A DNA stretch of 64,000 nt, from NCBI GenBank assembly GCA_027483345.1, contig JAIXUV010000034.1, positions 1 through 64,000 of the forward strand, given 5' to 3'. This document shows positions 1 to 64,000 of this stretch, piece by piece. The position numbers and the translations under genes were made by a program. Numbering within the stretch: position 1 is the first letter of the stretch; every line of letters begins with the position of its first letter. Below the pieces are notes generated by a model. That model saw only the letters and a program-made list of their open reading frames with translations, ran no database searches and had not been told where the DNA came from. The stretch comes from Verrucomicrobiales bacterium. Lineage in GTDB: Bacteria > Verrucomicrobiota > Verrucomicrobiia > Limisphaerales > UBA9464.

Positions 1-2801
1 GCGGCGATCTTCGGAGGGATCCGCGTCGCGGCCGCCGACGGCGTCTGCGCGAGGTGGCTGACCAGCTTCAGTCGCTGGCTCTCGCCACCCGAGAGCGTGT
101 TGATCGGCTGACCCAACCGGAGGTAGCCCAGCCCGACCTCGTCCAGGAGACGCAGCTTCTCCACGGCACGGCGCGCCGGGCGCGAGTCGGGAAACCCCGA
201 GAGGAAAGCCACGGCATCCTCCACCGTCGCCTCCAGGAGGTCGGCCACGGACAACGCCTGTCCCGCTGGCGCGGTGATGCGGACACTGGCGACGTGCTCG
301 CGGAAGCGTCGGCCGTTGCAAGCCGGGCACCGGATGAAGATGTCGCTCAGGAACTGCATCTCGATCTTCTCGTGGCCCGCGCCGCGGCACTGTTCGCACT
401 GGCCGAGCTGCGAGTTGAAGCTGAAGTGTCCCGGCTGCAGACCGAGGGACTTCGCGACGTCGCTTGAGGCGAAGAAGTCGCGGATGTCATCGAACGCCCC
501 GATGTAGACCGCCGGATTCGAACGCGGCGTGCGGCCCAATGATGTCTGGTCCACCAGCACCACCGCACCGAGGTTCTCCGCCCCTTCCAGCTCCGCGGAG
601 GCCAGGGCTCCGGCAGCCTCGTCGAGGGACTCGCCATCGACCTCCTCCTCCAAGGCCTGCGCCGCACCGGTGCCCGCAAGCCGCGCCTGGAGCAGCGGCA
701 GCAGGGCCTCGCGGACGAGCGTGGACTTTCCGGAACCGCTGACGCCGCTGATGCCGACCAGCCTTCCCAAGGGGATCTCCACGGAGAGGTCCCGGAGGTT
801 GTTGGCCGTGACGCCCTTCAGACGCAGCGTCTCGGACCGGCCGGTGGCCGTGTATCGGCTCCGGGTCGGGAGGGCGTCTTCCATCGACATGGACGGCAGG
901 CTTGTCCCGATCGCCGACAGGGAGACCGGGCGGCGTCTTGGCAGCTCGATGCGGCGGCGTCCGGTGAGGAAGTCGGCGGTGAGCGAACCCTCGGCCCGGG
1001 CCAACTGCGAAGCGGGGCCTTGGAAGACGACCTGGCCGCCGGATTCACCATGGCCGGGACCGATGTCCACGATCCGATCCGCGGCCCGCATGACGGCGGA
1101 CTCGTGTTCGACGACGACGACCGTGTTCCCCAGGTCGCGTAGGCGCTCGAGGATCCGGATCAGCCGGACGGTGTCCCGGGCATGGAGTCCGACGCTCGGT
1201 TCGTCGAGCACGTACAGCGTGTTGACGAGGCGCGTCCCAAGGCAGGTCGTGAGGTTCACCCGTTCCGTCTCTCCGCCGCTCAGCGTGCGGGTGGCGCGGT
1301 CCAAGGTGAGATAGCCCAGTCCGACCTCGAGGAGGTAGTCGAGCCGCGTTCGCACCTCGCGGAGGGCCATCCCGACCGGATCGCGTCCGGAATGACGGGA
1401 TTGCTCCAGCAGTCGAAGGATCAGGACGGCAGCGTCGGCGACCGGCAACGCATAGAACCCGGCCAGGTCCATCGCCACGGTTTCACCCGGCGGCGTCCAT
1501 CGATAGAGAAGCGACTCCTGCTTGAAGCGCTTCCCTTCGCAGACGGTGCAACGCCGGTAGCTCCGATATCGGGCGAGCAGCACCCGCACGTGCATCTTGT
1601 AGGCCTTGCCTTCCAGCCACCGGAAATAGCCACGGACACCGTACCAGCTCTTCGGCCACGCGTTCTCCGGATCCTCCGGATCATGGCCCGGGTCGCCTTC
1701 CATCAACCACCGCTGCTGCGCTTCCGTCATGCGGTTGAACGGGACATCGGTGGGGATGCCCCGCTTCCGGGCCATCCTCATCATGTCCGCCTGGCACTCG
1801 GCGCCGGACTCGGTCTGCCAGGGCTTCACCACACCTTGGGAAAGCGACTTCGAGCGGTCCGGCAGCGCCAGGTCGGGATCGATGGAGATGACCCTTCCGA
1901 ACCCCTTGCACGCCGGGCAGGCGCCCACGGGATGGTTGAACGAGAAGAGCGCCGGCGTGGGCTCCGCGTACTCGAGGTCGCAGGCGGCGCAATGGTGTCC
2001 CTTGGAGAAATGGCCGACCGAGGACCAGAGCTTACCCCCGTCGGCGGAACCCAAGACCGTCAGGCGCCCCTGCCCGAAGTGGTAGGCCTGCTCGCACGCC
2101 TCGACGAAGCGGTTCCGCGAGCCGGATGCCATTCGGACCCGGTCGGCGACCACGGTCAGTCGTCCTGCGATACCCTTCGAGGACGACGCGGCGGCTTCTT
2201 CCACGCGCAGCACGGCGCCTCCGGCGACGATCCGCTGGAAGCCCTGCTTGGAAACCAACGCCAACTGCTCGGTGAGCGGGATCTTGTCCGAGAGCGGCAG
2301 GTCGAAGGCGACCAGCAGGTCCGCGCCGGCGGCCGAATCCTTGGAAACGCGCTCCCAAACCGCCTCGGGCGGCTCCCTACGGACGGGTCGGGCGCATTGA
2401 CGGCAATGGAGTCCCGCCAGATGCGGCCAAAGCACCTTCATGTGGTCGCACAGCTCGGTCATCGTGCCGACCGTGCTGCGGGTGGTCCGGACGGCGTTGC
2501 GCTGTTCGATCGCGATCGCGGGCGGGATGTTCTCGATGCGATCCACCGCCGGCTTGTCCATGCGGTCGAAGAACTGGCGGGCGTAGGGCGAGAACGTCTC
2601 GATGTAACGGCGCTGTCCCTCGGCGTAGAGCGTCTCGAACGCCAGCGAACTCTTGCCGGAGCCGCTGAGACCGGTGACCACGATCAGTTCACCGAGGGGA
2701 AGGTCGAGGTCGAAACCCTTGAGGTTGTTCTGACGGACACCGCGGAGACGGATGCAGTCGGGACGGGATTCGTGGGTGTCGGGACGTGCGGGATCCGGCA
2801 T
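1..2801 (-). CDS. uvrA: UvrA excinuclease subunit A, divergent type (3' end beyond window)
   Basis: Damage-recognition ATPase of UvrABC nucleotide excision repair. The frame is open from an ATG at 2801 to the left edge (933 codons), so the C-terminus is missing. Seen: Walker [10 protein letters not shown] at residues 44-52, first ABC signature LSGGETER at 507-514 followed by [13 protein letters not shown], second Walker [10 protein letters not shown] from 686, a Cys4 zinc module (CEQC ... CPAC), [11 protein letters not shown], and second signature LSGGESQR at 903-910. The insertion-domain region has further CxxC pairs (CRQC, CAAC) and [13 protein letters not shown]. The signature [11 protein letters not shown] and the long acidic insert after the second Walker A differ from E. 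coli-type UvrA, and the second signature lies further downstream than in a 940-residue UvrA. It could be the larger UvrA class or one half of a tandem UvrA as in Chlamydia; the window cannot tell. Confidence 0.93.
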
Positions 2802-3078
2802 CGGGCGGCCAAGCTATGGTCCGACCGTCGGGAGTCAATGCGGCGCCCCCATCTGCAAAGCGCCGAGCGCATGGACCGGTTCCCGCCCTGGAACGCGAAC
2901 CCCCCGGCATCCTTGGGACACCGGGGGTGCTCGGAATCTGGGTTCCAGGCTTCAATGAAGTCCGCCTCGGAACAGAAGCCGAATCACTGTGAGAGGATCG
3001 GTTTTGCCACTGAAGACCGGGAGGTCCCTTTCGCGGCCTTGCGGCTTCGCGTGCGGCTCCCTCCCGCCGGACTCCTCC

Positions 3079-3495
3079 TCAGGCCGGGATCTCGTCAGCG
3101 CGGAAGAAGCGCTTCACCTCGATCTCCGCGTTCTCAACGGAATCGGAGGCGTGCGCGATGTTGATCATGTTGGTCTCGCCGAGGTCGCCGCGGATCGTGC
3201 CCTTCGGCGCCTTGCGGCTGTCGGTGGGGCCGAGCAGGTCGCGGACGGTCGCGACGGCGTTCTCGCCGGAAAGGATCACGGCCAGGACCGGCTCCGACTT
3301 CATGAACTCCACGATCTCCGGGAAGAAGGGCTTCGAGGCGATGTGCGAGTAGTGTTCCGTGAGGAGCGCGTCGCTGAGACGGAGCACCTTGGCGGCCTGG
3401 ATCCGGAGTCCGGCCTTCTGGAAACGGTTCAGGACCTCGCCGGCGAGGTTCTTCTTCATGCAGTCCGGCTTGCAAAGGATGAGTGTGCGTTCCAT
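3079..3495 (-). CDS. ndk: Nucleoside diphosphate kinase
   Basis: Transfers the gamma phosphate of ATP to NDPs through a phospho-histidine, keeping NTP/dNTP pools balanced in the cytosol. The protein is 138 residues, normal for the family, and starts MERTLILCKPD, which matches the conserved beta1 strand and the Lys of ERTL.I.KPD. The frame is open 20 codons further upstream, but those residues do not look like Ndk, so the ATG at 3495 was chosen. The active-site His is H115 in NIAHASDS (usually N-I-I-H-G-S-D-S), so the residue before it is Ala and the one after is Ala rather than Gly. It lies upstream of uvrA on the same strand with a gap of about 280 bases. Confidence 0.96.
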   Translation of the reverse strand: MERTLILCKPDCMKKNLAGEVLNRFQKAGLRIQAAKVLRLSDALLTEHYSHIASKPFFPEIVEFMKSEPVLAVILSGENAVATVRDLLGPTDSRKAPKGTIRGDLGETNMINIAHASDSVENAEIEVKRFFRADEIPA

Positions 3496-3662
3496 CGGTC
3501 CGGAGAGCCTACACGCATCCCATCGGCCGCGTAAACGGCGTGTTTCAAAGTTCATCCAACCGTCACCCGGTTCCCGATCCGGCGCGCGGACGGGGCGTTG
3601 ACCGGACCACCGGACCTTCCTAGCGTGCCCGCAGTCGAAGGCTTCGGCCCGGACACATCCCC

Positions 3663-4634
3663 ATGAAGAACTCCCTCGAAACGCGGCTTGGAATCTTTTT
3701 CGCCGTCGTCGTCGTCGCCGCCTTCATCCTGTTCGAGATGGTCGGCGGACAGCGCTACTTCGCGAAGAGCATCCCGATCCGTGCCCGTTTCAACACCGCC
3801 GGCGACCTGAAGGCCGGGGATCCAGTGAAGCTCGCGGGCGTGGACGTCGGCAAGGTGCGCTCGATCCGGATCAGCTCCGGCAAGGTCGAGGTGCTCATGG
3901 ACGTCGATCCCGCGGCGGAGATCCGCACCGACAGCAAGGCGGTGATCAAGTTCACCGGGCTCATGGGACAGAACTTCGTGGCCATCGACTTCGGCAGCCA
4001 GAACTCCCCCACCCTCGCGCCGGACGCCATCCTCGAGACCAAGGAGCAGCCCGACCTTGCCGCGATCATGGCCAAGCTCGAGACGGCCGCCGACGGCATG
4101 CAGAACATGAGCAAGAGCTTCTCGGGCGAGGAGTTCGGCAAGTTGCTGGGGCCTCTGACCGAGTTGGTGAAGGACAACCAGCCCCGCATCGCGATGATCC
4201 TGGGCAACCTCCAGAACCTCACGACCACTTTGAACGACGGCAAGGGGACGCTCGGTCGCCTGATGAAGGAGGACACCCTCTACGCCAACACGCTGGTGGC
4301 CGTGACCAACCTCATGACGACCTCCGAGGACATGAAACTCACCCTGGCCGACGCCCGGAGGATCGTCGCCGGACTTCAGGAAGGCCGTGGAACCGTCGGG
4401 AAGCTGCTCGTCGACGAGTCCCTGTTCCGTGAGACGACCAACATGATGACCAACCTGCGCGAGATCACCGAGAAGATGAACCGCGGCAACGGGACGGTCG
4501 GGCAGCTCATCAACGACGACGCGTTCCTGAAGAACGTGAAGCTCACCCTGCAGAAGGTCGAGAAGGCGACGGAGACCCTCGAGGACGCCGGACCGCTCCA
4601 GGTGATCGGAACGGCGGCCGGCAGCATCTTCTGA
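3663..4634 (+). CDS. MlaD/MCE-domain lipid-transport protein
   Basis: Membrane-anchored MCE protein of 323 residues. A hydrophobic anchor occupies about residues 9-27 (GIFFAVVVVAAFILFEMV), followed by one MCE domain at about 38-112 (FNTAGDLKAGDPVKLAGVDV). In this family the MCE domain forms hexameric rings that carry phospholipids between inner and outer membrane. The rest is helical and carries three G-x-G-T-x-G-x-L repeats (GKGTLGRLM, GRGTVGKLL, GNGTVGQLI) spaced by about 50-60 residues, typical of MCE C-terminal helical regions. The usual partners MlaE (permease) and MlaF (ATPase) are not next to it. The FHA protein follows after about 70 bases and may be cotranscribed. The family call is firm; the cargo is inferred. 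Confidence 0.88.
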   Translation: MKNSLETRLGIFFAVVVVAAFILFEMVGGQRYFAKSIPIRARFNTAGDLKAGDPVKLAGVDVGKVRSIRISSGKVEVLMDVDPAAEIRTDSKAVIKFTGLMGQNFVAIDFGSQNSPTLAPDAILETKEQPDLAAIMAKLETAADGMQNMSKSFSGEEFGKLLGPLTELVKDNQPRIAMILGNLQNLTTTLNDGKGTLGRLMKEDTLYANTLVAVTNLMTTSEDMKLTLADARRIVAGLQEGRGTVGKLLVDESLFRETTNMMTNLREITEKMNRGNGTVGQLINDDAFLKNVKLTLQKVEKATETLEDAGPLQVIGTAAGSIF

Positions 4635-4703
4635 GGTTCGACGGAGCCCAAGGCTTCGTCCCGGTTCGGTCGCGGTGGGTCACGCTCCGTATTCCGAAAA
4701 GCC

Positions 4704-5327
4704 ATGAACCTGTACCGACTCAAGGGAAAGATCCACGGGGCCTCCTACGGACTGGGCTCCGGGCGGAACACCATCGGCCGATCCTCGGAGAACCTGGTAC
4801 GGATCCCGGACCCTTCGGTTTCCGGCGTCCACTGCGAGATCGAGATCGGGGAAACGGGAGTCGTCGTGCGCGACCTCCAGTCCACCAACGGCACGTTCAT
4901 CGACGGCCAACCGGTAGCCGAGTCTGCGATCCGGCCCGGACAGGTGCTCCAGCTGGGCACCGTGGCGTTGGTGCTGGAGGAGGAGTCGGTCACCATCGCG
5001 GTTCCGACACTGCCTTCCACGGCGGTGGAGGAGAACGGACCGAAGACCCTGGCCGACGGCACGTTGGCCTGCTCGCGGTTTCCGGAACTCCAGGCCGCGT
5101 TCCGTTGCACGAAGTGCCAGCGGCCCTTCCATGGAAGCGCCCTCAGGCAGGTCCGCCTCAGCTCGGGCCGGCTTCCCCTGCTCTTCTGTCCGGACTGCGA
5201 CGGCAAATGCGAGGTCATCCCCGGATTCAGCCGTTCCGGGGACTCCGGAAGCGTGCTGCTGAATCCGAGGAAGCTCCTGTCGCGGATCACCCAGACGATC
5301 CGTCTGGGTTGGCGCAAGCCCGAGTGA
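4704..5327 (+). CDS. FHA-domain protein with C-terminal Cys-pair (zinc-ribbon-like) module
   Basis: A 207-residue soluble protein. The FHA fold covers about residues 15-95: IGRSSENLVRIPD, VSGVHCEIE and LQSTNGTFIDG match the conserved GR-S-SxxH-NGT pattern of phosphothreonine-binding FHA domains. A linker leads to a second part with two CxxC pairs (CTKC and CPDC, about residues 136-176) that probably bind zinc. No membrane segment is evident. It lies between an MCE protein and the convergent symporter gene. FHA domains bind phosphothreonine partners, so a Ser/Thr kinase elsewhere in the genome is implied. The partner is unknown. Confidence 0.85.
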   Translation: MNLYRLKGKIHGASYGLGSGRNTIGRSSENLVRIPDPSVSGVHCEIEIGETGVVVRDLQSTNGTFIDGQPVAESAIRPGQVLQLGTVALVLEEESVTIAVPTLPSTAVEENGPKTLADGTLACSRFPELQAAFRCTKCQRPFHGSALRQVRLSSGRLPLLFCPDCDGKCEVIPGFSRSGDSGSVLLNPRKLLSRITQTIRLGWRKPE

Positions 5328-5352
5328 ACGGGCGCGGCCGGATCCGGATGGT

Positions 5353-7146
5353 TCAGTCGCGGATGCGGAGCCGGCTCATCTGGCCGGGCAGGATCCCGCC
5401 GCACACCGCCGCCACCACGACGGCGAGGGCCGCCTGGCCCCACTTGCCGTAGATGGCCCAGCCTCCGGCGAAGATCAGCGCCCAGATGCCGATGGAGGCG
5501 AGGATCGTGCAGACGATTCCCGGGACGATGTCCGATCGCTTGGACCACTCGAACTCGTGCATCTGGACCCGCTCGTGTTCGGCATCTTCCAGGACCCGCG
5601 CCCAGCCCTTCCCGCCCGGTTGGACCCGCTTGTAGAAGTCACGGAGCTTCTCCTCCTCGGTGGGCGTGGTCAGAACCGCGGTGAGGATCGAAGAGATGGT
5701 GGTCACCGCCACGCCGATCACCATGCGCCGGGCCTCGGACACCTCGCCGGCACTTCCCAACCGCCAGAAGGCCGCCATGCCGAACGAGACCAGCATGGCC
5801 ACGATCTCGGCCTGCGCGTTGATCCGCCACCAGAACCAGCGGAGGATCAGGACGAGTCCGGTGCCGGCTCCCACTTCCATCATGAGGTTGAAGTTGGAGA
5901 GCGCGTCCTGCATCTGGAGCGCCAGCGCACAGGAAGCCAGCATCAGCAGCACCGTGGAGATCCGTCCCAGCCAGACCTGCTGTCCGTCGGTCGCCTTGGG
6001 ATTGATGAACCGGGTGTAGATGTCGCTGACCACGATCGAGGAACCGTAGTTCACCTGGGTCGACATCGTGCTCATGTAGGCAGCGATCAGTGAGGCCACC
6101 ATGATCCCCATCAGCCCGGGCGGCAGGAAGGTCATCATCGCCGGATAGGCGAGGTCGTCCTGGATGATCTTCGGATCGAGGTGCGGGAACTTCGAGCGGA
6201 GCGAGGCGAGGTCGGGGAAGACCATCAGTGAGGCCAGTGCGACGAGGATCCAGGGCCACGGACGGACCGCGTAGTGCATCACGTTGAAGAAGAGGCAGGC
6301 GCCGACCGCGTGCTTCTCGTTCTTCGCCGCCAGGAGCCGCTGCGCCACGTAGCCGCCGCCGCCAGGCTCGGCGCCGGGGTAGTAGATGCTCCACCAGGTC
6401 ACCAGGAGCGGCACGAGGAAGACCGCCGTGACCAGGTCGGACGGAGCCGTCGCGAAGTCGGGGATGATGTCGAGCTTGGGACTGACGCGCGGGTCCGCCA
6501 GCAGGCGCTTGAGGCCGCCCACCTCCGGGAGACCGGTCACGAAGACCGCGGCCCAGATGGCGCCGACCATGGCGATCACGAACTGGACGAGATCCGTGAG
6601 CAACACGCTCGTGAGGCCGCCGGCCATGCTGTACGCGAGCGTCACCACCGAGGCGAGGGCAATGGTCTGAAGCGGATCCATTCCGAACATGACGCCCCCG
6701 ATCTTGATGGCCGCCAGGGTCACGTTGGCCATCACCAGGATGTTGAAGAAGATGCCGAGGTAGACCGCCCGGAAGCCGCGGAGGAACGCAGCGGGCCTGC
6801 CGGAATAGCGGAGCTCGTAGAACTCGATGTCGGTGAGCATGCCGCTCCGTCGCCAGAGCTTGGCGAAGAGGAACACCGTGCTGGTGCCGGTCAGCAGCAG
6901 CGCCCACCAGACCCAGTTCCCGAAGACGCCGTTCCGACGGACGATCCCCGTGACCAGGTTCGGCGTGTCCGCGGCGAAGGTCGTGGCGACCATCGAGGTG
7001 CCCAGAAGCCACCAGGGCATGGTCCGGCCGCTGAGGAAGTAGCTCTCGTAGTTCTTCCCCGCGGATTTGCCGGCGATGAAGCCGATCAGGAGGTAGACCG
7101 CGAACGCAGTGAGGATGATGACCCAGTCGATGGGGCGCAGTTGCAT
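5353..7146 (-). CDS. Sodium:solute symporter family transporter
   Basis: Inner-membrane Na+-coupled symporter (SSS family) of 597 residues with about 13-15 hydrophobic segments. The start MQLRPIDWVIILTAF at 7146 is followed at once by TM1; 25 more codons are open upstream but are basic and non-conserved, so they were left out. Family features include the early FLSGRTMPWW segment, ATTFAADTPNLVTG, and AYMSTMSTQVNYGSSIVVSDIY in the second half, which corresponds to the Na+-site Ser/Thr region. Substrate cannot be assigned; relatives carry sugars, sialic acid or other organic solutes. It is convergent with the FHA gene, about 25 bases between stops. Confidence 0.93.
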   Translation of the reverse strand: MQLRPIDWVIILTAFAVYLLIGFIAGKSAGKNYESYFLSGRTMPWWLLGTSMVATTFAADTPNLVTGIVRRNGVFGNWVWWALLLTGTSTVFLFAKLWRRSGMLTDIEFYELRYSGRPAAFLRGFRAVYLGIFFNILVMANVTLAAIKIGGVMFGMDPLQTIALASVVTLAYSMAGGLTSVLLTDLVQFVIAMVGAIWAAVFVTGLPEVGGLKRLLADPRVSPKLDIIPDFATAPSDLVTAVFLVPLLVTWWSIYYPGAEPGGGGYVAQRLLAAKNEKHAVGACLFFNVMHYAVRPWPWILVALASLMVFPDLASLRSKFPHLDPKIIQDDLAYPAMMTFLPPGLMGIMVASLIAAYMSTMSTQVNYGSSIVVSDIYTRFINPKATDGQQVWLGRISTVLLMLASCALALQMQDALSNFNLMMEVGAGTGLVLILRWFWWRINAQAEIVAMLVSFGMAAFWRLGSAGEVSEARRMVIGVAVTTISSILTAVLTTPTEEEKLRDFYKRVQPGGKGWARVLEDAEHERVQMHEFEWSKRSDIVPGIVCTILASIGIWALIFAGGWAIYGKWGQAALAVVVAAVCGGILPGQMSRLRIRD

Positions 7147-7671
7147 GGGTTTCGCGCGAGAATGAGGCACATGCAGGCTCCTGCCAATCCCGCGTTGCTT
7201 CCCTCGCGGTAGCCGAACCAAAAATCCGATGGAGGCAACCCAAGTTCACCCAGACGAGGAGGGCGCAGATACCGCGTCCCACGAAACCCATCCAACCCGG
7301 GTTTCGCCGGCGAACGCGCCGTGGATCACCCGTCTTTTCGTCTGCTCCACGAAGTTCATGCGATGCAACGGGGATGCGTCTGGACGAGAACCGCCGATTT
7401 GTGTCGGTGGGCCGGACCGCGTGAAGCCGGAACCCCCGCTCTCTCGGCATGCGCGCGAAAGCCCGATCCGGATCCCACGCCCTTGCGGTTCACGATCGTG
7501 CAGATCGGAACCGATGGATCGTCCGAGGACGCCCGAATGAGTCGGGTTTGACCCCATGGCCCGCGACCCTGAGAAGCCCGAGGTTCGGGATCAACTTCGG
7601 CTCCGTTCCGATTCCCGGCGGAGCGGGAGAATCCCTCTCTTGGGCAATTCGGTATCGATACACGACGACAT
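7147..7671. other. Gene-poor intergenic stretch
   Basis: Between the start of the minus-strand symporter and the CsbD gene. Both strands have short open frames, but all are arginine/proline-rich in the way of GC-rich noise and none looks like a protein family. No tRNA, riboswitch or repeat was recognised. It should hold the promoters for both flanking, divergently transcribed genes. Confidence 0.6.
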
Positions 7672-7878
7672 ATGACCAAACTCGAGATCAAGGGCGACTG
7701 GAACATCATCCAAGGCAAGCTGAAGCAGAAGTGGGCCAAGCTGACGGATGACGACCTCCGGTTTGTCGAAGGCAAGCAGGAGGAACTGATCGGGCGAATC
7801 CAGAAGCGCACCGGCGAGGCGCGGGAAGCGGTGGAGAAGGCCATCCACGAGTCTTCGACTTCCTGCTGCAAATGCTGA
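7672..7878 (+). CDS. CsbD-family stress protein
   Basis: Small soluble protein of 68 residues. The body matches the CsbD family: the start motif [20 protein letters not shown], then [21 protein letters not shown], the usual WNQ-x-GK / D-D-x-x-x-x-x-G-x-x-x-x-L-x-G-x-x-Q-x-x-x-G arrangement. CsbD-like proteins are induced by general stress in many bacteria, but their biochemical role is not known. The tail SSTSCCKC has three Cys in five residues, which is not typical of CsbD and may bind metal or be redox-sensitive. A dodecin gene follows 53 bases later. Confidence 0.9.
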
Positions 7879-7931
7879 TCCCGCCCCGGGCTTGCCAACC
7901 GGCAGGTCCCGGGCCTTCCCCGAGTTCCGCC

Positions 7932-8141
7932 ATGAAAGATCCGGTCTACAAGCTCATCGAACTCACCGGCACCTCCGACAAGTCCGTCGAGGAGGCCGTC
8001 GACAATGCGATCCGAAAAGCCGCCAAGACGGTCAACAACCTCCGCTGGTTCCAAGTGGTCGAGACCCGGGGCAGCATTGCGAAGGGTCGGGTCGAACACT
8101 GGCAGGTGACCATCAAGGTCGGATTCACCGTGGACGATTGA
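7932..8141 (+). CDS. Dodecin, flavin-binding protein
   Basis: A 69-residue protein of the dodecin family, which assembles into hollow dodecamers that store or buffer flavins (riboflavin, FMN). Seen: [23 protein letters not shown] at the N-terminus, the Trp of [13 protein letters not shown] that stacks on the isoalloxazine ring, and the C-terminal strand [12 protein letters not shown]. Start MKDPVYKL at 7932 fits the family length; the frame is open a little further upstream without resemblance to dodecin. Likely cotranscribed with the CsbD gene as a stress pair. Confidence 0.94.
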
Positions 8142-8515
8142 GGTCCGAGCCTGGGCCGTGGGCAGCGCTGGACGACCTTGGGAAATGGCTGCAGGCCCCA
8201 ATTGTGTCCCACTTCTCAGGAGACCGGTTTGGGAGGCGCGGAAAGGAGTCGAGACGCCGCGGATGCCTCAATCGGTCTCAAACCGCGGTGGAAGGGACGT
8301 TGTGGCCTCGGCCGGAGTAGAACCGACCATCCATGCCACATTCCCGAGACCGGCGGACGGCGGGACTCCATGCCTGCGAATCCGCGTCTCCGTCGCCTTC
8401 GCACTTCTCGCGGAGGAACCGTCCACCAGCAATGCGGAGCGGTCGGCGAATTCCTTGCCTCCCGCCCTGTGTCCCGCCTTGGTCTTCCCGTCCGGACTCG
8501 GCTAGTTTCGTCCCG
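8142..8515. other. Intergenic stretch before glycosyltransferase operon
   Basis: No convincing gene or RNA seen. The frame of the downstream glycosyltransferase is open through part of this stretch, but the residues are arginine/serine/proline-rich and unlike the family, so the gene was started at 8516. Probably contains the operon promoter. Confidence 0.55.
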
Positions 8516-9727
8516 ATGTCACCGAGGCGCATCCTCATCGCCGACCACGTCAGCAAGGTCCTTGGCGGGGCCGAGGTGAACGTGGTCGAGCTGCTGGGGC
8601 ATCCCGAACTGGCCCGTCGATGGCAGGTGACGGTCGCCTGCGCACCGGGCAGCCCGCTGGATTCCGCGCTGGCCGCCATGGGCGTGGACCGCGTTCCCTA
8701 CGGCTTCGCGCCGGCCCTGAACGAGCTTAGGGTGGTGGGACGTTCCTTCTCTCCCTGGGCCAAGGTGAAGGGCCTGCTGGAGCTCCAACGGGCCTCGGGA
8801 ACGCTCCGCGAACTCATCTCCCGCCTGAAGCCGGAGGCCGTCCTAACGCCGACCAACAAGGACCACTTCGCCGCAGGCGCCGCGGCCGCCCGTTCAGGGA
8901 TCCCCTCCGTCTGGTGGGTCAACGACCTGCTCACCCCGGAGTTCTTCGGATGGCCGGTCCGGCGGGCCTTCTCCCACAAGGCCCGCCGACTTGCCTCCCG
9001 CCTGGCTCCGGTGTCCCAGGCCGGAGCCGACGCCCTCGTCCAGTTGGGTGTCCCCCAGCAACGGATCCGGACGATCCTCAATGGCATCCCCCTCGACCGC
9101 TACGTCCGCGACGCTTCCCGGCCGCTCCGCACGCAACTCGACCTGGCGCCCGGGGAACCCCTCATCGGGGTCGTCGGAAGGATCACACCCTGGAAGGGCC
9201 AGGAACTCTTCCTTCGGATCGCCGAACAATGGATCGCCTCCGGACGCGCCGGACGTTTCGTCATCATCGGACGCGCCTTCAACGAAGACGCCCCCTTCGA
9301 ACAGCAGTTGCGGAGCCGCATCGCCCAAGCCCCGCTCCACGGACGCGTCTCCATGGTCCCCTTCCAAAGCGACATCGCCGCCGCGCTTTCCAGCCTCGAC
9401 GTCCTCCTCCACACCTCGCTGAAGCCGGAGCCCTTCGGAAGGGTGCTGATCGAGTCGATGGCGGTCGGGACTCCGGTGGTGGCCGCCGGTGCCGGCGGCG
9501 TCGCCGCGATCCTCACCTCGGACGTCGACGGCCTCGTCGTCCCACCCGGCGATGCCGCAGCCTACCTGAACTCGTTGCGGCGGCTGCTGGACGATGGCCC
9601 TGGCACCCGCCTTCTCACCGAGTCGGCACGGGAGACCGTCCGGAAACGCTTCAGCCTGGATCGCGTGTTCGGGGACTTCGAACGGCTGTTCGAGGAACTC
9701 GCCCAGACGGAAGGAATCCGCCGATGA
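8516..9727 (+). CDS. Glycosyltransferase family 4 (GT-B)
   Basis: A 403-residue nucleotide-sugar glycosyltransferase of the GT-B fold. The N-terminal acceptor-side domain begins RRILIADHVSKVLGGAEVNV with the usual GGAE loop; the C-terminal domain has GVVGRITPWKGQELFLRIA, then the E-x7-E motif region EPFGRVLIESMAVGTPVV that binds the donor nucleotide. No signal peptide. Its stop overlaps the start of the next gene (ATGA at 9724-9727), so the two are translationally coupled and head a block ending in an ABC exporter. Sugar donor and acceptor are not predictable. Confidence 0.92.
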   Translation: MSPRRILIADHVSKVLGGAEVNVVELLGHPELARRWQVTVACAPGSPLDSALAAMGVDRVPYGFAPALNELRVVGRSFSPWAKVKGLLELQRASGTLRELISRLKPEAVLTPTNKDHFAAGAAAARSGIPSVWWVNDLLTPEFFGWPVRRAFSHKARRLASRLAPVSQAGADALVQLGVPQQRIRTILNGIPLDRYVRDASRPLRTQLDLAPGEPLIGVVGRITPWKGQELFLRIAEQWIASGRAGRFVIIGRAFNEDAPFEQQLRSRIAQAPLHGRVSMVPFQSDIAAALSSLDVLLHTSLKPEPFGRVLIESMAVGTPVVAAGAGGVAAILTSDVDGLVVPPGDAAAYLNSLRRLLDDGPGTRLLTESARETVRKRFSLDRVFGDFERLFEELAQTEGIRR

Positions 9728-11961
9728 ACGGTTCCCTCAACGGACGACCATCCCCAACGCCCGGCCGCATCCGGACCGGAAGCCTGCTTGCCGGATTCCT
9801 GCTGCTCTTCGGCCTCCTGATGCTCAAGGCGCGGGCGGAGATCCAACTGGATGTCTTCGCCGGCTACGAAGGCGCCGCCCGAATGGGACACTGGTTCCCG
9901 GTGGCCGTGGAGGTCTTCAACGACGGAGGGGCGTTCGATGCGACGATCGAACTCGGGTTCGGCGGCGCCACCTCGGACCGTCAGGTACTCCGGGAATCGC
10001 TTCCTACCGGCACCCGGAAACGCTTCCTGCTCTCCGCCTACGCGTCTTCCGCGAACGCCTCAGGCGTCCACGTCCGCGTCGCCGACTCCCTCGGCAAGAC
10101 CCTGGCGGAACGAACCCAGAACCTGGCCTTCGTCCCCGCGGAAGGGGCGGTGCTTGGCGCCATCCCGGCCACGTCCAGCGGACTCCCATCCATGCCCGGA
10201 GCTTCGTCGGAAGCTTGGGACGGCAGCATCCGGATCGCCCGGATGGATCCCGCCTACTTCCCGGAAAACCCGCTCGCGCTGGAAGGTCTCGGCGGACTCT
10301 ACCTGCACTCCGACCGGCTGGCCTCGTTCCGACCGGCCCAGGTCGACGCGCTCCTCGCCTGGGTCCACAACGGCGGCCACCTGGTCCTCGCCCTCGAGCA
10401 GGTCACCGGCGCGGACTCGGCACCTGCGCTGAAATCCCTCCTGCCCATCCAGCCGCGGAACAGCGGTGCCATCGTCGTCGGGCCAGCCCTTCTCGAATGG
10501 ATCCGGTCGGCCCCGGCACGTCCCTCCCACGGATTCGAGTCGCCCTCGCCTCGCCTGCGGTCTCGGAAGGGCAAGGATGAGGACCAACCTCCAAGATCGG
10601 GGCGGCTCTTCCAGACGGCCCCGGGCGACGGCCTCGACCGGGGTTTGGAAAGTTCGACGGTCCTCGGACCGCTGGCACCGAACGCCCGTCCGATGATTTC
10701 GGCCGGCGGAACGACCATCGCCTCGACCCGGGCGGTGGGTTGGGGTCGCGTCACCCTTCTCGGCTGGAATCCGGAACGGGAACCGCTCCGTGGTGCGGCG
10801 GCCGGCGGACACTTCTGGGCCGCCCTCTTCGGGGTGCCTCCGCAACTGCTCACCTCCGAGGCCTCGCTGACGTGGGCGGAACCGATGTTCGACGACGTGA
10901 TGTCGGCCCTCGTCGAGACCGAACAGGTGCGCAAGCTTCCGATCGTCTCACTCCTGGCGCTGCTCGTGGTGTACCTGGTAGTGATCGGCCCCTTCGACCG
11001 CTGGCTGGTCCGCCGCCTCCGGAAGCCGATGCTGACCTGGGTCACCTTCCCGGCCTATGTCGTCGCTTTCTCCCTGATGCTCTACGCCATCGGCTTCCAC
11101 CTGCGGGCCGGGAAGACGGAGTGGAACGAGATCCACCTCGCCGACCTGCACCCTCTCGGGACCAACGGCGCGGTCGTGGGCGTCCGCGGCAGGACCTACG
11201 GTTCGGTCTATTCCCCTTCAAACGAGCGCTACGCGTTGTCGTTGGACCGGGATTCTGCCGGGTTCCGCCGACCCTTCGGCGAGATGGACCTCGTCGGCGG
11301 CAATTCCGGGCTCCTGAGCCGCGGCAAGGCTGAGGGGATGGATGCAGAACTCTTCGTGCCGATCTGGACCAGCCGCACCGCCGCAGCCGAGTGGGCCGGC
11401 ACGGCGACCGCCCCATTCGAGGCGGCCCTTTCCGCCGATGGCGCCAACGTTTCCTTCCGCAACACAGGTCCCGACCGCATCACCGCCATCTGGGTTGTCG
11501 AATCCGGGTTGGTGCACGGCCCGATCCGGGACCTTCCGCCGGGTGGAACCGCGGCGCTGAACCGCAGATCCGGCGGCGGCGTCTCCCGGATGGGTTTCCT
11601 GGAAGAACACCTTCCCCGGTTCCGTTCCGTACTGAACCACCGTCGGTCCATGTTCGGCCGCAGCGACGATCCGCCGCGCCTCACCGACCGGGGCGCAACG
11701 GTGGTCGCGGCCTCCATCCTGGGTACGGACGTGCCCCCTCCTGAGGAAGCGGGCGAGCGGGAAGAGGATCGGGGATACCGAAGCCGCGGCGCCACCGGCC
11801 AGGACATGTCCTCGCTGCTGCGGGACGAGGGCCTGCTCGTCTTCGCGTTGGTCGAGGACCATCGGCCTTCCGGTCCACTGAACCGCTTCGAGGTTTCCCG
11901 CCACCGGACGACCACCGTCTTCCGGATGCTGCTCCGTCCCCAGAATCCCAGCCGCCCATGA
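9724..11961 (+). CDS. Large membrane-anchored extracytoplasmic protein linked to an ABC exporter
   Basis: 745 residues. A hydrophobic signal/anchor lies at about residues 20-37 (SLLAGFLLLFGLLMLKARA). A beta-rich domain begins LDVFAGYEGAARMGHWFPVAVEV, a pattern seen in uncharacterised membrane proteins that accompany ABC-2 exporters. At about 195-240 there is a GATase/GldG-like segment (LGGLYLHSDRLASF ... LLAWVHNGGHLVLAL). Near residue 400 two transmembrane helices follow (LPIVSLLALLVVYLVVIGPF; TFPAYVVAFSLMLYAIGF), then a further C-terminal domain. Coupled by ATGA overlaps to the glycosyltransferase before it and the ABC ATPase after it. Role unknown; an accessory subunit of the ABC-2 transporter is the most likely reading. 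Confidence 0.8.
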   Translation: MNGSLNGRPSPTPGRIRTGSLLAGFLLLFGLLMLKARAEIQLDVFAGYEGAARMGHWFPVAVEVFNDGGAFDATIELGFGGATSDRQVLRESLPTGTRKRFLLSAYASSANASGVHVRVADSLGKTLAERTQNLAFVPAEGAVLGAIPATSSGLPSMPGASSEAWDGSIRIARMDPAYFPENPLALEGLGGLYLHSDRLASFRPAQVDALLAWVHNGGHLVLALEQVTGADSAPALKSLLPIQPRNSGAIVVGPALLEWIRSAPARPSHGFESPSPRLRSRKGKDEDQPPRSGRLFQTAPGDGLDRGLESSTVLGPLAPNARPMISAGGTTIASTRAVGWGRVTLLGWNPEREPLRGAAAGGHFWAALFGVPPQLLTSEASLTWAEPMFDDVMSALVETEQVRKLPIVSLLALLVVYLVVIGPFDRWLVRRLRKPMLTWVTFPAYVVAFSLMLYAIGFHLRAGKTEWNEIHLADLHPLGTNGAVVGVRGRTYGSVYSPSNERYALSLDRDSAGFRRPFGEMDLVGGNSGLLSRGKAEGMDAELFVPIWTSRTAAAEWAGTATAPFEAALSADGANVSFRNTGPDRITAIWVVESGLVHGPIRDLPPGGTAALNRRSGGGVSRMGFLEEHLPRFRSVLNHRRSMFGRSDDPPRLTDRGATVVAASILGTDVPPPEEAGEREEDRGYRSRGATGQDMSSLLRDEGLLVFALVEDHRPSGPLNRFEVSRHRTTTVFRMLLRPQNPSRP

Positions 11962-12935
11962 ATCCCGGTGCCGCCGCCGCCAATCCACCCCCGGTTCCCC
12001 CGGGGCCCGCCGTCCAGACCTTCGGGCTCACCCGCGCCTACGGCACGATGACGGCGCTCGACCGGCTCGACCTGACCGTACAGCGCGGGGACCTCTTCGG
12101 CTTCATCGGCTCCAACGGCGCCGGGAAGACGACGACGCTCCGGATCCTCGCCACGTTCCTCACCCCCAGCGCAGGCACAGCGCGGATCTTCGACAAGGAC
12201 GTCGTCACCGAAGCCGACCAGGTGCGCCACCTCATCGGCTACATGCCGGACTTCTTCGGCGTGTACAAGGACATGGAGGTCACCGAGTACCTCGACTTCT
12301 TCGGGGCGTGCTACCGCATTCCCGCGGAACGCCGGGAACGGACCGTCGCCGACGTCCTCGAGCTGGTGGGTCTGACCGGCAAACGGGGTTCCGTCATCGG
12401 CGCCCTGAGCCGCGGCATGCAACAGCGCTTGGGCCTCGCTCGGGTGTTGATCCACGATCCCCAGCTGCTGCTGCTCGACGAGCCGGCCTCGGGCCTCGAT
12501 CCGCGGGCCCGCATCGAGATGATGGCGATCCTGCAGGAGCTCCGGCGGATGGGTAAGACCATCATCATCAGCTCCCACATCCTCAGCGAGCTGCAGGCGC
12601 TGTGCAACCGGTGCGCGATCATCGAGCGGGGCCGCCTGATCTATTCCGGTCCCGTGCAGGGGGCCGGCGGCCCGGCCTCCGCAGGGCCTGTGTACCTGGT
12701 CCGGTCGCATTCGGAGCCGGAGACGGTCGCACGCTGTCTCCAGGGTGCGGAGGGCATCCTCGAGGCCACGCCGCTCGAACGGCAGGTCCGCGTCGTCCTC
12801 GCCAGCCCCGACGCCGATCCCTCCGTGATCGCCCGCACGCTGGTCAACGCGGGACTGGGGGTCCTGGAATTGAAGCCGGAGGAGGTCGGACTCGAGGAGG
12901 TGTTCCTCCGAGTCACCCGGGGCGAGACCCAGTAG
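11958..12935 (+). CDS. ABC transporter ATP-binding protein (ABC-2 type)
   Basis: 325-residue nucleotide-binding subunit. Walker A is GSNGAGKTTT (about residues 50-59), the Q-loop region follows, the signature is LSRGMQQRLGLAR instead of LSGGQ, and Walker B plus D-loop is LLLLDEPASGLDPRA; the switch His is in IISSHILSEL. The C-terminal 90 residues resemble the extra domain of CcmA/NatA-like exporters. The N-terminus has a short Pro/Ala-rich leader. Starts inside the stop of the upstream membrane protein (ATGA) and is followed by its permease 14 bases later. Confidence 0.94.
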   Translation: MNPGAAAANPPPVPPGPAVQTFGLTRAYGTMTALDRLDLTVQRGDLFGFIGSNGAGKTTTLRILATFLTPSAGTARIFDKDVVTEADQVRHLIGYMPDFFGVYKDMEVTEYLDFFGACYRIPAERRERTVADVLELVGLTGKRGSVIGALSRGMQQRLGLARVLIHDPQLLLLDEPASGLDPRARIEMMAILQELRRMGKTIIISSHILSELQALCNRCAIIERGRLIYSGPVQGAGGPASAGPVYLVRSHSEPETVARCLQGAEGILEATPLERQVRVVLASPDADPSVIARTLVNAGLGVLELKPEEVGLEEVFLRVTRGETQ

Positions 12936-12949
12936 GTCGAGGACAGACC

Positions 12950-14467
12950 ATGGGATTCACGGCCTCCCCCGCCTTCCGCCGCGAGCTGCTGGAGATGGCG
13001 CGGAGATCGACCACCCATGTCGTCCGGTCCCTTGCCGTCGCGGTGATGGCGGTGGTCGTCTGGAATGCCGTCGAGCCGCTCCGTCTCGGGGCCGCGACCT
13101 CGGGCCGCCCCCTCTTCATCGGCCTGAACCGCCTCGTGTTCGCCTTCCTCTGGATCGTGGGTCCGCTCCTGACGGCGGACTGCATCAGCCGTGAGAAGCG
13201 CGAGGGGACCATCGGCCTGCTCTTCCTCACCCCGCTACGGCCCATCGAGGTGGTCCTGTCCAAGGTCGCCGCTCACTGCCTCCAAGGCGCCTCCGTCCTC
13301 CTCGCGATCGTGCCGATCCTGGTGGTCCCCATGCTCCTCGGCGGCATCACCTTCCCCGACGTCGTCCGGATGGCGCTCTTCCAGTCGGCGGCCCTCGCCT
13401 TGGCGCTGACGTCGGGCCTGCTGGCCTCGTCCCTGTGTCGCGATGGACTGCTGGCCCGCCTGGCCGCGGTCGGGTTCTCCACCGCCGCGGCGGCCGGTGT
13501 GGTGCTCCTCCATGTGACGACCGCGACCCTGGGACAACACCTCGCGACGCCTTCGAACCTGCTGGTCCGCTCGTTCGAGGACTCGTGGTTCCTGCGGTGG
13601 CGGATGCTCTGGTGGACCTCCGGGCTGCAATACGGCTCCGTGAACTTCCTCTCGGCGCCCCAGATCAACACCGGCACGGGTTGGATCGACGTCGCCGCGG
13701 CGGCTGGCGTCCTGGCCCTCTCACTGGTGGCCGTCCTCGCCGCGGTCCATCTCGCGGGCCGCGCACTCGTCCGGACCTGGCGTCCCGCGGAGCAACCGTC
13801 CCGCGGTTCCACCCCGTCGGACTGCATCGGGAATCCGTCGCACCGGATCGTCTGGGATCCAGCAGCCTGGCTGGTGCGTCGTGTGGACGGCCCCCTCCAT
13901 GATCCCCGGCTTTGGCTGCTGCTGGGTTTCGCCGTCGGGATCCTGCTCGCCGGGACCTTCAGCCGTCGGCCGGGCGAACAGCGCGATCTCCTGCTGGCGG
14001 CCCTTTGCTCCGGGAGCGCGCTCCATTCATGGAGGCGGATCTTCCAGACCGAGGCCGACGAACTGCTCCGTACAACCCCATTGCCTCCAGAAGGCCTGCT
14101 CCGTGCGTGGCAGTTGCGCGTCCGCATCGCCGGGGTTTTCGGCGCCGTCGGTGCCGCCGCGGGCAGCCAACTCATGGGATGGCTGCGGAACGGGCGCCTC
14201 CCGGTTCCGGCCGAAGCGCTTCCCTGGCTGGCGGGGCTCCAGCTCTGGATGCTGGCGATTCCCCCGATGACCGTCCTGATCCATCGCGCCGGGCTTCCCG
14301 TGGCGGTGTCCATCGGGGGGCCGCTGCTTTTCCGCGAGCTGTGGGAATGGGGCTGGCGCGGGTTCGATCCCGAGGGGGCTTCGGGCACTTGGCTTGCCCG
14401 GATCGTCCTCGGGATGCTGCTGATCCTGCTCTTGGAAAGGACGGTCCGGAAATCCGGCCGAGGCTGA
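12950..14467 (+). CDS. ABC-2 type permease
   Basis: 505-residue polytopic membrane protein forming the translocation pathway for the ATPase just upstream. About ten hydrophobic segments in two groups. The first part carries CISREKREGTIGLLFLTPLR, the cytoplasmic coupling-helix motif common in ABC-2 permeases (E-K-R-x-G-T-x-x-x-L), then STAAAAGVVLLHVTTATLG. ATG at 12950 is chosen because it directly precedes the amphipathic FRRELLEMARRSTT helix. A paralogue without its own ATPase lies at 45656-47329. Substrate unknown. Confidence 0.88.
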   Translation: MGFTASPAFRRELLEMARRSTTHVVRSLAVAVMAVVVWNAVEPLRLGAATSGRPLFIGLNRLVFAFLWIVGPLLTADCISREKREGTIGLLFLTPLRPIEVVLSKVAAHCLQGASVLLAIVPILVVPMLLGGITFPDVVRMALFQSAALALALTSGLLASSLCRDGLLARLAAVGFSTAAAAGVVLLHVTTATLGQHLATPSNLLVRSFEDSWFLRWRMLWWTSGLQYGSVNFLSAPQINTGTGWIDVAAAAGVLALSLVAVLAAVHLAGRALVRTWRPAEQPSRGSTPSDCIGNPSHRIVWDPAAWLVRRVDGPLHDPRLWLLLGFAVGILLAGTFSRRPGEQRDLLLAALCSGSALHSWRRIFQTEADELLRTTPLPPEGLLRAWQLRVRIAGVFGAVGAAAGSQLMGWLRNGRLPVPAEALPWLAGLQLWMLAIPPMTVLIHRAGLPVAVSIGGPLLFRELWEWGWRGFDPEGASGTWLARIVLGMLLILLLERTVRKSGRG

Positions 14468-14522
14468 TCCGGCCGCGATTGCGCTTCACCTCGGCGTCGC
14501 GTTTCCGCATTTTCCCGGCGCC

Positions 14523-15593
14523 GTGATCAGCACCACCTCCGAGTTGAGGGATTTCGCCGCACGCATTCGGCAGTCCGAATGGGTCGCACTCGACACCGAA
14601 GCGGACTCCCTCCATGCCTACCCGGAGAAGCTGTGCCTGCTCCAGGTCGCCATCCCGGGCGAAGCCGTCCTCGTGGATCCCCTCGCCGACCTCCACCTGG
14701 AACCGATCTGGGAGGCGATGGACGACCACGAGATCATCTTCCACGCGGCCGACTACGACCTCCGGCTGCTGTTCCAGGGCCACCATTTCAGGCCCTCGCG
14801 GATCTTCGACACGATGTGGGCGGCGCGGCTCCTCGGCGAGACGCGGTTCGGGCTCAACGACGTCCTGACCAAGGAACTCGGCATCACCCTCGAGAAGGGA
14901 GCCCAGAAGGCCAACTGGGGCCGGCGGCCGCTCACCGACAAGATGATCCAGTACGCCCTCAACGACGTGCTGCACCTGCGTCCGCTGGAACGCCGGCTGC
15001 GTTCGCGGCTCGAGGAACTGGGTCGCCTCGACTGGCACCGGCAGTCGTGCGGGCGCCTGGTCGAGGACTGCTGTCAGCCCGAGAAGATCGACGAGAACTC
15101 CGTCTGGCGTTCCAAGGGCCACGACAAGCTCGATCCGCTGGGACTCGCCGTGCTGCGCGAAGTCTGGCACTGGCGGGAGAAGGACGCCTTCCGGACCGGA
15201 CGCCCGCCCTTCTTCATCCTCAAGCACGAGACGATGGCGGAGATCGCCGCGGAGGCCGCCTCGAAGAATTCCACACGCAGCCTGACGCTTCCGCATTTCC
15301 TGACCTCGAAGCGCCGCGCCGACCTGGTTGCGGCCGTCCGTCGGGGGCTGGAGGTTCCGGAGGACCAGCGTCCGCGGCCGATCCGGGTCCATTCGCGCCG
15401 GATGACCCGTGAAGAACTCGACGAGGCCGACCGCATCGGGAAGCGTCGGGACCAGAAGGCCAAGGAGCTGGGAATCGATCCGACGCTGATCGCGTCGAAG
15501 GCGACCCTCTTCGCCCTGGGACGCAACGAGCCCGGGGCTTGGGACGACCTGCTCGACTGGCAGTACGACCTGCTTTCGGACCGCTCCGCCTGA
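14523..15593 (+). CDS. rnd: Ribonuclease D
   Basis: 3'-5' exoribonuclease of the DEDDy family, acting in 3' maturation of tRNA and other stable RNAs. 356 residues from a GTG start. Exo I: VALDTEADS (about 22-30); Exo II: FHAADYDLRLL (about 76-86); Exo III: YALNDVLHLRPLE (about 144-156), which supplies the Tyr and last Asp. The C-terminal half contains one HRDC-like domain (LDPLGLAVLREVWHWREKDAF), which is what E. coli RNase D has plus one more. It follows the ABC permease by 55 bases on the same strand and converges on the CII-like gene. Confidence 0.93.
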   Translation: MISTTSELRDFAARIRQSEWVALDTEADSLHAYPEKLCLLQVAIPGEAVLVDPLADLHLEPIWEAMDDHEIIFHAADYDLRLLFQGHHFRPSRIFDTMWAARLLGETRFGLNDVLTKELGITLEKGAQKANWGRRPLTDKMIQYALNDVLHLRPLERRLRSRLEELGRLDWHRQSCGRLVEDCCQPEKIDENSVWRSKGHDKLDPLGLAVLREVWHWREKDAFRTGRPPFFILKHETMAEIAAEAASKNSTRSLTLPHFLTSKRRADLVAAVRRGLEVPEDQRPRPIRVHSRRMTREELDEADRIGKRRDQKAKELGIDPTLIASKATLFALGRNEPGAWDDLLDWQYDLLSDRSA

Positions 15594-15601
15594 TCCGCGC
15601 C

Positions 15602-15624
15602 GAATCCGGTCGGCAACCGGATTC
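15602..15624. terminator. Perfect hairpin between convergent genes
   Basis: Nine-base-pair perfect stem (GAATCCGGT / ACCGGATTC) with the loop CGGCA, placed between the stops of rnd (+) and the CII-like gene (-). There is no T-run on either side, so it may act as a bidirectional stop or mRNA 3'-end stabiliser rather than a classical intrinsic terminator. Confidence 0.5.
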
Positions 15625-15629
15625 CCATC

Positions 15630-16127
15630 TCAGAGCATTCCAGCCCGGGCCGACTCGGCGGTGGCCACGGACTCCAGCTTCTTGAAGTTCCCGGCCTCGC
15701 AGCACGAAACGAAGGTCTCGGTGGAGCGCTTCAGTTCCTCCCAGCGGGCGCGGATCTTCCGGGCTTCCCCTTCGTCGATGTGGTTGTCCGCCGCGGCGCT
15801 GGCGATCACCGCCAGCAGATCCGCGAACTCCTGCACCACGCCGTTGGTGGCCGGGATCAGGTAGTCCGGGTGGGAATGATGGGTCTTCGGATTGCGGATG
15901 AAGAAGCCCCCGGTCCTTTGGCAGAGCCAGTGGATCAACCGCAGGTCCCGGGTGCTCTGCGTGAGCTGGTCCATGCGGTCCAGGGGATTGTAGGAAGCCG
16001 TCATGGCCTCCGGATCCGGCTTCTCCGCCCACTTGTAGATCAACGAGAGCGAGAGGTTCATGTCGGAAGCGATCTGCTTGGCGCTGGTGGACTTCAACAC
16101 CTCCCGCATCACCTCGTGGGATTCCAT
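15630..16127 (-). CDS. Phage CII-like (CP76-type) helix-turn-helix regulator
   Basis: 165 residues, soluble. The N-terminal 35 residues form a clear HTH: VMREVLKSTSAKQIASDMNLSLSLIYKWAEKP. The rest (NPLDRMDQLTQSTRDLRLIHWLCQRTGG) matches the layout of the phage regulatory CII (CP76) family, where a helical domain follows the HTH. In phages such proteins switch lysogeny genes; in this group chromosomal copies occur outside prophages. No phage genes lie nearby. Divergent from the next symporter with a gap under 100 bases, so it may regulate it; that is a guess from position. Confidence 0.7.
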   Translation of the reverse strand: MESHEVMREVLKSTSAKQIASDMNLSLSLIYKWAEKPDPEAMTASYNPLDRMDQLTQSTRDLRLIHWLCQRTGGFFIRNPKTHHSHPDYLIPATNGVVQEFADLLAVIASAAADNHIDEGEARKIRARWEELKRSTETFVSCCEAGNFKKLESVATAESARAGML

Positions 16128-16219
16128 GAGCCGTTTGTTATCAGGCCCACGGACGATTGGGAAGTGGGACGCGGAGATTCCGCGTGATCCGACGTCGGTG
16201 GCCGTGCTTCCGTCCTCCC

Positions 16220-17695
16220 GTGACTCCGAGCGTCATCCTCGCCTGTGTCGCGGCGTACTTCGCCGTGCTCATCGGTGTCGCTTGGTGGACCGGACGGGCG
16301 GCCGGGAACGAAGGCTATTTCCGGGGCAACCGCCGCTCCCCTTGGGTGGTGGTGGCGCTTGGACTGATTGGCGACTCCCTCTCCGGGGTCAGCTACATCT
16401 CCGTCCCAGGCAAGGTGGCCCGGGACCACTTCGAGTACCTTGCCGTCGTCTTCGGCTATGCACTGGGTTACCTGGTGATCTGCGGCATCCTCCTGCCGCA
16501 CTACTACCGGCTGGGCCTCACCTCGATCTACGGCTTCCTTGGACAACGCTTCGGCCCGGCGGCCCAGAAGACAGGCTCGGGATTCTTCCTCCTCTCCCGG
16601 GTCTTCGGATCGTCCGCCCGACTCCTGCTTTCGATCACCGTCTTCCAGACATTCGTCTTCGACGCGTGGGGCGTGCCCTTTTGGACCACGGCCGCGGTCA
16701 TCATCGGGTTGATCCTGATCTACACCCTCCAGGGCGGCATCAAGACCCTGGTCTGGACCGACACCATCCAGAGCGGATTCCTGGTGCTGGGAGTGGTGGT
16801 CTGCGCCGGCTCTTTGTTGCGACAGCTCGACATTGGACCGGTGGACCTGCTCCGGATGCTCCGTTCGGCCCCGGAAACCGCGATCTACAATGGGGACTGG
16901 CGCAGCGCCGGGTTCTTCTGGAAGCAGCTGGTCTCAGGGGCGGCGATCGCCGTGGTGATGACCGGACTCGACCAGAACAACATGCAGAAGACGCTGTCCT
17001 GCAAGACCCTGTCGGACGCCCGGAAGAACTTCGCCCTGTTCACGCCGATCATGGTCCTGGTGAACCTGGCGATCCTGGTGCTGGGCGCCCTGCTCTTCCG
17101 GTTCGCGGCCGAACGCGGGATCGGCATTCCGGCGCGGACGGACGAGCTGTTTCCGCGGATCGCCCTGCAACACCTAGGAACGTCCACCGCGGTCGTGTTC
17201 CTCCTGGGATTGACCGCCGCGACCTTCAATAGCGCCGACTCGGTTCTGACCACGCTGACCACCAGCTTCTGCGTGGACTTCCTCGGCTTCGAGCAGCGCA
17301 AGGACCTGGGCGAGGAAGCGCGGGTCGGACTGCGGCGGCGGGTCCATGTCGCCTTCGCCGGCGTGCTGCTGGCGACGATCCTGATCTTCCGGAGCCTAGC
17401 GGAAGGCCTGCCGCTCATCGACGTGGTGCTCAAGGTCGCCGGCTACACCTACGGCCCCCTGCTGGGCCTGTTCTTCGTCGGACTGGCCACCCGGATCCGT
17501 GTCTCGGGTGCCGCGATTCCCGTCGTGGCCCTGGTTTCGATGCTTTTGGCCGGAATCTTGGACCTGGCTTCCACTCGGTGGTGGAATGGGTTCCGCTTCG
17601 GGACCGAGCTGATCCTCGTCAATGCCTTGATGACAGGTCTTGGGCTGGTACTCTGTGGGCGGTTTCAATCAAGAGCGGTGCCCCGGGATTGCTAG
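16220..17695 (+). CDS. Sodium:solute symporter family transporter
   Basis: Second SSS-family Na+-coupled symporter in the window, 491 residues from a GTG at 16220. A TTG start at 16157 would add 21 arginine-rich residues before TM1 and is less likely. Features: TM1 SVILACVAAYFAVLIGVAWW, then RRSPWVVVALGLIGDSLSGVS, GLTSIYGFLGQRFG (family LG-x-RFG motif), YTLQGGIKTLVWTDTIQ, and LTAATFNSADSVLTTLTTSF (Na+-site Ser/Thr region). About 13 membrane segments. Substrate unknown. The 3' end abuts the AT-richer patch that begins just after 17690. Confidence 0.92.
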   Translation: MTPSVILACVAAYFAVLIGVAWWTGRAAGNEGYFRGNRRSPWVVVALGLIGDSLSGVSYISVPGKVARDHFEYLAVVFGYALGYLVICGILLPHYYRLGLTSIYGFLGQRFGPAAQKTGSGFFLLSRVFGSSARLLLSITVFQTFVFDAWGVPFWTTAAVIIGLILIYTLQGGIKTLVWTDTIQSGFLVLGVVVCAGSLLRQLDIGPVDLLRMLRSAPETAIYNGDWRSAGFFWKQLVSGAAIAVVMTGLDQNNMQKTLSCKTLSDARKNFALFTPIMVLVNLAILVLGALLFRFAAERGIGIPARTDELFPRIALQHLGTSTAVVFLLGLTAATFNSADSVLTTLTTSFCVDFLGFEQRKDLGEEARVGLRRRVHVAFAGVLLATILIFRSLAEGLPLIDVVLKVAGYTYGPLLGLFFVGLATRIRVSGAAIPVVALVSMLLAGILDLASTRWWNGFRFGTELILVNALMTGLGLVLCGRFQSRAVPRDC

Positions 17696-17784
17696 CTACT
17701 TCATGCGGCTCAAATCTTTGTCGACCTTAACCTTATATTCCCTCCAAGTTACTTCTCTGGAAAACCCAAACTTCAATCATCACA

Positions 17785-18669
17785 GTGAAATACTGGATCT
17801 TCTGGACCCGAATATTTGCAAAAGCAGCAGCAATCGGATTAGCCACATCCGCACCAATGCTTGGGGCAACTGTCGGACTAACAAACGCAACCGCAACGTT
17901 TTCCCAGCCTCCAATTGGAGGCTTTCCGCTATACCATCCTAGTTACGCAATCGACACGAATCTAGTCAATGATGTTGGCTGGGGAATATTCCCGCAAACG
18001 GGCACCCAGAATGCTGCCGTTTTCGAAACTGTTGAAGATGTCGGATTCGTTGACGGATCCGTGATTCGAGTTGCCCTTCATCAGCTTCATCTCAATCCGC
18101 GTCATACACTTGGTCGATTTCGCATTTCGGTTACTCAAAGTCCCCGCAATCAATTTGCCGATGGACTCCCCACCGGAGGATCCGTCAACGCCAACTGGAC
18201 CGCACTGACTCCGACGCGGGCTACTTCGACGAATGGAACAACCCTGAGCATACTTTCGGATAGCAGCGTACTCGCTTCCGGCCCCTCCCCCGCTCAGGAT
18301 ATCTATTTTCTAGAGTTTGAGACGTCACTAACCCTGATCACCGGGTTTAGAATCGAAGTGATTCCCGACAATTCGCTTCCTGGCAATGGTCCAGGGCGAG
18401 CCATCAATGGCAACTTTCTGTTGACCGAGATTTCGGCAGAGATTCTTCCGAGGTACCCAACCCTCGATATCCAAGTCTCGGAGGTTCAGATAAAGTGGGA
18501 TTCTTCACTGAACCGTGTTTATCAGATTCAGTATTCCGAACCCGGCACGCTGGATCAATGGACCAATGCTGCGCCGGTCATCCCTGGAACGGGAGGAATT
18601 TTGACCTACTCTGATCGAACCTCCGCGGCAAGCCAGCGACAGTATCAAGTCATTTCCAGAAAACCTTGA
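17785..18669 (+). CDS. Secreted protein with C-terminal verrucomicrobial beta-rich module
   Basis: 294 residues from a GTG start. The N-terminus has a signal-peptide profile (RIFAKAAAIGLATSAPMLGA). The middle (about 40-215) is a Ser/Thr/Asn-rich beta domain with no recognised catalytic motif. The last 60 residues (IKWDSSLNRVYQIQYSE ... YQVISRKP) match the short sticky module found at the end of many secreted proteins in this phylum. Base composition is visibly more AT-rich than in almost every other gene here, a property shared with rfbG downstream (12 bases away), suggesting the two arrived together. Function unknown. Confidence 0.75.
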   Translation: MKYWIFWTRIFAKAAAIGLATSAPMLGATVGLTNATATFSQPPIGGFPLYHPSYAIDTNLVNDVGWGIFPQTGTQNAAVFETVEDVGFVDGSVIRVALHQLHLNPRHTLGRFRISVTQSPRNQFADGLPTGGSVNANWTALTPTRATSTNGTTLSILSDSSVLASGPSPAQDIYFLEFETSLTLITGFRIEVIPDNSLPGNGPGRAINGNFLLTEISAEILPRYPTLDIQVSEVQIKWDSSLNRVYQIQYSEPGTLDQWTNAAPVIPGTGGILTYSDRTSAASQRQYQVISRKP

Positions 18670-18681
18670 ATCCCAGATAGA

Positions 18682-19794
18682 ATGTCGAATTCAACCCTTC
18701 CTACAGTCCGCAATTTCTACAAGGACAAGAAAGTCGCAATCACTGGACATACGGGGTTCAAAGGCTCGTGGCTTTCGCTGTGGCTTGCAAAGTTGGGAGC
18801 CAAGTGCCATGGCTTTAGCCTACCAACCCCCACCAATCCGAGTTTGTTTCAGATTGTCGAAACCGCTGCTTTGCAAAGCAGCACGATCGGTGACATTCGT
18901 GACAGAGATTCCCTCAGAGAGTTTCTTTCAGTCACACGACCCGAAATTGTCTTCCACCTAGCAGCACAGGCTTTGGTTCGTCAGTCCTACAGCGAACCTA
19001 TTGAAACGATAACCACCAACTTTCTTGGCACCGCGTACCTTTTGGAGGAGATTCGCAATCTGCGCATCAATTGTACCGTGGTTATTGTGACTACTGATAA
19101 GTGTTACGAGAATCGAGGTTGGGATTTCGGCTATCGCGAAAACGATCCCATGGGCGGAGCAGACGTTTACTCCGCAAGTAAGGCGGCGTGCGAATTGATC
19201 GTTTCCTCATGGTGGAAATCCTTCTACTATCCAGATGCCGAATTGGGGTCCATTTCAACCGCTCGGGCCGGGAATGTCATTGGTGGCGGTGACTATGCCA
19301 AGGACCGCATTATCCCAGACCTGGTTCGAGCCAAAATGTCTCAGTCCCTTTTGGAAATCAGAAACCCCGCAGCGACCCGTCCGTGGCAGCACGTTCTGGA
19401 TTGCCTCGGCGGATACCTCGCACTTGGAGTCTATACCGCCAATCAACCAAAGCATCCTTCGTTGATCTCATTCAACTTCGGCCCGGGACCTGGAGGAAAT
19501 CTGCCTGTATCGGAACTTGTGCAGGAGTTCAGGAAACATTGGGATTGCCCCTATGAGTTTCGGACCCAGAAAACCAACGCAAAAGAAGCGGAACGTCTGA
19601 ACCTTTCGATTGAAAAGGCATTTGAGATACTTCGCTGGAAACCAGTTTGGACGTTGGAGGCTGCAGTGGAAAACACAGCAAACTGGTACCGCGCCCGGCA
19701 TGAAATTGCCGACTCGAAAATGGTCGATTTCTCAATGGATCAGATTCACCGTTTTGAGAGTGCTGCGTTGGAGTCTCGCGCGGCGTGGCTCTGA
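18682..19794 (+). CDS. rfbG: CDP-glucose 4,6-dehydratase
   Basis: Extended short-chain dehydrogenase/reductase that converts CDP-glucose to CDP-4-keto-6-deoxyglucose, the entry to 3,6-dideoxy and branched CDP-sugars. 370 residues. Seen: NAD-binding GHTGFKGSWLSLWL (about 20-33), FHLAAQALVRQSY, TTDKCYENRGW, catalytic YSASKAACE (about 162-170), and ATRPWQHVLDCLGGYLAL, which are specific to RfbG rather than RmlB. Composition is AT-rich compared with its neighbours. The partner RfbF (CDP-glucose synthesis) is not in the window, so it must lie elsewhere. Followed 9 bases later by a C-methyltransferase. Confidence 0.94.
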   Translation: MSNSTLPTVRNFYKDKKVAITGHTGFKGSWLSLWLAKLGAKCHGFSLPTPTNPSLFQIVETAALQSSTIGDIRDRDSLREFLSVTRPEIVFHLAAQALVRQSYSEPIETITTNFLGTAYLLEEIRNLRINCTVVIVTTDKCYENRGWDFGYRENDPMGGADVYSASKAACELIVSSWWKSFYYPDAELGSISTARAGNVIGGGDYAKDRIIPDLVRAKMSQSLLEIRNPAATRPWQHVLDCLGGYLALGVYTANQPKHPSLISFNFGPGPGGNLPVSELVQEFRKHWDCPYEFRTQKTNAKEAERLNLSIEKAFEILRWKPVWTLEAAVENTANWYRARHEIADSKMVDFSMDQIHRFESAALESRAAWL

Positions 19795-19803
19795 AGATTG
19801 CCT

Positions 19804-21039
19804 ATGCTTGATTTCACGTGCAGGTCCTGCGGTTCGGTCTCGGGTCGGCTCATCCTCGACCTCGGCAACCAACCGCTCGCCAACAACCTCCTCTCCCCGG
19901 TCGACCTGGGAGGCGAAGAGCCCCGGTTTCCACTTCGGCTCGTCTGGTGTGACCGGTGCCACCTGCTTCAGATCACCGACATCGTGCCGCCCGTCCGGCT
20001 CTTCTCGGAGTACCTCTACTTCTCGTCCTTCTCCGACGCCTTGTTGAAGCACTCCAAGGAGGCCGTCGAACGGCACCTCGCCGACTTCGAACTCGGCCCG
20101 TCCAGCCTCGTGGTCGAGATCGCCAGCAACGACGGCTACCTGCTCCGCAACTTCGTCGCAGCCGGTGTCCCCTGCCTCGGCATCGAACCCGCCGGGAACA
20201 TCGCCAAGGTCGCCGTCGAAAAGGGCATCCCCACCCTCAACCGATTCTTCGGCGTCGAACTCGCCAACGAACTGGCCGCCGAAGGCCGTCAGGCCGACCT
20301 CATCCTCGGCAACAACGTCTTCGCCCATGTACCGGACACCAACGGCTTCGTCGCCGGCCTCGCCGCACTGCTGAAGCCCGGGGGGCGGATCGCCCTCGAA
20401 TTCCCCTACGGCTGCGACCTGGTGGAGCACACGGAGTTCGACACGATCTACCACGAGCACGTCTTCTATTTCACCGTCACCGCCCTCAAGCCCCTCTTCG
20501 AGCGGCACGGGCTCGAACTGTTCCACGTCGAGCGGTATCCGATCCATGGCGGCTCGTTGCGCCTCTTCGCCGGCCATCGCGGCGCGCACCCGATCCGCGA
20601 GAGCATCGTGGACCTCCTCGCCGAGGAGACCTCGAAGGGTGTCCACACCGCGGCCTACTACGAGGCCTTCGGCGACCACGTGCGCCGGTTGAAGGAGGAG
20701 ACCTTGGCCTTGCTCCGGGATCTGCGCTCCCGCAAGGAACGGATCTGCGCGTACGGGGCCTCGGCCAAGGGCAGCACGCTGCTGAACTTCTACGGGATCG
20801 GTCGGGACGGATTCGACTGCATCGACTTCGTCGTCGACCGGAGCACCGCCAAGCAGGGCAAGCTGACCCCGGGAAGCCATCTGCCAATCCTGCCCGTCGA
20901 GGAACTGCACACGCGTTTCGCCAAGCACGCCCTGCTGCTCACCTGGAACTTCGCCGACGAGATCCTTCGCCAGCAGCAGGCCTGGAGGGATTCCGGCGGA
21001 CGCTTCATCGTGCCGATCCCCGAGGTCCGCGTCGTCTAG
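19804..21039 (+). CDS. Sugar C-methyltransferase (TylC3/NovU-like)
   Basis: 411 residues with the three-part layout of NDP-sugar C-methyltransferases: an N-terminal zinc module (CRSCG ... CDRCHLLQ, about 5-60), a SAM-binding Rossmann domain (VVEIASNDGYLLRNF, LGNNVFAHVPDTNGFV) and a C-terminal domain with AYGASAKGSTLLNFYGI. These enzymes methylate carbon 3 of a 4-keto-6-deoxy sugar, which fits the dehydratase upstream. EHVFYFTVTAL contains the family's Y-H-E-H motif (DTIYHEHVFYF). GC-rich, unlike rfbG. A TTG two codons upstream is possible; ATG at 19804 is preferred. Confidence 0.92.
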   Translation: MLDFTCRSCGSVSGRLILDLGNQPLANNLLSPVDLGGEEPRFPLRLVWCDRCHLLQITDIVPPVRLFSEYLYFSSFSDALLKHSKEAVERHLADFELGPSSLVVEIASNDGYLLRNFVAAGVPCLGIEPAGNIAKVAVEKGIPTLNRFFGVELANELAAEGRQADLILGNNVFAHVPDTNGFVAGLAALLKPGGRIALEFPYGCDLVEHTEFDTIYHEHVFYFTVTALKPLFERHGLELFHVERYPIHGGSLRLFAGHRGAHPIRESIVDLLAEETSKGVHTAAYYEAFGDHVRRLKEETLALLRDLRSRKERICAYGASAKGSTLLNFYGIGRDGFDCIDFVVDRSTAKQGKLTPGSHLPILPVEELHTRFAKHALLLTWNFADEILRQQQAWRDSGGRFIVPIPEVRVV

Positions 21040-21055
21040 CCCGCACTCAGGCGAC

Positions 21056-21595
21056 ATGCTCTTCGAGTCCACATCGTTGGAAGGCGTCTGGCTGATCCGT
21101 CCGGAACGCCGCCATGATGAACGGGGCTGGTTCACACGCTCCTGGTGCGAAATGGAGTTCGCCGCCCACGGGCTGAACACCCGTTGGCCGCAGGGCAACG
21201 TCACCCGGACCCTCCGTCGCGGCATGATCCGCGGACTGCATTGGCAGGATGCCCAGGCGCCGGAGATCAAGCTCGTGCGCTGTTCCGCCGGCGCGATTCA
21301 GGATGTGGTCGTCGACGTGAGACACGATTCACCCACCCGCGGCCGTTGGCTTTCCTTCGAGCTGAGCGCCGAGAATGGACACCAACTCTACGTTGGGGCG
21401 GGCTTCGCCCATGGATTCCAGTGCCTCGGTGACGGCAGCGAGGTCTCCTACTTGATGGGCGGACTCTACGTCTCCGAACTCGCCCGGGGTTTCCGTTGGG
21501 ACGACCCGGAGGTTGCGATCGGCTGGAACAATCCGGCCGCCGCATTCCTGTCGGAACGGGACCGGAACTTGCCTCTGTTGCGCGACGTTGTCTGA
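21056..21595 (+). CDS. dTDP-4-dehydrorhamnose 3,5-epimerase-like sugar epimerase
   Basis: 179-residue cupin-fold epimerase of the RmlC family, acting on 4-keto-6-deoxy sugar nucleotides. Seen: PERRHDERGWFTRSW, MIRGLHWQ with the catalytic His, IQDVVVDVRHDSPTRGRW with the conserved Asp, FAHGFQCLGDGSEVSYLMGG and the C-terminal RGFRWDDPEVAIGW. The usual catalytic Tyr segment (Y-K-V-T-x-x-Y) is altered to YLMGGLYVSE but keeps both Tyr positions. In this cluster it would follow the dehydratase and C-methyltransferase, so the natural substrate may be a CDP-sugar rather than dTDP. Confidence 0.88.
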   Translation: MLFESTSLEGVWLIRPERRHDERGWFTRSWCEMEFAAHGLNTRWPQGNVTRTLRRGMIRGLHWQDAQAPEIKLVRCSAGAIQDVVVDVRHDSPTRGRWLSFELSAENGHQLYVGAGFAHGFQCLGDGSEVSYLMGGLYVSELARGFRWDDPEVAIGWNNPAAAFLSERDRNLPLLRDVV

Positions 21596-21607
21596 CTACG
21601 CCCGCCG

Positions 21608-22336
21608 ATGGCCGCCACGAATCCCTACCGCAACTACCTCACCATCGCCGCTGCGGTCGCCAGCCAGATGGGTCCCGCCGAGGTGGCGCTGATCCCGCTC
21701 CGCATGGCGGTCAGCCCGCTGCTGATCCCATTCCTGCCCCGCCGCACCTTCCCCTTCCGCGGCCGGCAACTGGAGCAGTTCTACCACCGCTACAACACCA
21801 CCTGGGCCAACGAACGGGTGGTCGAGGTGCCCGTGGGACGGACCTTGGTCGACGAGGCCGGCGGACCGGACGTGATCGAGATCGGCAATGTCCTCGGGCA
21901 TTACGGTCCGATCTCCCATCAGGTGGTGGACAAGTTCGAGAAGGCCGACGGGGTGCTCAACGAAGACGCCGCGACGTGGCAGCCTCCGCGGCTCTGCGAC
22001 CTGGTCCTGTCGATCTCGACCTTTGAACACATCGGCTACGACGACGACGACAAGGATCCGTCGGGCGGGAAGATCCTCCAGGCGGTGGCCAATTGCCGGC
22101 GTTGGCTCAAGCCGCGGGGACGGTTGGTCCTGACCGCCGCTCCCGGCTACAACCCGGCGTTCGATGCCCTGATCCGCGACAACCGCATCGGCGCCGATCG
22201 TCTCGAGTTCTTCCATCGGGTCTCCCGACTGCGGTGGAGACCCTGCGATGCCACCACGGCACTTGCGGCCCGCTACCATTCGCCCTACCCGTTCGGCAAC
22301 GCCGTGATCCTTGCCGAATTCGGCCCTGCCGTCTGA
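21608..22336 (+). CDS. SAM-methyltransferase-like protein of the sugar cluster
   Basis: 242 residues. The central part resembles a class I methyltransferase fold: PDVIEIGNVLGHYG at the motif I position (VIEIGN, not the usual D-x-G-x-G-x-G), LCDLVLSISTFEHIGYDD at motif IV, and CRRWLKPRGRLVLTAAPGYN at motif VI. The N-terminal 60 residues hold a hydrophobic stretch (LIPLRMAVSPLLIPFLP). Because the glycine-rich SAM loop is weakened, it may be a specialised or inactive member. Only 12 bases after the epimerase, so in the same operon; a role in glycan tailoring is inferred. Confidence 0.65.
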   Translation: MAATNPYRNYLTIAAAVASQMGPAEVALIPLRMAVSPLLIPFLPRRTFPFRGRQLEQFYHRYNTTWANERVVEVPVGRTLVDEAGGPDVIEIGNVLGHYGPISHQVVDKFEKADGVLNEDAATWQPPRLCDLVLSISTFEHIGYDDDDKDPSGGKILQAVANCRRWLKPRGRLVLTAAPGYNPAFDALIRDNRIGADRLEFFHRVSRLRWRPCDATTALAARYHSPYPFGNAVILAEFGPAV

Positions 22337-22380
22337 AGTCGGATCCCAGGGCGCCACCGTCGAAACCCGCTCCCACCACC

Positions 22381-23319
22381 ATGGCCAACATCCTGATCCG
22401 CCCCCCCTGGCACCTGCCCGACAGCCAGATCACCCCGGAATCCGCGTACCTGCGGCGGAGGGAGTTCCTCCGGTCGATGGGCTTCATCGGCGGCGGCCTC
22501 CTGACGGGCCTCGCTGCGGAGGCGGCGGACGCACCGAAGACGGCCGTGCCGCGGAACCCGGAGTTCGATCCGAAGGAACCGCTGTCCCTGGAGGAGGCGG
22601 CGACCAGCTACAACAACTTCTACGAATTCAGCACGTCCAAGACGCGGGTGAAGGAACTCGTGGGCAAATTCAAGACCGATCCCTGGACGGTGGAGGTGGC
22701 CGGGTTGTGCGAGAAGCCGTTCAAGTTGGACCTCACGGCGCTGACGCGGGATTTCAGCCCGGAGGAGCGCGTGTATCGGTTCCGCTGCGTGGAGGCCTGG
22801 GCGATGGTGGTGCCGTGGACCGGCTTTCCCCTTGCGAAGGTCATCGAGAAGGCCCAACCCAAGTCCGAGGCCCGCTTCGTCTCGTTCACCACGGCCCTGC
22901 GGCCGGACGAGATGCCTGGGATCGCGCGGCTTGCCGACTACCCGTGGCCCTACACCGAAGGCCTCACGCTGGAGGAGGCCCGGCATCCGCTCACCTTGCT
23001 AGCCACGGGCATCTACGGCCGCCCCATGCCGAAGCAGAACGGCGCACCCGTCCGTTTGGTCGTACCGTGGAAGTACGGCTACAAGAGCATCAAGAGCATC
23101 GTCCGCATCGAATTCACCGCCAAGCAGCCGGCAACCCTCTGGGAGACGCTGAACCCGAAGGAATATCCCTTCGAATCGAACGTGGACCCGAAGGTGCCGC
23201 ATCCCCGCTGGAGCCAGTCCACGGAACGCATGGTGGACACCGGCGACCGCGTCCCGACCCGCTACCTGAACGGATACGCCGACCTCGTCGGGAAACTGTA
23301 TCCGAACCGCAAGACCTGA
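22381..23319 (+). CDS. msrP: Protein-methionine-sulfoxide reductase catalytic subunit MsrP (YedY)
   Basis: Periplasmic molybdopterin enzyme that repairs oxidised methionine in envelope proteins. 312 residues. Twin-arginine signal RRREFLRSMGFIGGG at about 25-39; molybdenum ligand Cys136 within RFRCVEAWAMVVPWTGFPL; RPMPKQNGAPVRLVVPWKYG near residue 220 is the cofactor-pocket signature. The usual haem-membrane partner MsrQ (YedZ) is not adjacent, so electrons must come from a distant msrQ or another donor. Start is the ATG preceding the Tat signal. Next gene begins 21 bases later. Confidence 0.95.
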   Translation: MANILIRPPWHLPDSQITPESAYLRRREFLRSMGFIGGGLLTGLAAEAADAPKTAVPRNPEFDPKEPLSLEEAATSYNNFYEFSTSKTRVKELVGKFKTDPWTVEVAGLCEKPFKLDLTALTRDFSPEERVYRFRCVEAWAMVVPWTGFPLAKVIEKAQPKSEARFVSFTTALRPDEMPGIARLADYPWPYTEGLTLEEARHPLTLLATGIYGRPMPKQNGAPVRLVVPWKYGYKSIKSIVRIEFTAKQPATLWETLNPKEYPFESNVDPKVPHPRWSQSTERMVDTGDRVPTRYLNGYADLVGKLYPNRKT

Positions 23320-23340
23320 TCCCCGCCGTCCCAGCCTTCC

Positions 23341-24468
23341 ATGTCGACCGTCCTTCCCGTCGAGACCACCGACCCGGTCAACGCCCGGATCCTCGCCGTC
23401 AGCGAGGATCGCCTCCAGGGCTACCACCGCGATCCGATGTCCGAGATCGCCCGGCTGAGCGGGTTGCCGGTGGAGACGGTCATCGAACGCATCCGGGCCC
23501 TCCTCGAAGCCGGGACGATCCGCCGCGTGAGGCAGACGCTGCTCGCGACCAGCCTGGCCGAGGGGGCGCTCTGCGCCTGGGAAGTCCCCGTGGAGTCGAC
23601 AGACACGGCCTTCGACTTCCTGTTCCAGCAGGATCCCTTCAGTGGACACGTGGTCGTCCGGTCGACGGATGCCGCGACACCGGGTTCGAACTACCGCCTC
23701 TGGACGACCCTGAAGGTTCCGCAGGGATTCTCGCTGGAGAAGCACGCCCGGCATCTGGCGAACCGGATCGGTGCCCGCCACTACCGGCTCATGCAGGCGA
23801 AGAACCTCTTCGCGCTCGGGGTGGGACATGTCCGCCGGCGCGGGATGGAGCCCGGGGCACGGGCGGACGAGCCGGCGGAAGCCGTGGACGTTCAGGTGGC
23901 CCAACTCAGCGACCTGGAATGGCGGGTCCTGGCGGCGTTGAAGCGGGAGTTCGCGCCGGAGGAACTCCGGGTGGATCTCTGGAAAGCACGGGCCCGGGAG
24001 GCGGACCTGCCGACGTCGGTCTTCCACGAGGTGGCCGAGGACCTCAACCGTCGCAAGATCATCGGCCGCTTCAGCACCTTCCTCGAGCACGTGAAGACGT
24101 TGGCCTCGGGCGAACGGGTCACGAAGTTCAACGCCCTTTTTCACTGGGCGGTTCCGCCCGGAAGGGAACTCGAGGCCGGCCGTGAGGTCGGTCGCCACTA
24201 CATCATGACCCACGCCTACTGGCGGGAAGGCGGCCCGGAGTTCCGCAACGTGAATATCATGGGAGTGGCCCATGGATCCGACAAGGCGACCGTCCTCGCC
24301 CATAAGGCCGCGATCGACCGGCACCTGGAAGAGGCGGGGATCCCGATCGGATACACCAACGTCTTCTGGGGCGGCCGCAGCGAGATCAAGCCCAGCGAGA
24401 TCTCCCCGCTCGCCTATTTGGAATGGTGTCGGTCCACGGGGATCGATCCAGAGGCCATGAGGGATTAG
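23341..24468 (+). CDS. Tandem Lrp/AsnC-like protein, possibly AhbAB/NirDL-type
   Basis: 375 residues made of two similar halves. First half: winged HTH (EIARLSGLPVETVIERIRAL, about 35-55) and an AsnC-like alpha/beta domain ending near 170. Second half: another HTH-like part (LSDLEWRVLAALKREFAPEE, EDLNRRKIIGRFSTFLE) and ligand-like domain (FNALFHWAVPPGREL, IMTHAYWREGGPEF). Sirohaem decarboxylases AhbA/AhbB and NirDLGH share this Lrp/AsnC-type architecture and occur as pairs or fusions; the E-x-V-I-E-R-I-R ... G-x-I-R-R start is typical of them. DNA-binding regulation is the alternative. It sits right after msrP. No other haem d1/alternative-haem gene is next to it. Confidence 0.65.
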   Translation: MSTVLPVETTDPVNARILAVSEDRLQGYHRDPMSEIARLSGLPVETVIERIRALLEAGTIRRVRQTLLATSLAEGALCAWEVPVESTDTAFDFLFQQDPFSGHVVVRSTDAATPGSNYRLWTTLKVPQGFSLEKHARHLANRIGARHYRLMQAKNLFALGVGHVRRRGMEPGARADEPAEAVDVQVAQLSDLEWRVLAALKREFAPEELRVDLWKARAREADLPTSVFHEVAEDLNRRKIIGRFSTFLEHVKTLASGERVTKFNALFHWAVPPGRELEAGREVGRHYIMTHAYWREGGPEFRNVNIMGVAHGSDKATVLAHKAAIDRHLEEAGIPIGYTNVFWGGRSEIKPSEISPLAYLEWCRSTGIDPEAMRD

Positions 24469-24526
24469 CCCTCCGGACGGTCGGACGGCCTTGAGCCCGG
24501 GACAGCGCCTCCGATAGCCTCCACGC

Positions 24527-27172
24527 ATGTCCGCCGACGAAGCAGCGCTGACCCCGATGATGGCGCAGTACCGCCGCATCAAGGGCGAACTGCCGAAGGA
24601 TGCGCTGCTCCTCTTCCGACTCGGCGACTTCTACGAGCTGTTCTTCGAGGACGCCGTCACCTGTTCCCAGATCCTCGGACTGACCCTGACCAAGAGGAAT
24701 GGCATCCCGATGTGCGGGATGCCCTACCACGCCGCGAACGGCTACATCGGCCGCATCCTGAAGGCGGGTCGGAAGGTCGCGGTCTGCGACCAGACCGAGG
24801 AGGCGAAGCCCGGCAAGCTCGTCCAGCGGGAGGTGACCTCGATCCTCTCGCCAGGAACCCACTTCGACGACCGGCTGCTGAAGGCGGAGCACAACAACTT
24901 CCTCGCCGCCCTGTACCAACATGGAGGGGCCTTCGCGCTGGCCTGCGTGGACCTGACGACGGGCGACTTCCGCGTCACCGAGCAGTCCGATTCCAAACCC
25001 GTGCTCGCCGAATTGGACCGCCTCCGGCCGGCCGAGCTGATCCACCCGGCCGAGTCGAAGACGCTCGCCGCCTTCGCCGCCCAGGCCAACACCATCACCG
25101 TAGGACACGACGACTGGACGTTCCTGCCCGAGACCGCGGTCTTCACGCTCAAGGAGCATTTCAAGGTGGCCTCGCTCGATGGATTCGGGCTTCGCAACCG
25201 GCCGGCGGCGGTCGGCGCGGCCGGTGCGGTCCTGCACTACCTTTCGACCCACCTGCGGCGGGATGTCTCCCATCTCACCCGGCTCACGACCTACGAGGCG
25301 ACCGACTTCCTGGTGCTGGACGCCACCTCGCTCCGCAACCTGGAGATCCTGGAACCGCTGCACGCGGACTCCCCGAGGAACACGACCCTCTTCTCCGCAT
25401 TGAACCGCACGGTCACCCCGATGGGAGCCCGCCGGCTGCGCGATTGGCTGACCCAGCCGCTGGCCACGCTCGGCCCCATCCACCGCCGCCAAGAAGCGAT
25501 CCGCGCCTGGCTGGGCAACACCGATGTGCTGGCCGGGTTCCGAAGCCGGCTGACGGAAGTGCGAGATCTTGAACGGACCGTCAGCCGTCTCAGCCTCGGA
25601 AGCGGCAACGCCCGCGACCTGCTCGGGCTGAGGATCGCCTTGGAGCAGATTCCCGCGATCCGGGCCTCGGCCTCCGGGCTCCTTCCCCGCGAGGAGCCGG
25701 CGCCGCCGTTGCTGGAGGAAGACGGAATCCCTCCAGGCCCGGAAAATCCCCCGCCGCTGCTCGCCGACCTTCTTTCCCAGGTCCTTGAGATGCCCGACCT
25801 GGTCGAGTTGCTGACCCGCGCCCTGGCCGACGAGCCACCGTTGGCGGTCCGGGAGGGCGGCATGATACGGGACGGCTTCAGCGCGGAGCTGGACGAGCTC
25901 CGCAACGCTGCGCGCGGCGGCAAGGACTGGTTGGCCAAGCTTCAGCAGGACGAGGTCGCCCGCACCGGCATCCCCTCGCTGAAGGTCGGATTCAACTCGG
26001 TGTTTGGTTACTACATCGAGGTCACCAAGACCCACCTTGCAAAGGTGCCGGCCGACTACGTCCGGAAGCAGACCGTCGCCAACGGCGAGCGCTACATCAC
26101 CCAGGACCTGAAGACGATGGAGTCGAAGATCCTCGGCTCTGAAGAAAGGGCGACCAAGCTGGAGTACGATCTGTTCCAGCGTCTGCGCGAGGAGGTCCTC
26201 GCCCAGTTGAAGGCGATCCAAGCCACCGCCTCCGCGCTGGCCCAACTCGACGTGCTGGGCGCCTTCGCCGAGACGGCCCGACTCCATGGATGGGTTCTTC
26301 CCACGGTCGGCGGCGCCGGGATCCTTTCGATCCGAGAAGGTCGCCATCCGGTGCTCGACCTCAGCATGACCGGGGAGCGTTTCGTCCCCAACGACACCGA
26401 CCTCGACCCGGCCGAGTGCCAGATCGCCCTGATCACCGGGCCGAACATGGCCGGCAAAAGCACCTTCATCCGGCAGGTCGCCTTGCTCACCCTGCTTGCA
26501 CACACGGGCTCCTGCCTGCCTGCGGAGTCGGCACGCATCGACCTGTGTGACCGCATCTTCACCCGGATCGGCGCCAGTGACGACCTGGCCCGCGGGCAGA
26601 GCACGTTCATGGTCGAAATGAGCGAGACCGCGAACATCCTGAACAACGCCAGCCGCAGGAGCCTGGTGATCCTCGACGAGATCGGACGCGGTACCAGCAC
26701 CTTCGACGGCCTGAGCCTTGCCTGGAGCATCGTGGAGCACCTGCATCATCAGGTCGGTGCCAAGACCCTGTTCGCCACCCACTACCACGAGCTGACCGAA
26801 CTCGCCGGCGGAGACGCGACGGATCCGGGCCGTCTCAAGCGGGTTCGGAACCTCAACGTCGCCGTCAGGGAGTACAACGACCAGATCGTCTTCCTGCGGA
26901 AGATCCAGCCGGGTCCGGCCGACAAGAGCTACGGCATCCAGGTCGCCCGACTCGCCGGCGTTCCACACCCGGTCATCGGCCGCGCCAAGGAGATCCTGCG
27001 GGTGCTGGAGGAGGCCGAGTTGAACCTGCACCAGGTGGCCGCTACTTCCGGCACGGCGGATGGCGGCGACGAGGGAAATGCCCACCCCAAGAAGCCCGCG
27101 AGGAAGGGATCCGCCGGCCGGCGGGCCCTGGTGGGTCTGGCCCCTTCGGACCAGCTCGACCTCTTTTCCTGA
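24527..27172 (+). CDS. mutS: DNA mismatch repair protein MutS
   Basis: Mismatch-recognition ATPase, 881 residues, normal MutS1 length. N-terminal mismatch-binding motif GDFYELFFEDA carries the Phe-x-Glu wedge (FYE, about 36-38). Connector, core and clamp domains follow (FGYYIEVTKTHLAKVPADY). ATPase: Walker A GPNMAGKSTFIRQ near 637, Walker B VILDEIGRGTSTFDG, and ATHYHEL. A C-terminal tail after residue 820 ends LAPSDQLDLFS, resembling the QLxLF clamp-binding peptide (QLDLF), so it should dock on DnaN. MutL is not nearby. Confidence 0.97.
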   Translation: MSADEAALTPMMAQYRRIKGELPKDALLLFRLGDFYELFFEDAVTCSQILGLTLTKRNGIPMCGMPYHAANGYIGRILKAGRKVAVCDQTEEAKPGKLVQREVTSILSPGTHFDDRLLKAEHNNFLAALYQHGGAFALACVDLTTGDFRVTEQSDSKPVLAELDRLRPAELIHPAESKTLAAFAAQANTITVGHDDWTFLPETAVFTLKEHFKVASLDGFGLRNRPAAVGAAGAVLHYLSTHLRRDVSHLTRLTTYEATDFLVLDATSLRNLEILEPLHADSPRNTTLFSALNRTVTPMGARRLRDWLTQPLATLGPIHRRQEAIRAWLGNTDVLAGFRSRLTEVRDLERTVSRLSLGSGNARDLLGLRIALEQIPAIRASASGLLPREEPAPPLLEEDGIPPGPENPPPLLADLLSQVLEMPDLVELLTRALADEPPLAVREGGMIRDGFSAELDELRNAARGGKDWLAKLQQDEVARTGIPSLKVGFNSVFGYYIEVTKTHLAKVPADYVRKQTVANGERYITQDLKTMESKILGSEERATKLEYDLFQRLREEVLAQLKAIQATASALAQLDVLGAFAETARLHGWVLPTVGGAGILSIREGRHPVLDLSMTGERFVPNDTDLDPAECQIALITGPNMAGKSTFIRQVALLTLLAHTGSCLPAESARIDLCDRIFTRIGASDDLARGQSTFMVEMSETANILNNASRRSLVILDEIGRGTSTFDGLSLAWSIVEHLHHQVGAKTLFATHYHELTELAGGDATDPGRLKRVRNLNVAVREYNDQIVFLRKIQPGPADKSYGIQVARLAGVPHPVIGRAKEILRVLEEAELNLHQVAATSGTADGGDEGNAHPKKPARKGSAGRRALVGLAPSDQLDLFS

Positions 27173-27265
27173 TCCCCGTTGTCCACGGGGATCGGCGGTC
27201 CTACGTCCGGTCCAGAATGCCGTTGTGACCGACCACGCTTCGCGGTCACGCTTTCCCCTCAATCT

Positions 27266-28597
27266 ATGGAGAAGATCCATGTCGGAATCGTCGGCGGAGG
27301 AACCGTTGGGGGTGGCGTTTGGCAGGCCCTGCAACGCAACGGCCCACTCATGGCCGCCCGCCTCGGCGTGGCCCTCGAGGTCACCGGGGTGGCCGTGCGC
27401 GACCCCGGTCGCGCGCGGGCCGTGGACATCCCTCGGGACCGGATCACCGGCGACTGGCTCACGGTGGTCGAGGATTCCCGCAACCGGATCATCGTGGAGC
27501 TCATGGGCGGCACCTCGACGGCCCGGGAGGTGGTCCGCCGGGCGCTTTCCCTCGGCAAACCGGTGGTCACCGCCAACAAGGCCCTGATCTCGGCGCACGG
27601 TCCCGAGCTCTTCGCCTTGGCCGCCAAGAACGGCACCAACCTGTACTATGAAGCCGCCGTCGCCGGTGGCATCCCGATCATCAAGGCGATCCGCGAGTCG
27701 TTCGCCGGAAACCGCCTCCTGCGCATCGCCGGCATCGTCAACGGCACCTGCAACTACATCCTGACCCGGATGAAGCTCGAGGGCGCGGACTTCGCCGACG
27801 TCCTCGCGGATGCCCAACGGCTCGGCTACGCGGAGGCCGAACCCTCCCTCGACATCGACGGCCACGACGCGGCCCACAAGACCGGGATCCTCGCCTCGCT
27901 CGCGCACGGGTTCTGGGTGAAGCCGGAGGAGATCCACACCGAGGGGATCCGACACGTGTCCAAGCTGGACATCCAGTTCGCCGCCCAACTCGGCTACACG
28001 ATCCGGCTGCTGGGCATCGTCCAACCGGTGGCTGCCCCGAAATCCCGTTCCAAGCGCGCCGGCTCGGCCGCGATCCAGGTCACCGTCTACCCCGCGCTCG
28101 TCCCCAACTCCCACGTCCTCGCCTCGGTGAACCACGCCTTCAACGCGGTGGCGATCCGCGGCGACGTCGTGGGCGACACCCTCTTTTACGGACGCGGCGC
28201 CGGACAGGATCCGACGGCCAGCTCGGTCCTGAGCGACCTCGCCGACGCGGTCCTCGATCTCCGCGCCGGCAACCACCACCGCGTGCCGCCGTTCGTCGCA
28301 CACGACGGTTCGGCCAAGGTCGCGCCGATCGACGGCATCGTCTCCCGCTTCTACGTAAGGCTCGAGGTGGCCGACCGCCCCGGGGTTTTCGCGCGGATCG
28401 CGTCGATCCTCGCCCAGGCCCGGATCGGCATCTCCTCGATCATCCAGCCCGAGGGCCATGCCGGCGAGACGGTGCCGGTGATCCTGATGCTGGATGAGGC
28501 GACGAACGAAGCCACCCGGAAGGCCATGGCCCGGATCGCTCGTCTTCCGGTGGTCAAGGCCCCGCCGGTCGTCCTGAGAGTCGAGAACCTCGATTGA
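27266..28597 (+). CDS. hom: Homoserine dehydrogenase with ACT domain
   Basis: NAD(P)H-dependent reduction of aspartate semialdehyde to homoserine, in threonine/methionine synthesis. 443 residues: nucleotide-binding VGIVGGGTVGGGVWQAL (about 5-21), VTANKALISAHG (catalytic region), GIVNGTCNYILTRM, and LGYAEAEPSLDIDGHDAAHK with the catalytic Asp/Lys. C-terminal ACT domain (about 355-443: RLEVADRPGVFARIASILAQ) is the likely site of threonine feedback. Upstream open codons are not conserved; ATG at 27266 gives the normal start. A glutaredoxin gene starts 17 bases after its stop. Confidence 0.96.
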   Translation: MEKIHVGIVGGGTVGGGVWQALQRNGPLMAARLGVALEVTGVAVRDPGRARAVDIPRDRITGDWLTVVEDSRNRIIVELMGGTSTAREVVRRALSLGKPVVTANKALISAHGPELFALAAKNGTNLYYEAAVAGGIPIIKAIRESFAGNRLLRIAGIVNGTCNYILTRMKLEGADFADVLADAQRLGYAEAEPSLDIDGHDAAHKTGILASLAHGFWVKPEEIHTEGIRHVSKLDIQFAAQLGYTIRLLGIVQPVAAPKSRSKRAGSAAIQVTVYPALVPNSHVLASVNHAFNAVAIRGDVVGDTLFYGRGAGQDPTASSVLSDLADAVLDLRAGNHHRVPPFVAHDGSAKVAPIDGIVSRFYVRLEVADRPGVFARIASILAQARIGISSIIQPEGHAGETVPVILMLDEATNEATRKAMARIARLPVVKAPPVVLRVENLD

Positions 28598-28614
28598 AGC
28601 CGTCCGAATCCCCG

Positions 28615-28869
28615 ATGAAACCCAAACACACACGGCTGTTCGTCAAACCCGGTTGCCCCTGGTGCGAGGAGGTCATCGAATGGCTCGATTCCCACGGTTA
28701 CGTCTACGAGACCCTGGACGTGATCCGGAACTCCGCGGCACGGGCCGAAATGCTGTCGTTGACCGGCCAGTCCAAGGCACCGTCCATCGAGCTCGACGGC
28801 CACGTGCTGGCGGACTTCGGCGCCGACGAACTCGAGGAGTGGCTTCGTCCCCTTGGGTACGAAACCTGA
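28615..28869 (+). CDS. Glutaredoxin-family protein (CPWC)
   Basis: 84 residues with the thioredoxin fold of glutaredoxins: LFVKPGCPWCEEVIEWLDSHG holds a dithiol CPWC site; SKAPSIELDGHVLADFGADEL contains the cis-Pro (AP) and the G/D motif for glutathione contact. CPWC rather than CPYC is common in glutaredoxin-like reductants of this group. An upstream TTG (28594) overlapping the hom stop would add seven residues; ATG at 28615 fits the fold. Likely in one operon with hom. Confidence 0.88.
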   Translation: MKPKHTRLFVKPGCPWCEEVIEWLDSHGYVYETLDVIRNSAARAEMLSLTGQSKAPSIELDGHVLADFGADELEEWLRPLGYET

Positions 28870-28933
28870 AGAAGAGGTGGGAGGACGCTTGCCGGCACTG
28901 GAGTTTCTTCCGGGAACCGGCGACGCTTCACCC

Positions 28934-29695
28934 ATGAAGATGTTGCTGACGACGGCCCTCTCGCTCACCGCGGTCGCAGGCGTTTCCATGGCCCAAGTCG
29001 TGTATTCCGGCGGACTCGGGACCTCCATGGCAGACCAGGGATGGGCCTACCAGGCCAGCACGGTTCCCGAAGGAGGCACGGCGTCCGCGACGACCGGATT
29101 CTCTGGTGGCGCGACCGTGGGCAACACCACACCGGCGATCACGGATCGCGCAGGTTGGGCCTACGGCAGGACGATCGCGCCCTCGTTCCCGATTCTGGAC
29201 AGGTCGACGGGGTACACCGTAACCCTCGATCTTTCCGTCGGCTCCGAGAACCACTCGAGCAACGACCGGGCCGGCTTCAGTTGGACCACCATGGGTTCCG
29301 ACGGGTTCGGCGTGGAGTTCGGCTTCCACGGAGACAGCGTGTGGGCCCAGGGAACCACGCCCACGGTCTTCACACGGGCCGAGTCTGCCACCACGGACAC
29401 CTCGATCCGGAACACCTACACCCTCTCGGTTTTCGGATCGGGCTACACCCTCGCCAACTCCGGAGGGACGCTGCTGACCGGAAGCCTGCGGAACTACGCT
29501 GGAGCCGGTGCTCCGGCGATCCCGTACGCGACGTTCCAGAACTACATCTTCCTGGGCGACAACACCGCGGCCGCCGCGGCGACCTATTCGATCTACGAGG
29601 TCGCCGTCGCGGTGCCGGAACCGGACCGGATGGCGGTGATCGCGGGCATGATGATGATCCCCGCACTGCGGTTCCTCCGGCGCGCACGGCGCTGA
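28934..29695 (+). CDS. PEP-CTERM surface protein
   Basis: 253 residues. Cleavable signal peptide MKMLLTTALSLTAVAGVSMA. The body is rich in Gly/Ser/Thr and beta-strand, similar to LamG/jelly-roll surface proteins (YTVTLDLSVGSENHS). The end is VPEPDRMAVIAG..., a VPEP motif, a hydrophobic helix and a basic tail (RFLRRARR), the signal for exosortase sorting to the envelope or exopolysaccharide. No catalytic motif seen. No exosortase (epsH/xrtA) gene lies in this window. Confidence 0.85.
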   Translation: MKMLLTTALSLTAVAGVSMAQVVYSGGLGTSMADQGWAYQASTVPEGGTASATTGFSGGATVGNTTPAITDRAGWAYGRTIAPSFPILDRSTGYTVTLDLSVGSENHSSNDRAGFSWTTMGSDGFGVEFGFHGDSVWAQGTTPTVFTRAESATTDTSIRNTYTLSVFGSGYTLANSGGTLLTGSLRNYAGAGAPAIPYATFQNYIFLGDNTAAAAATYSIYEVAVAVPEPDRMAVIAGMMMIPALRFLRRARR

Positions 29696-29723
29696 TCGAA
29701 ATCGGCCTCCAAGTCGGTCCGCA

Positions 29724-29743
29724 CCGGCCGGTTTGCCGGCCGG
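29724..29743. terminator. GC-rich hairpin between convergent genes
   Basis: Perfect eight-pair stem (CCGGCCGG on both arms) around a TTTG loop, between a plus-strand PEP-CTERM gene and a minus-strand glycosyltransferase. No T-run follows on either strand, so it is terminator-like only. Confidence 0.4.
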
Positions 29744-29823
29744 CATCGCGTCTTCGGAACTCTGGGTTGCCATCGCGGCTTTGCGGATTTGCGTGAGGCT
29801 CCCATTGAGATGGGCAGGTCCGA

Positions 29824-30513
29824 TCAGGCCGACTCGTACCGGCGACGGAGTTCGTCCGGCGGAGTGCCGGCGGCATGGGCAGCGAGGATCCGGGCCATGA
29901 GCAGGTAAGTGCGGAAGACGCCACGTCGACGAAACCGCCGTGCCGAGGTGCTGACGACTTCTCCGAGCAGGACGATCCTTCCCACGTTCCGAAGACGCCG
30001 GACCAACTCGAACTCCTCCATCAACGGCAGGTCGGGACAACCGCCCACGGACTCCAAGGCGCTTCTGCGGACCCAGATCGCCTGGTCGGCGAAGGGTCGA
30101 CAGGTGAGTTGGAACCAGAGCCAGGAGCGGAACCGCGCCCCACGCATGCACCACGGGGCGTCCCGGAAACGCTTTTGGAAGGCGCCGCCCACGACCGGAT
30201 TCGAAATCGCGGACCGTTCCAGCGCCGCTTCGATCGCACGTCCCGCACCCCACGGCAGCCAGGTGTCCGCGTGGAGGAACAGGACGACATCCGACTGCAC
30301 GGCGAGAGCGCCCACGCGGCATTGGAGTCCGCGCCCGCGGGCGGATGGGATCCATCGGCATCCCCGGGCGCGAGCCAACGCCTCCGTCCCATCGGTGCTG
30401 CCACCATCCACGACCAGCACCTCGGAGACCTCCGGAACCTGGAAGACGGAATCGAGGGCACCCGGCAGGGACCTCGACTCATTCAGGGTCGGGATCACGA
30501 CGGACAGGGTCAT
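29824..30513 (-). CDS. Glycosyltransferase family 2, TIGR04283-like
   Basis: 229 residues, GT-A fold. SVVIPTLNESRSLPGALDS at the N-terminus, VLVVDGGSTDGTEALAR with the nucleotide-binding Asp pair, VLFLHADTWLPWGAG with the D-x-D-like DT region, and LPLMEEFELVRRLRNVG with the catalytic-base region. The overall pattern, including the FFRDAPWCMRGARFRSWLWF-type middle, fits the TIGR04283 branch, some of which are linked to arsenosugar synthesis. No arsenic genes are nearby, so the acceptor is unknown. Soluble or peripheral. Confidence 0.82.
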   Translation of the reverse strand: MTLSVVIPTLNESRSLPGALDSVFQVPEVSEVLVVDGGSTDGTEALARARGCRWIPSARGRGLQCRVGALAVQSDVVLFLHADTWLPWGAGRAIEAALERSAISNPVVGGAFQKRFRDAPWCMRGARFRSWLWFQLTCRPFADQAIWVRRSALESVGGCPDLPLMEEFELVRRLRNVGRIVLLGEVVSTSARRFRRRGVFRTYLLMARILAAHAAGTPPDELRRRYESA

Positions 30514-30578
30514 GTCGTGGGACGCCGAGCGCGTTGGGTCTCCGTCGGGCCGGGATGGGATGGGACCCCGACCAGAGC

Positions 30579-31484
30579 TCAGAACTTGGCGAGCTTCTCC
30601 AGTTCGCGGACCCGGGCGAGGATCTCCTTCTTGGCGGTCTTGGTGGTGACGTTCAATCCGAAGCCCTCGCAGCAGAACGAGGCGACCACCGATCCGTGGA
30701 CAATCGCCCGACGGAGGTTGGTCTCGATCGAGCCGGACTTCTGGGACGCGAGGAAGCCGATGAGGCCGCCGACGAAGGAGTCTCCGGCGCCGGTGGGATC
30801 GACCACCTTCTTGAGGGGGAAAGCCGGAGCGACGAAGAGCCCCTTGGGCCCGGACAGGACCGAGCCGTGTTCACCCTTCTTGATGATGACGTACTTGGGC
30901 CCCAGCTTGTGGATCTTGGGGAGCGCGTTGACGACGTTGTCCTCGGAGACCAACTGCCGGGCCTCGCTGTCGTTCAGGACGAGGCAGTCGATGCGCTTGA
31001 GCAGGCTCAACACCTCGGGCAGCGCGATGTTCAGCCAGAGATCCATGGTGTCCGCGATCACGAACTTGGGCTTGGACACCTGATCCAGGACGCGGTGCTG
31101 GACGGAGGGCGAGATGTTGGCGAGGAGGATGAAGGGAGTGGTCTCGTAGTCGCCCGGCAGCACGGGTTGCCAGTTCTCGATGACACCCAGGACGGTCTCG
31201 AGCGTACGGCGGTTGTTCATGTTGACCTCGTACTCGCCCGACCAATGGAAGGTCCGTCCGTCGGCCACACGCTCCAACCCCTTGAGGCAAAGACCGTGCT
31301 TCTCGTACAGCTTGATGTACTTGGCCGGGAAGTCGCCACCGACCACGCCGACGAGCTTGGTCGGGGCGAAGAAGCTGGCGGCGACGGCCGCATGGCTGGC
31401 GGAACCTCCGAGAAGACGGGGATTCTCCGACTTCGGGGTCTTGATGGAGTCGAGTGCGGTGGTTCCGACGACGAGGACGCTCAT
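30579..31484 (-). CDS. PfkB-family carbohydrate/nucleoside kinase
   Basis: 301-residue ribokinase-like sugar kinase. N-terminal signature LLGGSASHAAVAASFFAP (about 24-41) and C-terminal signature VVDPTGAGDSFVGGLIGFLA near 230, with the catalytic Asp in GAGD. Other features include VVGGDFPAKYIKLYEKHG and YVIIKKGEHGSVL. Likely adenosine- or sugar-kinase type; the substrate is not clear from sequence. Its start faces a riboswitch-led operon on the opposite strand, so the two are divergent. The gap to the GT2 gene downstream is about 65 bases. Confidence 0.9.
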   Translation of the reverse strand: MSVLVVGTTALDSIKTPKSENPRLLGGSASHAAVAASFFAPTKLVGVVGGDFPAKYIKLYEKHGLCLKGLERVADGRTFHWSGEYEVNMNNRRTLETVLGVIENWQPVLPGDYETTPFILLANISPSVQHRVLDQVSKPKFVIADTMDLWLNIALPEVLSLLKRIDCLVLNDSEARQLVSEDNVVNALPKIHKLGPKYVIIKKGEHGSVLSGPKGLFVAPAFPLKKVVDPTGAGDSFVGGLIGFLASQKSGSIETNLRRAIVHGSVVASFCCEGFGLNVTTKTAKKEILARVRELEKLAKF

Positions 31485-31654
31485 GTTCAGATCAGATCGA
31501 TTCTAGGGTGGATCGCGACGGCCGGGACGTTAGTCCACATGGGAAATCCGGTGCAATGGCGCCGTTTTGGGAGGGTTTCTGGCCGGCTCGACGATGCCGG
31601 AAACTTTTTCCCGATGGAGGCTTGATTCCCCCCGTGTTTCGCCGTTGATGGACG

Positions 31655-31848
31655 GCGTTCTTTGTCAGGGCCGGACCCGACGTCCGGCCTCGATCAAACA
31701 TCATTGGAGCTGCGGGAACGCCGTGAGAATCGGCGACGGTTGCGCCACTGTATCGGGTTACAAACCCCCCTGGTCATCGAGACAGCCACTGGAAGCGATT
31801 CCGGGAAGGCGGGGGGCGAGGTTGAGATCCGTAGTCAGGATATCGCGC
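31655..31848 (+). promoter_or_regulatory. Cobalamin riboswitch
   Basis: Recognised by its conserved blocks in order. A GC-rich hairpin (GCCGGAC/GTCCGGC, 31670-31688); GCGGGAACGCCGTGAGAATC at 31712-31731, whose CGCCG/CGGCG arms form P3; GGTTGCGCCACTGTA at about 31738-31752 (the core P5/L5 strand); AGCCACTGG at about 31784-31792; GGGAAGG at 31803-31809; and the B12 box TTGAGATCCGTAGTCAGGAT at about 31822-31841. This is the adenosylcobalamin-type aptamer; it switches expression off when B12 is plentiful. It points toward the PEP-CTERM gene at 32091. Boundaries are approximate. Confidence 0.9.
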
Positions 31849-31863
31849 CAGTGATGCTCGTCC

Positions 31864-31905
31864 GATCCCGGGAACAACCCGGGGTCACTTCGCCGCAAAG
31901 CGAAG
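31864..31905 (+). promoter_or_regulatory. Hairpins after riboswitch, candidate expression platform
   Basis: Two stems right after the aptamer: GATCCCGGG/CCCGGGGTC (31864-31886, nine pairs with one G-T, loop AACAA) and CTTCGC/GCGAAG (31888-31905). Neither is followed by a T-run, so a plain intrinsic terminator is not evident; a Rho-linked or anti-termination arrangement is possible. About 185 bases then separate them from the start at 32091, in which no gene was recognised. Confidence 0.45.
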
Positions 31906-32090
31906 GATGGAGCCAGGACTGCCCCGATCGACCGGTTGGGGCGGAGCATGCGAATGTCCGACGCCTTCATTCACTGCCTTGCCGGGGATGGAGGCGTTTC
32001 CAATTCCAGGAACCCTTCAGCCGCCGGCCCTGGTCTCACATCGACACCCCCACCATGACGGAACCGCATGGAGGGATCGTGAAAGAGACC

Positions 32091-32915
32091 ATGAAACCGA
32101 TCCACAGACTCGCCGGGACCGCCGCCGGCATCCTCACCGCCACATCCTTGTTCGCGCAGTACGCGACCACGGTTGTCGACTACATCCCCGGTGCCGGATT
32201 CTCCGCCACCCGCACCAATGCCATCGCCGCACTCGGCGAGCCCAGCCGGATCACTCCGGGCGACTTCGGTGGGCCGGTGGACCCGTTCGCCCCGCCCTAC
32301 ACGGCCACGCAATTGGTCAGCGTCGGCGCCGGCGGTTCCATCACCGTCGGTTTCGCCAATCCCATCCGCAACGACCCCGCCAACCCATACGGCATCGACT
32401 TCAACGTTTTCGGCGGCGGCGGCTTCCTCGTCACCAACGCGTTCGACGCCAACTTCAGCTACATCGGGGTCCCGTCCACCGATGGAACCCTGTTCAATCC
32501 CAACGGCGGCAGCACCCGCGTCAGCGTCAGTCCGGACGGCTCCAACTGGTTCGTCCTCGACCCGGCGCTGGCGCCGAAGGTCGACGACCTTTTCCCGACG
32601 GATGGCAGCGGTGACTTCACGCTCCCCGTCCCGCCCTCCCTCCGGTCGGAGCCCCTCGGCGGACTCACGTTGGCCGACGTGCGGATCCGCTACGCCGGTT
32701 CGGCGGGAGGCGCCGGCTACGACCTCGGCTGGGCCCGTGCCTCCGGAGGCGGTCCGGTGTCCCTCGACAGCGTCTCGTTCGTCCGGATCGAAGTGTTGAG
32801 CGGCCGCTCGGAGATCGACGGCTTCGCCGCGGTCGGCGCCGTCCCGGAACCGTCGACCATCGCCCTGTTCGCCGTCGGCGCACTGGCCTGCCTCGGATTC
32901 CAACGTAACCGCTGA
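32091..32915 (+). CDS. PEP-CTERM surface protein under B12 riboswitch
   Basis: 274 residues. Signal peptide MKPIHRLAGTAAGILTATSLFA; an alternative ATG 12 codons upstream (32054) gives a less natural signal. The body shows LGEPSRITPGDFGGPVDPF, ITVGFANPIRNDPANPYGID and GYDLGWARA, a conserved-looking domain with many Gly, Asp and Pro and no known catalytic motif. The C-terminus is VPEPSTIALFAVGALACLGF plus QRNR, a canonical PEP-CTERM signal, so the protein should be exported and sorted by exosortase to the outer surface. Placement behind a cobalamin riboswitch suggests a part in corrinoid capture or a B12-sparing response; that is inference only. Confidence 0.85.
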   Translation: MKPIHRLAGTAAGILTATSLFAQYATTVVDYIPGAGFSATRTNAIAALGEPSRITPGDFGGPVDPFAPPYTATQLVSVGAGGSITVGFANPIRNDPANPYGIDFNVFGGGGFLVTNAFDANFSYIGVPSTDGTLFNPNGGSTRVSVSPDGSNWFVLDPALAPKVDDLFPTDGSGDFTLPVPPSLRSEPLGGLTLADVRIRYAGSAGGAGYDLGWARASGGGPVSLDSVSFVRIEVLSGRSEIDGFAAVGAVPEPSTIALFAVGALACLGFQRNR

Positions 32916-32944
32916 AGACCCTCCGCTTGAATCCGACGGACTCC

Positions 32945-33304
32945 ATGAAGGCCAAGGGACAGGTCGCGCACCACGCGTCGGCCTGTCCCCTTTGCGGCGG
33001 TGAAAACGCCTGCGGCGCGGACCGCATCTCGACGGGCGGAACCTGCTGGTGCCAAAAGGTTGAGATCCCTGCCGTCCTGGCCGGGAAGGTCGGCGCCACT
33101 GGGAGCTGCCTTTGCCGCGGGTGCATCGCGGAACACCGGAAGCAAACCCGCTGGATGCCGCGCGCCGAGCCGTCGGAGACCTATCAGGACGCTGCCGGGA
33201 GACTGGTCTTCCGGGCCGCCTACCACCTGCGTCGGGGCTACTGCTGCGGCAATGGCTGCAGGCACTGCCCCTTTGGCTTCACCACCCCGCTTCCGGAACC
33301 ATGA
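32945..33304 (+). CDS. Cys-rich CWC / DUF5522 protein
   Basis: 119 residues. The first half is a Cys-rich CWC domain: ACPLCGGENACG ... GGTCWCQKVEIP ... SCLCRGCIAEH. The second half is DUF5522-like, ending GYCCGNGCRHCPFGF. With about twelve Cys it is very likely a metal-binding protein. No signal peptide, so cytosolic. Both domain families have unknown function. A TTG at 32927 would add six residues. It starts 29 bases after the PEP-CTERM stop with no terminator between, and its stop overlaps the next start (ATGA). Confidence 0.88.
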   Translation: MKAKGQVAHHASACPLCGGENACGADRISTGGTCWCQKVEIPAVLAGKVGATGSCLCRGCIAEHRKQTRWMPRAEPSETYQDAAGRLVFRAAYHLRRGYCCGNGCRHCPFGFTTPLPEP

Positions 33305-34296
33305 GGAACTGCGTTCAGCCAAAGCCGACCTTCGCGGTCCTGCTTTTGACGGCGGCCTCGGCAGCCCTCGCCACCAACGCAGCGGAGCGGTTGTCCGAGG
33401 ACTTCTCGAAGCCTCCCCAGCAGTCGGGCTGGATCCGCTTCGGAGACACGGAGCTGTCCCGTTGGGATTCCGTGGGGCAGCAGCTGGAATTCACCTGGGA
33501 TTCCTCCCGCCCCAACAGCGGGATCGCCCATCGCCTGCCCCGGGTCATGACCGACAAGGACGACCTGGCCTTCGCCTTCGACCTCGAGCTGTTGTCCCAT
33601 GAAGTCGGCGTCGACCCGGCCCGGCCATCGACCTTTCAGATCGCCGCGGGACTGGTCCGCTTGGATGCGGTTCGTTCCTTGGATTACGTGCGGGGTGCTT
33701 TGCCGGGACCCCGTGACACCCTTGAATGGACTTGGTTCGGGGCGAAGGACCCCATCGCCGCGTCGATCTCGCCGACGGTCATTCCATCGGATGGCCGGCT
33801 TCCTTGGGGCTACGCCGACAGCTTCGTCACGCTGGAGGTCGGGACCCGCTACCGGTTCGACGTCCAGTACACGGCCTCCGACCGGACGTTGAGGCTACGC
33901 ATGAAGACCGGCAGCGAACCCGGTCCATCCCTGGACAGCATCGTCCTGCCTCCGGCGTTCACCGGGTTCTCGGTCGACGCCTTCGCGATCTGCAGCTACT
34001 CGGCGCAGGGCCAGCATCCGCTCTTCGGAGGATCCGTCCTTGCCCGTGCCGTGGTCGACAACTTGCTGATCACCGTCCCAGCCCCGCCGGTGGAACTGGT
34101 CCGGATCGACGGCAAGCAGGTCTCCTTCCGGGCTTCGAAGGGTTGGCGATACCGGCTGGAGGCCTCCGGGGATCTCCAGGAATGGAGCGTGGTCGACACC
34201 GTGGAACCCACGGAGGACGGAGTGGTCCGCATGTCCGACCTGCGCGATGCGGTTTTCCGGGAGCAGTTCTATCGCGTTCGCGCGGTTCGGCCATGA
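33301..34296 (+). CDS. Secreted protein with jelly-roll-like body and C-terminal module
   Basis: 331 residues. Signal peptide about 1-28 (FAVLLLTAASAALATNAA). The body ERLSEDFSKPPQQSGWIRFGD and LEFTWDSSRPNSGIAHRLPR resembles a concanavalin-like fold seen in surface proteins of the phylum. The final 60 residues (VSFRASKGWRYRLEASGDLQ ... FYRVRAV) are the same kind of short beta module as in the secreted protein at 17785-18669. Function unknown. Coupled by ATGA overlaps to the Cys-rich gene before and the pseudopilin after. Confidence 0.78.
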   Translation: MRNCVQPKPTFAVLLLTAASAALATNAAERLSEDFSKPPQQSGWIRFGDTELSRWDSVGQQLEFTWDSSRPNSGIAHRLPRVMTDKDDLAFAFDLELLSHEVGVDPARPSTFQIAAGLVRLDAVRSLDYVRGALPGPRDTLEWTWFGAKDPIAASISPTVIPSDGRLPWGYADSFVTLEVGTRYRFDVQYTASDRTLRLRMKTGSEPGPSLDSIVLPPAFTGFSVDAFAICSYSAQGQHPLFGGSVLARAVVDNLLITVPAPPVELVRIDGKQVSFRASKGWRYRLEASGDLQEWSVVDTVEPTEDGVVRMSDLRDAVFREQFYRVRAVRP

Positions 34297-35033
34297 GCCA
34301 TGGGAGCCGCGAAGACTTTCGACAGGCCTTCACCTTGGTCGAACTCCTGGTGGTGGTCGCCGTGATCGGGATCCTCGCGGGACTTCTTTTGCCGACGTTG
34401 GGAAGCACACGTCAGGCAGCCGACAGGAGCCGATGCACTACCAACCTGCGTCAACTCGCCCTCGCGGCACAGCTCTATTGGGACGACCATGGAGGTCGCG
34501 CCTTTCCTGAACGCGGCGTGAGGACCAATGGTGGATGGATCTACTGGTTTGGTTGGCTGGCGGATGGCTCGGAAGGCCACCGCGAATTCGACCCGACCCG
34601 CGGCGCGCTGTGGCCGCACCTGCGCCAACAGTCGATCGGCGTTTGTCCCGCCCTTGACCGCTCGTCGGCACAGTTCAAGTCCAAGGCCTCCGGCGCCGCC
34701 TACGGCTACGGCTACAATCTCCTGGTGGGAACCCGCTCCGAAGCCGGCATCCGCATCCCAGAGATACGGAGCCCCACCGACCTCGCCGTCTTCGCGGACT
34801 GTGCCCAAGTCAACGACTTCCAGCCCCCGGCCTCGCCCTCGAATCCCATGCTCGAGGAGTTCTACTACTTCGACCTGCTGACGCCGTCGGTCCATTTCCG
34901 CCACCGCCGGCGCGCGCTCGCCGCGTTCGCTGATGGACACGTGGAACCGCAACGTCCCCAGGAGGGTTCGGCCGATCCCCGGATTCCGGGACAGCTCGTC
35001 GGTCGCCTGTCCGAGGACCGCGTCCGTCCCTGA
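34293..35033 (+). CDS. Type II secretion-like pseudopilin (H-X9-DG family)
   Basis: 246 residues. Prepilin leader then methylation-type N-terminus FTLVELLVVVAVIGILAGLL at about 13-32, with Glu at position 5 of the mature protein. The body begins SRCTTNLRQLALAAQLYWDD and ends with VHFRHRRRALAAFADGHVE, the H-X9-DG motif typical of planctomycete/verrucomicrobial pseudopilins. Such proteins form pseudopilus-like structures or sit in the inner membrane; these genomes carry many copies. Starts within the stop of the upstream gene (ATGA). About 146 bases to dnaB. Confidence 0.9.
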   Translation: MSHGSREDFRQAFTLVELLVVVAVIGILAGLLLPTLGSTRQAADRSRCTTNLRQLALAAQLYWDDHGGRAFPERGVRTNGGWIYWFGWLADGSEGHREFDPTRGALWPHLRQQSIGVCPALDRSSAQFKSKASGAAYGYGYNLLVGTRSEAGIRIPEIRSPTDLAVFADCAQVNDFQPPASPSNPMLEEFYYFDLLTPSVHFRHRRRALAAFADGHVEPQRPQEGSADPRIPGQLVGRLSEDRVRP

Positions 35034-35179
35034 CACCCAGGCGCGGAGCCTTTCGGGCTCGGATCGACCACCGGCCGGGAATCCAGAAAAAGTTCTCCAC
35101 ATTCCGCCGGGCGAAAACGGTCAACATCTTCCGCCGGATCCCCCTTCCCCGGCCCTGTCCCGACGGGGAGATTGCGCAC

Positions 35180-36640
35180 GTGCAAGACCTCCCAGAAGGC
35201 ATCGGCGGTGCCGATTCCGGAACCAAGCCGGACTTCAAGCGTTCCAAGCGGAACCGCTCCGCGGTGGACATCTCGAAGCTGGACCGTCTTCCGCCCCACT
35301 CGGTGGAGGCGGAACAGGGAGTTCTCGGCTGCGTGCTGCTCTCGCCGAACGAGTGCATGGGTCTCTGCATCGAGAAGTTCAAGTCGGGCGCAGAGACCTT
35401 CTACGACCTCCGCCACCAGGCCATCTACCAACTGCTGGCCGACATGTACGACAAGAAGGACGCGATCGACCTGATCACCGTCCAGCAGAAGCTCAAGGAC
35501 ACCAACCAGCTCGAGGGCGTCGGCGGGCTGGCCTACCTCAGCGGGCTGCAGGACGCCGTTCCCAGCGCGGCCAACCTCTCGTACTACATCGACATCGTCC
35601 GGGAGAAACACGTCCTGCGCCGGATGCTGAGCGCCTGCACCGGCGTGGTCTCGAGGGTCTACGAACACGAAGGCGAGGTGGACAGCCTGCTCGACGAGGT
35701 CGAACGCGACATCCTGCGGATCAGCGAGGACCGCGAAACCTCCACGATCCGGCCGATGAAGGACCTCGTCCGCGGGGCGATCGACATGATCCAGGAGTTC
35801 CACCAGCGGGCCGGCGGCCTGACGGGGCTGCCGACCGGATTCGCCGACTTCGACAAGATGACGAGCGGCATGCACGGAGGGGAGATGATCGTGATCGCGG
35901 CCCGTCCCTCGATGGGCAAGACCTCCCTGGTCATGAACATCGCCGAGCACATCGTCATCAACGAGAAGCAGCCGGTCGGCGTGTTCAGCCTCGAGATGAC
36001 CTCCGAGTCGCTGGTCATGCGTATGCTCTGTTCCCTGGCACGGGTGAACGGGCGGTCCATCCGCGAGGGCTTCATGGCCGAGCAGGACTTCAAGAAGCTG
36101 ACCGGCGCCGCTGCCAAGATGGCGAAGTCGCCGCTGTTCATCGACGACACCCCGGGCCTTTCGATCCTCCAGCTCCGCGCCCGCGCGCGCCGGATGTGGC
36201 AGCAGCACGGCATCAAGCTGTTCATCATCGACTACCTCCAGCTGATGCACTCCACGTCCAAGAAGGCGCAGGACAACCGCCAACAGGAGATCTCCGACAT
36301 CTCGAACGGGGTGAAGTCGCTGGCCAAGGAATTGAACGTCCCTGTGATCGTCCTGTCCCAGCTCAACCGTGAACTGGAGAAGGACAAGAACCGCAAGCCG
36401 CGCCTGTCGGACCTCCGCGAATCCGGTGCGATCGAACAGGACGCCGATCTGGTCGGCCTTCTCTACAAGCCCGCGGAGGAGGAGGAAGACGTGTCTGAGG
36501 CCCGTCAGCCGGTGGAATCCCACCCCGTGAACCTCCTGATCGCAAAACAGCGCAACGGCCCGACCGGCGACGTCCGACTGACCTTCTTTAAGAGCTTCAC
36601 ACGGTACGAGTCTGCGGCGAAGCTCGACGCCGAAGACTGA
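35180..36640 (+). CDS. dnaB: Replicative DNA helicase DnaB
   Basis: Hexameric 5'-3' helicase of the replication fork, 486 residues from GTG. N-terminal domain: LPPHSVEAEQGVLGCVLLSP (primase-binding helical domain). C-terminal RecA-like domain: Walker A ARPSMGKTSLV near residue 243, SLEMTSESLVMRML, Walker B LFIIDYLQLM, VIVLSQLNRELE and LRESGAIEQDADLV. A 35-residue charged leader precedes the conserved part. No intein. Seven bases separate its stop from bamA, an unusual pairing of replication and envelope genes. Confidence 0.97.
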   Translation: MQDLPEGIGGADSGTKPDFKRSKRNRSAVDISKLDRLPPHSVEAEQGVLGCVLLSPNECMGLCIEKFKSGAETFYDLRHQAIYQLLADMYDKKDAIDLITVQQKLKDTNQLEGVGGLAYLSGLQDAVPSAANLSYYIDIVREKHVLRRMLSACTGVVSRVYEHEGEVDSLLDEVERDILRISEDRETSTIRPMKDLVRGAIDMIQEFHQRAGGLTGLPTGFADFDKMTSGMHGGEMIVIAARPSMGKTSLVMNIAEHIVINEKQPVGVFSLEMTSESLVMRMLCSLARVNGRSIREGFMAEQDFKKLTGAAAKMAKSPLFIDDTPGLSILQLRARARRMWQQHGIKLFIIDYLQLMHSTSKKAQDNRQQEISDISNGVKSLAKELNVPVIVLSQLNRELEKDKNRKPRLSDLRESGAIEQDADLVGLLYKPAEEEEDVSEARQPVESHPVNLLIAKQRNGPTGDVRLTFFKSFTRYESAAKLDAED

Positions 36641-36647
36641 ACTGCTG

Positions 36648-39131
36648 ATGAAATTGTTTCCTCGCCGCTGGCTTAGGCTCTGCGCCGTCCTCGTCGCCTG
36701 CCTCCAACTGGCCGCCGCCGAAGAAGGTCCCGTGATCCGGAAGATCGTCATCAAGCATGTCGGTCCGCCTGCCGTCAGCGAGGAGCTCATCCGGGCCAAC
36801 ATCCGAGTGAAGGAGGGGGAGGCGTACAGCCGGGTGTCGATCGACGACGACATCAAGAACCTCTACGGCACCCTTTTCTTCTACAACATCCGCGTGACCG
36901 AGGACGTGACCGCGACCGAGACGGGTCCCGGCGGCGTCAAGATCGCGAAGGAGTACACGCTGACCTACGTGGTCCAGGGAAAGCCGGTGATCACGGAGAT
37001 CCGCTTTTCGGGGAACAAGAAGTACTCGACCTCGCGGTTGCGTCGGAAGCTGACCTCCAAGACCGGCGAGCCCATGGACGAGCGCCGGCTCTTCAACGAC
37101 ACGCAGGAGATCCTGAAGATGTACCAGAAGGCCGGTCTGCAGAAGACCACCATCGAGTACAAGCCCAGCATCAACGAGGCGCTCGGCCGGGGCATCGTCA
37201 CCTTCGAGATCAGCGAGGCTCCGCGGGTGAAGATCAAGGACGTGGTCTTCGACGACGCCCAGGCCTTCAAGCAGCGGAAGCTGCGTCGTGCGATCAAGAC
37301 CCGCCGCTGGTGGATCTTCTCCTGGATCACCGGATCCGGCCGCTTCAAGGACGACGTCTTCGAGGAGGACAAGGAGAAGCTCCGCGAGTTCTACGCCGAC
37401 AAGGGCTACATCGACATGGAGCTCAAGGATCCGGTGTTCGTCTATCCGAAGACCAACAACCTGATCCTGCACCTGCCGGTGGTCGAGGGTCCCCAGTACC
37501 GGGTCGGCACGGTCGAATTCAAGGGCAACGAGCTCTTCCCTCGCGAGCAGATCGTCCAGAACCTCACCTCGAAGGACGGCGAGAAGACGAAGCGGGGCCT
37601 GCAATTGCGTTCGGGCGAGGTCTTCTCTCCGACGCGTCTCGGCAAGGACACCGAGGCGATCCAGGATTTCTACGGTGCGCGAGGCTACATCGATGCCCGG
37701 GTCCGACCTGAGCGGATCGCGAACATCGACAAGGGTTCGCTCGACCTCCGCTACAACGTCGAGGAGGGCGACAAGTTCTACGTCGAGAAGATCGAGATCC
37801 AGGGCAACACCAAGACCAAGGACAAGGTCATCCGTCGCGAGTTGGCAATCACGCCCGGCGAGACCTTCGACATGATCCGGGTGAAGGTCTCGAAGAGCCG
37901 GCTCGAACAGATGCAGTTCTTCGAGAAGGTGGAGACGAAGGAAGAAGGCACCGACGTCCCGAACCGGAAGAACCTGGTGATCTCCGTCGAGGAGAAGAAC
38001 ACCGGCAACGTCGCCGTCGGAGCGGGGTTCAGCTCTGTCGACTCCCTGGTCGGCTTCGTGGAGATCAGCCAGGGCAACTTCGACATCGGCAATCCGCCCT
38101 ACTTCACGGGAGCCGGCCAAAAGGCCCGGCTCCGCGCCCAGGTCGGCTCGAGGCGCCAGGACTACGTGATGACCTTCGTGGAGCCGTGGTTCCTCGGGAA
38201 GCGGCTCTCGCTCAGCACCGATCTGTACCACCGGGACCTGAACTTCCTGTCGGACAACTTCAACCAGCGCCAGACCGGCGCGCGGATCGGCCTGAGCCGA
38301 CAGCTCCCGCTGAACCTCGTCGGGAACATCAGCTACACGATCGAGAGCATCGGGATCCGGTTCTCGGATTCCTACCGGGCCCAGCAGCAGGCCGTGGGCA
38401 GCGCGATCCTCGCCGAGGAAGGCACACGTCTCGTCTCTCGCGTGGGCAGCTCGCTGGCCCACGACACCCGGAACAACTTCCTCCTGCCGACCCGGGGCCA
38501 TCGCGCCGAATTGCTTGGGGAACTGGCGGGCGGTCCTTTCGGCGGCGATTCCGATTTCTACAAGCTGGAGGCCCGGATCGCCCAGTATTGGAGTCCGGGA
38601 CGCCTGTTCCGTGACGAGGGCACGGCGAAGGAGATTCTGGACACGCACACCCTTGAGCTGGCCGGGCGCATCGGCGTGGTCGAGGCCTATGGCGACTCGA
38701 GCCGGGTTCCCCTGTTCGACCGGTACTACCTGGGCGGTCTCTACAACCTGCGCGGATCCAAGTTCCGCGCCGTGGGTCCGCGGGAATTCTACTCCGGTGA
38801 GCCCCTGGGCGGTGGCACTTACTGGTTCGGATCCGCGGAATACACGATTCCGATCATTGAACGCCTGCGCTTCGCCCTGTTCTACGACATCGGCATGGTC
38901 TACCCGGAGGCGTACAGTTTCGATCCCACCAGTTCCGGTGTGGATGCGATCGGCAATCCGTTGGTCCGCGGGAACACCGGCCTCTACAACGACAACTGGG
39001 GTATCGGCATCCGACTGAACCTCCCCATCGGCCCGCTGCGGCTCGACTACGGCATCCCGATCAACCACGACCCCGACTCGGGAGGATCCGGGAGGTTCCA
39101 GTTTGGCGTTGGCTGGACGCGTGATTTCTGA
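36648..39131 (+). CDS. bamA: Outer membrane protein assembly factor BamA
   Basis: Core of the machine that folds beta-barrel proteins into the outer membrane. 827 residues: signal peptide about 1-24 (LCAVLVACLQLAAA), five POTRA domains (first VIRKIVIKHVGPPAVSEELI; also ITEIRFSGNKKYSTSRLRRK and VEKIEIQGNTKTKDKVIRRE), then a 16-strand barrel with YNLRGSKFRAVGPRE (loop 6 V/L-R-G-F/S motif) and final strand RFQFGVGWTRDF ending in Phe, the beta-signal. Normal length. Followed by an OmpH chaperone gene, the usual neighbour. Confidence 0.97.
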   Translation: MKLFPRRWLRLCAVLVACLQLAAAEEGPVIRKIVIKHVGPPAVSEELIRANIRVKEGEAYSRVSIDDDIKNLYGTLFFYNIRVTEDVTATETGPGGVKIAKEYTLTYVVQGKPVITEIRFSGNKKYSTSRLRRKLTSKTGEPMDERRLFNDTQEILKMYQKAGLQKTTIEYKPSINEALGRGIVTFEISEAPRVKIKDVVFDDAQAFKQRKLRRAIKTRRWWIFSWITGSGRFKDDVFEEDKEKLREFYADKGYIDMELKDPVFVYPKTNNLILHLPVVEGPQYRVGTVEFKGNELFPREQIVQNLTSKDGEKTKRGLQLRSGEVFSPTRLGKDTEAIQDFYGARGYIDARVRPERIANIDKGSLDLRYNVEEGDKFYVEKIEIQGNTKTKDKVIRRELAITPGETFDMIRVKVSKSRLEQMQFFEKVETKEEGTDVPNRKNLVISVEEKNTGNVAVGAGFSSVDSLVGFVEISQGNFDIGNPPYFTGAGQKARLRAQVGSRRQDYVMTFVEPWFLGKRLSLSTDLYHRDLNFLSDNFNQRQTGARIGLSRQLPLNLVGNISYTIESIGIRFSDSYRAQQQAVGSAILAEEGTRLVSRVGSSLAHDTRNNFLLPTRGHRAELLGELAGGPFGGDSDFYKLEARIAQYWSPGRLFRDEGTAKEILDTHTLELAGRIGVVEAYGDSSRVPLFDRYYLGGLYNLRGSKFRAVGPREFYSGEPLGGGTYWFGSAEYTIPIIERLRFALFYDIGMVYPEAYSFDPTSSGVDAIGNPLVRGNTGLYNDNWGIGIRLNLPIGPLRLDYGIPINHDPDSGGSGRFQFGVGWTRDF

Positions 39132-39164
39132 CATCCCTTTCCCGTCTGTTTTCCCAAACGAAGC

Positions 39165-39791
39165 ATGAAACGACCTGTGAAGTTCCTCGCCGCCGCGATC
39201 ACCGCGGCCCTCCTCTCCATGCCGGCCAATGCCCAGGGCAAGGTCGGAGTAATCGACCTGCAGAAGGTGTTCGACAACTTCTGGCGCACCAAGCAGGCGG
39301 ACGTGCAGATCAAGGATCGCCTTTCCGAGTTCGAGAAGCTCGGAGCCACGATGTTTGAGGACTACAAGAAGGCCAATGAGGAGTTTGGAAAGCAGATGGA
39401 GGCCGCCAACGACCCTGCTCTTTCCAACGAGGAGAAGGACAAGCGCCGCAAGGACCTCGAGAAGAAGCGCAAGGACATCCTCGAGATGGAGAACAACCTG
39501 AAGCAGTTCCAACAGAACAGCCAGAAGTCGTTGATGGAACAGAAGTTCCGCGTGCGTGAATCGATCCTTCGCGAAGTCCGCGGCGTGATCGAGGAGAAGG
39601 CCAAGGCGGGCGGCTTCAACATGGTCCTGGACACCGCGGCGCTCTCCGCCAACCAGACCCCGATCCTCCTTTACAGCACCCTCTCCGGTTCCGAGAACGA
39701 CCTTTCCGAGTCGGTCTCCAAGCAGTTGGCCGCTTCCGCTCCTCCCGATGCGCCGAAGGCGGAGGCTCCCAAGACCGAGGAGAAGAAGTAG
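39165..39791 (+). CDS. OmpH/Skp-family periplasmic chaperone
   Basis: 208 residues. Signal peptide KFLAAAITAALLSMPANAQG; then KVGVIDLQKVFDNFWRTKQA, the OmpH start; then a long charged coiled coil (about 45-140, EEKDKRRKDLEKKRKDILEM) forming the tentacles that cradle unfolded outer-membrane proteins; then a return beta strand GGFNMVLDTAALSANQTPIL. A Pro/Ala/Lys-rich tail extends about 25 residues beyond the family. Downstream of bamA by 33 bases, ends at a strong terminator. Confidence 0.93.
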   Translation: MKRPVKFLAAAITAALLSMPANAQGKVGVIDLQKVFDNFWRTKQADVQIKDRLSEFEKLGATMFEDYKKANEEFGKQMEAANDPALSNEEKDKRRKDLEKKRKDILEMENNLKQFQQNSQKSLMEQKFRVRESILREVRGVIEEKAKAGGFNMVLDTAALSANQTPILLYSTLSGSENDLSESVSKQLAASAPPDAPKAEAPKTEEKK

Positions 39792-39810
39792 TCTCCCAGC
39801 CAGTTTGAAT

Positions 39811-39838
39811 GGGGCGCGGCATCGGCCGCGCCCCTTTT
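39811..39838 (+). terminator. Intrinsic terminator after ompH
   Basis: Nine-pair stem GGGGCGCGG/CCGCGCCCC with the loop CATCGG, followed by TTTT. Lies 20 bases after the OmpH stop and closes the dnaB-bamA-ompH block. Confidence 0.88.
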
Positions 39839-39867
39839 CGTTTCCCGATCCTCCGTCACCTCCTCCC

Positions 39868-40566
39868 ATGACCACCGCCGTGATCGTCGCCGCCGGACGC
39901 GGAACCCGCATGGGCCCGGGAATCGACAAGCTCTTCCTCGAGATCGCCGGCCGCACCGTCGTCGGCCACACGTGGAAACGCTTCGACGGACATCCCGAGA
40001 TCGACCACGTCGTCCTGGTCGTCCGGAAGGGCTCCGAGCCAGCATTCCATGAGATCGGTGCCACACTGGACCTCTCCAAACCGTGGTCCCTGGTGGCCGG
40101 CGGTGCTGAAAGGCAGGACTCCGTGTGGAACGGAGTCCAAGCGGTGCCTCCCGGTACGCGCTGGGTGGCCGTCCAGGACGGCGCCAGACCCTGCACCTCC
40201 GCCGCCACGATCTCCCGATGCCTCGCCGACGCCCGCCGCGCCGGAGCCTCCGTGGCCGCCCAGCGGATGGTCGACACCATCAAGGAGTCGACAGCCGAAG
40301 GCGGGATGATCGGACAGCACCTCGACCGTTCTCGGCTCTGGAGCGTCCAGACTCCCCAATGCTTCGCCCTGGACGTCCTGGCTCCAGCCTTGGAGAAGGT
40401 GCGGAAACAGGGGATCTTGGTGACCGACGACACGGCGGCGTGCGGTCTTGCCGGACACCCGGTGGTCCTCACCGAATGTCCGGACCCAAATCCCAAGGTC
40501 ACAAGTCCGGCGGATCTTCCGCTGGTGGCCCATTGGCTGACTCCCCCTCCCGAACCGCTTCCTTGA
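39868..40566 (+). CDS. ispD: 2-C-methyl-D-erythritol 4-phosphate cytidylyltransferase
   Basis: Third step of the MEP isoprenoid pathway: MEP + CTP to CDP-ME. 232 residues. CTP-binding loop VIVAAGRGTRMGPGIDKLFL (about 5-24, replacing the usual A-A-G-x-G-x-R-M-x-x-x-x-x-K), VAGGAERQDSVWNGVQAV, VAVQDGARPCTS (usual V-H-D-A-A-R-P), VDTIKE, and WSVQTPQCF. The His to Gln change in VQDGARP is conservative in the family. A long open upstream extension is non-conserved. No ispF fusion; ispF is not adjacent. Confidence 0.93.
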   Translation: MTTAVIVAAGRGTRMGPGIDKLFLEIAGRTVVGHTWKRFDGHPEIDHVVLVVRKGSEPAFHEIGATLDLSKPWSLVAGGAERQDSVWNGVQAVPPGTRWVAVQDGARPCTSAATISRCLADARRAGASVAAQRMVDTIKESTAEGGMIGQHLDRSRLWSVQTPQCFALDVLAPALEKVRKQGILVTDDTAACGLAGHPVVLTECPDPNPKVTSPADLPLVAHWLTPPPEPLP

Positions 40567-40635
40567 CTCCGCGGGGCGCGACCGACAAGTTGTCCCGCTC
40601 GTTCGCGCCCCGCCTTCCCCGCGGTCAACGCACCT

Positions 40636-42540
40636 ATGTCCAAGACGAAAGAGAAGAAGCCCGTCGCCAAGGCCGCCCTGAAGAAGCCGACCCCTCCCGC
40701 AGCCACCGCACCGGCCTCGACGCATTCCGCGTCGAAGGGCGGACGCCCCGAGCGTCCCGCCAAAAAGCCGGCCGCGGCCGCCAACCCTGCGGAGATCGTC
40801 GTGCCCAAGGAGCCGGTCGAACTCACCGGGCCCAGCCCTGCCCAACTCGCACAGATCGCTTCCGGGGAGGGCGACGGCCTGCCCTCCGCCATCGGCACGA
40901 TCAAGAACGCCTCCGGCGTTGATATCACCGAGAAGATCAAGGAACTGGTCCGGCAATCCCAGGAGCAGGGCTACCTGACCCACAGCGACATCGGTGACGC
41001 GCTTGCCGACACCCCCATGTCCCCCGAGGAGATGGACGAGGTGTACATCAAGCTGCGCAACCTCGAGATCGAGATCGTCGACCAGGCGGAGGTGGACCGG
41101 CCCAAGAACGCTGAGCAGGAGGAAGAGGAGGACAAGTCACGGCTCGACATCCTCGATGATCCGGTCCGGATGTACCTCAAGCAGATGGGCCAGGTCCCGC
41201 TGCTGACCCGCGAACAGGAGGTCGAGATTTCCAAGCGGATCGAGGACAACGAGAACGAGGTGAAGCGGATCATCTACTCGTTCGGATTCTCCGCGAAGGA
41301 ACACATCGCACTGGCCGAGAAGCTGATCTCGGAACCTCCGAAGGAGCGTTTCGACCGGGTGATCGTCGACAAGAAGATCGAGGTGCGTGAAGAACATCTC
41401 AAGGCGCTCCGCAAGCTGGTGAAGGATGTCCGTGCCATCGACCAGCAGGTGGACGAGTACTGGCGCGGGCTTCAGGAACCGGCCTCCAAGACCAAGCACG
41501 AGAAGATGGGCGTGGAGTTCAAGAAGCTGGACGAGAAACTCCAGCGCTCCTTTCCCAAGTTCTACTACAAGCAAAAGGTCATCGAGGAGATGTCCCTGGT
41601 CGCCGAGAACATCCACGAGAAGTTCCAGATCTCCCGGCGATCCATCCACGAACTCGAGCCCCAGAAGCGGGCCGCTCAGGCCCAGGCGATCATCCATGCC
41701 GAAGAGCGGAAGATCAAAGCGCTGGAGGAGTTCGTCCGCATGACCGTGGCGGGCTACATCGAGGCCTTCAGCCAGCTGAAGCATTTTGAACGCAAGGCGC
41801 TGCAGGCGAAGACCGAGATGGTCGAGGCCAACCTGCGCCTGGTGATCTCGATCGCCAAGAAGTACACGAACCGCGGCCTCTCCTTCCTCGACCTCATTCA
41901 GGAGGGCAACATGGGCCTGATGAAGGCGGTGGAGAAGTTCGAGTACCGCCGCGGCTACAAGTTCTCGACCTACGCGACGTGGTGGATCCGGCAGGCGATC
42001 ACCCGCTCGATCGCCGATCAGGCGCGGACCATCCGCATCCCGGTCCACATGATCGAGACGATCAACAAGCTGATGCGGGTGCAGAAGCAGCTGATCCAGG
42101 ACTTCGGCCGGGAACCGACCCCGGAGGAGATCGCGGACGAGATGCAGATGCCGGTCGACCGGGTGCGTGCCGTCCTCAAGATGGCCCAGCAGCCGATCTC
42201 CCTGCAGAGCCCGGTGGGTGACTCCGACGACACCAACTTCGGCGACTTCATCGAGGACAAGTCCGCGGAGAACCCGTCGGACATGACCAGCTACAGCCTG
42301 CTGAAGGCCAAGCTGGCGGACGTTCTGGACTCGCTGACAGAACGCGAACGGAAGGTGCTGGAACTCCGGTTCGGCCTGCTCGACGGCTATAGCCGGACGC
42401 TTGAGGAGGTCGGCAAGCAGTTCAAGGTGACCCGTGAGCGCATCCGTCAGATCGAGGCCAAGGCCTTGAGGAAGATGCGTCATCCGACCCGTTTGAGGCA
42501 GCTCCACGGCTTCCTCGAAGGCGAGGAGGCCGTCGCCTGA
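40636..42540 (+). CDS. rpoD: Housekeeping RNA polymerase sigma factor (sigma-70)
   Basis: Primary sigma factor, 634 residues. A Lys/Ala/Pro-rich leader (about 1-60) precedes region 1.1-like [20 protein letters not shown]; region 1.2 [20 protein letters not shown] near 175-195; a long non-conserved region; region 2 [55 protein letters not shown] (about 395-465); region 3 [13 protein letters not shown]; region 4 [16 protein letters not shown] and the -35 [23 protein letters not shown]. Complete group 1 layout. Terminator directly follows. Confidence 0.97.
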
Positions 42541-42549
42541 GATCGCAAG

Positions 42550-42583
42550 AGAGCCCCGGTGGAAACCGGGGCTCTTTCGTTTC
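42550..42583 (+). terminator. Intrinsic terminator after rpoD
   Basis: Eleven-pair stem AGAGCCCCGGT/ACCGGGGCTCT with the tetraloop GGAA, followed by a T-rich tail (TTCGTTTCG), about ten bases after the rpoD stop. Confidence 0.88.
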
Positions 42584-42661
42584 GAACGATCCCATCCGCG
42601 CCGTCGTAACACCGTCCGCCTTCCGAAACCAACCACGGGTCCACCGGGTGGTGTCCTGCAA

Positions 42662-44362
42662 ATGACTTCCCTACTTGAACATCCGCGGACGGTTCGCATC
42701 CATCCACGGATGCCCCCTGCCGCTGCGACCGCCTTCCAGTCCCTCCGCTGGCTTTGGCTGGTGCTGTCGATGGCGATGGCGACGACTTCGGGACTGCGGG
42801 CCGCTGGCATCCGGCGGGAGGAACTCTTCGACGGCCCCATCCTGACCTGGGAGATCCAGCTGTCCCGCGGCGAGATGGCGAAGCTGCGCGGGGCCGCCGG
42901 GCCTTTCACGTCGGAAAGACCCGAAGCGCTCTGCACGGTCCGGGCCGGTGGTCACGTCTGGACCAACGTCGCGATCCACCTCAAGGGCGCCGCAGGCAGT
43001 TTCCGGCACTTCGACCAGAATCCAGCCCTGACCTTGAACTTCGGCAAGGTCCAGGACGGCCAGACCTGCTTCGGCCACCGGAAGCTCCACCTCAACAACT
43101 CAGTCCAGGATGCCGGACGCATGGACGAGCTGCTCGCCTCCGAGATGTACCTGAACAGCGGTGTGCCAACCCCCCGCGCCACTCACGGATTCGTCCATGT
43201 CAACGGCCGGAGACTGGGCCTCTACGTGGTGAAGGGCGGCTGGGACAAACCGTTCCTGAAGCAGCATTTCGGCAGCTCAAAGGGCAACTTCTACGACGGC
43301 GAGTTCTCCCAGGACATCGACGGGAACCTGCGTCGCGCCTCTGGCGAAGGTGAACCGGACTGGGCCGACCTCGAGCAATTGAGGGACGCGCTCAGGGAGC
43401 CCGACAGGGCCCGACGCCTGGAGCGGCTCGTCGGCAGCGTCGACATCGACCGGTTCATCTCCTACACCGCAATCCAGGTGCTGATCGACGACTGGGACGG
43501 CTATGCCCGTCAGCGGAACAACTACCGGATCTACAACGATCCGACCTCCGGCCGGTTGGTTTTCATGCCCCATGGCATGGACCAGCTCTGGCGGAATCCG
43601 AGGAGCGGCTTCTCGCCGCGCTTCAACGGCGTGGTGGCGTCGAGCCTGTTCGGATTGGAGAGCATGTCCGCACGCTTGGTGACCCGCATGCGGGAACTGA
43701 CCAACACCGTCTACAACGCCGGGTTCGTGGACGAGGTGTTCGAGCGGGCCAAAACCCGTCTGATCCAGGCCTACGAGAAGGAACGTCGACACGAGGAACG
43801 GCAGCGCATCCTTTCCGCCATGGAGGAAACGCGGGGGCGGATACGCTCGCGGATGGCCACCTTCAACGGCGAGGCCTACAAGACACCCCATGCGATCGCG
43901 TTCGACGCGGATGGCCGGAGCCCGGTGCGCTCCTGGACCACCAGCCAGGAAGGTGACGACGTCGAGTTCACGGATCAGAAGGTCGACGGCAGACGGATCC
44001 TGAGCATCGAGGTCTCCGGCCCGGGTTCCTACGGATCCTGGAGGGCCCGCTTGGCCCTGCCTCCAGGAAGATACCGTTTCGAGACCCGTGTCAAAACCAC
44101 CGAGGTCCGCGGCACAGACCCAACCGGCCGGGGACGAGGCGCGGGCATCCGGATCAGCGGCAACCGGCGTGGTGCGGGTCTGGAAGGTTCCAACGACTGG
44201 AGAACGCTTCGGTATGATTTCGCGGTTCCCGGCGAGGAAGGTGGCCGCAGGGGAATGGGTGGCGAGCAGGATGCGGTGCTGATCGCCGAACTGCGGGCAG
44301 ACTCGGGCGTGGTGGAATTCGACGCCGACTCGATGGTCCTCAGCCGGATCAACGATCCCTGA
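42662..44362 (+). CDS. CotH-like secreted kinase-fold protein
   Basis: 566 residues with a signal peptide near 28-48 (WLWLVLSMAMATTSGLRA). The CotH-like region runs about 60-400: VWTNVAIHLKGAAGSFRHFD, LHLNNSVQDAGRMDELLASE, HVNGRRLGLYVVKGGWDKPF, and FMPHGMDQLWRNP, where CotH kinases have the D-x-D/D-Q metal region. CotH of spore coats phosphorylates secreted proteins; in this phylum CotH homologues are secreted and of unknown target. C-terminal 130 residues are a beta-sandwich carbohydrate-binding-like module (LPPGRYRFETRVKTTEV). ATG at 42662 is kept; an internal Met at 17 is an alternative. Confidence 0.85.
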   Translation: MTSLLEHPRTVRIHPRMPPAAATAFQSLRWLWLVLSMAMATTSGLRAAGIRREELFDGPILTWEIQLSRGEMAKLRGAAGPFTSERPEALCTVRAGGHVWTNVAIHLKGAAGSFRHFDQNPALTLNFGKVQDGQTCFGHRKLHLNNSVQDAGRMDELLASEMYLNSGVPTPRATHGFVHVNGRRLGLYVVKGGWDKPFLKQHFGSSKGNFYDGEFSQDIDGNLRRASGEGEPDWADLEQLRDALREPDRARRLERLVGSVDIDRFISYTAIQVLIDDWDGYARQRNNYRIYNDPTSGRLVFMPHGMDQLWRNPRSGFSPRFNGVVASSLFGLESMSARLVTRMRELTNTVYNAGFVDEVFERAKTRLIQAYEKERRHEERQRILSAMEETRGRIRSRMATFNGEAYKTPHAIAFDADGRSPVRSWTTSQEGDDVEFTDQKVDGRRILSIEVSGPGSYGSWRARLALPPGRYRFETRVKTTEVRGTDPTGRGRGAGIRISGNRRGAGLEGSNDWRTLRYDFAVPGEEGGRRGMGGEQDAVLIAELRADSGVVEFDADSMVLSRINDP

Positions 44363-44607
44363 TCCGGAGCGATTTCCAGGAGGCGCGCTGAGGTTTCCCG
44401 AAGAAGTGCAAGACCGCCAAGGGCGAACAGGATCAGGAGCCTCAATGCCAACAACGGCCGAAGTCCGTCATTCCCAGGACAGGACCGTCGCCTCCCTTCC
44501 CCTCGCTTCGAGGCTTGGCGCCTTGGCCTGAGGGTCCCTTCCTCATGGATTCGGCGGGGCGCCGGTTCTTGTTTGGGTTTTCCGACAAGAAGCCGTAGAC
44601 CTCCCGC

Positions 44608-45651
44608 ATGTCCCATCCATGTTCGCGATTCCTGGCTTGGCTGGGATTGATCCCGGCCATCGTGTCCGCCGACGCCATCGTCGGGAACTCGTTCGTCGCG
44701 GATGCCCCACCGACCCGATCCTCCCACGCATCGACCATCGTGGAGACGCCGACGGGCATTGCGGCGGCCTGGTTCGGCGGAACGGCGGAGCGGGCGAAGG
44801 ACGTGGTCATCTGGTACGCGACCTTGGAGGGCGGACGTTGGGGGACTCCGGTCGAGGTGGCCCGAGGAAACGAAGATCAGGGCGCCCCGCAGTATGCCTG
44901 CTGGAACCCGGTCCTCGTCCAGGAACCGGCCGGTCCCCTCCACCTCTTCTACAAGGTCGGACCAAGCCCCGACACCTGGTGGGGACGTCACCAGTCGTCC
45001 AAGGACGGCGGCAAGACCTGGAGCAAAAGCACCCGGCTTCCCGATGGTCTGGTCGGCCCGGTTCGCAACAAGCCCATCCGACTTGCCGACGGCATCTGGC
45101 TCTTCGGTTCGAGCTCGGAGGACGCCGGTTGGCGGATCCACATGGAATGGAGCCGTCCGCCCTTCAAGGAATGGTCGCGGACCCCGGCCCTCAATGGCAC
45201 CAACGACTGGGGCGCCATCCAACCGACCCTGCTTGCCTGGGCGCCGGACCGGATCCAGGCCCTGCTGCGCACCCGCCAGAAGGTCGTGGCCGAGACGTGG
45301 AGCCGGGACGGTGGCCGAACCTGGACTCCGGTCGCGAAAACCTCCTTACCCAACCCGAACAGCGGCATCGACGCGGTGATGCTCCAAGACGGACGCGCCT
45401 TGCTGGTCTACAATCCGGACGCCGGCAGCCGGGCCACCATCGGCATCGCCGTTTCCCGCGACGGCAAGGACTGGAGACACGTCCAGGACCTCGAGTCCAC
45501 CACAGCAGCAGGCAACGGCGCCTTGGACCGGAATCCGGGCGAACTCAGCTACCCCGCGGTGATCCAGTCGAAGGATGGCCGGATCCACATCACCTACACC
45601 TGGAAGCGGGAAAAGATCCGCCACGTGGTCGTCGATACGTCGAGGCTTTGA
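44608..45651 (+). CDS. Secreted sialidase-like (BNR) protein
   Basis: 347 residues with a signal peptide (FLAWLGLIPAIVSADA). Six-bladed propeller layout with three Asp-box-like turns: SKDGGKTWSK, SRDGGRTWTP and SRDGKDWRHV. ASTIVETPTGIAAAWFGGT near the N-terminus and YPAVIQSKDGRIHITYTWKR near the end match the BNR_2 exo-sialidase-like family, whose members in this phylum act on many glycans and are not proven sialidases. Exported, probably glycan-degrading. ABC permease gene begins 5 bases after its stop. Confidence 0.87.
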   Translation: MSHPCSRFLAWLGLIPAIVSADAIVGNSFVADAPPTRSSHASTIVETPTGIAAAWFGGTAERAKDVVIWYATLEGGRWGTPVEVARGNEDQGAPQYACWNPVLVQEPAGPLHLFYKVGPSPDTWWGRHQSSKDGGKTWSKSTRLPDGLVGPVRNKPIRLADGIWLFGSSSEDAGWRIHMEWSRPPFKEWSRTPALNGTNDWGAIQPTLLAWAPDRIQALLRTRQKVVAETWSRDGGRTWTPVAKTSLPNPNSGIDAVMLQDGRALLVYNPDAGSRATIGIAVSRDGKDWRHVQDLESTTAAGNGALDRNPGELSYPAVIQSKDGRIHITYTWKREKIRHVVVDTSRL

Positions 45652-45655
45652 GCGC

Positions 45656-47329
45656 ATGGAACGCCTTCCGGTCGCCAACCGCGAACTCCGGATAGCGTCC
45701 CGGAGGGGCCAGACGTTCTGGGGCCGATGTGCCGCCGCCGGCCTGTCCCTTGCCGTCGCGGCGTTCATCGTGAAGGTCGTCGGCCTCGTGGCTCCCCGTG
45801 AGCTCGGACTGGCGCTCTTCGTGGGACTTTTCTGGACCGCATTCATTGTCGCACTGGGTGTCGGAACGTTGCTGGTCTCGGACTCCATCAGCGGCGAGGT
45901 CCGTGAAGGGACCCTGGGACTGCTCTTCCTCACCGATCTCCGCCCGTCCGACGTCCTCGCAGGGAAGCTGGCCGCAGGTTCCCTGTCCTCCGTGTACAGC
46001 CTCCTCGCCATCCTTCCGGTCCTTGGCCTGCCGATGCTGTGCGGCGGTGTCGGCGGAATGGATTACCTGCGTGCTTCACTGGCCCTCCTGCTCACCTTGA
46101 CCTGGTCCCTATCGCTGTCGCTTTTCCTTTCCACGTTCCGGGGCGGGTTTCAACAGGTGCAGACCCGGTCCGTGGCCTTCACTCTCCTCATCGCCGGTGG
46201 CCTCCCAGGCATCGGAGGCATCCTTCAGGCGGTGCTTTTGGACAAGGGATTCGACGGTCCGTCCGTCCGTCTGCTGGTTGCACCGCTCTTCCTGCTGAGT
46301 CCCGGAACCACCCTGGCCTTCTCCATGCCCCAGGTCTTCCAAGGTTGGTACATGGGGTATCTCCTCGGAGTGGTCACCCTCGCCGCAACCTCCGCTGGAC
46401 TCCTTTTCGCGACGCAACGCCGGCTTCGACACGCCTGGAAGGACCGGCCGGAAGCCGCGGGAAGACCCGCTCTTATCCAACGTCTCAGGACCTTCGTCCG
46501 CTCCCGGACGCTGACCTCCGGCGACGCGCGCAGGGAGATCCTCGACACGATCCCCTTTACGTGGCCGAACCTGCGCTCGCGCTGGAAAGGCTGGAATCCT
46601 TGGATCGGCGGCGGCGTGATCCTCGCGGGTTGGGCGGGGATCGGACTCGCCTTCGGATCCGATTTCTTCGAGTTCCCGGCATGGGTGGCGATGTCGATCC
46701 TGCTCCACCTGCACCTGAAGGCGTGCCTTTCCAACGACGCCCAGCGGTCGTTCTTCGATGCCCGACGCTCCGGCGCGATGGAACTCCTGCTGACGCTGCC
46801 CATCGATGACCGTCGCCACGTGCAGGAGCACCTGCTCGCGCTGCGCCGGAATTACCTGAAGCCGATCCTGTCCGTCCTCGTCCTCGACGCGGGAATCACG
46901 GTCTGGGTCCTCTCCGGCGACGCCCTCCGGAATGAGGATTCGATCGAATGGATGCTCAGCATGGCGAGCCGGGGCGGGTTCCTGGTCCTGGACTCGCTCG
47001 CGCTCGCCCACTTCGGGCTTTGGATCGGCGCGTCGACCCGGCGAACGCAACTCCGTCAGGAACCGTTCCTCATCGTCATCATGGGCCCGTGGCTGGTCCT
47101 GCTCCTTATGCTCACCCTTGGAGGACTTCGGGGAGGCCTCGATTTCAAAGGCTTCCTGGTGATGACCCTGGTGGTTGGCGCCACATTTTCCCTTCTTGCC
47201 CTGACCTATGCCAAGTCACGCTTGGGGACAGATTTCCGCGCGGCGGCCTCGATGGCGCCCGGCATGAGGGATACGGCGTTGACCGACACGGCGACCGTCG
47301 CAGATCAGTCCACCGGGCGGACGATGTAG
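45656..47329 (+). CDS. ABC-2 type permease without adjacent ATPase
   Basis: 557 residues, about ten membrane segments. Contains SDSISGEVREGTLGLLFLTD, the same coupling-helix motif as the permease at 12950-14467, so the two are paralogues. Second half: LLTLPIDDRRHVQEHLLALR and LIVIMGPWLVLLLMLTLGGL. No ATP-binding gene lies beside it, so it may share an ATPase from another locus. Starts five bases after the sialidase-like stop and ends overlapping the convergent NYN gene by 25 bases. Confidence 0.82.
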   Translation: MERLPVANRELRIASRRGQTFWGRCAAAGLSLAVAAFIVKVVGLVAPRELGLALFVGLFWTAFIVALGVGTLLVSDSISGEVREGTLGLLFLTDLRPSDVLAGKLAAGSLSSVYSLLAILPVLGLPMLCGGVGGMDYLRASLALLLTLTWSLSLSLFLSTFRGGFQQVQTRSVAFTLLIAGGLPGIGGILQAVLLDKGFDGPSVRLLVAPLFLLSPGTTLAFSMPQVFQGWYMGYLLGVVTLAATSAGLLFATQRRLRHAWKDRPEAAGRPALIQRLRTFVRSRTLTSGDARREILDTIPFTWPNLRSRWKGWNPWIGGGVILAGWAGIGLAFGSDFFEFPAWVAMSILLHLHLKACLSNDAQRSFFDARRSGAMELLLTLPIDDRRHVQEHLLALRRNYLKPILSVLVLDAGITVWVLSGDALRNEDSIEWMLSMASRGGFLVLDSLALAHFGLWIGASTRRTQLRQEPFLIVIMGPWLVLLLMLTLGGLRGGLDFKGFLVMTLVVGATFSLLALTYAKSRLGTDFRAAASMAPGMRDTALTDTATVADQSTGRTM

Positions 47330-48162
47330 CCGCCGGACTTGGCATCGGCCTCGAGGTCGATCAGGCCCCGCTTCTCCGCCTCCTTCAACAGGTCGTTGAA
47401 GGAACGGAATCCGTGCGGACGTTCGCTGAACCCGGGCTTCCGACGCTGGATCGCCTGCTTGACCATCGAGCCCCAGATCAACTCGTCCTCGTCGCGTTCA
47501 TCCGCCATGTCCTCGATGGTCTCGACCACCAGGTCGAGGGTCTTGTCCAACGACAGGGCCTTGGCATCGCCCGCGGCGGCAGCCGAGGAACCGGCACCGC
47601 TTGCGGGGGCCTTCGAAGCCGAGGACGAGGAGGAAGGTGAAGCCGTCGCCGTGGTCTTCGCGCGCGCCCGAACCCGGGTCGGTGCCGTACGCACGAGGTC
47701 GTCGTAGTAGATGAAGGTGTCGCAGTTGTTGATGAAGAGGTCCGAGGTGGAGTTCTTGACCCCGACACCGATGACCGTCTTGTCGTTCTCGCGAAGCTTG
47801 CTGACCAGCGGGGAGAAATCCGAGTCGCCGCTCAGGATGACGAAGGTGTCCACATGCCCCTTGGTGTAGCAGAGGTCGAGGGCGTCCACGACCATGCGGA
47901 TGTCGGCCGAGTTCTTGCCGGACTGGCGGACGTGCGGGATCTCGATGAGCTCGAACGCCGCCTCATGGAGGTCCCGCTTGAACTCCTTGTAGCGGTCGAA
48001 GTCGCAGTAGGCCTTCTTCACCACGATGTGGCCCTTGAGCAGTAGGCGCTCCAGGACCTTCTGGATGTCGAATCGCGGGAAGTGCGCGTCACGCGCACCG
48101 AGCGCGATGTTCTCGAGGTCGAGGAAGACCGCCATCGTGGATTCGGCGTCACGTGTGCTCAT
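47305..48162 (-). CDS. NYN-domain ribonuclease-like protein with C-terminal LOTUS/OST-HTH domain
   Basis: 285 residues. NYN (PIN-like) nuclease domain about 8-150: AVFLDLENIALGARDAHFPR supplies the first Asp, then FVILSGDSDFSPLVSKLREN with the S-G-D-S-D-F motif and catalytic Asps, and VIGVGVKNSTSDLFINNCDT. A low-complexity Ala/Ser linker (about 165-200) leads to a LOTUS/OST-HTH domain (IWGSMVKQAIQRRKPGFSER, FNDLLKEAEKRGLIDLEAD). NYN-LOTUS proteins are RNA-binding nucleases in eukaryotic and bacterial relatives (LabA-like/Limkain b1). Bacterial targets are unknown. Convergent overlap with the ABC permease 3' end. Confidence 0.9.
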   Translation of the reverse strand: MSTRDAESTMAVFLDLENIALGARDAHFPRFDIQKVLERLLLKGHIVVKKAYCDFDRYKEFKRDLHEAAFELIEIPHVRQSGKNSADIRMVVDALDLCYTKGHVDTFVILSGDSDFSPLVSKLRENDKTVIGVGVKNSTSDLFINNCDTFIYYDDLVRTAPTRVRARAKTTATASPSSSSSASKAPASGAGSSAAAAGDAKALSLDKTLDLVVETIEDMADERDEDELIWGSMVKQAIQRRKPGFSERPHGFRSFNDLLKEAEKRGLIDLEADAKSGGYIVRPVD

Positions 48163-48234
48163 TGGAGGAAGGATGTCGATACGGCACCGGCAGGACGAGA
48201 AAGATTCCGTGGACGGATTTGAGGTTCCCAGTGG

Positions 48235-48750
48235 GTGCCAATCCCCGTTCAATCCGCGCCCGTCATCACCGTGAACAAGAAGGCCCTGCTCCAAGCGATC
48301 GTCGAGAAGCTCTCCGCCGACCTCGCCCTGTATTTCAAGGCGGCCACGGTCGCCCGCTTCGAAGCCACCCACGAACAGAGCAAAGCGGAGAACAAGTACG
48401 ACACCCGGGGTCTCGAGGCCTCCTACCTCGCACGCGGCCAATCCCGTCAGGCCGCGGAGATCGAGTTCTCGATCCACACCATCGGGGCCATGGAACCCCG
48501 CGACTTCTCCAGTGGACTGCCCATCGATGTCGGAGCCTTCGTCGAGGTGTCCCATCGCAAGGAGACCTCCTGCTACTTCATCTGCTCCAGGGCGGGCGGC
48601 ACCGAGGTGGTCTTCGAAGGCGCCGAGGTCATGGTGATCACGCCCCAGTCCCCGTTGGGTAGCCAACTGGTCGGACGGAAAGAGGGGGATTCCGTGAAGA
48701 TCGAGATCGGCGGGCGGGCCACCATCCAGAAACTCGTCCGGGTTCTCTAG
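48235..48750 (+). CDS. GreA/GreB C-terminal-domain protein
   Basis: 171 residues from GTG. The C-terminal part (about 95-171: VEVSHRKETSCYFIC, GAEVMVITPQSPLGSQLVGR, GDSVKIEIGGR) is the FKBP-like domain that GreA/GreB and Rnk use to bind RNA polymerase; ITPQSPLGSQLVGRKEGD is the hallmark. The N-terminal 85 residues (LLQAIVEKLSADLALYFKAA) are helical but lack the GreA coiled-coil with its two acidic tip residues, so it is not a normal anti-backtracking factor. A role at the polymerase secondary channel is inferred from the domain. Confidence 0.8.
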   Translation: MPIPVQSAPVITVNKKALLQAIVEKLSADLALYFKAATVARFEATHEQSKAENKYDTRGLEASYLARGQSRQAAEIEFSIHTIGAMEPRDFSSGLPIDVGAFVEVSHRKETSCYFICSRAGGTEVVFEGAEVMVITPQSPLGSQLVGRKEGDSVKIEIGGRATIQKLVRVL

Positions 48751-48901
48751 CCATCGCCGTCGATCGGCGGAGCGATGTTTGGCCCTGTTTCGCTCACAGG
48801 AAGCCAGACCGCCCTTTTCCACAGGCGCGGCCCGCTTCCGACTGCTATGCATGCATCCGGGCGGGAATCCCTCCCCTGCCCATCCTCCATCCCGACTGAA
48901 A

Positions 48902-49300
48902 ATGAAGTTCCTCACCTTCCTGGCCCGAATCGGACTCGGCGGCGCCCTCCTCGTCTTCGGCGTCAACGGATTCCACAATTTTCTCCACCTCCCCACACCG
49001 GGCGGCAAGGGCGGCGAATTCCTGCGCCTTCTCGAATCCACACACGTGCTCTGGGTGGTGCATGGACTGGAAGTGGCCGCCGGTCTCCTGCTGCTCCTGC
49101 GGCGGGTTCCGCTGGCCCTGACGCTCTGCGGTCCGGTGGTGGTCAACATCGTCCTTTTCCACACGCTGGTGCAGCGGGCGAACTGGATCCCCGCCGCCGT
49201 GGTCGCCGGGCTCACCGGATTCCTGCTCTGGCGCCATGCGGAATCCTTCCCGGCGCTGTTTCCCAAGCCGGAACCTGCGAAGAAGCCTGCGAAGAAGTAG
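48902..49300 (+). CDS. DoxX-family membrane protein
   Basis: 132 residues, four hydrophobic helices: LARIGLGGALLVFGVNGFHN, VVHGLEVAAGLLLLLRRVPL, CGPVVVNIVLFHTL, AAVVAGLTGFLLWRHA. This is the DoxX/DoxX-like layout; the G-V-N-x-F-H-N start occurs in DoxX-like proteins of this phylum. Function not established. Lys/Pro/Ala-rich cytosolic tail. Start at the ATG before the first helix. Confidence 0.82.
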   Translation: MKFLTFLARIGLGGALLVFGVNGFHNFLHLPTPGGKGGEFLRLLESTHVLWVVHGLEVAAGLLLLLRRVPLALTLCGPVVVNIVLFHTLVQRANWIPAAVVAGLTGFLLWRHAESFPALFPKPEPAKKPAKK

Positions 49301-49423
49301 CGGTTCCGAGCCAAAATCCGGGCAGACACGAACAACCCTCGGCAAGTCGGGCCGAGGCCTAGGCTCTATGAGATGGTCATCCCCATCGGGACGGCATGGT
49401 GCCGCAACGCCGGGGTCCGACTC

Positions 49424-49573
49424 ATGACCAGCTCCATTCTTATCTTCGCCGCCGCCGTCGTCATCGTTTCCTTCTGGGTTCTCGGCATCCATTCCTGGAT
49501 CAGCAACGAATGCGCCGAGACCGAGCACCTGGACGCCCTCACCAAGGCGGCCCGGTCGGGAAGCGCCCGCTGA
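49424..49573 (+). CDS. Small single-pass membrane protein, hypothetical
   Basis: 49 residues: one transmembrane helix SILIFAAAVVIVSFWVLGIH near the N-terminus, then SWISNECAETEHLDALTKAA with one Cys. A longer start 17 codons upstream is open but less likely. It lies in a 345-base gap between the DoxX gene and the phosphohexomutase. The hydrophobic helix and clean stop support a real gene, but no family is recognised. A hairpin (CCTCGGC/GCCGAGG, 49337-49357) precedes it. Confidence 0.4.
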   Translation: MTSSILIFAAAVVIVSFWVLGIHSWISNECAETEHLDALTKAARSGSAR

Positions 49574-49645
49574 AGGACATCGGCGGCCACCGCGCCCGAT
49601 CCAGGTTGCTTGCGCTTCCTCAGGGTATTCCGGAAGACTCCCTGC

Positions 49646-51082
49646 ATGACGTCGATCAAGTTTGGCACCTCCGGTTGGCGCGGCCTCATCGCGCGCGACT
49701 TCACCTTCGAGAACGTCCGGTTCGCGGCACAGGGAATTGCCGACTACCTCAAGGCGGAATTGGCCGATCCGGCGTCCGCGATCCATGGGCGCAAGCCCGA
49801 GGTCGTCATCGGGCATGACACCCGATTCCTCGGCCGCGAATTCTCCCTCGCCGTGGCCGAGGTGATGGCCGCCAACGGCTTGATTCCCCTGCTCTGCCAG
49901 CGGGACGCTCCGACCCCGGTCATCGCCCACACCATCCGCGCCCGGAAGGCCATCGGCGGCATCAACATGACCGCCAGCCACAACCCGGCGGAATACCAGG
50001 GACTGAAGTTCAGCGTGTCCAACGGCGCCGCCGCGCCTCCCGAAGTCACCAAGAAGATCGAGGCCGCCATTCGCGGACATCAGGAAGCCGGCTGGACCTT
50101 CAAGTCGGCGGTGGTCGGCACCTTCGAATGCAAGACCTTCGATCCGATGCCTTCCTACCTGAAGCAGGTGCGACGCCTCATCGACTTCGCCGTGATCCGC
50201 AAGGCCCGTCTGAAGATCGCGGTGGAGCTGATGTACGGAACCGGCCGTGGCTACCTCGACACCCTGCTCGAGGAAGACGGCGGGGCGAAGGTGCTCCGGT
50301 TCCATGACGAACTGAATCCCAGCTTCGGCGGTCATCATCCGGAACCCAATGCCGAAGGCATGGAGGAGGCGCGCAAGGCCATCCTGGGCGGGAAGGCGAC
50401 ACTGGGATTGGGCCTCGACGGCGATGCGGACCGGTTCGGAATCGTGGACCGGGACGGAACCTGGCTCACCCCGAACCAGATCCTCGCCCTGGCGCTGTAC
50501 CACCTGAAGAAGAACCGCGGTTGGACCGGCGGCGTGGTCCGCACCGTGCCGACCAGCCATCAGGTCGACGCCGTCGCCGAATTGCTGGGCGTCGAGCTCC
50601 ATGAGACACCGGTCGGCTTCAAGTATATCGGTGCCCTGATGGAAGCCGGTCCCATCATCGTGGGTGGCGAGGAGTCCGGGGGACTCAGCGTCAAGGGACA
50701 TGTGCCGGAAAAGGACGGCATCCTCGCGTGCCTGCTCATGGCGGAACTGGTGGCCACCGAGAGGAAGCCGCTCATGAAGATCCTCGCGGAGTTGGAGAAG
50801 AAGACCGGCGAGTTCCACACCACCCGGATCAACGTGGCGATTCCGGCAGACAAAAAGGAAGCGCTGTTGGCCCGGCTTGCCGGTGGTTTGGAAAAGGTCG
50901 GCAACCTCAAGGTGGAGAAGTTCATCACCACCGACGGCTTCAAGTTCCTGCTGCCCAACCGCGAATGGGTTGCCTTCCGCGCCAGCGGCACAGAGCCCCT
51001 GATCCGTTGCTACATCGAGGCGAAGTCGGCGGCCCAGATGAAGAAGCTGGAGAAGGCGTGCAAGGTCATCCTGTTGGGCTGA
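49646..51082 (+). CDS. Phosphoglucomutase/phosphomannomutase family protein
   Basis: 478-residue alpha-D-phosphohexomutase, interconverting hexose 1- and 6-phosphates for glycan precursors. Four-domain markers: FGTSGWRGLIARDFT (about 5-19), phosphoserine loop NMTASHNPAEYQG with Ser111, Mg-binding LGLDGDADRFGIVD, sugar loop IIVGGEESGGLS, and phosphate-binding AFRASGTEPLIRCYIEAKSA. Normal length. Whether glucose or mannose is preferred cannot be read from these motifs. ATG at 49646 is chosen just before the conserved TSIKFGTSGWRG. Confidence 0.94.
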   Translation: MTSIKFGTSGWRGLIARDFTFENVRFAAQGIADYLKAELADPASAIHGRKPEVVIGHDTRFLGREFSLAVAEVMAANGLIPLLCQRDAPTPVIAHTIRARKAIGGINMTASHNPAEYQGLKFSVSNGAAAPPEVTKKIEAAIRGHQEAGWTFKSAVVGTFECKTFDPMPSYLKQVRRLIDFAVIRKARLKIAVELMYGTGRGYLDTLLEEDGGAKVLRFHDELNPSFGGHHPEPNAEGMEEARKAILGGKATLGLGLDGDADRFGIVDRDGTWLTPNQILALALYHLKKNRGWTGGVVRTVPTSHQVDAVAELLGVELHETPVGFKYIGALMEAGPIIVGGEESGGLSVKGHVPEKDGILACLLMAELVATERKPLMKILAELEKKTGEFHTTRINVAIPADKKEALLARLAGGLEKVGNLKVEKFITTDGFKFLLPNREWVAFRASGTEPLIRCYIEAKSAAQMKKLEKACKVILLG

Positions 51083-51117
51083 CCCAACCGCTTGGCTGAA
51101 GTCCCGGTCCGATACTT

Positions 51118-52338
51118 CTACTTGGCGTTGCCCGGAAGCGGCACCTGTCCGGGACGGCCGAGATAGTAGAGCAGGTCCCGGATTTGGGTTTCGCTCAATC
51201 CGGCGACCAGGCCTTCCGGCATCATGGAGATCTCCGAGCCGGTGATCTTGACCACCTCAGCCCTCGGCAGCGTGAGCACCTCGGTCGCGTTCTGCACCAC
51301 CACGGAATTGGCATCCTGCGACCGGACCAGTCCGGTGAGAACCCGCTCATCCTTCAACTCCACGGTGGAGGCCCGATACTCGTTTGGGATCACCGCGTTC
51401 GGGAAGAGGATGTTCTGCAGGAGATAGTCGAGGTCGCCGCGGTTGGCGCCCGTGATGTCCGGTCCGACCTGGCCCCCGGAATCGAACAGGTGATGGCATT
51501 GGGCGCAGACCTGATTGAAAACCACACGACCACGGGACGCGTCGCCCGGAGTGGAGCCACCGGCCCAATAGACCCGCTTCACCCGCTCGATCTCCGCGGT
51601 CATGTCGGGACTGGTCTCCTTCACCACACCCCAGATCTCCGTGAGATTCGCAGCCAATTTGTCGTCCTTCAGCGAACGCAGCTGACGGACGAGATCCGCG
51701 GTCAGCGCCGTCTTGGGAACGACGCCGGAACGCACGGCCTCCAACAGAGGGCGGGCATAGCTGGGACGGGAAGCCAGCGCATTCAGCACTTCCCGCTGTT
51801 CCGCAGGTGGAATCCCAGGGAAGAGCTTCAGGAGCGTCTCCGGAGTCCCTGGGGCGTCGAACCCGGCCAAACCGCGCACCGCCGCCACACGGGTCGCGGA
51901 ATCCGAGGCCAATTTCAGGAGAAGTCCCGCCAACGAGGCGTCTCGGGTGCGGAGCAAGGCGGCCAAGGCGGCGTTGCGGTCCGTTGGGGATGCGATGGTG
52001 TCGGAGGCGGTGGCCCGCAGGGAATCCAGCGCGCGCCGGCTGCCAAACGCCACACCGAGGCTGCGAACCAATGCCAGCGACTCGGCATCTCCCCCTTGTG
52101 CAACCGCTTCTTCCAAGGCCTCCCATCCCTCTGGCGTCGCCAATCCCGTCCGGCCACGCACCGCCGCCTCCAAACCCCGAAGCACATCACGCCGCACCTC
52201 TTTATCGGTTGCGGACAAGGCAATGGAAACAACGCGAGCGAGGCTGGTTTCCGCCGCCGTAAGCTGGAGCGTCAGGGGCGAGGACAGGAGTCCGACGGAC
52301 AGCAGGAGTGCGAACGGAGCACGCAGCGTGGAAATCAC
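51118..52338 (-). CDS. Exported c-type haem protein (PVC-type haem domain)
   Basis: 406 residues from GTG. Signal peptide FALLLSVGLLSSPLTLQLTA. About 30-260 is helical and HEAT-like (LVRSLGVAFGSRRALDSL, ALAALLRTRDASLAGLLLKL). The c-type haem site CAQCHHLF is near residue 275, followed by GGQVGPDITGANRGDLDYLL and NVVVQNATEV..., the layout of the planctomycete/verrucomicrobial haem-binding domain (TIGR02603), with an axial Met likely in ISMMPEGL. In many relatives this domain ends far larger sorbosone-dehydrogenase-like proteins; here it is a short stand-alone version. Divergent from acyP. Confidence 0.88.
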   Translation of the reverse strand: MISTLRAPFALLLSVGLLSSPLTLQLTAAETSLARVVSIALSATDKEVRRDVLRGLEAAVRGRTGLATPEGWEALEEAVAQGGDAESLALVRSLGVAFGSRRALDSLRATASDTIASPTDRNAALAALLRTRDASLAGLLLKLASDSATRVAAVRGLAGFDAPGTPETLLKLFPGIPPAEQREVLNALASRPSYARPLLEAVRSGVVPKTALTADLVRQLRSLKDDKLAANLTEIWGVVKETSPDMTAEIERVKRVYWAGGSTPGDASRGRVVFNQVCAQCHHLFDSGGQVGPDITGANRGDLDYLLQNILFPNAVIPNEYRASTVELKDERVLTGLVRSQDANSVVVQNATEVLTLPRAEVVKITGSEISMMPEGLVAGLSETQIRDLLYYLGRPGQVPLPGNAK

Positions 52339-52533
52339 GCCTCAGCCTGACGTGGACCGCGCAGAGCATCAAGAGGCAGGGAGCCGGAATGCGGTCCGGG
52401 CGATCCGCGTCCGGCTCCTGCCGAGGTAAAGTCACTGGAAATAACTGTTTGCGCCCCCTCCGGAGGGTGTGGATAAGCTTTTGCCTTTGCTGAGCCGGAG
52501 AAATCCGGTCCGGCCGTAGTTGCGGCGTTGACG

Positions 52534-52815
52534 ATGATGAACCGCTTCCGAATGCACATCTGGTACTCCGGACGTGTCCAAGGGGTGGGTTTCCGGTACC
52601 AGACCCGAAATCTGGCAACCGGCTTCGAAGTCGCTGGAACGGTTCGGAACCTGCTGGATGGCAGGGTCGAACTCATCGCGGAAGGCAGTCGGGACGAACT
52701 AGAAACGTTCCGAATTGCGATCCGGGAAAGCGGTATGGGACCGATGATCCGCGACGAACAAGTTAACTGGTCTGCCGGCTCCGGAGGGTTCCGGGGATTC
52801 GAGATCGTGCAGTAG
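52534..52815 (+). CDS. acyP: Acylphosphatase
   Basis: Hydrolyses acyl phosphates such as acetyl or 1,3-bisphosphoglyceryl phosphate. 93 residues. Active-site loop YSGRVQGVGFRYQTRNLA holds the catalytic Arg (G-V-G-F-R) and GTVRNLLDGRVELIAEGSRD holds the conserved Asn (V-R-N). Typical small alpha/beta sandwich. Two in-frame Met codons at 52534 and 52537 could start it. The metallophosphoesterase gene starts five bases after its stop. Confidence 0.94.
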   Translation: MMNRFRMHIWYSGRVQGVGFRYQTRNLATGFEVAGTVRNLLDGRVELIAEGSRDELETFRIAIRESGMGPMIRDEQVNWSAGSGGFRGFEIVQ

Positions 52816-52820
52816 ACAGA

Positions 52821-53543
52821 ATGAGGTACGCCATCATAGCCGACATCCACGCGAATCTGGAAGGATTCCAAAGGGTGCTTGCCGACATCAAGGAACAGAA
52901 GTGCACCCACGTTGTGTGTCTGGGGGATGTCGTCGGCTATGGGGCCAATCCGAAGGAGTGCCTCGACATCGTCCGGGGGATGAACATCCCGACGGTGAAG
53001 GGCAACCATGACGAGTACATCGGCTTGGATGAGGATCCGGAGGGATTCAACGATGCCGCCGCCGAGGCCGTGGCTTGGAGCCGCTCGCAGCTGACTCCGG
53101 ATGACCGCAAGTGGCTGCGCGACCTGAAGTATTTCCGCCTGGTGGCCAACTTCTCGATCGTCCATGCGACTCTCGATGGTCCACAGCGCTGGGGTTACGT
53201 CTTCGAGAAGCTCGAGGCCGCGGCCAGCTTCACCTACCAGAACACGCAACTCTGTTTCTTCGGCCACACCCACGTCCCAGTCGCGTTCATCCGGGACACT
53301 GCGGTCCGTGGCGGCCAATATTCCAAGCTCAAGATCGAGCCGGGTCGCAAGTACTTCATCAACGTGGGCAGCGTCGGACAACCCCGGGACGGAGACCCCC
53401 GCGCGGCCTATGTCGTTTATGACATGCCAACCCAGACCGTCGAACTCCGGCGTCTGGACTATGACATTGCGACCGCCCAGAAGAAGATCATGCAGGCCGG
53501 TCTCCCACAGCGCCTTGCCGACCGTTTGGCCACCGGCAAGTAG
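52821..53543 (+). CDS. Calcineurin-like metallophosphoesterase (YfcE/MJ0936-like)
   Basis: 240 residues, soluble. Dinuclear-metal motifs: YAIIADIHANLEGFQRVL (D-x-H), VVCLGDVVGYGANPKECLD (G-D), VKGNHDEYI (G-N-H-D), and LCFFGHTHVPVAF (G-H-T-H). These are complete, so the enzyme should be an active phosphodiesterase/phosphatase; the substrate is not known. Five bases after acyP, so the two form a small phosphate-ester operon, followed by the heptosyltransferase 51 bases on. Confidence 0.92.
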   Translation: MRYAIIADIHANLEGFQRVLADIKEQKCTHVVCLGDVVGYGANPKECLDIVRGMNIPTVKGNHDEYIGLDEDPEGFNDAAAEAVAWSRSQLTPDDRKWLRDLKYFRLVANFSIVHATLDGPQRWGYVFEKLEAAASFTYQNTQLCFFGHTHVPVAFIRDTAVRGGQYSKLKIEPGRKYFINVGSVGQPRDGDPRAAYVVYDMPTQTVELRRLDYDIATAQKKIMQAGLPQRLADRLATGK

Positions 53544-53594
53544 AGCCCCTTCCCGGCTTGCGACGCCGGGTCCGAACCGCACGGCCCGACGCCT

Positions 53595-54620
53595 GTGAAG
53601 GTCCTGGTCCTCAAGCCGAGCTCGCTCGGCGACGTGATCCACGCCTTGCCGGTACTCCGGCACCTGCGTCGACATCATCCGGATGCTCGCGTCGACTGGT
53701 GGCTCCACAAGAACCTGGTTCCCCTGCTGGAAGGGGATCCGGACATCCACCGGATCATCCCCTTCGACCGCAAGGCCTGGGGACGCCCCCTCGGTTTCGC
53801 CCAGATCCTCCGCGAGGTGTCGGGACTCCGGTCCGAAAGCTACGACCTCGTCCTAGACCTCCAGGGACTCGCCCGATCCGCCTTGGTGGGTCGCGCCTGC
53901 GGTGCGCGTCGGTTTGTCGGCGTCGGGGACTGGCGAGAATTCGCACCTCTGTTCCATGGCGAGTCGGTTCCCCGCCCGTCGCCGTCCACCCACGCCGTGG
54001 ACTGGTACCTCACGGTGGCCAGGCATCTCGGATGGGACACCCACCAACCGTTCGAATGGCTGCCACCTCGGCCTGCAGGCGTCGCCGAAATCCAGCGGCT
54101 GTTCCCGCAACTTTCTGAGGGAGGCTGGATCGGCCTTCAGCCGGGCGCCCGTTGGGAAAACAAGCGTTGGCCGATCGAGAGTTGGAGCCAATTGGCCAAC
54201 GACCTCCAAGAGCGGCTGCCTTCTGCGCGGATTGCCGTCTTTGGTGGCCCGGATGAAACGGCGTTGGGTGAGACGATCGTGCGGGCCGATGGAAGGGGGC
54301 GGATCCTCGACCTCACCGGCCGCCTGAGTCTGCCCGGGATGATCGAAGGGCTTCGGCGGATCCGAATGCTGGTCACCAACGACACGGGACCGATGCATGT
54401 GGCGGTCGCTTTGCGTCGCCCCGTGGTTGCCGTCTTCGGGCCGACCGCCCCGGAACGCACCGGTCCTTATGGCCAGTCGTCCAACGTCCTCCGCGTCCGC
54501 GCCCTTCCCTGCGCTCCTTGCATGAGCAACCGCTGCCGGATTTCCGAGAAGCTGGCCTGTCTGAAGAGGATCGGTCCGTCGGATGTGCTCGAGGCGGTGG
54601 TGGCCCGGATGGAAGCCTAG
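53595..54620 (+). CDS. Lipopolysaccharide heptosyltransferase family (GT9)
   Basis: 341 residues from GTG. GT-B fold of ADP-heptose:LPS transferases: KVLVLKPSSLGDVIHALPVL at the N-terminus, LVLDLQGLARSALVGRACGA, IGLQPGARWENKRWPIESWS in the donor domain and LVTNDTGPMHVAVALRRPVV. The CAPCMSNRCR segment near 310 carries Cys common in this family. It adds heptose to lipid A-core oligosaccharide, which supports a Gram-negative envelope with LPS. Other lpx/waa genes are not close. Confidence 0.9.
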   Translation: MKVLVLKPSSLGDVIHALPVLRHLRRHHPDARVDWWLHKNLVPLLEGDPDIHRIIPFDRKAWGRPLGFAQILREVSGLRSESYDLVLDLQGLARSALVGRACGARRFVGVGDWREFAPLFHGESVPRPSPSTHAVDWYLTVARHLGWDTHQPFEWLPPRPAGVAEIQRLFPQLSEGGWIGLQPGARWENKRWPIESWSQLANDLQERLPSARIAVFGGPDETALGETIVRADGRGRILDLTGRLSLPGMIEGLRRIRMLVTNDTGPMHVAVALRRPVVAVFGPTAPERTGPYGQSSNVLRVRALPCAPCMSNRCRISEKLACLKRIGPSDVLEAVVARMEA

Positions 54621-54666
54621 GCACCTGCAAGTTTCGCCAACCCGGCCGCGGCTACACGAACACCGC

Positions 54667-55926
54667 TCAGCGATCTTCCTTCATCGCCTTCTTGGCGGCC
54701 TTGGCCCGGGACTTCAGCAGGTCCACGACCGGATCCGCGAGCTTGAGGCCGAGGTCGGTCGCGGCCGCCCGCGCGGCGTCCGGTCCGTACTCGCGGAAGC
54801 GCTTCATGGAATGCGCCGCCACCCTCCATTCGCGGGCGCCTTCCCGGGACCTGGCCAACCAGACGAAACCGCCTTCTTCATCGGGCCAACCGTCACCTAT
54901 GGAACTCCAGAGCCGAACCTGGGTGCCTTCCCCAATCTGTTGCGCCAGCGGACTGAGCTGTCCCGCGTTCAGGGGCAGTTGGACCAACTCGCAGGGCAAA
55001 GGACCGTCCCGGAGCCCGGATACACCTGCGGAAATGAAATCCGGGACCACTTCCAGTAACAGCGCGATGGCGTTGCCTTTCCCAGCCAGCGTCCCGTCGA
55101 AACGCACGGCGTCCAGATAGTTGGTCTCGAACCCGGATCCCGTCCCGGGAAGTGTCACCAAAAGGGGCCGGCCCATCCAAGGAACCGCGGCCCAGCCCGC
55201 CTTTCCGGGCGTTTTGGCCGTGATCTGGGGAAAAACCGCAGGATCACTGCGAATCTTCCGACGAACCAGCTTCTCCGCATCCTCCAGCGACACCACATGA
55301 TGGACCTCGCCGGTGATCGGCGAGGTTGGCACGGCCCGGCTTTGGCTCGGAGCGCCGAAGAAGCGGTCCACCGATGGCCGCGCCTTCCCGCCGGCCAGCG
55401 CGATGCAGTGGTTCACCGCCCGAACCAGGGATTGGGCCAACTCTTCCGAATCCACCGCAAACCATCCATAGGGCCGGTTCGCGGCGCCGAGATCCTCGTT
55501 GCCGGCGCGCCACTCGCGGACACCGGCCCCCTTGCCGACGTCGGCCAGCCAAACCGCGTAGGCCATGCGGTCGCCGATGAAGGTGATCCGGACATGGGTG
55601 GCTTCAGGGTCGAGCTCGGCGAGCGAAAATTCGGTGGCACCACGGATCTCCGGCCCGCCCGGCGTGCCGTCGGAGAGGATCCTGCGGACACGGAACCGGC
55701 GACCCAAGACCTCGGTCAGCTTCTGCTGCACGCGTCCGCCACCGGCGAGGTTCCGGAAGTCGCCATGCTCGTCGAGGGAACGGCGGATGAAGTCGAGGGT
55801 GTCGACGAATGTCGGCGCCTCCTGAGCCGAAAGGACCATCGAACCGGCCAAGAGCAGTGCCGGAATCAGGGACAGGAAACGGAACACCCCCGGCGACGGG
55901 AGGCACCGGGGGTGGCGGGCTGTCAT
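54667..55926 (-). CDS. Secreted protein of unknown function
   Basis: 419 residues with an N-terminal signal peptide (FLSLIPALLLAGSMVLSAQE). The early part (FVDTLDFIRRSLDEHGDFRN, then VRRILSDG) is alpha/beta; the C-terminal 40 residues are Lys/Arg/Ala-rich (LLKSRAKAAKKAMKEDR). No catalytic motif or known domain recognised. The antisense strand is not convincing. Next to a glutaredoxin on the same strand with about 30 bases between; its own stop is convergent with the heptosyltransferase. Confidence 0.7.
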   Translation of the reverse strand: MTARHPRCLPSPGVFRFLSLIPALLLAGSMVLSAQEAPTFVDTLDFIRRSLDEHGDFRNLAGGGRVQQKLTEVLGRRFRVRRILSDGTPGGPEIRGATEFSLAELDPEATHVRITFIGDRMAYAVWLADVGKGAGVREWRAGNEDLGAANRPYGWFAVDSEELAQSLVRAVNHCIALAGGKARPSVDRFFGAPSQSRAVPTSPITGEVHHVVSLEDAEKLVRRKIRSDPAVFPQITAKTPGKAGWAAVPWMGRPLLVTLPGTGSGFETNYLDAVRFDGTLAGKGNAIALLLEVVPDFISAGVSGLRDGPLPCELVQLPLNAGQLSPLAQQIGEGTQVRLWSSIGDGWPDEEGGFVWLARSREGAREWRVAAHSMKRFREYGPDAARAAATDLGLKLADPVVDLLKSRAKAAKKAMKEDR

Positions 55927-55954
55927 GGATGGTGGAAACCGGGGGGTACCGACC

Positions 55955-56299
55955 TCAGCGCTTGAAGGTCATCGGAGCCGCCTGCGCCTGGGGAATCTCA
56001 TGGGCACACGGCTGGTTGATGGGAACCTCGGGGACGCGGCCGTTCTCCGAGACCACCCCGTTCTGGAGCATCCACGCCTCGACCTCCTCGCCGCTGACAT
56101 CCGCCAACACACGGCCGTTGATCTCGACCGTGGGCTGCTTCGTCTGGCCGGTCTTGCGGACCATCTCGTCGAAGTTCTCGGGGACGTTGATGATGTCCTT
56201 CTCCTCGAAGGCGAGATCGTACTTCTTGAAAACGGCGCGGACGCCCGCGCTCCAGCCACACCAGGGCTTCAGGTAGGCAGTGATGGTCGGTTTGGACAT
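55955..56299 (-). CDS. Glutaredoxin-like protein with CGWS site
   Basis: 114 residues. ITAYLKPWCGWSAGVRAVFK carries a monothiol CGWS site (typical monothiol Grx is CGFS). KQPTVEINGRVLADVSGEEV has the cis-Pro (QPTV), the G/D motif and glutathione contacts. A 30-residue tail ends NQPCAHEIPQAQAAPMTF and has one more Cys. Monothiol glutaredoxins usually handle Fe-S clusters, so this one may too; CGWS is less studied. Start is ATG at 56299; frame openness further upstream is not family-like. Confidence 0.87.
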   Translation of the reverse strand: MSKPTITAYLKPWCGWSAGVRAVFKKYDLAFEEKDIINVPENFDEMVRKTGQTKQPTVEINGRVLADVSGEEVEAWMLQNGVVSENGRVPEVPINQPCAHEIPQAQAAPMTFKR

Positions 56300-56414
56300 A
56301 GGATGAAAAACTTCGGTGGATACTGGCAGTGGGCAGCCTCGGCGCAACCGGTGAAATGCCGGCCGATGAGGATGGTTGCGCGGAAACCGCTCAAGACCTC
56401 TGGAACTCCCGACG

Positions 56415-57944
56415 TCAGCGGCCCACGGCCGCCTTGCGGACCGCGGCGACGAGTCCGGGGATGTTGTGCTCCCGGGCTTCCACGTCGGGCTCGATCTCAA
56501 GGGCCTTCAATGCCTTGCTGGTCTCGGGCCCGATGCTCGCGGTCTTCAACCCCGGAAACCGACGGCGCAGCGCCGGCAGGTCGAAACGGCCATGGAAGTT
56601 CTCGACCGTCGAGGCGCTGGTGAACGTGACCCAATCCGCACCGGATTCGGAAAGGGACGTCGCGGCACCGTTGAGGTCTTCGGTCTCGGGAATGGTCCGG
56701 TAACAGGCGATGGCGTCCACGATGCCGCCCTTCTCCTCCAGCATCCGGGGCAACTCAGGCGTCGCCACTTCAGCCCGCACGATCAGGAATCGGAGGTTCT
56801 CGATCGTCTCCACGGCGCCGATGGCCGCAGCCACCTTGGACGCCACGTACTCCGACGGCATCGCATCCACGTTCAGGTGGAATTCCGCGACCTTGGCCGC
56901 TGTTGCCGGCCCGACCGCCGCGATCCGGACGTTGCCGATGTCCCGCACGTCCTTGAAGGCTTTGAAGAAGTAGTCGAAGAAGGTCGTGACGCCGTTGGGA
57001 CTCGTGAAAACAAGCCAGTCGTACTCGCCGATACCGGAGATGCACTCGACCAAGGGATCCATGTCCACCGGCGGAGCAATGCGGATGGTCGGGATCTCGA
57101 GCACCTCGGCTCCGAGTTCGCGGAACTGGACCGAGACCAGCGAGGCCTGCTCCCGGGTCCGGGTCACCACCACCCGACGCCCATGCAGGGGTCGCGTCTC
57201 GAACCAGTTGAGACGCTTCCGCTCCGACACCACTTCGCCGATCACGGTGATCGCCGGGGTGGCGATCCCAGCCTTGCGGGCGGCCTCGCCGATCGTTCCG
57301 AGCGTGGCGGAGACCGACTTCTGTCGGCCGGTCGTGCCCCATTGGATCATGGCGGCCGGGGTCTTCGCCGGCGCGCCGCCTTCGACCAGGCGCTTGGCGA
57401 TCTCGTCGATCCGTTCGACGCCCATGAGGACCACCTTGGTCCCGGGTAACCGCGCCAAAAGCCCGAGGTCCACCGCGGAATCCGGCTTGGTCGGATCCTC
57501 GTGTCCGGTCAGAACGGTGAAGCTGGAACAGTGGTCACGGTGGGTGAGCGGGATCCCCGCGTAGTTCAACGCCGCGGTCACCGACGAGACTCCCGGCACG
57601 ACCTCGAAGGCCACTCCGGCGTCCGCCAGCTCGACCGCCTCTTCCCCTCCCCGGCCGAAGACATACGGATCGCCTCCCTTGAGACGGACCACCGTGGCAC
57701 CCGCCTTCGCCTTCTCGACCAGCAGCTTGTTCAGGTCCTCCTGGGGAATGGCGTGCGCGGCGGCACGCTTGCCGCCGAAGATCCGTTCCGCCGTGGACGG
57801 CGCCAGCGCCAGCAGCGCCGGATTGACCAAGGCGTCGTAGACCACCACGTCGGCGGTGCCGAGCACCTCGGCGCCTCGCACCGTGATCAGTCCGGCATCG
57901 CCGGGTCCGGCACCCACCAGAAACACTTTCCCCTGTCGCTTCAT
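56415..57944 (-). CDS. Fused uroporphyrinogen-III C-methyltransferase / uroporphyrinogen-III synthase
   Basis: 509 residues, two enzymes of tetrapyrrole synthesis. CobA/SUMT part about 1-250: KVFLVGAGPGDAGLITVRGA, VVYDALVNPALLALAP, VVRLKGGDPYVFGRGGEEA, VVPGVSSVTAALNYAGIP and GIATPAITVIGEVV. HemD part about 265-509: RRVVVTRTREQASLVSVQFR, YDWLVFTSPNGVTTFFDYFF, IAAVGPATAAKVAEF, ADWVTFTSASTVENFHGRFD. It yields uroporphyrinogen III for haem and precorrin-2 for sirohaem/B12. Start at ATG 57944; 84 more upstream codons are non-conserved. Other hem genes are not adjacent. Confidence 0.95.
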   Translation of the reverse strand: MKRQGKVFLVGAGPGDAGLITVRGAEVLGTADVVVYDALVNPALLALAPSTAERIFGGKRAAAHAIPQEDLNKLLVEKAKAGATVVRLKGGDPYVFGRGGEEAVELADAGVAFEVVPGVSSVTAALNYAGIPLTHRDHCSSFTVLTGHEDPTKPDSAVDLGLLARLPGTKVVLMGVERIDEIAKRLVEGGAPAKTPAAMIQWGTTGRQKSVSATLGTIGEAARKAGIATPAITVIGEVVSERKRLNWFETRPLHGRRVVVTRTREQASLVSVQFRELGAEVLEIPTIRIAPPVDMDPLVECISGIGEYDWLVFTSPNGVTTFFDYFFKAFKDVRDIGNVRIAAVGPATAAKVAEFHLNVDAMPSEYVASKVAAAIGAVETIENLRFLIVRAEVATPELPRMLEEKGGIVDAIACYRTIPETEDLNGAATSLSESGADWVTFTSASTVENFHGRFDLPALRRRFPGLKTASIGPETSKALKALEIEPDVEAREHNIPGLVAAVRKAAVGR

Positions 57945-58044
57945 GAGGCGCGGAAGGTAGGCGGCGACGGCGGCGGCACCAAGCCCCTTTGAACAGGCCG
58001 GCCAACGCCGGTTCCCGCCGTCCCGCATCAGGGATCCACCCGAT

Positions 58045-60234
58045 GTGGAACACCCTATCCCAGGCTCAAGGACAACCGTGTCTGGACCGATAGGGCGTTG
58101 GATGAATCGACTCGGACTCGGTCTTCGGATGAGTCTCGCCATCGGCGGGATACTGCTTGTCGCCATCACCGCCGTCGTGGGCGTCGAGGCCCGCAAGGCG
58201 GCCCACTCGGCGACGGAGAACGCCTATCGGGATGCCGGCCAATTCGCACAGCGGCATGCGCTCGAGGCCGGGCGCCATCTCAACGAGGCCCTCCTCGCCG
58301 CCCGGACCGTCTCGCAGGCACTCGAGGGGATGAAGACGGCCTGGGTGGACGACCGATCGCTCTACAGCTCCATCCTCAAGCAGGTCCTGACGGCCAACAC
58401 GAACTTCCTCGCCGTATGGTCCGGCTGGCAACCGGACGCCTTGGACGGAAAGGACAAGGACTTCGCCGACAAGGCGGGACACGATTCGACGGGGCGTTTC
58501 GTTCCGCTTTGGTTCCGTGTCGGGACCGAGGCCACCAACTCGGTCCTGCCGGACCATCAGGTCGCGGGCAAAGGTGACTACCTGCTGAACGCACTGAAGC
58601 ACGGTCACGAGCACGTCTCGGAGCCCTTCCGGATCCGCCTTGGCGACCGCGATCACGACGTGGTTTCGCTGGCGGTTCCGATCCGTACAGGCGGAGAGGT
58701 GGTCGGCGCCGCCGGCATCCTCCTGCCCCTTTCGACCTTCCAAGCGCTGGCGCTCGACCAAGAGACCAGTTCCGACGGCCAACTCGGCATCGCGACCTTC
58801 TCCGGGACCCTGGTGGCCGACTCCACCTCCTCAGACTTCGGAAAGCGGATTCCTGCCGAATCGCTGTCCAGGCTCCTCGAAGCCATCCGCGCAGGACGCC
58901 TGCACCCGGAGACCGGCGTCGACCCGGCCACTGGAGCCGACCTCCACCGGGTTTACGCCCCGATCCGGATCGGTGAGACCGGCACGCCGTGGATCGCCGA
59001 GGCGCGCTTTCCGTTGGACCGGATACGGCAGTCCGGAACCGACGCCCTCCTGCGGGGACTCCTGATTGGCTTGGCGGCCCTCGTCGCCACCTTGGCCGTG
59101 GTGTTCGCGTTGGCTCGTTCGATCGCGCGTCCGCTCGACCGGGTCACCCTCGAGCTCGGTTCGACGGTGGAGACCCTCGACACCGCGACGGCGGAGCTGA
59201 AGGAGGCCAGCCGGGCGATCGCGGACGGCGCATCGAGCCAGGCAGCGTCATTCGAGGAGACGGCAGCCGCCCTGGAGGAGATGGCGAGCATGACGCGCCG
59301 CAACTCGGAACACGCAGGCAGTGCGAAGGAACTCGCCGGACAAGCGCGTGCCGCAGTCGATTCCGGGGCGGGCGACATGGCCCAGATGTCCCAGGCCATG
59401 CTGGAGATCAAGGCGGCGGGCGACAGCATCACGCGGATCATCCGGACCATCGACGAGATCGCCTTCCAGACCAACATCCTCGCCCTCAATGCGGCCGTCG
59501 AGGCCGCCCGAGCCGGGGAACAGGGACTCGGCTTCGCGGTCGTCGCAGAGGAGGTTCGCAGCCTGGCGCAACGCAGCGCCGCGGCGGCCAAGGAGACTTC
59601 GGCCAAGATCAGCGACGCCATCGCCAAGTCGGAACGGGGCGTGTCCCTCAGCAACCGAGTCGCAGCGGGACTCAACGACATCCTGGAGAAGGTCCGCCAA
59701 GTCGACGAGCTGGTGGCCCAGATCGCTGCGGCTTCGAAGGAACAAAGCGAAGGCATCTCCCAGATCAACCAGTCTGTGGGACGCATGGAGCGGATCACCC
59801 AGGACAACGCCGCGACCACAGAGGAGACGACCCAGTCGATCAGCCACCTTACCGAACAGACACAGGCTCTGAAGGACGCCGTGCGGAGCCTTGGGCAGCT
59901 CGTCCAAGGATCCGGGAGGACGTCAACTGTGAGGCAACCCGAACTCTCCACGGGAAAACCGCACCCGGCACAGCCCACTTCGACCGGATCCACCGCCGGC
60001 ATTTCGGCGGCAACCGGCGAGGAACTCGTGATCCTCCGAAACCCGTGCGCGACGCGGGACGCGGGAAACGGCAACAAGGGTTCGATTTCGGCAAGTGAAC
60101 GGAAAGCGTCGGTCGATCCCGATATCGCGTTCCCGATGCCGCCGCCGGACAGCGTCCTCTCGAAATTCAGCCGCAAGGAGGATCCCAAGGGATCGGGTGG
60201 CACCTCGAACGTGGAACTGTTCCACGACTTCTGA
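58045..60234 (+). CDS. Methyl-accepting chemotaxis protein
   Basis: 729 residues. TM1 about 28-46 ([19 protein letters not shown]); a dCache-like periplasmic sensor about 50-325 ([47 protein letters not shown]); TM2 about 333-352 ([19 protein letters not shown]); short HAMP-like part; then a signalling hairpin with tip [21 protein letters not shown] tail of about 100 residues follows, Ser/Pro-rich and ending VELFHDF; it lacks the NWETF-type pentapeptide. GTG at 58045 is used; ATG at 58102 would be a plausible alternative. No che genes lie nearby. Confidence 0.92.
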
Positions 60235-60344
60235 CACGCCCCCTGAACGCGGGTCCGGCCTGCCACCCGGGAGCGGCAAGCCAAGGCCTCAAAGTCCTTG
60301 CTTCACGCAATCAGGAGCCGCTTCCGAACGACCACGGCGGGATC

Positions 60345-61235
60345 TCAAACCTCCCCGACCAGCTTCACCAAGCGACGGCCGTATTCGACGTAGTTTGCCC
60401 TCAGGGCTTCGTCTTGCGCGCCGGCGTTGGCCTGGACGTCGTGGAACACCGCGACCATGTGGGGTTCGATGCTCAACGCACCCGTGTATCCCCTCGCCTT
60501 GGCGTCCGCGAGGATCCGACGGACCGCACCGTCGCCCTCGCCCGGCCAGTGGTAGTCGGCATCGCCCCGCGCCGAATTCCAACGGGCGTCCTTGATGTGG
60601 ATGTGCACGCTCCGGTCGCGGACTTGGGTCCAGAACTCCCAGGGATCCTGCCGGGGCATCGGTTCCGGGCGGGTACGGTCCAGGTTGAAGACGGGATTGG
60701 CGGTGTCGAAGACCCAAGCGAGGCCGGGCACCTCGTCGAGTAGGCGTTGGGCGTGCCTCCAGCTCATCCCGCCGTAGTTCATGCAGTTCTCGTGGACCGG
60801 TTGGAGTCCGGCGTCGAGGAAGCGGCGGGTCACCTCCCGCAGGCGGCGGAAACGTTCGGCCTCCATCTGGTCCCCATCGTCCCGCACCTTGTAGCTCATG
60901 ATGCGGACGAACCGGGTTCCAAGCCGCTGCATGCGCGGGATGCAGCGATCCACCTCGGCCAGGGTGATCTCGAACGGGTCCTCGATCCGTTTCGCCCAGT
61001 TGCCGATCGTCGACGCAAAGCAGTAAACCGAGATGCCGGCGTCCTCCAGCATCCCGACCGCGGAGTCGAAGGCCGCGTCCGTCAGGTCGTGGAGATTCGC
61101 CTTGGGATGCCCCGGTACCGTGACGTTTCGGGCCTCGATGTGGCGCCAACCCAGTTCGCGGGTGGCTTCGATCTGGGAGGCCAGCGACTGGCCGGCCTCG
61201 TCGCCGATGCCGCAATAGAGGGAGGGAAAGGACAT
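60345..61235 (-). CDS. Sugar phosphate isomerase/epimerase (TIM barrel, AP-endonuclease-2-like)
   Basis: 296 residues. TIM-barrel fold of the xylose-isomerase-like family: LGWRHIEARNVTVPG, FVRIMSYKVRDDG, QPVHENCMNYGGMSWRHAQR with a metal Glu (H-E-N), LAWVFDTANPVFN (D metal site), VHIHIKDARWN (H-I-K-D) and GALSIEPHMV (Glu). The four metal-ligand positions are present, so it should be active on a sugar; the substrate is not known. Upstream on the same strand is a very small basic gene. Its stop converges on the chemoreceptor gene. Confidence 0.88.
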   Translation of the reverse strand: MSFPSLYCGIGDEAGQSLASQIEATRELGWRHIEARNVTVPGHPKANLHDLTDAAFDSAVGMLEDAGISVYCFASTIGNWAKRIEDPFEITLAEVDRCIPRMQRLGTRFVRIMSYKVRDDGDQMEAERFRRLREVTRRFLDAGLQPVHENCMNYGGMSWRHAQRLLDEVPGLAWVFDTANPVFNLDRTRPEPMPRQDPWEFWTQVRDRSVHIHIKDARWNSARGDADYHWPGEGDGAVRRILADAKARGYTGALSIEPHMVAVFHDVQANAGAQDEALRANYVEYGRRLVKLVGEV

Positions 61236-61287
61236 GGGTCTATCTGTTGGGAAGGGACGTTGGGAATCCGTCGCCGCAAACGACGAA

Positions 61288-61307
61288 GGCCACCCTCTCG
61301 GGTGGCC
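61288..61307 (-). terminator. Hairpin downstream of 34-residue gene
   Basis: Perfect eight-pair stem (GGCCACCC/GGGTGGCC) with a four-base loop. Read on the minus strand it is followed by TTCGTCGTTTG, a weak T-rich tail. It lies about 20 bases after the stop of the tiny basic gene on that strand and before the TIM-barrel gene. Confidence 0.6.
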
Positions 61308-61327
61308 CTTGGACGGAACCGACGGGC

Positions 61328-61432
61328 CTACTTGGCCTTGGCGGTCTTCGCGACGCGCGCGGTTTCCTTCTTACGCTTGTTGTAGGCGTAACGGCGGCGG
61401 CGCTTCTGGATTTTGTTGGATTGTTGTCCCAT
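61328..61432 (-). CDS. Very small, highly basic conserved-looking protein (34 residues)
   Basis: 34 residues from ATG at 61432 to TAG at 61328. Starts MGQQSNKIQKRRRRYAYNKR and continues KKETARV, ending in a Lys/Ala-rich tail: about 16 Lys/Arg in 34 with one Glu. It has the look of a ribosome-associated or nucleic-acid-binding peptide, like bL36/bL34-sized proteins, but matches none that I recognise. The codon structure is clean, a hairpin terminator follows, and the same strand holds nothing overlapping. Too short for ordinary gene finding. Function unknown. Confidence 0.72.
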   Translation of the reverse strand: MGQQSNKIQKRRRRYAYNKRKKETARVAKTAKAK

Positions 61433-61453
61433 GGCTAAGATTTACTTTCGCAA

Positions 61454-62176
61454 ATGTTGCAAGTCTTGAGTCGGAAGATGCGTCGTGCCAGCGGCTGCAT
61501 CAACCACTTTCTCCTCGGGTGCGCCGCGGTGGGGCTGCTCGCGACGGGATGCTCTTCGACGCCCGCGGAGAAGCAAAGCAAGGCGGAGAAGAAGGACCTG
61601 GCCCAGGTGCGGGTGTATCGGGAAGCCAAGGACTTCTCCGGCCGCGCCGCGGAAGCCGGCAGCCTCGGCACCAGCAAGGCGACCGTCGGGCGATCCGACC
61701 CGGCCGAATTGACGGTCCTCCGTGAGTCCTTCCTCGACGAACGGGACATCAAGCGCGCCCAACTCGTCGAACAGGGCGACAACGGCTTCATGATCGGCCT
61801 GGAGTTCACCGCACACGGCAGCCTGGTGCTCCAGATGAACTCTCTCGCCGTCCAAGGCCAGCACCTGGTCGTCGCAGCGCGTTGGTCGGACGGCACCAAC
61901 GTCATGGGACGGTTCATCGCCGCGCCGATCATCCGACGCCAACTGGACAAGGGATTCCTGGTCTTCACCCCCGACATGAACCGCGAAGAGGCCACCCGGT
62001 TCGTGCGGGGCCTCAACAACGTGGCCATCAAGTTGGAGAACCAGCCCAAGCCGGTGGATGAGAAGAAGGCGAAGAAGGCGGCGGAAAAGGCGGCGAAGAA
62101 GCAGAAGAAGCAGGAGTCCGAGAGGCCTTCCAGCACCTTCAAGAGGGACTTCGACCCGTTCCTGCCCCAGCCCTAG
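61454..62176 (+). CDS. Putative lipoprotein
   Basis: 240 residues. The N-terminus gives a lipobox LLATGCSST, so Cys33 would be the lipidated residue; a second start at 61478 shortens the leader. After a short Lys-rich part, the body (LTVLRESFLDERDIKRAQLV, MIGLEFTAHGSLVLQMNSLA) is beta/alpha without a known motif. The C-terminal region is Lys/Ala-rich (KKAEKAAKK-type). Its stop overlaps the start of the M23 peptidase gene by one base, so the two are cotranscribed and may act together in the envelope. Confidence 0.72.
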   Translation: MLQVLSRKMRRASGCINHFLLGCAAVGLLATGCSSTPAEKQSKAEKKDLAQVRVYREAKDFSGRAAEAGSLGTSKATVGRSDPAELTVLRESFLDERDIKRAQLVEQGDNGFMIGLEFTAHGSLVLQMNSLAVQGQHLVVAARWSDGTNVMGRFIAAPIIRRQLDKGFLVFTPDMNREEATRFVRGLNNVAIKLENQPKPVDEKKAKKAAEKAAKKQKKQESERPSSTFKRDFDPFLPQP

Positions 62177-63192
62177 TGAACCTCAGACGCATCGCCCTCC
62201 TGGCGCTGCTCCTGGTCCCAGGAGTCGGTCGCCTCTTCGCCCAGCCGTTCCAGCTGCCTACCGCAAACCGTGCGGTCCTCGACCCGGATGGCGGACAGGA
62301 ACGCTATTTCGTCGGCACAGTGGGTAAGCCTTGGACCAGCGGACGGTTCGGATGCGTCCGGACCGATGGGTTCCAGCTCCATGAAGGCGTCGACATCCGG
62401 CCCTTGGACCGGGACCGGCGGGGCGAACCGACCGATCCCGCCCGCTGCGCCGCCGAAGGTGTGGTGGCCTATGTGAACACCAAGCCGTCCCTCTCGAACT
62501 ACGGCAACTACGTGGTGGTGCGCCACAAGATCGACCAACTCGAGGTCTTCACCCTCTATGCCCACCTCGCCTCGGTGAAGGCGGGGATCAAGGCCGGGAC
62601 CCCGACGCAATCCGGGGACGTCCTGGGTGTCATGGGCCGGACTTCCAATACCCGCCAACGCATCACTCCCGACCGGGCCCATCTCCATTTCGAGATCCTC
62701 TTCATGGCCAACTCCCGCTATGCCGAATGGCACCGGGGTGCATTGAAGGGAACCCGGAACGACCACGGCGACTTCAACGGCCGCAACCTGATGGGAATCG
62801 ATCCCGTGGAGGTCTACCGCATCCAGTCCAAGGTCGGTCCCGGCTATGATCTCGTGCGGCACCTGGGCGGGATACCCGAGTTGTGCCGGGTGGTGCTGCG
62901 CCAACCGAATCCCGATTGGGTCCGGCGCAACCGCGGCGCGGTCCGTCCCAACCCCAAGGCCGAACGCGACGGTGTCGCCGGATGGGAACTGGCCCTCGGC
63001 TTCAACGGCGTCCCGCTCCATGCGACCCCGCGCAGCCGACAGGAACTGGGGGGCTCACGTCGCAACGCCCTCCTGACCGTCAATCCCGTGGTGGCCGCCG
63101 CCCATCCCTGCGGCAAGATCGTGGTCCGCCGCGGACAATCCTGGGAACTCACCAACAAGGGATCCCAACTCCTCGAGTTGCTCGCCTACTGA
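62176..63192 (+). CDS. M23-family zinc metallopeptidase (LytM-like)
   Basis: 338 residues from GTG. Signal peptide RIALLALLLVPGVGRLFA. The LytM/M23 core is about 60-200: LHEGVDIRPLDRDRRGEPTD carries the H-x-x-x-D zinc ligands, then VFTLYAHLASVKAGIKAGT and RAHLHFEILFMANSR with the H-x-H motif. Full ligand set, so active peptidoglycan hydrolysis is possible. C-terminal 130 residues are extra (LALGFNGVPLHATPRSRQEL) and unique-looking. Overlaps the lipoprotein stop by one base. Confidence 0.9.
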   Translation: MNLRRIALLALLLVPGVGRLFAQPFQLPTANRAVLDPDGGQERYFVGTVGKPWTSGRFGCVRTDGFQLHEGVDIRPLDRDRRGEPTDPARCAAEGVVAYVNTKPSLSNYGNYVVVRHKIDQLEVFTLYAHLASVKAGIKAGTPTQSGDVLGVMGRTSNTRQRITPDRAHLHFEILFMANSRYAEWHRGALKGTRNDHGDFNGRNLMGIDPVEVYRIQSKVGPGYDLVRHLGGIPELCRVVLRQPNPDWVRRNRGAVRPNPKAERDGVAGWELALGFNGVPLHATPRSRQELGGSRRNALLTVNPVVAAAHPCGKIVVRRGQSWELTNKGSQLLELLAY

Positions 63193-63264
63193 CGCCGTCC
63201 GCTCGACCGCCTTCCAGCGGCTCCCGCCTCGGGTCACGGTTGGCGTTCGATTCTTCCAAGCCGA

Positions 63265-64000
63265 TCAGCCGCACGTCTCTTCCTGCGTTTCCGCGGACGT
63301 TTCCGAAGCGGCTTTCGGGATGGGCACGAGGTCCATCGGCTGCTCGTGGTCCAGATGGGCGTTGCAAGCGGTGAAGAACTCGTCCCGGGTCGTGGCCCGC
63401 CGGATCCGATGGAGGAAGTCGGGGCTGATGCCGTCCCCGACGAAGTTCATGTACTTCTTCATCTTCTCGACCTGCAACCGCTCACGGAAACCCGCCGTCG
63501 GCTGGGTCGCTTCGTAGAGTCTGCGGACGTAGTCCAGGACCTCCCGTCCGGTGGGGCGACGGAACCCGCGGCCAGCCCGATGGTCGCGGATCTGCCCGAA
63601 GATCCATGGGTTCCGAATGCAACCGCGGCCGATCATCAGTCCCCGCGCGCCGGTTTCGGCAAGCACCTGTTCGGCTCGGCCGGGCGAATAGACGTTTCCG
63701 TTGGCGAGCACGGGACAACCCAAGGCCTCCACCGCACGTCGGATGAACCCGTATCGGACTTCCGAACGGTACATCTCGCGCACGGTGCGACCATGCACGG
63801 TAAGGAGGTCGACCCGATGGCGGGCGACGATTTCCAGCAACGTCTCGAACACCTCGGTGTCGTCGAACCCGATGCGCGTCTTCACGGTGAAGGCCACGTC
63901 GGTGACGGCCTGCCTCATGGCACCGAGGATGCGGTCGATGCGTTCAGGTTCGCGCAGGAGACCGCCGCCGGCGCACTTGCGATAGACCACCGGCGCCGGA
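63265..64000 (-). CDS. tRNA-dihydrouridine synthase, partial (5' end beyond window)
   Basis: FMN-dependent reduction of uridine in tRNA D-loops. The frame is open to the right edge, so at least 245 residues are seen and the N-terminus is missing. The visible part begins PAPVVYRKCAGGGLLREPER, with the catalytic Cys in KCAGGG; then VKTRIGFDDTEVFETLLEIV, LLTVHGRTVREMYRSEVRYG, VLANGNVYSPGRAEQVLAET and GLMIGRGCIRNPWIFGQI. These are Dus-family hallmarks; the sub-family (DusA/B/C) is not decided. A helical C-terminal tRNA-binding domain follows. Confidence 0.93.
   Translation of the reverse strand, partial: PAPVVYRKCAGGGLLREPERIDRILGAMRQAVTDVAFTVKTRIGFDDTEVFETLLEIVARHRVDLLTVHGRTVREMYRSEVRYGFIRRAVEALGCPVLANGNVYSPGRAEQVLAETGARGLMIGRGCIRNPWIFGQIRDHRAGRGFRRPTGREVLDYVRRLYEATQPTAGFRERLQVEKMKKYMNFVGDGISPDFLHRIRRATTRDEFFTACNAHLDHEQPMDLVPIPKAASETSAETQEETCG

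Follow-up and report, generated by a model that had tools for sequence, protein, structure and literature searches.

What a cobalamin riboswitch is doing in front of an exported, exosortase-sorted protein is the question raised by this locus. The preliminary description, made from the sequence alone, had claimed a cobalamin riboswitch before a PEP-CTERM protein and suggested a surface B12-scavenging protein, to be compared with the propeller protein BtuG. Our analysis showed that the riboswitch heads a four-gene operon conserved across the phylum. This operon is likely to be a B12-starvation system that captures corrinoids on the cell surface, although the binding and the surface location are both inferred. 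The features are collected in Table 1.

The aptamer matches the whole RF00174 model (1-189) with a score of 66.6 bits (gathering score 31.5; E 3e-14) and is the sole Rfam match at the gathering threshold in the window, by which we mean the whole 64 kb stretch of DNA that was analysed. Its sequence and structure meet the RF00174 criterion; cobalamin binding and gene regulation are inferred from the conserved aptamer, leader and gene order. One usual place for a cobalamin riboswitch is before a B12-independent isozyme such as class I ribonucleotide reductase. The only other cobalamin riboswitch in the source genome (L018, G000:C94, 5783-10224, 109.7 bits) precedes what we take to be, as read from the proteins, a class I ribonucleotide reductase pair, small subunit first and then large.

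Alignment of 14 leaders revealed a post-aptamer stretch common to all, including a covarying hairpin. The second hairpin is nearly invariant, with a U-A to G-C swap, and is accompanied by a GCCTTCATTC hairpin, often with T runs on its 3' side, and by long-range pairing of GAGGCCAG with CTGGTCTC. These conserved elements are compatible with a regulated terminator. The mode of control stays an inference, because the window leader has only a short T run and a consensus terminator scan listed no hairpin in it downstream of the aptamer. The direction of control (OFF with enough cobalamin) is also inferred, and no sigma-70 promoter was found by scan. As a separate observation, the leader sequence at 31888-32037 is unusually conserved across relatives (e.g., GAGAAGGATGAGGCCAG and CTGGTCTC), beyond the need of an ordinary terminator. 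Two other genes were noted just upstream and nearby in the window, one for a choice-of-anchor Y domain protein (28853-29695; NF050052, 134.8 bits, cut-off 80) and one on the minus strand for a glycosyltransferase (29824-30513) with an above cut-off match to TIGR04283 (arsenosugar biosynthesis).

Table 1. Features of the riboswitch-headed operon in the window, with residue ranges for the domains of the first protein.
Feature	Position	Strand	Basis
Cobalamin riboswitch aptamer (RF00174)	31688-31866	+	Rfam full model, kept in relatives
Leader after aptamer, putative expression platform	31867-32037	+	14-leader alignment, consensus fold with covariation, window-leader fold
Leader hairpin	31867-31883	+	
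Leader hairpin	31888-31905	+	
Terminator-like hairpin, short T run	31961-31999	+	
Long-range pairing	about 31909-31917 with 32029-32037	+	
BtuH-like exported protein, 274 aa	32091-32915	+	Pfam PEP-CTERM, profile match, AlphaFold, Foldseek
Signal region	residues about 1-25		
BtuH-like domain	residues about 26-248		
PEP-CTERM	residues 250-272		
CWC/DUF5522 cysteine-rich protein	32927-33304	+	PF14375 and PF17653 above cut-off, recurs in relatives
Exported lectin-fold (ConA-like) protein, 331 aa	33301-34296	+	AlphaFold, Foldseek, operon conservation
H-X9-DG pseudopilin, 246 aa	34293-35033	+	PF07963 and PF07596 above cut-off, TIGR02532

Homologues of the 274-aa protein were found in 14 of 113 genomes of the class, and the seven closest ones sampled (L004-L010) all have RF00174 upstream on the same strand. 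Scanning public genomes gave 80 homologous loci; a few of the genomes are near-identical, so the loci do not count as 80 independent events. A covariance model based on 12 riboswitches detected a riboswitch upstream on the same strand in 78 of the loci, i.e., in 78 of the 78 testable ones, with a median distance to the assigned start of 231 bases; the remaining two were untestable (N runs or a contig edge). For more distant homologues in other parts of the phylum, Rfam alone places RF00174 upstream in 12 of 15 loci, and another B12 riboswitch class, RF01482, occupies the same place in two marine members. In these two (L078 5674-5809 and L090 5721-5856), the AdoCbl riboswitch class replaces RF00174 before the same operon. 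The 23 genomes checked hold 0-2 cobalamin riboswitches each, and most operon-bearing genomes hold just one. Because riboswitches are so few per genome and every testable locus has one upstream, chance is no serious explanation of the link. The preliminary description had looked to an RNA model score and to an association of homologues with B12 riboswitches or corrinoid genes; both held, the score being well above threshold and the homologues lying almost always behind B12 riboswitches, some of them beside corrinoid genes. It was also observed that metagenome bins titled Akkermansia muciniphila (L031, L034, L041, L044, L065, L072, L076 and others) hold Pedosphaera-like operons, so titled probably in error at species level, and L073, titled Omnitrophota, may likewise be mis-binned.

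The open frame of the first gene extends back into the aptamer, to 31662, and the plausible start is the ATG at 32091, 224 bases past the aptamer. Single-sequence searches of PDB, Pfam and NCBIfam with the 274-aa protein returned the PEP-CTERM signal or noise only, and by sequence its relation to BtuH was detected only with a family profile of 65 members. Against PDB, this profile found two credible chains, both of them B12-binding proteins of Bacteroides thetaiotaomicron: 8BLW chain B, the BtuG1 H-domain (E 1.1e-6), and 7BIZ, BtuH2 (E 0.023). The matching segments in the two are colinear, and the main 8BLW segments (435-479 and 612-637) fall within the C-terminal extension of BtuG1, which has about 250 residues and was named the H-domain and described as homologous to BtuH2 by its authors (PMC10404256). 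The AlphaFold model of the protein (pLDDT 91) gave a consistent picture in a Foldseek search of 350,542 PDB chains, where BtuG1 and BtuH2 chains rank first to third (E 1.3e-7 to 1.1e-4) and the next-best match has E 9e-3. The relation is distant, because the overall superposition with the BtuH relatives is poor (15-16% identity, TM about 0.4, rmsd about 12 A). The protein is thus homologous, distantly and without a comparison of contact residues, to the BtuH C-terminal B12-binding domain. BtuH2 binds B12 via its BtuH domain (PMC8941943); B12 binding by the 274-aa protein is inferred, no binding data being available.

Two other assignments were rejected. Neither the predicted fold nor the matches in PDB agree with a BtuG-type propeller: the model is of the beta sandwich type without propeller repeats, and the BtuG1 match lies in the H-domain, outside the propeller. 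The comparison with BtuG made in the preliminary description therefore failed, the relative being the BtuH B12-binding domain. Membership in DUF4465/BtuJ was rejected as well, as Pfam gave no PF14717 match in either the BtuH-like or the lectin-fold protein.

At the other end of the protein, the PEP-CTERM motif scores 26.4 bits with Pfam (cut-off 20.7) and 19.1 with NCBIfam TIGR02595 (cut-off 16), and the AlphaFold model places a helix at residues 256-273. The source genome has three exosortase matches, candidates for processing the protein, and exosortases were present in 12 of 12 genomes checked. With a PEP motif, a transmembrane helix, a basic end and an exosortase in the genome, the protein meets the criterion for an exosortase substrate, and the claim of a riboswitch before a PEP-CTERM protein held. 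Its surface location is inferred, and some family members have no PEP-CTERM tail. A verrucomicrobial BtuH-like family bearing exosortase signals is new.

The preliminary description missed the rest of the operon, 32927-35033. The CWC/DUF5522 gene starts at TTG 32927 or ATG 32945, and ATGA overlaps at 33301 and 34293 join it to the lectin-fold and pseudopilin genes. The model of the lectin-fold protein (pLDDT 90) matched legume lectins and an alginate lyase in Foldseek, and in many relatives this protein is fused with the BtuH-like protein. No ligand is proposed for it, because a search of PDB by sequence with the family profile gave nothing credible and the model matched generic legume lectins. 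No TonB receptor gene is present in the window operon. Some related operons hold further genes: the operon of L082 adds DUF71, DUF6580 and BtuF-like genes, with similar genes in L076 and L083, and L152 has a BtuD-BtuC type fusion 3' of the pilin. Comparative work had earlier tied DUF71-B12 proteins to the salvage of B12 (PMC3541065). DUF6580, which could conceivably be an inner-membrane transporter, is also present outside the operon, in genomes with and without it. In G103, a weakly similar protein has a TonB receptor and genes of BtuF and BtuC type as its neighbours, and no Rfam riboswitch was found at threshold in this region.

Some loci depart from this arrangement. In L115 (1870-3158), L133 (1825-2910) and L125 (173-1357, minus strand) there is no BtuH-like gene and the lectin-fold protein comes first after the riboswitch, with a CWC protein and a prepilin after it in L115. 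A second uncharacterised riboswitch-linked domain, without a Pfam match and with a motif like DDIQLWTGSGSNRAALVIEW, was seen in L117 (293-1543, minus strand), L027 (8110-10299), L147 (165-812) and L152 (4765-6492, minus strand); in relatives it stands before, or is fused to, the BtuH-like domain.

The last gene encodes a pseudopilin with a prepilin N-terminus and a near-C-terminal H-X9-DG motif (H-RRRALAAFA-DG, HRRRALAAFADG), the latter read directly. By counts made by hand from the table of loci, it lies downstream on the same strand in 63 of the 80 loci, or 63 of the 67 with enough sequence, the contigs of the other 13 ending too soon; in four loci with enough sequence (L061, L075, L083 and L096) no recognised pseudopilin was found. 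It also lies downstream in distant relatives. The source genome has 70 prepilin-like matches, operon pilin included, and the operon pilin scores 565 bits against itself and 73 bits against the next-best match in that genome. In a quick FastTree analysis, a single group with support 88 unites 30 operon pilins, 27 of which are joined with support 95, and leaves out the 29 own-genome paralogues. One extra operon-labelled row falls outside the group, the second pilin of L054, some 4-5 kb downstream. The pilin is therefore likely to be a dedicated, co-inherited part of the operon, with modest FastTree support, and its role there is inferred. Also new is the conservation of a pseudopilin in an operon that has a B12 riboswitch and usually no BtuB; in the open-access literature searched, nothing relevant connected BtuH to Verrucomicrobia, or a cobalamin riboswitch to a pseudopilin or to PEP-CTERM.

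The B12-dependent activation domain of MetH was found in 16 of 17 genomes of the order, source genome included. FecCD-type permeases (BtuC family) gave only weak partial matches in the order (at most 52 bits), against roughly 120-310 bits for clear members elsewhere. These weak matches are inferred to be cross-matches to another ABC permease family, and the searched genomes of the order yielded no full-length BtuC-type permease. A total absence of TonB receptors is ruled out as an explanation by eight TonB plug-domain matches in the source genome; no receptor there reaches the cut-off of the BtuB model (best 84.6 of 599.7 bits). In L127 and L129, from genomes of the class without the operon, a riboswitch precedes a TonB receptor.

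In the capture reading, enough cobalamin would fold the aptamer and the leader would shut off expression, and under scarce B12 the operon genes would be made. The BtuH-like protein would then be exported, sorted by an exosortase via its PEP-CTERM tail, and bind corrinoids through its BtuH-like domain. The lectin-fold protein may help to anchor or extend it, and the pseudopilin may help to export, assemble or display the operon proteins or pass corrinoid inward. Corrinoid could cross the outer membrane through a TonB receptor whose gene lies elsewhere, or by a novel route, and MetH would be the likely user of the vitamin. This reading is supported by the conservation of the riboswitch, the BtuH profile and Foldseek matches, the corrinoid genes in some operons, MetH and the exosortases; we also take as support the riboswitch before a TonB receptor in L127 and L129, where the operon is absent. 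Against it stand the distant BtuH relation, the lack of binding data, the members without PEP-CTERM and the occurrence of DUF6580 outside the operon. The suggestion of a surface B12-scavenging protein is thus supported, with corrinoid binding and location still inferred.

Other explanations can be set against this one. That the riboswitch adjoins the gene by accident draws some support from the lack of a Pfam family in the 274-aa protein besides the sorting signal, and is all but excluded by the 78 of 78 testable loci, the 12 of 15 distant loci and the two riboswitch classes. The operon could instead serve a B12-regulated surface change under scarcity (adhesion, aggregation or vesicle release), e.g., attachment to B12-producing neighbours or particles, with the lectin-fold protein and pseudopilin as working parts and no B12 binding by the proteins. 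The resemblance of the lectin fold to carbohydrate-binding proteins and the conservation of the pseudopilin speak for it, as does the precedent of BtuL in B. thetaiotaomicron, a lipoprotein of a riboswitch operon that does not bind B12 and affects vesicle release (PMC12751083), because of which co-regulation is no proof of binding. We regard it as unlikely, the nearest solved relatives of the first protein both being B12-binding domains and BtuF-like, DUF71 and BtuCD-like genes occurring in some operons.

In a closer contender the operon serves B12 uptake, with the surface protein doing no more than passing corrinoid on to a TonB receptor whose gene lies elsewhere; the pseudopilin, one of a large family of paralogues, would be an unrelated passenger. 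The eight plug-domain and 70 prepilin-like matches of the source genome and the four loci without a recognised pilin favour it. However, the operon pilins cluster apart from their own-genome paralogues and recur in 63 of 67 loci and in distant relatives, and no source-genome receptor meets the BtuB cut-off, so that we lean slightly against this view. At the other extreme, a bolder reading that is no more than possible sees a new kind of B12 acquisition machine, in which surface corrinoid-binding proteins, together with a dedicated pseudopilin whose pseudopilus displays, exports or retracts them, replace the riboswitch-controlled BtuB/BtuCD route.

Corrinoid capture, the preferred reading, can be set beside systems already described. 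BtuH2 and the BtuG1 H-domain of B. thetaiotaomicron (7BIZ, 8BLW; PMC8941943, PMC10404256) are related by profile and fold and are likewise exported and made under a B12 riboswitch. In contrast to BtuH2, the window protein is a single-domain PEP-CTERM protein, not a lipoprotein, and lacks both PKD and propeller domains; Bacteroidetes also have BtuH homologues that carry no additional domain (PMC8941943). The operon in this order lacks btuB and has a lectin-fold protein and a pseudopilin following; a distant relative in G103 does adjoin a TonB receptor. The BtuG surface propeller shares the proposed role in surface B12 capture and differs in fold. DUF4465/BtuJ proteins (PMC12751083, PMC13398666) are likewise B12-linked and exported, but they have been described next to TonB and ABC transporters rather than pseudopilins, and the operon proteins tested have no DUF4465 match. 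Such proteins also occur in Verrucomicrobiota (Coraliomargarita, Haloferula). The operon pilin shares the prepilin N-terminus and H-X9-DG motif of other H-X9-DG pseudopilins, whereas its subgroup travels with the B12-riboswitch operon, apart from the sampled own-genome paralogues. DUF71 is found in some related operons as in known B12 salvage clusters (PMC3541065), but only in some members, and is absent from the window operon.

In the general picture, the surface B12-capture proteins BtuG, BtuH and BtuJ were found in gut Bacteroides, working beside BtuB. A BtuH-like domain, carried by proteins with exosortase signals, appears to be in use in a second phylum, one that is common in soil and fresh water, and a pilus-type subunit shares the B12-controlled operon with it. 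The same gene set recurs across the phylum and looks like an undescribed surface B12-scavenging system, with binding inferred. It offers a likely ligand for one group among the many PEP-CTERM proteins of no known function and a likely ligand link for one clade of H-X9-DG pseudopilins, and it makes testable the question of how Verrucomicrobiota that depend on B12 import the vitamin when searches reveal no BtuC.

Follow-up and report, generated by a model that had tools for sequence, protein, structure and literature searches.

The window considered here is the whole analyzed stretch of 64,000 nucleotides. An initial annotation had placed an open reading frame (ORF) for a 34-residue, highly basic protein at positions 61328-61432, with a clean stop and a downstream hairpin, and gave no strand. 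We found the frame where it had been reported and assigned it to the minus strand, on which a TAG codon closes it. The encoded peptide, MGQQSNKIQKRRRRYAYNKRKKETARVAKTAKAK, contains 14 Lys and Arg residues and a single Asp or Glu residue, with a calculated pI of 11.75. The gene carries no annotation and is solitary; it is flanked by a lipoprotein-like gene transcribed divergently and by a TIM-barrel gene in the same direction (Table 1). About 21 bp separate the start codon of the small gene from that of the lipoprotein-like ORF (window 61432-61454), or about 45 bp if the latter begins at its second ATG; either the promoters therefore overlap or the transcript leaders are very short.

Table 1. 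Features at and around the small gene, in window coordinates.
Feature	Position	Strand	Remarks
Small basic protein gene	61432..61328	minus	ATG at 61432, TAG ends at 61328; 34 aa
AAAGTAA leader element	61442..61448	minus	9 nt upstream of ATG
Hairpin 3' of stop	61309-61286	minus	10-bp stem, GAGA loop; probable terminator, weak T tail
Xylose-isomerase-like TIM-barrel gene	60345..61235	minus	co-directional, downstream, past the hairpin
Lipoprotein-like gene	61454..62176	+	divergent; conserved neighbour in the window's order; no Pfam match
M23 peptidase gene	62176..63192	+	second conserved neighbour in the window's order

The predicted hairpin was also recovered. Its arms read AGGGCCACCC-GAGA-GGGTGGCCTT, and the 60 nt past the stop codon fold with an energy of -31.3 kcal/mol (z = -2.87). 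Because its T tail is weak, the hairpin was not listed by a simple, strict terminator scan. Among 118 distinct homologues, 63 have, in the 100 nt past the stop, a terminator-like hairpin with T-rich sequence behind it, compared with 13.6 expected from mononucleotide shuffles, suggesting that the element is probably a transcription terminator. On the other side of the gene, 18 of the 118 homologues have AAAGTAA no more than 30 nt ahead of the start (0.64 expected); this element may be a promoter (-10) element or a translation signal. AGGAG-like sequences precede the ATG in many of the Lentisphaeria-type homologues that we read.

The gene had been described as real and possibly conserved, and both parts of this description held: homologues were present in related genomes and their substitutions followed a coding pattern. 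One full-length match each, aligned from residue 1, was obtained in 36 of 39 genomes of the order, and the 36 come from most of the 16 sampled families. A control peptide with the same residues in shuffled order matched only one of the 39 (E 0.99). Profile searches detected the gene in 176 of 236 genomes at the class level and in 124 of 195 at the phylum level, Victivallis (Lentisphaeria) included; these searches covered genomes of the class and of the phylum. Nearly all genomes carrying the gene have a single copy, and a search of plasmids and phages gave no match. When 84,980 bacterial and archaeal species were scanned, 163 places were confirmed, and the best 80 of these were all titled verrucomicrobial or lentisphaeral, with Chthoniobacter flavus Ellin428 and Victivallis vadensis DSM 14823 among them. 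Many matched records titled Akkermansia muciniphila are metagenome bins, and their names were not relied on.

A wider profile applied to 49 genomes without a hit recovered clear members in only four (G047, G080, G166, and G048), so that absence of the gene from several families looks real; families apparently without it include f38, f43, f45, f51, and f52. In several complete genomes, the gene is likewise absent or diverged beyond detection, implying that translation as such can proceed without it. The small gene is kept across most of Verrucomicrobiota, but it is not universal, being missing from several verrucomicrobial families.

Substitutions were analyzed in 118 distinct 26-codon cores. 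For pairs sharing at least 85% identity, mean pS was 0.374 and mean pN 0.033, and codon-position entropy was highest at the third position (1.30, versus 0.67 and 0.48 at the other two). These values show that the gene is under strong purifying selection. Apart from frame -1, the alternative frames contain stops in most sequences, the antisense frames -2 and -3 among them. Frame -1 is open over the 26 codons in 97 of 118 homologues, and it was rejected as the true gene since the substitution pattern fits the frame of the 34-residue protein. That the ORF arose by chance, or that the conserved element is non-coding, might be argued from its shortness and from the lack of an entry in curated libraries, but start and stop codons are conserved, the substitutions are of the coding type, the shuffled control was negative, and hairpins recur after the stop. 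The distribution of homologues (36 of 39) and the substitution pattern refute this explanation, whose probability we regard as negligible. The ORF is a real protein-coding gene.

The protein consists of a conserved core (residues 1-22), with the consensus MG[QK]QxNKxxKRxRRxxYxxR, and a variable Lys/Ala-rich tail (residues 23-34). The widest alignment shows no variation at M1, Q4, R14, and R20. AlphaFold2 predicted a single helix over residues 7-33 with a mean pLDDT of 88; in this model the conserved K7, K10/R11, R14, Y17, and R20 would roughly share one helix face. Members of the Verrucomicrobiaceae/Akkermansiaceae type reach a total of 75-184 residues through AKKAPAKK repeats, and the C-terminus is often acidic. 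These tails span 50-150 residues (loci L087, L089, L094, L096, L113, and similar), and their length differs widely between close relatives. A long Ala/Lys/Pro-rich N-terminal extension (MAEETKAKKAPAKAEAAATPPAPAEAAPEKAPAKKK...), resembling the small-protein tails of other families, was also observed on an ORF of the window genome (L224:15865-16470, G000:C370) that appears, from its operon position, to encode uS11.

The genomic context of the small gene was compared across lineages. The initial annotation had proposed conserved synteny as a check. Within the window's order the lipoprotein-like and M23 neighbours are kept; elsewhere, other genes adjoin the small gene. The next co-directional gene belongs to the NYN_YacP family (PF05991) in 38 of the 105 genomes in which places for both genes were listed, representing nine families, and the gap is usually about 50 bp. 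At L177, for example, the small gene occupies 998-1123 and NYN_YacP starts at 1139. A member of this family, Rae1/YacP of B. subtilis, cleaves mRNA within the A site of the ribosome (PMC12320835). The window genome has its NYN_YacP on contig C266, apart from the contig of the small gene. Since many genomes have the small gene without a detectable NYN_YacP (e.g., G040, G056, and G065) and others have NYN_YacP without the small gene (e.g., G046 and G067), the pair is not obligate. In an Opitutaceae-type genome (L067), the next gene encodes RimO, the ribosomal protein S12 methylthiotransferase, with a score above the NCBIfam cut-off, and the sequence at L070 looks like the same arrangement. Other neighbours include an Fe-S assembly gene (L068), DUF1802 (L157), and, at L200, L205, and L206, sequence resembling pyruvate phosphate dikinase. 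No ribosomal-protein operon location was seen among the loci read. This variation by lineage indicates that the small gene moves independently from one context to another, with one partner linked to translation that recurs.

The codon-usage score of the small gene (0.033) was close to the mean of ribosomal protein genes (0.039), whereas each of the 25 window genes scored -0.001 or lower; against a null with the same amino acids, p was 0.074, a weak signal from a gene of only 34 residues. The ribosomal reference set is uncurated; its members were selected for having open frames and for where they lie in the spc/alpha region. Together with size, charge, the predicted helix, single-copy vertical inheritance, and the recurrent link to the Rae1 family, this codon usage makes a role at the ribosome our best inference. 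On sequence and model grounds, we lean towards the small protein being a ribosome-associated, rRNA-binding peptide. It is also quite possible, though we hold this more tentatively, that it is a previously undescribed stoichiometric ribosomal protein characteristic of Verrucomicrobiota, which in the lineages possessing it would accompany bS22 and the TIGR04137 protein. By analogy with bS22, bL37, and bL38, the predicted Lys/Arg-rich helix (residues ~7-33) would place its face of K7, K10, R11, R14, Y17, and R20 in an rRNA pocket, and such binding would stabilise rRNA structure or assembly, or tune elongation. Since its conservation equals that of the helix, the short N-terminal MGQQ stretch probably contributes specific contacts. 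The C-terminal tail, which some families extend greatly, would be dispensable for the core function.

The same features could fit other roles. A short basic helix would also suit DNA binding, and in a small H1-like nucleoid protein the helix would anchor DNA while the AKKAPAKK tails, which run to 50-150 residues and often end in acidic residues in Verrucomicrobiaceae/Akkermansiaceae-type members, would neutralise it like the tails of histone H1. The conserved part of the family, however, is the 22-residue motif and not the tail, of which the window member has almost none; an Ala/Lys/Pro-rich extension also occurs on the apparent uS11 of the window genome, and no chromosome-maintenance gene was found among the neighbours read. 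We therefore consider a nucleoid function unlikely. The frequent adjacency to NYN_YacP (co-directional in 38 of 105 genomes and nine families, usually about 50 bp apart) would be explained if the small protein were a partner or regulator of the nuclease, for example an adaptor that recruits it to ribosomes, or an antidote resembling an antitoxin. This is rather improbable: the pair is not obligate and is split between contigs in the window genome, and a mobile toxin-antitoxin pair would hardly show such strong purifying selection or occur phylum-wide as single copies. No copy turned up in the search of plasmids and phages.

A non-stoichiometric function, as a free RNA chaperone or as a peptide of ribosome biogenesis or hibernation, would draw on the same data as a ribosome-bound protein, as sequence cannot tell stoichiometry. 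Nothing specific speaks against it, but the ribosomal-protein-like codon usage slightly favours steady high expression, and we regard it as quite improbable. Binding to the ribosome remains the explanation that we prefer. If the protein does reside there, the inventory of ribosomal proteins in Verrucomicrobiota is incomplete, and the linkage to a Rae1-family nuclease would tie ribosome composition to co-translational mRNA decay. In any case, a conserved protein without a family is added to a widespread phylum whose short genes are easily passed over.

Comparison with known families gave no assignment. There was no credible Pfam match for the window protein or any member, and no NCBIfam match for the window protein at E<=10 or for 21 members at E<=1; a CBFB_NFYA match of one member only (E 0.025) was dismissed as composition. 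Sequence and profile searches of PDB chains, bL37 and bL38 included, yielded no match at E<=10, and a literature search for the peptide string gave none. Among the smallest ribosomal proteins, bTHX belongs to the smallest class of 30S proteins, starts with MG, and is highly basic. The window protein is likewise small, basic, and MG-starting; unlike bTHX, it is predicted to be helical. Identity with bTHX was rejected because no member matched PF17070, and Thx was not found in the window genome.

The PVC signature protein TIGR04137 (Chlam_Ver_rRNA, about 50 aa), which in our own reading would correspond to CT421.2 of PMC3444138, resembles the window protein in being small, basic, single-copy, and typical of Verrucomicrobia and their relatives. 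It is a separate gene in the same genome: the TIGR04137 model matches C241:3061-3207 there and likewise another gene in 20 of 20 relatives, and the hhalign probability between the two families is 0.2%, so that identity was excluded. Like the window protein, bS22 (COX24_C, PF08213; an analogue of mS38/eL41) is about 33 aa long, K/R-rich, helical, MG-starting, and easily missed (PMC10618245). Identity with bS22 was also rejected, as PF08213 gave no match and the genome contains a separate bS22-like gene; hhalign aligned only five columns of the two families with a probability of 1.3%, and BLASTP gave E 0.36. The bS22-like gene (L222:1501-1602, equal to G000:C399:4242-4343, plus strand) is probably unannotated, encodes the 33-residue protein MGSLKKRRKAKINKHKRRKKLRQNRHKKRTWQK, and closely follows an ORF with a hisG-like end. 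Its match to COX24_C (E 0.0117) falls below the curated Pfam cut-off, and the name is therefore tentative.

The closest parallels are with ribosomal proteins of this size. Lys and Arg make up 61% of bS22, which docks into a pocket of the 16S rRNA, and a pocket of rRNA also holds the small helical protein bL37. In Borrelia, bS22 and bL38 escaped annotation until cryo-EM (PMC10618245). Both bL37 (mycobacteria) and bL38 (Flavobacterium and Borrelia) are lineage-specific small ribosomal proteins, as proposed here for the window protein. The window family shares the traits of small ribosomal proteins in being small, strongly basic, conserved, and single-copy. It is an undescribed family whose kind is known, namely lineage-specific small basic proteins with a probable place in the ribosome.
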